From: an uncultured Bacteroidales bacterium
Lineage (GTDB): Bacteria; Bacteroidota; Bacteroidia; Bacteroidales; F082
Direction: 5' to 3'
DNA: 33,146 nucleotides
NCBI GenBank assembly: GCA_946610645.1
Contig: CAMOCK010000218.1
Location: 1 to 33,146, forward strand
Positions 1-33,146 of the stretch are shown piece by piece (within the stretch, counting starts at the first letter, position 1; every line of letters begins with the position of its first letter). The notes under the pieces are model-generated. The model made no database searches and was not told the DNA's origin. It saw only the letters and a list, made by a program, of their open reading frames with translations. The position numbers and the translations under genes were made by a program.

Positions 1-936
1 AGTTTTAATACCAGACCATATTTTCTTGGAATCCAAAACTTTATCTTCGTCTTTCAGAAGTACATCAAAGACATAAAGCAGTTGTTCGCCCATCCCGTTG
101 GGCCACCACAACGCTGGATTTTCAATTTCGAAATTCAGGATCTCATTTTGGATACCGCCATTAAGATGTAAGGTTTTCTCACTGTTTTTCTCACCATTGA
201 CATATATTTCCGCCACGTAGTTTCCTTCCGTCTTACTTTCCACATCAAGGCAAAAACGCATCGTAGCCTTCTCGTTATCAATGTTTTCTGTGACAATATA
301 TGCGTTTTGTAATTTCGCATCAGACCAACCCAACAATTCCACCCGTTTCCAGATGCCCACATTCTTGTATTTCGGAGCCCAGTCCCAGCCATGCTGGTAA
401 GGTGCCTTGCGCGTGACGGCGTATTTCTCGGGCAAACGCGGCTGATGTTGTTCATACAAAGCCAATTGTGTGCTGTCATAACGAAGGAAATGCACTTCCA
501 GAAGGTTGTCTTTCTTTTTCAACATGTCTTTCACCTCGTGATTCCAAACGCGGAATTGGTTGTCAGCAAAGAAGAGTTTTTCGCCGTTCAATTTCACTTC
601 TGCGTAGGTGTCGATGCCTTCAAACTCCAATTCAACCACCTGTTTTTCAAGCAAATCCTTATCTGCATCAAAACGCAAAGTGTAGTCCCAAGGATGGTCG
701 GAAATCCAGAGCAATTGGTTTTCCACCGCGCCAAGATAAGGATGCGGGATGAGGCCGTTTTCATAGAGGCTTTGCTGCACCACAGAGGGCACATCGACCT
801 GCATATTAATATCTAAGGTGTCGCCCGTGAGCGTCCAGCCTTGGTTGAGGAGTTGCGCAACGACGTTGGGCTTTTCAACTTGTTGGCAGCCAACCAAGAC
901 GGCCAATGCAAATAAACAATACAGTACTTTTTTCAT
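1..936 (-). CDS. Beta-mannosidase-like GH2 glycoside hydrolase, lipoprotein (partial, runs off the left edge)
   Basis: Reverse-strand open frame from ATG at 936 (MKKVLYCLFALAVLVGCQQVEKPN..., lipobox LVGC) open to base 1. Contains LLNQGWTLTG, VPSVVQQSLYENGLIPHPYLG, and RKAPYQHGWDWAPKYKNVGIWKRVEL, typical of GH2 beta-mannosidase N-terminal domains. Absent from the ORF track because it is truncated by the window edge. Confidence 0.85.
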   Translation of the reverse strand, partial: MKKVLYCLFALAVLVGCQQVEKPNVVAQLLNQGWTLTGDTLDINMQVDVPSVVQQSLYENGLIPHPYLGAVENQLLWISDHPWDYTLRFDADKDLLEKQVVELEFEGIDTYAEVKLNGEKLFFADNQFRVWNHEVKDMLKKKDNLLEVHFLRYDSTQLALYEQHQPRLPEKYAVTRKAPYQHGWDWAPKYKNVGIWKRVELLGWSDAKLQNAYIVTENIDNEKATMRFCLDVESKTEGNYVAEIYVNGEKNSEKTLHLNGGIQNEILNFEIENPALWWPNGMGEQLLYVFDVLLKDEDKVLDSKKIWSGIKT

Positions 937-1084
937 TGCTACTTTTCTCTTTTCCACAAAACTTGCAAAACCTTCAAAACTCATTTTGAGAGGAAAGTCA
1001 CCAACCGGCTCCTTTCCGGCGGCAAGGCAGTTGCCGTGCCGCACCAAAAGCTTGTTTTGCCAGTTTTGTAGGTTTTGTTATGAA

Positions 1085-1819
1085 CTAAAATGGGTTCAAA
1101 ATTTTTTCCATTTCGTAAATCAAGTCCTTGTTCGACTCGGTCCAGACCATCGTCGCGCCTGTCGCGTCCTTTTGGTCGGGATAGAGTTTCTCGTTGAAGC
1201 GCGGCACCCAATGCGCCAACGAGGCGTGGCAATGCACCGTGCCCGTCATATTCAGGATATCCTTCACGTTGCCAAGGTTGATGCCGCCGCCGGGCATAAT
1301 GGCGATCCGGTCGCCGTAGCGCAACTGCATCTCCGCAATCATCGGGACACCTTCAAGAGCCGTGGGCTTGCCGCCCGAAGTCAGGATTTTGTCGAAGCCG
1401 AGTTCAATCAGTTTTTCGACGGCCTCGAAAGGCTTCACACAAGCATCGATGGCGCGGTGGAAGGTGAACTTCAGCCCCTCGCCTGCTCCCATCAAGGCCT
1501 TGATGGTCTCCACGTCAAGCTCGCCCTTGTCATTCAAAGCCCCGATGACCACGCCCTCGAAGCCGAGCTTCTTGCAGAGCATGATGTCGGTCTTCATCAT
1601 CTCTACTTCCTCATCGTCGTAGATGTAGTTGCCCGGTCGCGGACGGATGAGCACGCGCATGGGGATAAACGAGATGTCGATGGCCTTGGCCAAGGTGCCG
1701 AAAGAAGGCGTCACGCCGCCCACTTCGAGGCATTCGCAAAGTTCGACGCATTGGGCGCAGCCGTCCATCGCGTTCTGCAACGACTTGATGCCATTGGCAC
1801 AGATTTCCAGTCTGATCAT
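1085..1819 (-). CDS. cutC: CutC family copper homeostasis protein
   Basis: MIRLEICANGIKSLQNAMDGCAQCVELCECLEVGGVTPS...RPRPGNYIYDDEEVEMM...LTSGGKPTALEG...IMPGGGINLGNV. Start chosen at 1819 rather than the ORF start 1951, by family N-terminus and a TATCTTTG box at 1844-1837. Confidence 0.93.
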   Translation of the reverse strand: MIRLEICANGIKSLQNAMDGCAQCVELCECLEVGGVTPSFGTLAKAIDISFIPMRVLIRPRPGNYIYDDEEVEMMKTDIMLCKKLGFEGVVIGALNDKGELDVETIKALMGAGEGLKFTFHRAIDACVKPFEAVEKLIELGFDKILTSGGKPTALEGVPMIAEMQLRYGDRIAIMPGGGINLGNVKDILNMTGTVHCHASLAHWVPRFNEKLYPDQKDATGATMVWTESNKDLIYEMEKILNPF

Positions 1820-1836
1820 AGTCCTAAAATTTGGGG

Positions 1837-1844
1837 CAAAGATA
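1837..1844 (-). promoter_or_regulatory. Putative Bacteroidetes -7 element (TATCTTTG) for cutC
   Basis: Reverse complement of caaagata reads TATCTTTG, matching TAnnTTTG, 18 bp upstream of the CutC start. Confidence 0.5.
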
Positions 1845-1953
1845 TGGAATTTGTTGAAGTGTTGATTGTTGAATTGTTGAATTGTTGTTGAAAAAGGGTT
1901 TGATTGCATCTGAAAAACAGTCAAACCAGCCGAATAACACACTTTTTGCATTG

Positions 1954-2046
1954 ATTCGGCTAAATAAAGGGGTATTTATTCAGCCATATCAAAGGATTTT
2001 TGTATCAATTCGGCTAACTAAAGGGGTGTTTATTCAGCCACATCAA
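1954..2046. repeat. 54-bp period tandem repeat (about 1.7 copies) containing hairpin-forming dyads
   Basis: 1954-1992 attcggctaaataaaggggtatttattcagccatatcaa versus 2008-2046 attcggctaactaaaggggtgtttattcagccacatcaa, 36/39 identical. Each copy has a GGCTAAATAAA-GGGGTA-TTTATTCAGCC dyad. Confidence 0.85.
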
Positions 2047-2380
2047 CCAAATCAAGCGGGCTTTGGGCGTCGAGAACGTGGTTTCGTCCGAGTCGGCGTG
2101 GATTGTGCGCGGTGACGACGACCACAACGGGGCGCAAATCGACATGCTGATTGTCAGGGACGACCGTGTGGTCAACCTTTGCGAGATGAAATTCCTCTCG
2201 AAAGAATACGACCCACAGGCCGATGACGACCTCAAAATGAGGGAACGCATCGCCACCTTGCAGGAACGCCTCTCGCCCAAGCAGACCATCCACCTGACGT
2301 TGGTCACGACGGTCGGCCTCAAGCACAACGCCCACAGCGGTGTGTTCCAGCAATTGGTGACTATTGACAGTTTGTTTTGA
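2027..2380 (+). pseudogene. C-terminal remnant of an AAA family ATPase (DUF234/PD-(D/E)XK-type C-terminal domain)
   Basis: Frame reads CLFSHINQIKRALGVENVVSSESAWIVRGDDDHNGAQIDMLIVRDDRVVNLCEMKFLSKEYDP...KQTIHLTLVTTVGLKHNAHSGVFQQLVTIDSLF, the family C-terminus. No Walker A/B region upstream; an in-frame stop lies in the repeat. Confidence 0.75.
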
Positions 2381-2447
2381 GGATGGATTGTCGGGCGTTT
2401 AATTGTTGAAATGTTGGCGAGAGACATAGGGTCTGCAGAAAAAATCG

Positions 2448-2455
2448 TACTTTTG
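2448..2455 (+). promoter_or_regulatory. Putative -7 element (TACTTTTG) for mutS2
   Basis: TACTTTTG matches TAnnTTTG, 77 bp upstream of the mutS2 GTG start. Confidence 0.45.
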
Positions 2456-2531
2456 CCGTTGAAAAAGGACAAAGCAACGTCAACCGAACTGCCCGAATGG
2501 GCGAAACAAACAGTATACGATTAATCAACCC

Positions 2532-4925
2532 GTGATCTACCCCAACAACTTTGAACAGAAAATCGGCTTCAATAGCATCCGCGAGATGATGGCTGGCCAT
2601 TGCATCAGCCCAATGGGACTCGAAAAGGTGGAAGCCTTGTCGTTTTCAACCGACAGAACCCTCATCGTCAGGAGCTTGGAGCAAACCGACGAGTTTCGCC
2701 GTTTGTTGCAAACGGGCGTGCCGTTCCCCGTGCGCGACTTCCACGACCTGCGCGAGGCCTTCCACCGCATCCAAATCGAGGGCACCTGCCTCGGCGTGGA
2801 AGACTTGTTTGCGCTGAAGCCGTCGCTCAACGTGCTCGATGCCATTCTGCGCTTCGGACGTTCCGAAAGTGCCGATGACTATCCGCAACTCAAGACACTG
2901 ATAGAGAACATTTTCATCGATCGCGCCATCTTCACCGAAGCCAACCGACTCGTTGATGACAAAGGCGAAATCCCCGACAATGCCTCTCCCGAATTGGCCG
3001 AAATCCGGCAAAGCATACGGCGCAAGCAAGGCAGCATCGAGAAGCGCATCCGACAGATCATGGGCGACGCCAAGACCGCTGGCTGGGTCGACCAGAAATC
3101 GGAAATCACCATCCGCGACGGGCGCTTGGTCATCCCCGTCAAGGCCGCCGACAAACGCGCCCTGCGTGGCTTCATACACGATGAATCTGCTACCGGTCAA
3201 ACGGTTTACATCGAGCCTGCCGAAATCTTCGACACCTCCAACGAAATCAAGGAGTTGGAATACGCCGAAAGGCGCGAAATCCACCGCATACTGACGGCGT
3301 TCACGCGCCTGCTCCGCCCCTACCTCAGCGAACTGCGCAAGGCTTGGGTCCTTCTTGGCGACATCGACTTCATCCGCGCCAAGGCCTTGCTCGCCAACGA
3401 AATCGGTGGCGTGAAGCCCGAACTGCGCGACACACCTTATATTAATTGGCAGCAGGCCCGCCATCCGCTTTTGGAAAAGAAACTGAAAGCACAAGGCAAG
3501 CAAGTCGTTCCGTTGGATTTGCAACTCAATGAAAACGAGCGTATTTTGGTCATCAGTGGGCCAAATGCCGGCGGCAAGTCGGTGTGCCTGAAAACGGCAG
3601 GGCTGCTGCAATACATGCTGCAATGCGGCCTCATGCCGCCCATGCGCATCGACTCGGAATGCGGCCTCTTTGAGAGCATCTTCATCGACATCGGCGACCA
3701 GCAGTCCATCCTCGACGACCTCTCCACTTACAGCTCGCACCTTATTAATATGAAAGCCCTCCTCGAAAACGCCGATGCGAACACACTGTTCCTCATCGAC
3801 GAGTTCGGGACAGGCACAGAGCCGCAACTGGGTGGTGCCATCGCCGAAGCCATCCTATTGGAACTCAACAAAAAGCAAGCCTTCGGAATGGTCACCACGC
3901 ACTATGCCAACCTGAAACTTTTGGCCGACCATCACGAGGGCATCATCAACGGCGCCATGCTGTTCGACACACGGTTTATGCAGCCGATGTATATGATGAT
4001 GACCGGAAAACCGGGCTCGTCATTCGCCTTCGAAATCGCCAAGAAAATCGGCTTCCCGCGACAAATCCTCGACGACGCGGCCAACATCACCGGCGACCAG
4101 CATCTCAAATTCGAGAAGCAATTGCAACAACTCGAAGTCGATAAAAAGGCCATCCGCAAAAAGGAACAAGACCTGCGCATCGCCGACCAACTCTTGACCG
4201 AGGTGGTGGAGAAATACAAGGGCCTCCTCGCCGACCTCGAAGGCAAGAAGAAGCAATACCTCCGCAACGCAGCAACTGAGGCTCAGGAACTTATCGAGAA
4301 AGCCAACAGCCAAATCGAGCGCACCATCCGCGAAATCAAGGAGGCACAAGCCGAGAAGACCAAGACCAAAGAGATACGCCAGAACCTTGAAAAGACCAAA
4401 GAGGAAATCGCGAAAAAAGCCAAGGAAGTAGCCGAACAAAAGAAAAAAGAAGAGGCCGAAGCCGTCTTGAAGGTGGGCGACACCGTTTGCATTGATGATA
4501 TGCAGGTGGTGGGCGAAATTTTGGCCATCAGCGACACCGACGCCACCATATTGTTCGACACCGTGCGCCTGCGCACCTCGCCCGACAAGCTCCGCAAGGT
4601 GAGCCGCGCCGTGGCCCGCAAGACCCAACGCCAATGGAAAGCCGGACTCATCGCCGACGAACTCAGCGAAAAGGCCGAGCACTTCGACCTTACCCTTGAC
4701 GTGCGCGGCAAACGCGCCGAGGAAGCCCTCGACATCGTGGACAAGTATCTCGACGAAGCCAAACTCCTAAGCATCAAGGAAGTGAGCATCCTTCACGGCA
4801 AGGGCAACGGCATCTTGCGCAAACTCATCCGCGAGCAACTAAGTCGCAACCACGACGTGGAACGTTTTCATGATGCCTCGCTCGAAACCGGCGGGACGGG
4901 AATAACAAGGGTTTATTTTAGGTAA
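2532..4925 (+). CDS. mutS2: Endonuclease MutS2 (MutS ATPase plus C-terminal Smr domain)
   Basis: 797 aa, GTG start. Walker A ISGPNAGGKSVCLKT, Walker B LFLIDEFGTGTEP, coiled-coil segment, C-terminal Smr LDVRGKRAEEAL...ILHGKGNGILR. Confidence 0.95.
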   Translation: MIYPNNFEQKIGFNSIREMMAGHCISPMGLEKVEALSFSTDRTLIVRSLEQTDEFRRLLQTGVPFPVRDFHDLREAFHRIQIEGTCLGVEDLFALKPSLNVLDAILRFGRSESADDYPQLKTLIENIFIDRAIFTEANRLVDDKGEIPDNASPELAEIRQSIRRKQGSIEKRIRQIMGDAKTAGWVDQKSEITIRDGRLVIPVKAADKRALRGFIHDESATGQTVYIEPAEIFDTSNEIKELEYAERREIHRILTAFTRLLRPYLSELRKAWVLLGDIDFIRAKALLANEIGGVKPELRDTPYINWQQARHPLLEKKLKAQGKQVVPLDLQLNENERILVISGPNAGGKSVCLKTAGLLQYMLQCGLMPPMRIDSECGLFESIFIDIGDQQSILDDLSTYSSHLINMKALLENADANTLFLIDEFGTGTEPQLGGAIAEAILLELNKKQAFGMVTTHYANLKLLADHHEGIINGAMLFDTRFMQPMYMMMTGKPGSSFAFEIAKKIGFPRQILDDAANITGDQHLKFEKQLQQLEVDKKAIRKKEQDLRIADQLLTEVVEKYKGLLADLEGKKKQYLRNAATEAQELIEKANSQIERTIREIKEAQAEKTKTKEIRQNLEKTKEEIAKKAKEVAEQKKKEEAEAVLKVGDTVCIDDMQVVGEILAISDTDATILFDTVRLRTSPDKLRKVSRAVARKTQRQWKAGLIADELSEKAEHFDLTLDVRGKRAEEALDIVDKYLDEAKLLSIKEVSILHGKGNGILRKLIREQLSRNHDVERFHDASLETGGTGITRVYFR

Positions 4926-4927
4926 CA

Positions 4928-4963
4928 GAAAAACGGAGACAGGCTGCCCCGTCTCCGCTTTTC
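4928..4963. terminator. Intrinsic terminator, possibly bidirectional, between mutS2 and the convergent small membrane protein gene
   Basis: aaaaaCGGAGACaggctgccccGTCTCCGcttttc: 7-bp GC-rich stem, flanking A and T tracts, between converging genes. Confidence 0.8.
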
Positions 4964-4981
4964 ATTTAGTTGATTCCCTGC

Positions 4982-5224
4982 TTATTTCTTCTTGAAAAGC
5001 GAGAGAATCCAAAGCAACAGCACAGCACCCACCGTTCCAACCAAAAGTTGACCCCAGAACGTGCCGCTCGCCGTGAGGCCGAGCAAGCTGAAGATCCAGC
5101 TTCCCAATGCTCCGCCGACGATACCGACGATGATACTCACCAAGAGGCCCATGCCCTTGTTCATGATTTTGCCGGCGATGAATCCCGCCAAGGCTCCGAT
5201 TAAAAGTGATACTAAGATACCCAT
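4982..5224 (-). CDS. GlsB/YeaQ/YmgE family (transglycosylase-associated) small membrane protein
   Basis: 80 aa MGILVSLLIGALAGFIAGKIMNKGMGLLVSIIVGIVGGALGSWIF..., typical Gly-rich membrane pattern. Confidence 0.9.
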   Translation of the reverse strand: MGILVSLLIGALAGFIAGKIMNKGMGLLVSIIVGIVGGALGSWIFSLLGLTASGTFWGQLLVGTVGAVLLLWILSLFKKK

Positions 5225-5259
5225 TTTAGTTGATAGTTAATAGTTGATATTTTAGGTTT

Positions 5260-5877
5260 TCATTTTCGGTTCATTAGAGCGGCCACTTCCGCGTTTTGCG
5301 CTTCAATGTAGTCCAGAATCTCGTCGCGGCCCGTCTTTTTCTCCGACGAGGTGACGAAAACAGGCGGCAGTTCCTCCCAATCCTCCAAAAGCCTTGCCTT
5401 GAGCGCTTTCACATTACGGTCCAATTCAGCCTTCGAAACCTTGTCGGCCTTGGTGAACACGATGCAGAATGGCACTTGGTTCTCGCCGAGCCAGTCCATG
5501 AAGCCGAGGTCGTTGTTTTGGGGTTCGAGGCGCGAATCGACGAGAACGAAGGTGCACACCAGATTGCGCCGTTGCGAGATGTAGTTATTGATCATGACAC
5601 GCCATTGGTCGCGCTGTTTCTTTGAGTGTTTTGCATATCCATAGCCCGGCAAATCAACGAGATACCATGCGTCATTGACGATGAAATGGTTGATGGCCAC
5701 CGTCTTGCCCGGCACCGAAGAAGTCTTGGCCAAGCCATTTCTTTGCACCAACATGTTGATCAATGAGGACTTACCCACGTTGGAGCGTCCTATGAACGCG
5801 TATTCTGGCAAGCTCTCGTTGGGCAGCTTGTCGATGCGCGTGTTGCTCATCAAAAATTCTGCTTTCGTTATGTTCAT
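5260..5877 (-). CDS. engB: Ribosome biogenesis GTP-binding protein YihA/YsxC
   Basis: [43 protein letters not shown]-motifs. Confidence 0.95.
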
Positions 5878-5914
5878 CTTTTTAATTTAGCGGTTAAACA
5901 TGTGGAGTTGAGGG

Positions 5915-6883
5915 TTATCTGGATTGCAAATGAAGGGGGACGGCATTCTTGTCGTAGGTCATGTGACGTTGGGCCTTTTCTTCAAACATATCACTCATAG
6001 TCAGCAACATACCCGTTTCTTCCACGCTTCCGAAGCCTGGATTGAGCGACGTTCCGAAAGAGCGCAAGGTGGGCGAAAGGTTCATGTAGGCGTTCACCAA
6101 GGGCGGTACGGCGGCACCACGCTCGCGGACGCGCTTCACCAAGATTTTGTAGTTGTCTTTGTAGTTGTCTGCCGTGAAAATGGCGGCCAATTCTGCCGCG
6201 TCCGTCAAGATGGGCAGGTTCAACTCGGGGCGCGGACCAACGAGGTTTTCCGTGTCGGGGAAGTGCTTTTGCAAGAAATAAAGAATCATGTCGCGGGCCA
6301 GGCGGTCGAGTTGCGGATACATGGTCACCTTGCCGAAATAATACTTGGCTGTAGGATACAAATCACGGATGGAGCCCAACCCATTCCACAGATTGTCAAG
6401 CGAATACAAGCCTTTCGAAAGGTTTTTGGAGGGTTGATAGTCGGGTTGGACAAACGAGCGGCCCAACTCAAGCGTGAAAGGCAGGTATTCCTTCACGAAC
6501 CTTTCGGAATAGAGGAAAAGTTCGCTGGTGGGCGTATCGACTTGTCCGTTTTCGTCGGTCGGGAGATGGTCGCAAAGCAGGAAGCGATAGCCGCCCACGA
6601 TGGCCTTGTCGATGGGATTCCATACGATAAGCTGCTCAAAGAAATTCTCCTTGCGGGTGTCGAACACGTCGATGTCGCAATCAAGGCCCGTTCCGCCGCC
6701 CGAATCGCGGAAACTGATTTCGCGCAGACGTCCTATTTCGCGCATAATGGCTGGCGAATTGTGGGCATTGACGATATAAATCTCGTTGCCGGCGTTGTTC
6801 GTCAAACGGAAAAAACGCTCCTGAGTCAGCTCCGACATGATGTCGGCAACGGGAACCGGATCGATTATCTTGTTCATTATCAT
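5915..6883 (-). CDS. glsB: Hemolysin-like GNAT N-acyltransferase (GlsB-like, glycine/ornithine lipid biosynthesis)
   Basis: NAHNSPAIMREIGRLREISFRDSGGGTGLDCDIDVFDTRKENFFEQLIVWN...IVGGYRFLL..., COG3176-type; paired with a PlsC-like gene by 4-bp ATGA overlap. Confidence 0.75.
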   Translation of the reverse strand: MIMNKIIDPVPVADIMSELTQERFFRLTNNAGNEIYIVNAHNSPAIMREIGRLREISFRDSGGGTGLDCDIDVFDTRKENFFEQLIVWNPIDKAIVGGYRFLLCDHLPTDENGQVDTPTSELFLYSERFVKEYLPFTLELGRSFVQPDYQPSKNLSKGLYSLDNLWNGLGSIRDLYPTAKYYFGKVTMYPQLDRLARDMILYFLQKHFPDTENLVGPRPELNLPILTDAAELAAIFTADNYKDNYKILVKRVRERGAAVPPLVNAYMNLSPTLRSFGTSLNPGFGSVEETGMLLTMSDMFEEKAQRHMTYDKNAVPLHLQSR

Positions 6884-7755
6884 ATCGTATAGGTTTTTGT
6901 CGGGTCAAAATTCAAATTGCAATCGTTGCCAAGCTGGTAAGAGAAGGTCCTGAGTTTCTCGGCCCATTGCGCGTCGTTGAAACGGCGGTCGAAAGTTTGG
7001 TAGGGAATCGGCTTGCCGAACGAGATGGTGAGCTTTTGGTTGCGCTGCTTGAAGAACTCGTCAATCAAGAAAGCCATTTCGATATTCACCTTGATTTTCA
7101 ACTTTTTGCGCAGCCGGGCGAGGTTGTAGAAAAACTTGGAGTTGTGCCCTTCGATATGAGTCGGAACGATGTCTCGCTGATAGGCCTTCGACTTGGCGAG
7201 GAAGGTTTTTTTCCATTCAAGGTCCTGGATCTTGCCGTCGTCGGTCTTGCGCGAGCAAAGTCCGAAAGGAAAGTAGCAGATAGTGGCATCGCCGTCGAAA
7301 GTCTCGTTGAAGAGGCGGACGTTCTCGTCGCGGTTGGCCGTCGCACTGCCCACCTTATTGACGGGGATGAAGATCGGCTCCAAGGGTTTTACGAACATGA
7401 GGAAATCATTGACCGGCGTGAGTGTCGCGCCACGATGGTTGCCCACAGCGGCAATGAGAGCTATGCCGTCCAAACCGCCAAGAGGATGGTTGGAAGCCAC
7501 AAGAATCCTGTCGCCACTCATCAGGTTATCAACGCCTTTCAACTCCAATTCGAGATTAAAGTCGGCAATGAGTGCGTTGATGAAATCGACGCCTTTCAAG
7601 TGACCATACTTGGTCAGAATCTCGTTGATGTCGTCTTCGTGCAGCAGCTTCTGAATCCTGCGAAACAGCCAGTTGGGCATGAATTTCATCAGCTTCGGCA
7701 CCTTGGCGTTGAAGATTCCCCTCAGGTCAATCAGATTGGTCTGTTCGTTCTCCAT
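6880..7755 (-). CDS. glsA: PlsC-like 1-acyl-glycerol-3-phosphate O-acyltransferase family protein (GlsA-like)
   Basis: VASNHPLGGLDGIALIAAVG (HX4D-like acyltransferase motif), FIPVNKVGSATANRDENVRLFNE, FPFGLCSRK. Start chosen at MENEQTN (7755). Confidence 0.7.
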   Translation of the reverse strand: MENEQTNLIDLRGIFNAKVPKLMKFMPNWLFRRIQKLLHEDDINEILTKYGHLKGVDFINALIADFNLELELKGVDNLMSGDRILVASNHPLGGLDGIALIAAVGNHRGATLTPVNDFLMFVKPLEPIFIPVNKVGSATANRDENVRLFNETFDGDATICYFPFGLCSRKTDDGKIQDLEWKKTFLAKSKAYQRDIVPTHIEGHNSKFFYNLARLRKKLKIKVNIEMAFLIDEFFKQRNQKLTISFGKPIPYQTFDRRFNDAQWAEKLRTFSYQLGNDCNLNFDPTKTYTI

Positions 7756-7948
7756 ACTCGAAAAATGGTGCAACAATTCGAGGCAAAAATAGGAAAAAGA
7801 AAAACGTATCGGCATTTTTTCGTCAAAAAAGCGTCCGTTTCTGCCTTTAATTTCTCAAATAATAAATTATATTTTATTGAATATTAGTATATTAACAAGT
7901 AATCAACAAACAATGTTGATAACTTTCGGCAAACAAACCCAAAAAAAG

Positions 7949-7973
7949 TGGGGGAAAGTGGTAGATGATGGGA
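7949..7973 (+). promoter_or_regulatory. MraZ operator: three TGGNN boxes at exact 10-bp period
   Basis: TGGGG (7949), TGGTA (7959), TGGGA (7969) with 5-bp spacers, immediately upstream of mraZ; matches the known TGGGN direct-repeat architecture of MraZ sites. Confidence 0.8.
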
Positions 7974-8013
7974 AAAAATGCACTATTTTAGCAGCCTGAA
8001 ACCGACATCAAAG

Positions 8014-8466
8014 ATGAGTTACCCAGTAGGACATTTCAATTGCAAGTTGGACGCAAAGGGAAGGCTAATGTTTCCTAGCGATTTCAAGGAGCAGATGGGC
8101 GAGCAGGCGGAGGAAGGCTTCGTGTTGCGCCCATCGCTTTTTGAGAACAGCAAGTGCCTCGACCTGTTCACTCGTAGCGACTGGGACGAGGCGCAAAACA
8201 AGTTGCGCAACGAGTTCAGCATCTACGATGAAGAGGGCGCGGCCATGTTGAGATACCTGAACTCGGGGGTCCGCTTTGCAAAACTTGACGCCAATGGCCG
8301 ATTGCAAATCCCCAAGGACCTGATGGACAAGGGCGGATTGGTCAAAGACGTGGTGGTGGAAGCGCTGGCCAACAAGATGGAAATTTGGGACAAAGACCGC
8401 TATCAGCAGTCAGTGTCCACCATCGACAAGAAGAAAATGTTCGAGATTCTGCGCAACATCAAATAA
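8014..8466 (+). CDS. mraZ: Division/cell wall cluster transcriptional regulator MraZ
   Basis: MSYPVGHFNCKLDAKGRLMFPSDFKEQM...FAKLDANGRLQIPKDLM: two DXXXR repeats. The ORF extends to 7978 but 8014 fits the family N-terminus. Confidence 0.93.
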   Translation: MSYPVGHFNCKLDAKGRLMFPSDFKEQMGEQAEEGFVLRPSLFENSKCLDLFTRSDWDEAQNKLRNEFSIYDEEGAAMLRYLNSGVRFAKLDANGRLQIPKDLMDKGGLVKDVVVEALANKMEIWDKDRYQQSVSTIDKKKMFEILRNIK

Positions 8467-8481
8467 AAAGGAGGACGTGCG

Positions 8482-9375
8482 ATGTATCACAATCCTGTCA
8501 TGTTGGACGAATGCATCAAGGGACTGAATATCAATCCCGAAGGCACCTACGCCGATGTCACTTTCGGAGGTGGCGGACATTCGCGTGCCATCCTCGACCG
8601 TCTGACGACGGGACACCTTTACGCCTTCGACCAAGACGACGACGCGGCCAAGAACGCTTTCGACGACCCGCGTTTCACCTTCATTCCGCAGAATTTCAAG
8701 TATTTCAAAAACTTCATACAGCTTTACCACGGTGCCCAACTCGACGGAGTGATTGCCGACTTGGGCGTTTCGTCGCACCAATTCGACACGCCAGAGAAAG
8801 GCTTCTCGACCCGTTTCGACGGCCAGTTGGACATGCGCATGAGCCAAAGCACTCCCAACGACGCCGCCTCGGTGGTGAACACCTACAGCGTTGAAGAGCT
8901 GACGCGAATCCTGTCGCTCTACGGCGAAGTGCAACAAGCCCGCCTCGTGGCCTCAGAAATCGTCATAGCCCGCGATGCAGAACCCATCGAAACGACAGCC
9001 CAACTGAAAGAATCCGTCAAGAACCGCCTGCCAAGAGGACGCGAAAACAAGGTCTTGGCGCAAATCTTCCAAGCCCTCCGCATTGAGGTGAACCAAGAAC
9101 TTGACGCGCTCAGCGCCTTCCTATCGCAATGTCCCGACGTGCTCAAAAGCGGCGGACGATTGGTAGTGATGTCATACCACTCTCTGGAAGACCGCATCGT
9201 GAAAAACTACACCAAAACCGGCAACGCCGAAGGCAAGGAGGAAAAGGACTTCTTCGGCAACTTGCTGACACCTTTTAATATAATCACGCGCAAGCCAATC
9301 GTGCCTTCTGACGAGGAATTGGAACGCAACAGCCGCGCACGAAGCGCCAAACTGAGAATAGCGGAAAGGAGATGA
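8482..9375 (+). CDS. rsmH: 16S rRNA (cytosine(1402)-N(4))-methyltransferase
   Basis: MYHNPVMLDECIKGL...GTYADVTFGGGGHSRAIL...VIADLGVSSHQFDTPEKGFSTRFDGQLDMRM. Confidence 0.97.
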   Translation: MYHNPVMLDECIKGLNINPEGTYADVTFGGGGHSRAILDRLTTGHLYAFDQDDDAAKNAFDDPRFTFIPQNFKYFKNFIQLYHGAQLDGVIADLGVSSHQFDTPEKGFSTRFDGQLDMRMSQSTPNDAASVVNTYSVEELTRILSLYGEVQQARLVASEIVIARDAEPIETTAQLKESVKNRLPRGRENKVLAQIFQALRIEVNQELDALSAFLSQCPDVLKSGGRLVVMSYHSLEDRIVKNYTKTGNAEGKEEKDFFGNLLTPFNIITRKPIVPSDEELERNSRARSAKLRIAERR

Positions 9376-9376
9376 G

Positions 9377-9748
9377 ATGAGCAAGAAAGAGAAAAAAGAG
9401 AAAGGCACCAACGGCGTCAGGAAAGTGATGAATATCTTGGGCGGCAGTTTCCTCGTCAAGGAACAGTTCACCAAACAGTTTCCTTTCATGGTGTATGTAA
9501 CTGTGCTACTGATGATTATCATCACAAACACATATATCGCCGAAGACCGCAGCCGCGAAATCGTGAAAAACACCAAGCTGCTTAACGATTTGCATGTGGA
9601 GTACATCCAGGTGAAATCGTCCATCATGCAAGCCTCGAAGCAATCGGTTTTGGCCCGAAAACTGAGAGGCATCGGACTCAAAGACCCGGTGGAGCCTTTG
9701 AAACGCATCAACATCGACGAAGAAAAACAACCCGAAACGGAGGAATAA
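9377..9748 (+). CDS. FtsL-like cell division protein
   Basis: 123 aa, basic N-terminus, one TM (FPFMVYVTVLLMIIITNTYIA), then coiled-coil; sits between rsmH and ftsI. Confidence 0.75.
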   Translation: MSKKEKKEKGTNGVRKVMNILGGSFLVKEQFTKQFPFMVYVTVLLMIIITNTYIAEDRSREIVKNTKLLNDLHVEYIQVKSSIMQASKQSVLARKLRGIGLKDPVEPLKRINIDEEKQPETEE

Positions 9749-9751
9749 ACC

Positions 9752-11920
9752 ATGAAAATCGACCCAAAAACCGACACGCTTTGGAAGACCCATCTGGTGT
9801 ATTTTTTGGTACTCCTGTTTGCGGTGGCTATCATATTGAAAATCATCTTGGTGCAGACCCGCGACAGCAAGGAGATCCTGCCGCTGGCCGAGAAAAAGGA
9901 ATACCGCATCAAGGAGTTGAAGGCTTCGCGAGGCAACATCATCTCCTGCGACGGCAACCTCATCGCGACCACCATACCGCTTTTCGACGTGTTTTTCGAC
10001 TACAAGGCCGTGGAATCAGCCGACCCAAACTGCTTGAAAGACAACATCGATTCGCTATGCATACAAATGGCGCAACTCTTCCCGAAAAGAAACGCCAAGC
10101 AATGGAAAGACCATTTCTCAGCGGGAATTGCCAAAGGCAACCGGCATTATCTCATCGCACGCAACATCTCGCTGACGGAGTACCGCAAAATGCAGAAATT
10201 CGTCATCTTCAACCGAGGCAAATACAAGGGCGGCATCGTGGCCGACCAAAAGACCCGCCGCGCCCGGCCCTACAACGAACTGGCCAGCCTCATGATCGGC
10301 ATGGCCAACGAGGAGCAAGGCTACTATTTCGGGCTTGAAGGTGCCTACAACAGCTACCTGAGAGGACAAAACGGCCGCCAATTGGAGCGAAGACTGCACC
10401 ACGGCGACTGGATCCCTGTGGAATCGGAGGACAACACCGACGCGCAAAACGGCAACGACCTCATTACCACCTTCGACATGAAACTGCAAGACATCGTGGA
10501 ATCCGCACTCAACAACACCATGGTGACCAACAAGGCCGAACACGGCTGTGCCATCCTGATGGACGTGGAAACAGGATATGTGAGGGCCATCGCCAACCTT
10601 TCGCGCAACGAGAAAACAGGGGAATATGAGGAAAAATACAATTTCGCCCTGGTGGAACGCTATGAGCCCGGATCGGTGTTCAAAATCGCCTCGATGGTAG
10701 TGCTGCTCAACCACAACCCCAACCTGAAGCTCAGCGACAAAGTGAACATCGGCAGCGGCCCCATCCGCTTCTCGAACCGCACCATGAAAGACGACCATAG
10801 CTTTGCGCAAGGCGGCATCTGCACCGTGCAGGAAGTCATCGAGCAGTCGTCGAACAAAGGCACCGCCGTACTGATCACCAAAGCCTTCGCAGCGCACCCA
10901 GAGAAATATGTCGATGGGCTGTATGCCTTGGGTCTCAACAAGAAAATCGGCACAGGCATCAACGGGGAGGCGCAACCTGTCATCAAGCATCCCAACGACA
11001 AGACCAAAGACGGCAGAAAACTATGGTCAAACGTTTCTTTACCCTGGATGTCAATCGGTTATGAAGTCAATGTCACACCTTTACAGCTCATCATGCTTTA
11101 CAACGCCATCGCCAACGGAGGCAAGATGATGAAGCCCCAGTTTGTCAGCGAAATCCGTCGAGGCAACCAGACCATCGAGAAGTTCGACCCCGTTGTCATC
11201 AACGAGCACATCGCTTCGCCCGAGGCCATCGAAAAGCTCCAAACCATGTTGGCAGGCGTGGTGGAACGGGGCACGGCCAAACGACAGTTCAAGGGCTGCA
11301 TCGTGACAGCGGCAGGCAAAACCGGCACCGCACAATATTACGACAAGGTGCAAGGCTACAGCTATCACGAGCCAGGCATTAGCAGGAAGCTCTACAACAC
11401 CACGTTTGTGGGCTATTTCCCTGCCGACAAGCCCAAATATAGTTGCATCGTGGCGGTCAGCCGCGCCAGAGGCCCTTATTGGGCGGCAGGCAGTGTATCG
11501 GCTCCGGGGTTCCGCGAGATTGCCGAAAAAGTCTATGCCCTGAGACTTGGCATCCAAGACGACACCGACACGTTGCAAATGCAACAAAACACACCTTCAC
11601 CCGTCATCATCCACCACGAACAAGCCAAGGAATTCCTCAGCGGACTGGATGTCGATTATGAGGACTATGCCCTCAACAGCGAATGGGTGATCATCGAGAA
11701 CGGCGAACACGGTGAAACCAAAATCAAAAACGCCAACCTTGAAACAACGCGGATACCCAACGTTGTCGGGATGAATGTCAGCGACGCGGTATATCTGCTG
11801 GAAAACATGGGAATCAGAACCAGCTTCAGCGGACAAGGCATCGTGAAAGAGCAATCGTTGCCTGCCGGCGAACCCGTAAAACCCAATGAAACCATAAACC
11901 TCAAACTCGGAAGACAATGA
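9752..11920 (+). CDS. ftsI: Peptidoglycan transpeptidase (FtsI/PBP3-type) with C-terminal PASTA domain
   Basis: PGSVFKIAS (SXXK), SSN (EQSSNKGT), KTGTAQ ([12 protein letters not shown]), C-terminal [20 protein letters not shown]...[14 protein letters not shown]. Confidence 0.94.
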
Positions 11921-13374
11921 AAATCAAGGAGATATTAGCCAACTGTAATTTAATGGAGATTGAAGGCGACAAAGACATTGACATCCTTGACCTTGCCTTC
12001 GATTCTCGCAAAGTGAAGAACGGCAGCCTGTTTTTCGCCGTGAAAGGGACACAAGTCGATGGCCACGACTACATCGAAAAAGCCGTTGCTCAAGGTGCCA
12101 AGGCCGTCGTTTGCGAAAGGATGCCCAAGGCAAAAGCCGACGGCGTGACCTACATCCAAGTCGATAACTCTGCCTACGTCCTCGGCATGAGTGCTTCCAA
12201 CTTCTTCGACAACCCGTCCAAAAAGCTGAAACTCGTGGGCGTGACCGGAACCAACGGCAAGACCACCATCGCCACCTTGCTGTATAGGCTCTTCACCGAC
12301 GCGGGCTACAGCTGCGGACTGCTCTCCACGATAGAGAACATCGTCAATCTTGAGGCGGTTGCTTCAACCCACACCACTCCCGACCCGCTGGAACTCAACG
12401 CTTTGCTATGCAAAATGGCGGACAACGGATGCGAATACGCCTTCATGGAAGTCAGCTCGCACAGCGTCGAACAAGAACGTATCGCTGGGCTGCATTTCGC
12501 AGGCGGCATTTTCACCAACCTCACCCACGACCACCTCGATTACCACAAGACGATGGCAAACTACCGCAACGCCAAGAAGAAGTTTTTCGACAACCTGCCC
12601 GAAACCGCTTTCGCCTTGACCAACCTCGACGACAAGAACGGCGCGGTGATGCTGCAAAACACGCGAGCCAAGAAACTCAGCTACGCGCTGAAGCACGACG
12701 CCGACTTCAAAGGTGTCGTCATGGAAAGCCATTTCGACGGCATGTTGCTGAAAGTGAACAACACTGAAGTGTTCACCCAATTGGTCGGCGGATTCAATGC
12801 CAGCAATCTCTTGGCCATTTACGGCGCAGCCGTGGCATTAGGGTTCGACAAGAGCGAACTGTTGGTTGAAATCAGCAAATTGCACGGCGCCAATGGTCGT
12901 TTCGACATGGTGCATTCCGAAAACGGCATTGTCGGCATCGTCGATTACGCCCACACCCCCGATGCTCTGGAGAACGTGCTGACCACCATCAACGATGTGC
13001 GCCGCCACAACGAAACGCTCATCACAGTGGTGGGCTGCGGCGGAAACCGCGACACCACCAAACGTCCAGAAATGGCAGCCGTAGCCGTCAGATTCAGCGA
13101 CCGCGTCATCCTTACCAGCGACAACCCGCGAAACGAAGACCCCGACGAAATCATCCGACAGATGAAAGCCGGAATCGCTGCCAAGGACAGCAACAAAGTG
13201 CTTTCCATCACCAATCGCCACGAGGCCATCCGCACAGCGGTGGCCTTGGCCAAGAAAGGGGACATCATCCTCGTGGCTGGCAAAGGGCACGAGAACTATC
13301 AGGAAATCAACGGAATAAAAAACCACTTCGACGACAAGGAAGAGTTGTCGGAAGCTTTTAAGGAGGTCCATTAA
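11917..13374 (+). CDS. murE: UDP-N-acetylmuramoyl-tripeptide synthetase MurE
   Basis: [49 protein letters not shown] (DNPR, mDAP-type). Overlaps ftsI by ATGA. Confidence 0.97.
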
Positions 13375-14651
13375 TGTTGTACTATCTGTTCAATTATCTG
13401 CAAAAATGCAATTTCCCGGGTGCGGGCGTGTTCAACTACGTCACCTTCCGCACGGCAGCAGCGGTCATTCTGGCCCTCGTCATCTCCGTGTGGTTTGGCA
13501 ATTGGTTCATCAAGTTGCTGAAACGCAAGAACATATCCGAAAGCCAACGTGATGCCTCGATTGACCCTTACAATACCAAGAAAGTGGGCGTGCCCACCAT
13601 GGGCGGTGTCATCATCATCACAGCCATACTCATTCCAGTGCTGTTGGTTTGCAAGCTTCACAGCGTTTACACCCTTTTGATGATTGCCACCACGCTGATC
13701 CTTGGCATTTTAGGCTTTGCCGACGACTACATCAAGACCTTCAAGAAACAAAAAGACGGCCTGAAACCCGCTGTGAAACTGGGCGGCCAAGTCCTGCTAG
13801 GTCTCATCGTCGGTTTGACGTTGCGTTTCAGCCCAGCAGTGCATATCAACGAGACAGTGCATGTGAGAATTCAGGACAACAAGGAAATCGTGGTGAAAAG
13901 CCCTGACGTGAAATCGACGCGAACCACCATCCCCTTCTTGAAGAACCACAATCTCAACTATGCCGACCTGTTCAGATGGGCTGGTCCCAAATGGATGTAT
14001 AACCTCGCCTGGGTTTTCTTTGTGTTGCTCACCGTGTTTGTTGTTGCCGCCGTCAGCAACGGATCGAACCTCAACGACGGCATGGACGGCATGGCTTCGG
14101 GCAACTCTGCCATCATAGGAATCACTTTGGTCATTTTGGCCTACATCTCCAGCAACGCAGTGACAGCAGGCCACTTCAACCTGATGTATATCCCTGGAAG
14201 CGAAGAACTTGTGGTGTTTTTGGCAGCCTTCGTCGGGGCACTCATCGGTTTCTTGTGGTTCAATTCCTACCCTGCCCAGATTTTCATGGGCGACACTGGC
14301 AGCCTGACCATAGGGGGCATCATCGCAGTGTCGGCTATCATCATGCACAAGGAACTGCTATTGCCATTGCTCTGTGGCGTGTTCCTCTTCGAAATCCTTT
14401 CCGACTTGGATGTGAAACGTTTCGTCAAGACCGGGAAAAAACACAGAATTTGGAAAAAAGGCCCGTTGCACGACCATTTCCGCACGAGCTATAGCGACTT
14501 CAAAAAGGCTTGGCCCAACTCAACCGTCACCTTCAAAGGCAGCGGCGAGGGGCACAATAGCGTCCACCACGAGGTGAAAATCACCATACGCTTTTGGATT
14601 GTGACCATTCTTTTGGCTGCTTTCACATTGATAACGTTTAAGATAAGATAA
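13374..14651 (+). CDS. mraY: Phospho-N-acetylmuramoyl-pentapeptide-transferase
   Basis: GVPTMGGVIII, FADDYIK, SNGSNLNDGMDGMASG, MGDTGSL, KTGKKHRIWKKGPLHDHF. Confidence 0.97.
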   Translation: MLYYLFNYLQKCNFPGAGVFNYVTFRTAAAVILALVISVWFGNWFIKLLKRKNISESQRDASIDPYNTKKVGVPTMGGVIIITAILIPVLLVCKLHSVYTLLMIATTLILGILGFADDYIKTFKKQKDGLKPAVKLGGQVLLGLIVGLTLRFSPAVHINETVHVRIQDNKEIVVKSPDVKSTRTTIPFLKNHNLNYADLFRWAGPKWMYNLAWVFFVLLTVFVVAAVSNGSNLNDGMDGMASGNSAIIGITLVILAYISSNAVTAGHFNLMYIPGSEELVVFLAAFVGALIGFLWFNSYPAQIFMGDTGSLTIGGIIAVSAIIMHKELLLPLLCGVFLFEILSDLDVKRFVKTGKKHRIWKKGPLHDHFRTSYSDFKKAWPNSTVTFKGSGEGHNSVHHEVKITIRFWIVTILLAAFTLITFKIR

Positions 14652-14661
14652 AAGAACCGAT

Positions 14662-15231
14662 ATGAACTATCTTGAGAGACTAACGAACACCCAAAACCGA
14701 AAACCAGAGAACCTGGCTGCGGGCATTTCCTCCATGATTCTGGAAATCAGGAAGGAAAACATCAAGCAGAGCCTCAGCGACATCAACACTGTGGGTCATC
14801 GGCAAGACTATGTGGGAACGATTGACGGCGTGATGTACTACGACGATTCAAAAGCCGAAAACGTGAACGCCACATGGTTCACTTTCGAAAACATCGTCAG
14901 ACCCGTGGTGTGGATTGCAGGAGGCAACGATCGCAACACCGACTTCAGCGAGTTGAAACCCGTGGCGCGCAAAAACGTCAGAGCATTGGTTTGCATTGGC
15001 AAGGACAACGACAAATTGCTGCGCACATTCGGTGACGACATCGCTGAAATCGTTGTGGCACAAAGCATTGGAGATGCCGTCAAACAAGCTTCGCGCCTGG
15101 CCGAAGAAGACGACATCGTATTGTTTTCGCCCGCCTGCCGTTCCGACCGCGCCGAGAGTTTCGAGACCCGTGGAAAACGTTTCATCGCCAGCGTAAAAAA
15201 ATTGGAAAATGAGCGTCATCAAAAACAATAA
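14662..15231 (+). CDS. murD: C-terminal (Mur ligase C) domain-only MurD homologue
   Basis: 189 aa. ENLAAGISSMILEIRKENIKQSLSDINTVGHRQDYVGTIDGVMYYDDSKAENVNATWFTFENIVRPVVWIAGGNDRNTDFSEL...LFSPACRSDRAESFETRGKRF aligns with the last third of MurD. No GTxGKTT P-loop in this ORF or in the 10 bp between it and mraY. Confidence 0.9.
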   Translation: MNYLERLTNTQNRKPENLAAGISSMILEIRKENIKQSLSDINTVGHRQDYVGTIDGVMYYDDSKAENVNATWFTFENIVRPVVWIAGGNDRNTDFSELKPVARKNVRALVCIGKDNDKLLRTFGDDIAEIVVAQSIGDAVKQASRLAEEDDIVLFSPACRSDRAESFETRGKRFIASVKKLENERHQKQ

Positions 15232-16504
15232 AATCGTCTGGGGCGACAAGGTCATCTGGATTGTGGCTTTGCTGTTGGCCATCATCTCGCTGATTGTGGT
15301 GTATAGCGCCACCAGTGCGAGATATCACGGCCAAACCGGCAAAGTGCTGATGAAGCATGCGGGCATGTTGCTTTTCGGATTCGTCATGATGTTTGGCGCG
15401 TCGAAAATCAGCTACAAGCGTTATGCGAAAGCCGCCCTGCTGCTGATGATTCCTTGCCTGGCACTGCTGCTCTACACGCTTTTGTTCGGTCGCGACATCA
15501 ACGACGCCAACCGTTCCATAAGCCTTGGCGGCATCTCGTTCCAGCCGAGCGAAATGGCCAAGATCATACTCATCACCTACCTCGCCCGACAAATCGTGAT
15601 GATGGGCGACGGCTTGCAGAACTTCAAGGAAGTGATAGTCAAGCTGGCCCTCCCCATCCTCCTGACCGCCGCGCTGATTTTCCCCGAAAACCTGTCCACG
15701 GCTGCCATTTTGGTGATGGTTTGCTTGGTGCTGCTTTTCGTCGCAAGGGTGAAATTCGTTCACATCTTGGCCATCGTAGGCATGTGTGTCGTAGGCATGG
15801 CCTTTTACCTCCTTTTCGATGCCGCCAAGACGGAAATCGGCAACAGGAAAGCCGAGAAAGCCAGCATCGAAGCGGCAGCCAACGGTGGCGTAGCGAAGCC
15901 ATACATACCCAAGAAAAACCGCATCAAGACGTGGTCGAACCGCTTGCAAGCCATGGGAGAAGACAAGGAGGAGGTCGATCTTTTCGACGATAAGCACATG
16001 CAAAGCACCTTCGCGAAAATCGCGGTGGCCTCGAGCTCGTTTTTCGGCAAAGGCCCAGGCAAAAGCACGCAAAGAAACTTCCTGCCTCACCCCTATTCCG
16101 ACTTCATCTATGCCATCATCATCGAAGAATACGGCCTCGTGGGTGCGCTCGTCGTTCTCATGCTCTACATCATATTGTTTACAAGGGTGCTGCGCATTTG
16201 CATCAAACGGCCGCTCACCTTTGGCGCATTGATGGCCTTCGGGCTGGGATTCCTCATCATCGTTCAGGCCATGGTCAATATGGGGGTCTCCATCGGACTG
16301 TTGCCCGTAACCGGACAGCCATTGCCCTTCGTCAGCATGGGCGGCACCTCCATCATGGCAACGGGACTGATTATCGGAATGGTTTTGAGTGTCACCCGCA
16401 GCGTTGAGGACGAATCATCATTGGCACCTGCCACTAATACCATCGAAAGTGAAACCATTGAAATCACAGAAGCAGATGAAACAGAACCCGAAAATCGTGA
16501 TTAG
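15209..16504 (+). CDS. ftsW: Lipid II polymerase FtsW (SEDS family)
   Basis: 431 aa multi-TM; ANRSISLGGISFQPSEMAK, ENLSTAAI, HPYSDFIYAIIIEEYGLVGA, GLLPVTGQPLPFVSMGGTS. Confidence 0.96.
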   Translation: MSVIKNNKIVWGDKVIWIVALLLAIISLIVVYSATSARYHGQTGKVLMKHAGMLLFGFVMMFGASKISYKRYAKAALLLMIPCLALLLYTLLFGRDINDANRSISLGGISFQPSEMAKIILITYLARQIVMMGDGLQNFKEVIVKLALPILLTAALIFPENLSTAAILVMVCLVLLFVARVKFVHILAIVGMCVVGMAFYLLFDAAKTEIGNRKAEKASIEAAANGGVAKPYIPKKNRIKTWSNRLQAMGEDKEEVDLFDDKHMQSTFAKIAVASSSFFGKGPGKSTQRNFLPHPYSDFIYAIIIEEYGLVGALVVLMLYIILFTRVLRICIKRPLTFGALMAFGLGFLIIVQAMVNMGVSIGLLPVTGQPLPFVSMGGTSIMATGLIIGMVLSVTRSVEDESSLAPATNTIESETIEITEADETEPENRD

Positions 16505-17579
16505 CGGCGGCGGTACGGGAGGACACATCTTTCCCGCCATAGCCATCGCCGATGCCTTGAAACGCAGGTTTCCTGAGGCCGACATACTCTTCATCGGCGC
16601 AAAAGGACGCATGGAAATGGATCGTGTGCCAAAAGCAGGATACCCAATTGAGGGTTTGTGGATTAGCGGCATGACCAAAGACATCAGGTCGCTGACCTTG
16701 CCCCTAAAACTTGCCATCAGCCTGACCAAGGCTTGCATCATCCTGAAACGGTTCAAGCCCGACGTGGTCGTCGGCGTGGGTGGCTTCGCCAGCGGCCCAA
16801 CCCTGAAGGCGGCCAACTGGCTCGGCATCCCTACCGTCATTCAGGAGCAGAACTCCTATCCAGGCAAGACCAACCGCAACGTGGGCAATAAAGCCAAAGC
16901 CATTTGCGTAGCCTACGACCACATGGAACAATGGTTCCCGAAAAAGAGAATCCATTTCACGGGCAATCCGTTAAGGGCCAATATTGCAACAAGCGGAACC
17001 CGGGAAGAAGCCGCCGAATACTTCAAGTTGGATGCAGCCAAGCCCGTAGCCCTTTTGGTAGGAGGAAGCCAAGGAGCCTTGGGCATCAACAAAGGTATCA
17101 GCGCGCAACTCGACAAATTCAAGGACAGCAGATTGCAACTCATTTGGCAAACAGGCTCGTCCTACATCAACCAAGCACAAGCCGAGGTGAAGGCCTTGGG
17201 CTTGGACGATTTGGTGAAACCCACCGTCTTCATCGATCGCATGGACTTGGCTTACACCTTGGCCGACGTGGTCGTATCGCGTGCAGGTGCCATGTCGATC
17301 TCGGAGCTTGCGCTCGTGCAAAAACCCGTCATCTTCGTGCCGCTACCTACCGCAGCCGAAGACCACCAAACCAAAAACGCCCAACAACTCGTCGAGGCCG
17401 AAGCCGCCCTGATGGTGAAAAACGCCGATACGGAAAGTGAGTTGGTTCCGACACTGCTGGCATTGGCCGCAGACCGCGAAAAACAAGAGAAAATGGAAGC
17501 CAACATCGGCAAGTTCGCTCGTCCGAATGCCTCCGACGACATTGTTAATGTGATAATTGATAGTTGTTTAGTTGATTAG
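16476..17579 (+). CDS. murG: UDP-N-acetylglucosamine--MurNAc-(pentapeptide) pyrophosphoryl-undecaprenol GlcNAc transferase
   Basis: VISGGGTGGHIFPAIAIADAL, VGVGGFASGPTLKAANWLGIPTVIQEQNSYPGKTNR, VGGSQGALGINKGI, SRAGAMSISEL. Start at MKQNPK (16476), overlapping ftsW. Confidence 0.96.
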   Translation: MKQNPKIVISGGGTGGHIFPAIAIADALKRRFPEADILFIGAKGRMEMDRVPKAGYPIEGLWISGMTKDIRSLTLPLKLAISLTKACIILKRFKPDVVVGVGGFASGPTLKAANWLGIPTVIQEQNSYPGKTNRNVGNKAKAICVAYDHMEQWFPKKRIHFTGNPLRANIATSGTREEAAEYFKLDAAKPVALLVGGSQGALGINKGISAQLDKFKDSRLQLIWQTGSSYINQAQAEVKALGLDDLVKPTVFIDRMDLAYTLADVVVSRAGAMSISELALVQKPVIFVPLPTAAEDHQTKNAQQLVEAEAALMVKNADTESELVPTLLALAADREKQEKMEANIGKFARPNASDDIVNVIIDSCLVD

Positions 17580-17588
17580 TCGATAGTT

Positions 17589-18929
17589 ATGAAAAACGGA
17601 GAAGGACACACGATTTACATGTTAGGCATAGGCGGCATCGGAATGAGCGCCTTGGCGCGGTATTACCGCAGCCTTGGCTTCGCCGTAGCTGGCTACGACC
17701 ATACTCCTTCCCCGCTCACGAAACAACTGGAAAATGAGGGCATAGCCATACATTATGAAGACATCCCCGAGCTCTTGCCAGCCAGCATCGACTTTGTGGT
17801 TTACACACCCGCCGTCCCTGGCAATCTCAATGAATTTGAGACATTGAGAAAACGTAACATTTTGATAATGAAACGGTCGGAAGCTTTGGGAAAGGTTTCC
17901 GAAAACCATTTCACCATCGCCATTGCTGGAACCCATGGCAAGACCACCACCACTGCCATGACCGCTCACATCCTGAACGCCTGTGGGCGCGACACCACAG
18001 CCTTCATCGGTGGCATAGCCAACAACTTCAACAGCAACCTGCTTCTCGGCAAAGGCAAAGGCAGCCTCATGGTAGTGGAAGCCGACGAGTTCGACCGCTC
18101 TTTCTTGCGGCTGCATCCCGACATCAGCGTCATCAACTCCATCGATGCCGACCATTTGGACATTTACGGCGACAAACGCTATCTCACAGCCTCTTTCAAC
18201 GAGTTTGCCGACCTCACGGCGGAAAAGCTCATCGTCAAGGAAGGATTGGAGATCGAGAACCAAGACCGGCTCCTTTTCGGCTTCGGCGATGGCTGCGACT
18301 TCCGCATCCGCATCGAGCGCATGGTAAGAAGCACCACTGATTTCACCATCACGCACAACGGCATCGAAACCGCAGTGCGGCTACCCATGCCTGGCGCACA
18401 CAACGTGCTGAATGCCACTGCCGCATTCGTGGCTGCATTGCAAGTCGGATTGCAACCTAGCGACATTGCCGAAGCCTTGACTTCCTTCAAAGGCGTAAAG
18501 CGCCGCTTCGACATCCGAATAAGCAACGAAAAACATTGCTACATTGACGATTACGCACATCATCCAGAGGAAATCAAGGCCTGTCTGAAAGCCGTCAGGG
18601 CAGCTTTCCCCGAACAAAGACTCACCTTGGTTTTCCAACCCCATCTCTTCTCGCGCACCCGCGATTTCATGGACGACTTCGCCCAAATCCTGTCTCTCGC
18701 CGACGAGCTGGTTCTTCTGGACATCTACCCCGCAAGAGAGCAACCCATAGAAGGCATCACCTCACTGGCTTTGTTGGACAAGGTGACCTTAGAGCACAAG
18801 AAACTCTGCAAGAAAGAAGACCTTATCGAATTGATTGACAGCGAAAAACCTGAATTATTGGTCACGATGGGCGCCGGCGACATCGACCGTTTTGTTGAAC
18901 CTTTGGAAAAATTGATTTTGACATGGTAA
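17589..18929 (+). CDS. murC: UDP-N-acetylmuramate--L-alanine ligase
   Basis: MLGIGGIGMSALARYY, IAGTHGKTTTTAMTAHIL, EADEFDRSFL, IDDYAHHPEEI, FQPHLFSRTRDFMDDFA. Confidence 0.97.
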   Translation: MKNGEGHTIYMLGIGGIGMSALARYYRSLGFAVAGYDHTPSPLTKQLENEGIAIHYEDIPELLPASIDFVVYTPAVPGNLNEFETLRKRNILIMKRSEALGKVSENHFTIAIAGTHGKTTTTAMTAHILNACGRDTTAFIGGIANNFNSNLLLGKGKGSLMVVEADEFDRSFLRLHPDISVINSIDADHLDIYGDKRYLTASFNEFADLTAEKLIVKEGLEIENQDRLLFGFGDGCDFRIRIERMVRSTTDFTITHNGIETAVRLPMPGAHNVLNATAAFVAALQVGLQPSDIAEALTSFKGVKRRFDIRISNEKHCYIDDYAHHPEEIKACLKAVRAAFPEQRLTLVFQPHLFSRTRDFMDDFAQILSLADELVLLDIYPAREQPIEGITSLALLDKVTLEHKKLCKKEDLIELIDSEKPELLVTMGAGDIDRFVEPLEKLILTW

Positions 18930-19693
18930 AGAAGATTTTCAGCATATTGGCATGGGTCGTTACAGGAGTCGCCTTGGTTGTCTTGTTCATTGCCGCACGC
19001 GACAATTACCTAAACATGCCATTAAAGTCCATCAACGTGAACATCGACCGGGTGAACGATAATGGTTTCGTCAAGGAAAGCACCGTGACGGCAGACTTGG
19101 GCAACATCTGCAATGCAGCCAAAATCGGTACGGTCAATATGCAAGCCATCCAAAGCCAACTGAAGTCGAACCCATGGGTGCAAACCTCGGCGGCCTATGT
19201 CGATCTCGGCGGCGACCTGAACGTCAGCATCAAGGAACACCATCCCGTGTTGAGGATTTTCGGCAGCAACGGAAAATCCGTCTATCTCACCGACGACCGT
19301 ATCGTGCTGCCCCCGATCTCGAGCCACACGCCCTACCTATTGATTGCCAGCGGAAACTTCCGCCTCGATTCGTTGGAAATGGGACATCAGCTCAACGACA
19401 CCCTCAAGGCCGACCGAAACCTCATCGGAGCGATGGCGGTGATGGAGGCCATAGGCAGAAACCCGTTCATCAAGAGTTGTGCAGGGCAGATTTACTGCAA
19501 CCGACAAAACGAATTTGAGATTGTGGTTCGCGACCTCGATGCACGCGTGGTGATTGGCGACATTGGCAACCTCGACGACAAATTGCGCCGGTTGGAAATC
19601 TTCATGAAACAAAAAATTGGAACAAACGAAATCAAAAACCTGAATATCATAAACTTAAAATATAAAAACCAAGTAGTTTGCACTAAAAGATAA
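18923..19693 (+). CDS. ftsQ: FtsQ/DivIB-like cell division protein
   Basis: N-terminal TM, POTRA-like segment, located between murC and ftsA. Confidence 0.88.
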   Translation: MVKKIFSILAWVVTGVALVVLFIAARDNYLNMPLKSINVNIDRVNDNGFVKESTVTADLGNICNAAKIGTVNMQAIQSQLKSNPWVQTSAAYVDLGGDLNVSIKEHHPVLRIFGSNGKSVYLTDDRIVLPPISSHTPYLLIASGNFRLDSLEMGHQLNDTLKADRNLIGAMAVMEAIGRNPFIKSCAGQIYCNRQNEFEIVVRDLDARVVIGDIGNLDDKLRRLEIFMKQKIGTNEIKNLNIINLKYKNQVVCTKR

Positions 19694-19697
19694 AGCC

Positions 19698-21056
19698 ATG
19701 AGTGAAGGAAAAATCATCGTCGGATTAGACATCGGTACAACAAAAGTGGCCTGTTTCGTGGGCCGCAAGGCGGAAAACAAGAAAATCGAGATTCTCGGAT
19801 ACGGAAAGACCGTTTCCACGGGCGTTAGGCGCGGCGTGGTAACCAACATCTTCGAGACCGTTGATGCCATCAGGCAAGCCGTCAAGCAAGCCTCCGACCA
19901 ATCGGGGGTTGAAATCAACCGCGTGAGCGTCGGCATCGCAGGTTCCCACATCAAGAGTCTGCAACACCGTGGCGTGCTGATGCGCGACCATCACGACACG
20001 GAAATCACGGAAGCCGAACTCGAACAGCTCCGTGAAGACACTCGAAAGATCAACATGATGCCCGGCGAGGAAATCATCGACATCATTCGCCAAGACACTT
20101 TTGTGGACGGTGAGTTGGCCAACAATCCCGTGGGTATGCTCGGAAGCAAAATCGAGGCCAATTTCCATGTCATCATAGGCCAGACCTTGGCTGCAAAAAA
20201 CATCATCAAGTGCATCGAAAGCGCAGGGCTGGAGATGGACTACATGATTCTTGAGCCCATCGCTTCGGCTCAAGCCGTGCTTGACGTGGAAGAGAAAGAC
20301 GCCGGAGTAGTGCTCGTCGATATTGGCGGCGGCACCACCGACATCGCCATTTTCAAGGAAAACAAGATACAACACACCGCCGTGATTCCCTTCGGAGGCA
20401 ACATCATCACCGAAGACATCTGCTCCGGCTGTTCCATCATCAGACACTATGCCGAAGAAGTGAAGGTGAAATTCGGCTCCGCTTTGGCCGAGAAGAACCG
20501 CGACGACGAAGTGGTTTCCATCCCCGGCATCAAAGGCAGGCCGCCCAAGGAAATCTCCTTCAAGAACCTCGCCCACATCATCGAATCGAGGCTCAAAGAC
20601 ATTTTCGACCTTGTGAACTACGAAATACAAAAGGCCCGTTCCGAAAACCAACTGATCGCTGGCATCGTACTGACCGGAGGCGGTGCCATGATGCAACACA
20701 TCCAGCATCTGGCCGAGTTCACCACCGGCTTGGAAGTGCGCATCGGATATCCCAATGAGCACCTCACCGAAGGCACCCCCAAAGAAATGGCCAGTCCGAT
20801 GTATTCCACAGGCATCGGCATTGTCATCGAAACCATCGCACGCATGGAGCACGATGCCCACCTCAGAGCCGCACAAGAAGCAAAAAAAGCCAAGGAGAGA
20901 GCTGCTGAAAAGCAAGAGCACCTCACACCCAAGCCTTTCGAACCCGTTGTGGAGGAAGAAGAAATACTCGATGAGGAAAAAACCGGCGGCTTCGGCTTTG
21001 GCAAGAAACTCATCACCCGACTTTCAGACCTTCTCAAACCCGATGATATTAATTAA
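19698..21056 (+). CDS. ftsA: Cell division protein FtsA
   Basis: IIVGLDIGTTKVACFVGR, VLVDIGGGTTDIAIF, GIVLTGGGAMMQHI, C-terminal amphipathic-like tail. Confidence 0.97.
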   Translation: MSEGKIIVGLDIGTTKVACFVGRKAENKKIEILGYGKTVSTGVRRGVVTNIFETVDAIRQAVKQASDQSGVEINRVSVGIAGSHIKSLQHRGVLMRDHHDTEITEAELEQLREDTRKINMMPGEEIIDIIRQDTFVDGELANNPVGMLGSKIEANFHVIIGQTLAAKNIIKCIESAGLEMDYMILEPIASAQAVLDVEEKDAGVVLVDIGGGTTDIAIFKENKIQHTAVIPFGGNIITEDICSGCSIIRHYAEEVKVKFGSALAEKNRDDEVVSIPGIKGRPPKEISFKNLAHIIESRLKDIFDLVNYEIQKARSENQLIAGIVLTGGGAMMQHIQHLAEFTTGLEVRIGYPNEHLTEGTPKEMASPMYSTGIGIVIETIARMEHDAHLRAAQEAKKAKERAAEKQEHLTPKPFEPVVEEEEILDEEKTGGFGFGKKLITRLSDLLKPDDIN

Positions 21057-21068
21057 ACAACATAAACC

Positions 21069-22772
21069 ATGGACAATCAATACAATAACAACATGAACGA
21101 CGAGTTGTTCAAACCCGTCAATGCAAATAAGCCCAACTACATCAAGGTCATCGGCGTAGGCGGAGGCGGCGGCAACGCCGTCGGCCACATGATGGAAGAA
21201 GGCATAGAAGGTGTCGATTTCATCCTCTGCAACACCGACTACCAAGCCTTGATGAAAAGCAACGTGAAGACCAAAGTGCACCTTGGAAAGCAGGAACTGG
21301 GCGCGGGCAACGACCCCAACATAGGACGAGAAGCCGCTGAGATGAGCAAAGACGAAATCAACGCTCTCCTCGACGAAAACACAAAAATGCTCTTCGTCAC
21401 CGCAGGCATGGGCGGCGGCACAGGCACTGGCGCAACACCAGTGATAGCCAAACTTGCCAAAGACAAGGACATCCTCACCGTGGGCATCGTCACGCTACCC
21501 ATGGAACGTGAAGGCCGCCGCCGCAAGTTGCAAGCCCTCGAAGGCATCGAGGAATTGAAAAAATGCGTCGATACGCTCATCCTCATCAGCACCGACAAAC
21601 TCCGCGACCAATATGGCAACATGAAACTCTCCGAAGCCTTCAAGAAGGCCGACGACGTGCTTACCACCGCCGCCAAGGGCATCGCCGAAATCATCACCGT
21701 GCCAGGCTATGTGAACGTTGACTTCAAGGACGTGAAGACCGTGATGAACGACAGCGGAAAGGCCATCATGGGTGCCGGCGAGGCCGAAGGCGAAGGCCGC
21801 GCCGAAAAAGCCATCAGAGCGGCCATCCACTCGCCCCTGCTCAACGACTCCAACATCGAAGGCGCCAAGAACATCCTTCTCTACATCACCTCCGGCAGCA
21901 ACGAGGTTTCGTTGGACGAAGTCGATGAAATCCTCGAAATCGCCCAAAACGCCTGTGGCAACAACTCCGATGTCATCTGGGGCAACGGCACCGACGAAAG
22001 CCTCGGCGAAGCCATCCGCGTGACACTCATCGCCACCGGCTTCAACAACGAAACAAAGGCGACCCAAACGACACAGGCCAACATCATGAAACACTCAAGC
22101 CCCATGCCACAAAGGGAGAAAGTCGTCCACTCGCTTGGTGCCGTCGCTCCGAAAGAAAACGTCATGATTCAGCCTGAAAAGACAGAATCGAACGCGAAGG
22201 TCATAGATGAGGCACCAAACCCACAACCTCATTCGCCCAAACCGACAGAAGAGGCTCCCAAAACCGTGGAAAACTACATCGTCCATTCCTTGTTTGAAGA
22301 CGAAGACACATTTTCGGAACCCATTGAAACCGAACCCATTGCACAAGCCACTCCCGCTCCACAAACAGAAAGCCAACCCGTGGTGACGACACCCGTTGTG
22401 GAAGAAAAGCCCGTGGTAAAAGTGTATCAGAACCCTTTTACGCAACACTCTGAAGACGAGGGGTTTGAAATCACTTCAAGAATCATGACCAAGGAAGAAG
22501 TGACCGCCAAAGCCGCACAAGAAGTGGCTCTATTGGAAGCCAAGAAAGCCAGGGAAAACGACCCCAAAGAGGAACTGAAACGCCAAAGATTGCGGGCCCT
22601 GAGCATGAATTTCCGAACCCAAAGAGGATTGGAAGAGCTTGAAAACCAGCCGGCTTATCTCCGTCGCAACATCGAACTGAGCACAACAGACTACGACGAC
22701 TTGTCGCACTATTCCGCATCAAGCAAAGGAATCAGAGGCGAGAACTCTTTCCTCCACGACAACGTTGACTGA
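21069..22772 (+). CDS. ftsZ: Cell division protein FtsZ
   Basis: IKVIGVGGGGGNAVGHM, TAGMGGGTGTGATPVIA, long acidic linker and C-terminal GENSFLHDNVD tail. Confidence 0.98.
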   Translation: MDNQYNNNMNDELFKPVNANKPNYIKVIGVGGGGGNAVGHMMEEGIEGVDFILCNTDYQALMKSNVKTKVHLGKQELGAGNDPNIGREAAEMSKDEINALLDENTKMLFVTAGMGGGTGTGATPVIAKLAKDKDILTVGIVTLPMEREGRRRKLQALEGIEELKKCVDTLILISTDKLRDQYGNMKLSEAFKKADDVLTTAAKGIAEIITVPGYVNVDFKDVKTVMNDSGKAIMGAGEAEGEGRAEKAIRAAIHSPLLNDSNIEGAKNILLYITSGSNEVSLDEVDEILEIAQNACGNNSDVIWGNGTDESLGEAIRVTLIATGFNNETKATQTTQANIMKHSSPMPQREKVVHSLGAVAPKENVMIQPEKTESNAKVIDEAPNPQPHSPKPTEEAPKTVENYIVHSLFEDEDTFSEPIETEPIAQATPAPQTESQPVVTTPVVEEKPVVKVYQNPFTQHSEDEGFEITSRIMTKEEVTAKAAQEVALLEAKKARENDPKEELKRQRLRALSMNFRTQRGLEELENQPAYLRRNIELSTTDYDDLSHYSASSKGIRGENSFLHDNVD

Positions 22773-22775
22773 TCG

Positions 22776-25055
22776 ATGGCAAGCATACCAAAGCCCATAC
22801 TACTTTGGATAGTCCTGTTTTTAACAGGCATCGCCAAGGCGCAAAACTATTCCAATGACTTCGAGAACGGCTACACTTGGTATCCGCCATGGAGCAACAT
22901 CCGCATCTTAGCCGACAGCATCGGCAACGCGACAAACCACAGCTGCCTTTGCGACTCCATCCATGAATATGGGTTGGGATTTGTTGTTGAAGCAGGGAAA
23001 ATGTTTCCTCAACAAAACACCAACTGCCAATACCAGTTTATGTTTAAGGCACAAGCCGATACCCAAGCCGAAGTCGTGTTCAGCATCGACGAGGGCAAAA
23101 GACCCTATTGGAACTCCTACCCCCTCTCCGACTTCGAGCCTGACTCAACAGGATGGGCACGAGCAAGTTTCAGCCTAAAATTCCCATCCAACTATATTGG
23201 TGAGGGCAAAATCATCGGCTTCGTTTGGAACAAAGGACACGAAACCTTGTATTTCGACAACGCCGAATTGGAGGTCGAGGCGTATTCCTTGCCTAGCTAC
23301 CAGCCAGAAATCAAGCATACACCCGACTCGGTTTTCAACCCGTTTGTGTGGCTTTCGCCCTATCTCATCCCAATTGTGGAATACATCGATGCCGATGGCG
23401 ACACCCTATCGGACCCATCGATAATCGAAACCAAATACGACGACGGCTGGGGCGTGAATTCAATGCAACTGCCCCACTCCGTGATTGCCACTTTCGTGAA
23501 CATCGAAACCACATTCAAGGAAGACGTGAAGTTGCTTCGACTGGCCTACCAACTGCCGCTTCCAGAAGGCAAACTCACCGTTTATCGCCGCAACCAACAC
23601 ATCGACACAGCCAACTTTCAAAGCAGTTATTACCTTGACAGAGAAGGTTTTACCGTAAAAAACGAAGACTTCTCCATCACCGTCTATCACAATAAGGGAA
23701 TATCCTCTCTGCAACTCAACACTGACAACAGAACCGTTTGTTTCAACATCGACTATTGGCGCGACCACCCGCTGCTCCGTTATCCCTTGAGCGCCGACAC
23801 TTCGGACTACTTTGAGGACATTTCTTATCGCGAAGTCCGCAAAGGCGAGGTGCTGAAAGGCAAAATCAAGGTTTTCAACAGCATGATTGACGACCTGCCC
23901 CGCCTCATGCCCATTTGGGACGGCTACCAATCGGCCTTCATTTTCACCGAACACGCCGACTGGACAGATATTAGGACACATCGCGCCGTTCTCTTTGGAA
24001 AAGAGAACATCACCAAGCCTGAAGATGCCGTCGGAGGGTTCTGCTATTTCGACATTCCCGTCACAAAAAGCGTGTTCTATTGGAATCCCGACAACGTGAC
24101 GAACAATCTCGCCAGCAAAGGCAACTTTTTCGGGCCTCATGCCACCATCACGACCGACAAGGATTTCTTCAAGTTGCTGAAAACCATCAAGAAGAGTGGT
24201 TTTGAAATCTGTCTGCACTCGCCAGAGCAATACACGACGATTCCCTCCAAGTATCCCAAGGCGATGCGTTTCATGCGGCGTAATTTCGGCTCGGTTTCGT
24301 GGATTGACCACGGCTACAACAACGGCCCCGACAAGAACCGCGAGGACATGGTTTGCGATGGCCTTCTCCCAAATTCGCCGTATTATTCCGCCGACCTTTG
24401 GCGGAAAAACGGCGTGCGTTACCTTTGGAACGCCTACTACGAGGAAAACCGCATGGAAGACAAACTTTTCGACGGGCATTTTGTGCAGCCCTATGACGGC
24501 TACGGCGATGCCCTACCCAACCGACAAATCACCACCTTGCCCAATGGCGATAAGGACTTTCTGCTTTGGTCCACGCCATCGACTTTGGAAGTGAACGAAG
24601 ACAAGAATTGGTACTATTTCTTCGATAGCATCCGGCTTCAACAACTTGTAAACCAACATAATGTATTCATCACGCACGTCTATCCCGCGTGGACCGACCC
24701 GTGGCGCGGCTTTTGGCAATTCAACGAAAACGGCACTGCCGTGGTCATGCCCGGATTCAATTTCGCGCTGGGCCAACTCGCCCGTTTCCGCGACGAAAAG
24801 AAAATCCTGCCGACCACCATCGAGAAATACCTCAATTATTACGAGAAACTACAAAACCTTGATTATCTGATTCTTGACAACAAGACCATACAATTGACCA
24901 ACCCAAGCGAAGCCATTGAAGGCCTGACTTTAATTTGCACGAAACCCATCATCGTGGAAGGAAAAGTGATGGATTTCCGCAAGGTCGAGGAAGGTTATTT
25001 GGTGTGGTTCGACTTGAAGAAAAACGAAACCGTAACCATAAGATACAGAGAATGA
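22776..25055 (+). CDS. Secreted protein: jelly-roll/CBM-like N-terminal region plus possible NodB/polysaccharide-deacetylase-like C-terminal region
   Basis: 759 aa, signal peptide MASIPKPILLWIVLFLTGIAKAQ. N-terminal DFENGYTWY...LYFDNAELEVE resembles carbohydrate-binding beta-sandwiches. C-terminal FIFTEHADWTDIRTHRA, FEICLHSPEQY and WIDHGYNN resemble metal-site motifs of deacetylases. Start is 3 bp after the ftsZ stop. Confidence 0.6.
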   Translation: MASIPKPILLWIVLFLTGIAKAQNYSNDFENGYTWYPPWSNIRILADSIGNATNHSCLCDSIHEYGLGFVVEAGKMFPQQNTNCQYQFMFKAQADTQAEVVFSIDEGKRPYWNSYPLSDFEPDSTGWARASFSLKFPSNYIGEGKIIGFVWNKGHETLYFDNAELEVEAYSLPSYQPEIKHTPDSVFNPFVWLSPYLIPIVEYIDADGDTLSDPSIIETKYDDGWGVNSMQLPHSVIATFVNIETTFKEDVKLLRLAYQLPLPEGKLTVYRRNQHIDTANFQSSYYLDREGFTVKNEDFSITVYHNKGISSLQLNTDNRTVCFNIDYWRDHPLLRYPLSADTSDYFEDISYREVRKGEVLKGKIKVFNSMIDDLPRLMPIWDGYQSAFIFTEHADWTDIRTHRAVLFGKENITKPEDAVGGFCYFDIPVTKSVFYWNPDNVTNNLASKGNFFGPHATITTDKDFFKLLKTIKKSGFEICLHSPEQYTTIPSKYPKAMRFMRRNFGSVSWIDHGYNNGPDKNREDMVCDGLLPNSPYYSADLWRKNGVRYLWNAYYEENRMEDKLFDGHFVQPYDGYGDALPNRQITTLPNGDKDFLLWSTPSTLEVNEDKNWYYFFDSIRLQQLVNQHNVFITHVYPAWTDPWRGFWQFNENGTAVVMPGFNFALGQLARFRDEKKILPTTIEKYLNYYEKLQNLDYLILDNKTIQLTNPSEAIEGLTLICTKPIIVEGKVMDFRKVEEGYLVWFDLKKNETVTIRYRE

Positions 25056-25621
25056 AAAAGTTATCCATATTCGTCAGCGGCAACGGCACCAATTTGCAGC
25101 GCATTGCCGAATATTTCTCCGACAACAAAAACGTTGAAATCTCCAATGTGGTTTGCAACAACCCTAAAGCCTATTCCATTGAACGGGCAAAGAATTTGAA
25201 CATTCCGTTGCGGATGATTACCAAACAGGATTTCAACAGCGAGGCTTTCGTCAAGGAACTGCAAGACCTTGGCATTGACTTGATTGTGCTGGCCGGGTTC
25301 CTTTGGAAGTTGCCCGAAAACCTTGTCAAAGCTTTCCCGAAAAAGATTGTGAACATCCACCCTGCCTTGTTGCCCAAATATGGCGGCAAAGGGTTTTACG
25401 GAGAGCATGTACACGAGGCAGTTGTGGCGGCCAAGGAAGCGCAATCGGGCATTACCATCCACTATGTCAACGAGTTGTACGACAGCGGAGAGATTATCCT
25501 GCAAGCCCGCGTCAGTTTGGACGCAAACGAAACGCCTGACTCCTTGGCGGCTAAGATCCACCAACTGGAGCAGGCGTATTTCCCTGTGGCGATTGAACAG
25601 GTGTTGTTGTCGCAAAACTGA
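25052..25621 (+). CDS. purN: Phosphoribosylglycinamide formyltransferase
   Basis: LSIFVSGNGTNLQRIAEYF, VLAGFLWKLPENLVKAFPKKIVNIHPALLPKYGGKGFYGEHVHEAV, SGITIHYVNELYDSGEII. Start at MKKLS (25052), ATGA overlap with upstream CDS. Confidence 0.96.
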   Translation: MKKLSIFVSGNGTNLQRIAEYFSDNKNVEISNVVCNNPKAYSIERAKNLNIPLRMITKQDFNSEAFVKELQDLGIDLIVLAGFLWKLPENLVKAFPKKIVNIHPALLPKYGGKGFYGEHVHEAVVAAKEAQSGITIHYVNELYDSGEIILQARVSLDANETPDSLAAKIHQLEQAYFPVAIEQVLLSQN

Positions 25622-25646
25622 CCATTCTTCTTGCTCTTTCCTCTAT

Positions 25647-27296
25647 TCAAAACCCAATTTTCCGTCTTTCTTTCTGTTCAAGGCGTTCTCCGTCGCAATG
25701 TGCCATGAGGGTTTCCAACGAAGCGTTGCCGTGCAAGACGGTGTCGATGGCATAATGTCGGGCGACGTTTTCAATTTGGCCGCCACTGAAGTCGTAACGC
25801 TCTGCCAAAACTTTAATGTCGGCCTCATAAAGCTCTGGAAGCATAGTGTGCCAGATTTGCATCCTAGCCTCCAGCGTGGGTTTGTTGAACTTGATTTTGT
25901 AAAGGAAACGACGCTCGAAAGCCTTATCCATGTTTTGGGCAAGGTTGGTGGTGGCGATAAGGATACCATTGAGGTTTTCCATCTCCTGAAGGATGATGTT
26001 CTGGATGGAGTTCTCCATCTTCTCAACGGCGCGCTCTGCACCTTCTTGGCGTTTGCTAATGATGGCATCGGCTTCGTTGAAAAGCAAGATGGGCGCAATG
26101 GCGGCCTTTTCAACCTTCATGCGGTACTGGTCAAAGACATTTTTGATATTCTTTTCGCTTTCGCCCACCCACATGCTCTTGATTTCCGAAACATCAACCT
26201 GCATAATGTCTCGTCCCGTTTGACGAGCCAACTGCAAAACGGTTTCGGTCTTGCCCGTTCCTGGTGCGCCATAGAAAAGGCAGGTGAAGCCGCTGCGAAA
26301 ACCTTTGTGTTTCAGTCGGCTACATACGTCTCTGTAGTGGCTTTCTTCCAAGAGTTGGCCCAAGTCTTTGACTTGTTCTGCTACGCATTGGTCGTAGAAT
26401 AGTTGCTTGGATGTAATTGCTTCGTGGTGAATTAGATTATTGCGGTTGTTTTCAACGTTCAACATACTGATATTGAGTTCTGGCAGCAATACCAACTTTG
26501 CATTCCATGTCAAACGAAACGACTCTCGGTCAGCAAGGCCATTGTCATTATTGTATTCAATCAATTTTGCAAATTGCAAGTCGCTGTCATTATTGTTGAG
26601 GAGTCTTTTTATAACATTCCACTGCGCTTTGCTGTCGAAAAAGAATTCGAGGTCACTGTATCTAATATCGTCATCATTGTTGTTGACATACAAGTGAGCG
26701 AACAAGACCAAAAGAGCCTCATCGATTTGACAAAAGCAATAGCTTTTCAACTTTTGGACAAATACCAAATGACGATTTTTCTCCAACAAATCCTGTATGC
26801 GATTCACAGCCAAATTTGTGCTCAACTCGTCGTTGTCGCGCATTTCCATAATTTCAGCAATCAGCCCGAAAAGTTCATCACAACTGAGACCCGAATAATC
26901 TTTGGGGACGTATTTCTCATTACGTTTGAAGGCCTCAATCACATCCAATGGCACACGATAGGTTATCTCACGTTTGGAATGATTGCTACAGACCAGCCCA
27001 CGGCATACCAATTCATCTACATCTGTCAAGAAACGGATGATGCGGGTAGTGCTACAATCGAGGTGACGAGAGAAGTCGCTGACTCTAATATTTGTATTGA
27101 TGCTATTGTCAATAAAAAGAGCCATCATCATGCATTGCTCTTTGGAGAGTTCAAGATTGTCGGCAAGGTGTTTCAATGGGCGAGCTGCCTTTTTGTAAAA
27201 CTCATCATTGAGACGAGAACCTTTAGAGAGTTCTACAACTTGCTCCACAGCAGACAGCAAATTCATTTTTCGGGTCGTTCTTTTCTTGGTTTCCAT
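25647..27296 (-). CDS. SpoVK-like AAA+ ATPase (PF00004-type) with winged-helix-like N-terminal region
   Basis: TCLFYGAPGTGKTETVLQLARQTGRDIMQVDVSEIKSMWVGESEKNIKNVF...APILLFNEADAII...ILIATTNLAQNMDKAFERRFLYKIKFNKP. Start chosen at METKKR (27296). Confidence 0.85.
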   Translation of the reverse strand: METKKRTTRKMNLLSAVEQVVELSKGSRLNDEFYKKAARPLKHLADNLELSKEQCMMMALFIDNSINTNIRVSDFSRHLDCSTTRIIRFLTDVDELVCRGLVCSNHSKREITYRVPLDVIEAFKRNEKYVPKDYSGLSCDELFGLIAEIMEMRDNDELSTNLAVNRIQDLLEKNRHLVFVQKLKSYCFCQIDEALLVLFAHLYVNNNDDDIRYSDLEFFFDSKAQWNVIKRLLNNNDSDLQFAKLIEYNNDNGLADRESFRLTWNAKLVLLPELNISMLNVENNRNNLIHHEAITSKQLFYDQCVAEQVKDLGQLLEESHYRDVCSRLKHKGFRSGFTCLFYGAPGTGKTETVLQLARQTGRDIMQVDVSEIKSMWVGESEKNIKNVFDQYRMKVEKAAIAPILLFNEADAIISKRQEGAERAVEKMENSIQNIILQEMENLNGILIATTNLAQNMDKAFERRFLYKIKFNKPTLEARMQIWHTMLPELYEADIKVLAERYDFSGGQIENVARHYAIDTVLHGNASLETLMAHCDGERLEQKERRKIGF

Positions 27297-27332
27297 GACA
27301 TTCCTTTCTTTTTTGGGTCTGTTTTCACGCTG

Positions 27333-27372
27333 CAAAGAAAAAAGAAGCCTGTGCTGAATTGTTGCACAGGCT
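27333..27372 (-). promoter_or_regulatory. Dyad AGCCTGTGC-N9-GCACAGGCT followed by a -7-like TTTCTTTG; operator/promoter or terminator
   Basis: Perfect 9-bp arms at 27346-27354 and 27364-27372; on the minus strand followed by TTCTTTTTTCTTTGCAGCG upstream of the AAA+ gene. Confidence 0.6.
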
Positions 27373-27398
27373 ATAAAAGACTTTCAGAAAAACGTATT

Positions 27399-28418
27399 CT
27401 AATTCCTTTTGCTGAGAAGTACAATTAGTTCTTTCCTTATCTCATAGCATTCTTCCACAATAGTGCTTACTATGCTGTCATCATAACCATATTCTTTGAA
27501 GTATTTTGTGCCAAGCCAATTATTAGATTTTGAGAATCCAAACTTATCCAATAAATCCAAAACATCATCGTCAATTCTTTCGTCGAGGCTTTTTGATACA
27601 TGCCGAATTCCAATATAACCATTGTTGGTGCGAGTAACTGATATAGAGTAATTTCCGTCTAAGACAAACCTCCAAACATTGTTTCTCTTTTCTATGACTT
27701 TAAAGCTATGTTCCAACAATTCTACAGCCGTTTTGAAAACATACTGGGCAGAAAAAGTATAATTTGGCAAAGCCTGGAAGTCACATTTTGGATTCTTTGT
27801 GTTTTGACAAAATGCATTCAATAGATAAATGCTTTTTGGCGAATTCTTGCCTCTGCCCATTAAATATTGTGGATGATAGAACAAGTTCTTTTGAAAAACA
27901 TCATCAAGATAGGCAGATCCCTCTTTCTTGAAAGAGGCATTATAGATTTTAACTGCATTGTCTTTAAATAAAGGGTTCTGTCCAAGTTGTCCCCATCCTA
28001 TATAAATGGGTGATGCCAAATGAATAATGTCGTCTTCGGTCGAGAATAGATGGGCGCGGTTTGCCGTTTTAACCTTCTCCATGGCATTTGCAAGGTTTGG
28101 GTCACGAACATTCATCAAATTGAATACTTGCACAATACCTTCAAAGACTATTGATTGCTGGCGGCAGTATTCTCGAAATAGTCGTTCGATGCAGTGCATT
28201 GTTGAATCAGGCTTGAATTCATACCATCCTTCCATTGAATCAAATTTTCCTAGTTCTTTAATACAAAAGCTTTCTTTTATTTGATTAATAGGATGGGCAC
28301 TCCCGGGATTTTTCATTACCACACTGCCAAGAACACTCCAAGAGGATCCAAATTGAAGCAGTGTTCTCCACCGATATTCGATGTTGTCGAGGCATTCATA
28401 ATGAGCATATACTTTCAT
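27399..28418 (-). CDS. DUF1643-like N-terminal domain protein with uncharacterised C-terminal region
   Basis: 339 aa; SVVMKNPGSAHP...DSTMHCIERLFREYCRQQSIVFEGIVQVFNLMNVRDPNLANAM...PIYIGWGQLG follows the DUF1643 pattern (NPSTA, DPT, VNLF..R.TDP, WG..G). Confidence 0.6.
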   Translation of the reverse strand: MKVYAHYECLDNIEYRWRTLLQFGSSWSVLGSVVMKNPGSAHPINQIKESFCIKELGKFDSMEGWYEFKPDSTMHCIERLFREYCRQQSIVFEGIVQVFNLMNVRDPNLANAMEKVKTANRAHLFSTEDDIIHLASPIYIGWGQLGQNPLFKDNAVKIYNASFKKEGSAYLDDVFQKNLFYHPQYLMGRGKNSPKSIYLLNAFCQNTKNPKCDFQALPNYTFSAQYVFKTAVELLEHSFKVIEKRNNVWRFVLDGNYSISVTRTNNGYIGIRHVSKSLDERIDDDVLDLLDKFGFSKSNNWLGTKYFKEYGYDDSIVSTIVEECYEIRKELIVLLSKRN

Positions 28419-28447
28419 AGTATAGATTTTATTTAATCTTTATTTTG

Positions 28448-28455
28448 CAAAAGTA
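28448..28455 (-). promoter_or_regulatory. Putative -7 element TACTTTTG for the DUF1643-like gene
   Basis: caaaagta on + strand = TACTTTTG on -, 30 bp upstream of 28418. Confidence 0.5.
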
Positions 28456-28471
28456 TGAAAATAGAAACGAG

Positions 28472-28696
28472 TCATCCAATCTTTTCGCACTCAAAATACG
28501 AATGACCTATTTTAGATTTGTCAAACTTTGTTGAATACTTGGTATTGAAGGCTTGGGCGATGTCTTCATAATACTTCGTTTGATTCAACGGCGGGGGCGT
28601 TGAAGATGTCGACATTTCGATGAACATGCCTTTCACAAGATTTTTGTTTGTGCCCCAGTTCCAATTGCCTTTTGCTGAAATTTTCCAAAGTGCCAT
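28472..28696 (-). CDS. Small (74 aa) protein of unknown function
   Basis: MALWKISAKGNWNWGTNKNLVKGMFIEMSTSSTPPPLNQTKYYEDIAQAFNTKYSTKFDKSKIGHSYFECEKIG; own putative promoter upstream; no overlapping better ORF. Confidence 0.6.
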   Translation of the reverse strand: MALWKISAKGNWNWGTNKNLVKGMFIEMSTSSTPPPLNQTKYYEDIAQAFNTKYSTKFDKSKIGHSYFECEKIG

Positions 28697-28758
28697 TTTT
28701 TTACGATTTTAGTTAAACAATCATTGTTGATTTCCTTGATTTGTTTTGTTTTTCGCTG

Positions 28759-28795
28759 CAAAAATAGCATCTATCTGTGCCAAATCGCAGCACAG
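28759..28795 (-). promoter_or_regulatory. Dyad CTGTGC-N9-GCACAG plus -7 element TATTTTTG upstream of the 74-aa gene
   Basis: Arms 28775-28780 and 28790-28795, -7 box 28766-28759. Confidence 0.55.
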
Positions 28796-28805
28796 GCTAA
28801 ATAAA

Positions 28806-29795
28806 TCAGTTCCTCTGATTAATCAAATTCACCACCACCTTCACCATCACATCTTTTTCTTCAGGCTTGCTCTCGGCAATCATCAAGGTTAAGGCGACCA
28901 AGGTGTTGTCGGCTATGCGCTTGCTGCCGTCCTCGCGGTAGAGGATGCCGTTGTTGTTGAGGAACCAAAGGAACAAGGTGGCCGCAATGCGTTTGTTGCC
29001 GTCGCTGAACGAATGGTTCTTGGTGACCAAATAGAGCAACATAGCCGCTTTTTCCTCCACGCTGGGATAGAGGTCGTTGCCGCCAAAAGTTTGGTAAATT
29101 TGCCCGATGCTGCTCTTGAAGGAGTCGTCTTTCTCGTTGCCGAAAAGTGTGCTGCCGCCAAACTTCTCTCGCAAAGCGACTATGGCTTGAATGGCATTGT
29201 CGTAGGTCGCCTGAAACTTCTCCTCTTGAGTGGTCTCTTTTACACCAAGACGTTGATAATCATAGTCGTCAAGCGTATCGAGGGCGTAGGTATAATCCAC
29301 AACGATGTCAAACAGAGCTTGATTCTCGTCGTTGTTCAGCAAGGGCTGGTTTTGCAACGTCCTACCCACCATTTGCACCAACTGCCGCAGTTCCCCGATT
29401 TGGTTTCTGCGGATCTTCTCGTTCACGGCATAGCCTTTCAGCAGATAGTCTTTCAACACTTTGTTGGCCCATTGGCGGAACTGCACACCACGCTGGCTTT
29501 TGACGCGATAGCCTACGGAAGTTATTACTTCAAGGTTGAAATACTCGACATCGTGCGTTTGTGTTTTTCCTTCTATAGCGCCATGTTGAGTGGTAGTCGC
29601 AAATTTTGCGACTACCACTGAACCTGACAATTCTTCCTTAAGAGCATTGTTGATATGTTTGCTGATGGTTTTATAATCACGGTCAAATAGAATTGCTATT
29701 TGATGGCGCGTTAGCCATAGCATTTCATTCTCCATCCTGACATCAATGGCAGTCTGGCCGTTGTCGGTTTGGTATATGACGATTTGGTTTTCCAT
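28806..29795 (-). CDS. rhuM: RhuM family (virulence RhuM) N-terminal domain fused to Fic/Doc domain
   Basis: MENQIVIYQTDNGQTAIDVRMENEMLWLTRHQIAILFDRDYKTISKHI...VEYFNLEVITSVGYRVKSQRGVQFRQWA (RhuM) and HSFSDGNKRIAATLFLWFL (Doc-type HxFxxGNKR). Start at 29795. Confidence 0.9.
   Translation of the reverse strand: MENQIVIYQTDNGQTAIDVRMENEMLWLTRHQIAILFDRDYKTISKHINNALKEELSGSVVVAKFATTTQHGAIEGKTQTHDVEYFNLEVITSVGYRVKSQRGVQFRQWANKVLKDYLLKGYAVNEKIRRNQIGELRQLVQMVGRTLQNQPLLNNDENQALFDIVVDYTYALDTLDDYDYQRLGVKETTQEEKFQATYDNAIQAIVALREKFGGSTLFGNEKDDSFKSSIGQIYQTFGGNDLYPSVEEKAAMLLYLVTKNHSFSDGNKRIAATLFLWFLNNNGILYREDGSKRIADNTLVALTLMIAESKPEEKDVMVKVVVNLINQRN
29589..29619. repeat. 31-bp palindrome within rhuM coding sequence
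   Basis: agtggtagtcgcaaa-t-tttgcgactaccact: 15-bp perfect arms, 1-nt centre. Confidence 0.95.
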
Positions 29796-29813
29796 GGGGT
29801 TGGTTTTATGCGG

Positions 29814-29850
29814 CAAAGATAACAAAAAGATTGTGCCGAATCAATGCACA
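29814..29850 (-). promoter_or_regulatory. Dyad TGTGC-N9-GCACA plus -7 element TATCTTTG upstream of rhuM-fic
   Basis: Arms 29832-29836 and 29846-29850, -7 box 29821-29814. Confidence 0.55.
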
Positions 29851-29929
29851 GACTTGAAAAACTGCTTATTACTGTTGTTTTGGATTTTTGAACGAACAGT
29901 TATGCACAAAAGAAAATGAACCAACGCGA

Positions 29930-31057
29930 CTAAACCACCTGCTGCTTCAGCCAAGCCGCGAAAATCGGGTCTTGGATTTCGGTTTTGCCGGGCAACACGT
30001 CAATCAAGTCGCGCTGCAACATGGCCTTGCGCAGGTTCTTGATGTTGGCCGAAGTGCCCAATTCGTACTTGTCGAGGATGGTTTTCGAGGAGAAATTCTC
30101 CACACCGTCCACCACCGCGTGTAGGAAATTGATTTGCTTGGGTGTCAGCGAATCGAGCAAGTTGCTGAACAACAGCCTCATCTGGTCGATGATGTTGGCG
30201 TGTGCGGTCGCAACGGTTTCAGCCGTGCAAGTGCCCTCAGTACGCAGCCACACCTGATGCGACAGTTGCTGCACATAATAGGGATGCGCGTCCACCTTGT
30301 GGACGATTTCAGCGGCCAAATCCTTGGAAATCGACTTCCCCGTCTTCTTGAACTGCCCTATTATATAAGGTATCCAATCCGCCTCGGCGATTTTGTCGAG
30401 AAACATGAGGTCGCCGAATTTGTAGAAAGGCATTTCGTAGTTGCCGAAAATGTCTAAAAGCATGTGGCGCTTGCTTCCGTAGAGGCAATAGCACACCGAA
30501 TTGTGCAACTGCCAGTGGGAGCGCAACTTACGCTGAAACGCCAGCGATTCGGCATAGTTGCCCACGTTTTGGAACTCATCGATGCAGATGACGAATTTCT
30601 TGCCTTTTTCTTCCGCGATGCGCTGCGGCAGGTCGAGGATTTCGTCCTCGGAATACTGCACTTCCTTGAAATTGAGGCCGAAAGTCACTTCGTAGGCCGA
30701 ACTCCCTTCGCCGAGTGAAATCTTCGGCCCTACCGAGCCGATGTGTTTCTTCATCAGCGCGACCCATTCGTCCAACTTCGAGGCCGAGGCTTGCAGCACG
30801 GCATTGACGTAGGTCTTGTAAAACTGCTCCTCGGTGCGGCAGTTGAAGATGTCGATTCGGGCGGCATAATAGCCTTTGTCCTTCTCAAGCATCTCCAAGG
30901 TTTTGTTCACAAGTGAGGTTTTCCCCCAGCGGCGCGGCGAGATGAGGGCTGTGTTCACCAAACTTTTGAAGTTGCCAAGAAGTTGGGTTGTTTCTCTCTC
31001 TCTGTCGATAAAGAACTCACTTTCAGCCATTTTGCCATAAATAAACGGACTTTCCAT
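29930..31057 (-). CDS. AAA family ATPase (ATPase_2 / archaeal-type STAND-like)
   Basis: MESPFIYGKMAESEFFIDRERETTQLLGNFKSLVNTALISPRRWGKTSLVNKTL (Walker A), KKFVICIDEFQNV (Walker B), C-terminal winged-helix-like LTPKQINFLHAVVDGVENFSSKTILDKYELGTSANIKNLRKAM. Confidence 0.9.
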   Translation of the reverse strand: MESPFIYGKMAESEFFIDRERETTQLLGNFKSLVNTALISPRRWGKTSLVNKTLEMLEKDKGYYAARIDIFNCRTEEQFYKTYVNAVLQASASKLDEWVALMKKHIGSVGPKISLGEGSSAYEVTFGLNFKEVQYSEDEILDLPQRIAEEKGKKFVICIDEFQNVGNYAESLAFQRKLRSHWQLHNSVCYCLYGSKRHMLLDIFGNYEMPFYKFGDLMFLDKIAEADWIPYIIGQFKKTGKSISKDLAAEIVHKVDAHPYYVQQLSHQVWLRTEGTCTAETVATAHANIIDQMRLLFSNLLDSLTPKQINFLHAVVDGVENFSSKTILDKYELGTSANIKNLRKAMLQRDLIDVLPGKTEIQDPIFAAWLKQQVV

Positions 31058-31083
31058 AGCGCAAAATCATTAGTTTCACGCCG

Positions 31084-31091
31084 CAAATATA
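31084..31091 (-). promoter_or_regulatory. -7 element TATATTTG for the AAA ATPase gene
   Basis: caaatata on + strand; 26 bp upstream of the ATG at 31057; directly abutted by the 15-bp repeat array. Confidence 0.6.
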
Positions 31092-31095
31092 ATCA

Positions 31096-31245
31096 TTTGA
31101 TTTGAAATAGAACAATTTGAAATGAAATAATTTCAAATATTTTAATTTGAAATCATTTAGTTTGAAATGAAATAATTTGAAATCGTTTAGTTTGAAATCA
31201 TTTGATTTGAAATGGATTGATTTGAAACCATTTTATTTCATGGCA
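31096..31245. repeat. Tandem array of 15-bp units (9 good plus 1 degenerate), core ATTTSAAAT
   Basis: TTTGAAAT/TTTCAAAT cores start at 31101, 31116, 31131, 31146, 31161, 31176, 31191, 31206, 31221, (31236): invariant 15-bp period. Confidence 0.95.
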
Positions 31246-31326
31246 TTTTTTCATAAGAACTTTCACTTTGCTTGATTTTGGCAGAGTGACATTGTTGTTT
31301 TGCACCGAAATCCAAACAACACCGCT

Positions 31327-31944
31327 ATGGACAAAAAGAAATCACATTACCTCGTGCATGGACTGTTCTGGAAAGAACAAATGCACAACGCGAACTATCA
31401 CGAAGCGAAGAAAGTCAAGCTTTGCAGCATCAACAAAACCTTTGAGGATGCCGACCTCAGCAAGGCACGAAAGGGAGCCTTTGCCTATTATCAAAGCCTA
31501 ATCGATGTGCTTTACGAGGCTTTAGGCGACAGTTACACAACTGACTTTCAAGCTCGTATTGACCTGCAATCCTTCCTTAACGCAGGCTGTACCCAATCCA
31601 CGACCCGCATCGGGAAGATGACTTTTGATGACAACCTTTTCAACGAAATCGCAGTCTATTGGGTGAATGGGACGGAGAAAAGGCTTATTCATGGCATTTG
31701 GTACAGGCCGAAAGAAGAACAACATCAGCTTGACGAACAGCTTGCCTTGATGGGCGGCAATCTCATCAAAGAACACGCCTACTATGAACGCCACCATCTT
31801 CCCTTTGAGGACGAAACACTCTGCGACATGACCGACCTCAGCCTTGGATTCCAATTTGTTTTGCCCACGCCTTTCGATTGGGATGGCTTTGTTGAGGAAA
31901 ATTTAGTCAATGACACACATGCAATTTATCAGTGCTTTCAATAA
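31327..31944 (+). CDS. Hypothetical protein (205 aa)
   Basis: MDKKKSHYLVHGLFWKEQMHNANYHEAKKVKLCSINKTFEDADLSKARKGAFAYYQSLIDVLYEAL...; preceded by TTGTTTTGCACCGAAA, similar to other promoters in the window. Confidence 0.7.
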   Translation: MDKKKSHYLVHGLFWKEQMHNANYHEAKKVKLCSINKTFEDADLSKARKGAFAYYQSLIDVLYEALGDSYTTDFQARIDLQSFLNAGCTQSTTRIGKMTFDDNLFNEIAVYWVNGTEKRLIHGIWYRPKEEQHQLDEQLALMGGNLIKEHAYYERHHLPFEDETLCDMTDLSLGFQFVLPTPFDWDGFVEENLVNDTHAIYQCFQ

Positions 31945-31972
31945 AACCAACAACTATTAAAAAACCACAGAA

Positions 31973-33043
31973 ATGGAACGTAAAAACAGTAAACAAAAGA
32001 CATTAGACAAATGGGAAATCCACTACGGGACTTTTACCATGCCACCTGAATTTTGGACAGAATACCCACATGTCCCGCCGCAAGTCGTCATTGTGGACGA
32101 CCGCACCCACACACATCAGCTTTGTGCAACCAAATTCAACCGTGTCTTAGGATTGAGCGAGCTTTATGACCGTTATGAACTGAGACCGGGAGACACCATC
32201 AAGTACACGCTTGATATTGAAAACACAGCATTGCATCTCACTTGCCCACGAAAACCATTATTATGGTTGAGGAGAAAGAAAACATTCGTTTGCCTTCTCT
32301 TTGTTCTCACTTTCGTCTTTTTCGGTTGCGATGGAAACAAACGCCCGGCGATGTCGCCGCAGACAATAGAAATCACAGGTGACCTGAACGGGTATTTCGA
32401 GGTGGTCGAAAAAGAAATCATTGCCACAGAAGGAAGATGGTCTCTCTGGAATGTGGAGTTGAGGCGTACTGGCATGCCTTTTCCATGGGATGAAAGTATG
32501 TCAGTGGCAAAATTTAACGACACTTACACCGATGGAAGAGCCTACTGCAAAGTGGGATTCGGATTGGAAACCTTTGATAAGGACGGCAACTTGGTAGACA
32601 AACGCTCAGCAACAGCCACGGGGCTTCTGGGGCCATACAGTAGCAATGACATACTCGACCTTATGAAACTCCAACCTGACGAAATCGGTATCATCCGTTG
32701 GGACACTGACCCTGCAGAAGACAAAGCGAAAGGTAAGCTTACCTTCAGAATCACCTCGGCTTGTGAAATCATAGAAGGCAGAGGTCAAGTAACAGCCACA
32801 ACCGATTGGGACAAAGTGCTCGATGCTTATGAAAACTATGTTGACAGATACATCGCTTGTTTGAAGAGAATTGCTTCAGGCGATATGGATGCAATGACGC
32901 AATATGCAAAGCTGTTGGAAAAAGCAGAGGAATTGGGTGAACAACTGGAAAACGCTTCAGTCAGCATGACGACGAAGCAAGTGAACAGATACACAAGGAT
33001 TAACAAGAAAATGCTGGAAGCAGCAGCAAACGGGTTTAACTGA
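31973..33043 (+). CDS. Hypothetical protein (356 aa) with internal lipoprotein-like signal/TM
   Basis: ORF with cytoplasmic-like residues 1-97, then RRKKTFVCLLFVLTFVFFGC (lipobox-like) and about 235 aa extracytoplasmic-like region. Confidence 0.65.
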   Translation: MERKNSKQKTLDKWEIHYGTFTMPPEFWTEYPHVPPQVVIVDDRTHTHQLCATKFNRVLGLSELYDRYELRPGDTIKYTLDIENTALHLTCPRKPLLWLRRKKTFVCLLFVLTFVFFGCDGNKRPAMSPQTIEITGDLNGYFEVVEKEIIATEGRWSLWNVELRRTGMPFPWDESMSVAKFNDTYTDGRAYCKVGFGLETFDKDGNLVDKRSATATGLLGPYSSNDILDLMKLQPDEIGIIRWDTDPAEDKAKGKLTFRITSACEIIEGRGQVTATTDWDKVLDAYENYVDRYIACLKRIASGDMDAMTQYAKLLEKAEELGEQLENASVSMTTKQVNRYTRINKKMLEAAANGFN

Positions 33044-33051
33044 CACGCAAG

Positions 33052-33146
33052 ATGAACACCAACGAAGCATTTGAAGACCCTCGCATCGTGATGCTGGAAG
33101 AAATCATCTTGGATGAGTACGAGCATGGGAAACAAGTCGAAGCGGA
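33052..33146 (+). CDS. Hypothetical protein, partial (runs off the right edge)
   Basis: ATG at 33052, MNTNEAFEDPRIVMLEEIILDEYEHGKQVEA, open to window end, 8 bp after the previous stop. Confidence 0.5.
   Translation, partial: MNTNEAFEDPRIVMLEEIILDEYEHGKQVEA

Follow-up and report, generated by a model that had tools for sequence, protein, structure and literature searches.

The window analysed here, a stretch of 33,146 nucleotides from an uncultured Bacteroidales bacterium, contains a dcw cluster in the order murE, mraY, murD-C, ftsW, murG, murC and ftsQ, and reading frames that read as ftsA and ftsZ come after ftsQ. The original prediction had stated that the place of murD is occupied by a reading frame of only 189 codons with its own ATG, which we call murD-C, that this frame is separated from mraY by 10 bp and overlaps ftsW by 23 bp, that it contains DSKAEN instead of the DSKATN motif, and that murE and murC are intact. 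The coordinates and the gene calls agree with all of these points. The 20 nucleotides upstream of the murD-C start consist of 55% A. The features are:

11917 to 13374, forward strand: murE, mDAP type, intact
13374 to 14651, forward strand: mraY, adjoining murD-C on its upstream side
14662 to 15231, forward strand: murD-C, a stand-alone, pseudoenzyme-like C-terminal MurD domain of 189 amino acids
14662 to 14664, forward strand: start ATG of murD-C, aligning with a Met inside full-length canonical MurD (MTLEELALQG)
14845 to 14862, forward strand: degenerate DSKATN motif (DSKAEN) within murD-C
15209 to 16504, forward strand: ftsW, overlapping the end of murD-C
17589 to 18929, forward strand: murC, intact

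MurD-C corresponds to the C-terminal part of MurD only, as had been proposed: its match to the NCBIfam murD model TIGR01087 is confined to positions 278-440 of 441 (127.5 bits, E 7e-37, cut-off 212), and it also matches Pfam Mur_ligase_C. Both the profile match and the short distance to mraY show that the UMA-binding N-terminal domain and the central P-loop ATPase domain are absent. The predicted structure is mostly confident for residues 47-189 (pLDDT block means 68-94), and the best Foldseek matches of the model are MurD structures (7ti7, E 6.6e-13, probability 1.00). Thus, MurD-C shares both sequence and predicted fold with the C-terminal domain of the MurD ligase. It differs from the ligase in its domain content and in the C-terminal catalytic residues K319, T321, D346, K348 and S415 (E. 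coli numbering), which are conserved to 100% in 41 full-length dcw-encoded MurDs: within the genus, 83% of the congeners have Glu in place of T321, His, Arg or Ser stands at the position of K348, and 44% retain D346. The HN of GxHN is no longer a motif in the truncated MurD proteins. The DSKATN, GGxDxGND and SPACASFD motifs are largely retained in many truncated lineages and degenerate in this genus and in f2, f35 and f79 (f-codes denote family groups); where they are degenerate, D317, R302 and structural positions are almost invariant. Since the ligase domains and motifs are lost while the fold of the MurD C-terminal domain is predicted, MurD-C is a MurD-derived pseudoenzyme-like domain. On its own it cannot be a ligase, as it has no UMA-binding or ATPase domain and has lost GxHN and several D-Glu and ATP residues.

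The state of murD-C is not peculiar to one assembly. A scan of GTDB contigs identified 51 Bacteroidales loci with the same MurD C-terminal domain, most of them in metagenomes from the gut of ruminants and other herbivores. The comparison with relatives, which the original prediction had proposed as a check, revealed the same truncation in every congener locus with an assembled mraY-ftsW interval, and a collapse or deletion in a single assembly is thus excluded. The frames of all 65 distinct coding sequences of the genus (176-190 amino acids) are intact. At one locus (L125), mraY has been relocated and murD-C still stands in front of ftsW. For six independent close pairs, the ratio of summed dN to summed dS (NG86) is 0.105 for murD-C, close to the value for ftsQ (0.100), and 0.078 and 0.033 for murC and murE, respectively; within murD-C it is 0.137 for the first 46 residues and 0.092 for the remainder. 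The synonymous divergence of murD-C (0.45) equals that of the neighbouring genes (about 0.41) and gives no indication of added constraint at the RNA level. These results bear on two simple explanations. A partial gene that has lost part of its active site would fit with a pseudogene in decay or with a deletion in the assembly; both are refuted by the low dN/dS without relaxed selection, by the unbroken frames in the genus and in 17 other families, and by the occurrence of the same state in dozens of independent MAGs. Alternatively, murD-C might act only in cis, by translational coupling to ftsW as originally considered or as an RNA element between mraY and ftsW, with the protein being irrelevant. 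The tight operon and the overlap with ftsW in the window would suit such a role; however, the selection on the protein, the neighbour-like dS, the variable spacing to mraY and the absence of the ftsW overlap in a second clade of the genus largely refute it, and we regard it as very improbable. It is instead probable, as one part of the overall explanation developed below and judged jointly with it, that MurD-C, which is under purifying selection, functions as a separate protein and descends from the C-terminal part of the canonical MurD encoded in the dcw cluster.

How glutamate may be incorporated in this organism is suggested by a second locus. A full-length MurD or an alternative ligase elsewhere had been one of four options considered, and the genome search indeed found one, of the MurD2 type and next to MurL: contig C13 of the same genome (G000:C13) encodes a full-length MurD homologue whose gene overlaps a MurL reading frame. 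The latter matches NF041275 over 380 residues (E 1.8e-78, 264 bits), which is below the curated cut-off of 700 bits set on Xanthomonadales. In Xanthomonas oryzae, L-Glu is attached by MurD2 and then epimerised by MurL, and E197 and R358 of MurD2 (D182 and K348 in E. coli) set the stereospecificity (PMC8788868). The G000:C13 protein carries both replacements, D182E and K348R, and, this protein included, Glu and Arg are present at these positions in 33 and 34, respectively, of 34 Bacteroidales MurD2s. The racemase MurI was not found in any of 36 genomes of the genus. Judged from its sequence, the G000:C13 protein is a MurD2 paired with MurL and a predicted L-Glu ligase. The pair resembles XOO_1319/XOO_1320 of X. 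oryzae in the adjacency of the genes, in the two residues and in MurI not being found; it differs in that it is sometimes fused, goes together with the MurD-C state and has a MurL of the low score given above. Fusions of MurL and MurD2 into a single reading frame of about 885-996 amino acids (about 900-1000 in congeners) occur in several Bacteroidales including congeners (L036/L111, L098, L100, L109, G021:C20, G138, and G113, G206 and G345 of f79). The C-terminal domain of MurD2 is complete, and MurD-C is therefore not the missing part of a ligase; the earlier idea that the domain works in trans fails in this form, and in other forms it may hold.

Peptidoglycan synthesis almost universally includes the incorporation of D-Glu as an essential step. 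MurL-MurD2 has been described for Gamma- and Alphaproteobacteria and actinobacteria (PMC8788868), and in the papers that we found it is reported for only few proteobacterial and actinobacterial genera. In the open-access literature, we found no paper that describes MurL in Bacteroidota, and none that describes the C-terminal domain of MurD as a protein of its own. Of the 393 Bacteroidales genomes surveyed, 125 have MurL and 249 have MurI above the cut-off, and the two never overlap (Fisher p about 1e-82, such pair statistics being not entirely independent of phylogeny); one further MurL match, a weak fragment, is not counted among the 125. Outside the Bacteroidales, no MurL was found in the sampled genomes of the phylum, except for two weak matches at chance level. 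About a third of the sampled Bacteroidales thus appear to use the MurL-MurD2 detour, with strict exclusion of MurI.

The truncation of murD follows this division. A profile search for the dcw-type domain in 73 MurL genomes found it as a C-terminal-only reading frame in 33, within a full-length murD in 37 and not at all in three. Two of these three (G055 and G159) have no assembled mraY and are thus uninformative; in the third, G111, which has a dispersed dcw cluster, no MurD-C is detectable by profile search. Two apparent truncations at contig ends (G138 and G041) were kept out of the truncated count, and G138 is among the 37. Hence, murD is truncated in 33 of the 70 informative MurL genomes (locus present) as compared to none of 80 MurI genomes. 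The truncated state spans 18 families, which, with few exceptions, share the Met at which the piece begins. In a tree of concatenated MurE, MraY and MurG, a single change separates MurL from MurI genomes, whereas the truncated and full-length states are separated by at least 10 (FastTree) or 11 (IQ-TREE) changes, and f4, f6, f50, f73 and f92 each contain a supported sister pair with opposite states. The single-gene tree of MurD-C, which is too short and in which long branches meet, was left out of the counting. Since the regain of two deleted domains is unlikely, these changes show that many lineages lost the 5' two thirds of murD independently of each other.

The common first Met of the truncated frames corresponds in the alignment to a Met inside full-length MurD that is present in 14 of 14 full-length genes from MurI genomes and in 26 of 27 from MurL genomes (27 of 28 for each group in a larger set). 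The full-length MurDs of the two groups are similarly diverse (mean identity 0.585 in MurL and 0.593 in MurI genomes), and the nine residues starting at the internal Met rank first among 438 segments for conservation gain in MurL genomes: their conservation is 0.81, as compared to 0.45 in the MurDs of MurI genomes, a difference of about 4.5 standard deviations. In Bacteroidota, which initiate translation without Shine-Dalgarno sequences, initiation is tuned by mRNA structure and by A at position -3 (PMC6847099). In the full-length genes of MurL genomes, the A fraction in the 20 nucleotides upstream of the internal Met is 0.48, the same as at true starts of the cluster, as compared to 0.34 at other internal ATGs (p 1e-7), with enrichment of A at -3 and around -12. 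The local folding energy of -3.4 kcal/mol is likewise similar to that of true starts (-4.3) rather than that of other internal ATGs (-11.0, p 2e-12). The signal is weaker in MurI genomes (A fraction 0.35-0.36, energy -6.9). A-richness, weak structure and conservation of the segment are the context expected for internal in-frame translation, and together they give strong statistical support to the idea that the full-length murD of MurL genomes carries an internal start that would yield a nested MurD-C beginning with MTLEELALQG(K/R). MurD-C was probably first made from this hidden start codon in the full gene. The conservation of its first residues could also have a structural cause inside full-length MurD, though the stretch varies in MurI genomes.

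We suggest the following explanation, which as a whole we consider probable. The full-length murD of MurL-bearing Bacteroidales would hold a nested gene, murD-C, that is translated from the internal start. As MurL-MurD2 took over the ligation, the 5' two thirds of murD would have become dispensable and been lost many times, and the nested gene would have survived under purifying selection, with old lineages losing parts of the catalytic site. MurD-C would then be a non-catalytic accessory protein, a partner or regulator of MurL and MurD2 or of the dcw enzymes. Such a role is suggested by the association of MurD-C with MurL genomes and by its position in the dcw cluster; our best guess is that it serves the MurL-MurD2/dcw pathway or the hand-over to MurE, MraY, MurG or FtsW. 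It is tempting to go further and to regard the murD of MurL-bearing Bacteroidales as a gene within a gene, MurD-C as an accessory subunit that the MurL-MurD2 route or the dcw precursor machinery cannot do without, and the outer gene as dropped independently in at least 10 lineages; this stronger version is attractive and, in our judgement, falls short of being probable. Three observations do not fit easily. In G023, which is 97% complete and has MurD-C, no MurL, no full-length MurD and no MurI was found, which argues against a strict dependence on MurL. That no MurD-C is detectable in G111 despite MurL also counts against the explanation. Finally, the full-length dcw MurDs of MurI and MurL genomes alike retain essentially all catalytic residues checked, so that the enzyme may still be a ligase in MurL genomes; in this case, the source of D-Glu there would lack an explanation. 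In MurL genomes with a full-length dcw murD (e. g. L224-L249), MurI was not found, and Dat-related aminotransferases are a possible source of D-Glu. Among MurL genomes, class IV aminotransferases with at least 60 bits are present in 17 of 28 with full-length MurD as compared to 3 of 34 with the truncated form (p 2e-5). A D-amino-acid transaminase as the source was set aside and is no more than a lead: none of these aminotransferases in the MurL genomes is above the Dat cut-off, one is nearer to PabC, and genome size confounds the comparison.

The main rival to the nested-gene explanation is that every MurD C-terminal domain of the Bacteroidales has a general second role, as a scaffold for MraY, MurG and FtsW or in divisome contacts, which is exposed once MurL-MurD2 performs the ligation. 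It requires no prior internal start and no link to MurL beyond permissiveness, the conserved Met being simply the nearest in-frame start. The confinement of truncation to genomes in which ligation by MurD is replaceable, the persistence of the domain beside mraY and ftsW even where mraY has moved away, the presence of the internal Met in all 14 MurI genes and the case of G023 are all in agreement with it. However, it gives no reason why the residues that follow the Met, and a context that is rich in A and unstructured, are particular to MurL genomes with full-length murD, and we consider it rather unlikely. Even less likely is that MurD-C still has D-Glu or a nucleotide as a ligand and affects MurD2 or another Mur ligase in trans, as a swapped or inhibitory domain. 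Young truncations (f40, f6, f59, f33, f73) mostly retain DSKATN, GGxDxGND and SPACASFD, and the best-conserved stretch of MurD-C is the one that in MurD lies against the ATPase domain. Yet MurD2 has a whole C-terminal domain of its own, and K319, T321, D346 and K348 are not retained in f1, f2, f35 and f79, so ligand binding is no strict requirement.

There are precedents for parts of the favoured nested-gene explanation. Cas11 corresponds to the C-terminal portion of a larger protein and is produced by initiation inside the gene of that protein, as for Cas11b (PMC11899642); elsewhere it is encoded by a separate gene. It belongs to an unrelated family, and the internal start of murD is deduced from sequence. 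A Mur ligase fold without ligase function is also known from the MurE-like subunit of the plastid RNA polymerase; weaker Foldseek matches of MurD-C include the chains 8ras_Q and 9epc_Q of this polymerase, which we take to be that subunit. Here, the differences are the eukaryotic plastid, the presence of a whole Mur ligase and the lack of a relation to murD. With a selected non-ligase product of murD that arose many times in parallel, the idea that MurD has a role apart from ligation becomes testable, and there is a natural experiment on how a nested gene turns into an independent one.

Some further genomes deserve mention. In G050 (f16, 2.1 Mb, 98% complete), there is no MurD above the cut-off, no MurL and no MurI, and the D-Glu step is unexplained. 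The MurD of a Lachnospiraceae MAG (RUG14180, L091) resembles MurD2 (36% identity, 265 bits) more closely than it does canonical MurD, and no MurL was found in the 11 kb of sequence covered. Finally, a sublineage of the genus (L083, L085 and L144, the latter at G023:C1) has no murG between ftsW and murC; G023 still has murE, mraY, murD-C, ftsW and murC.
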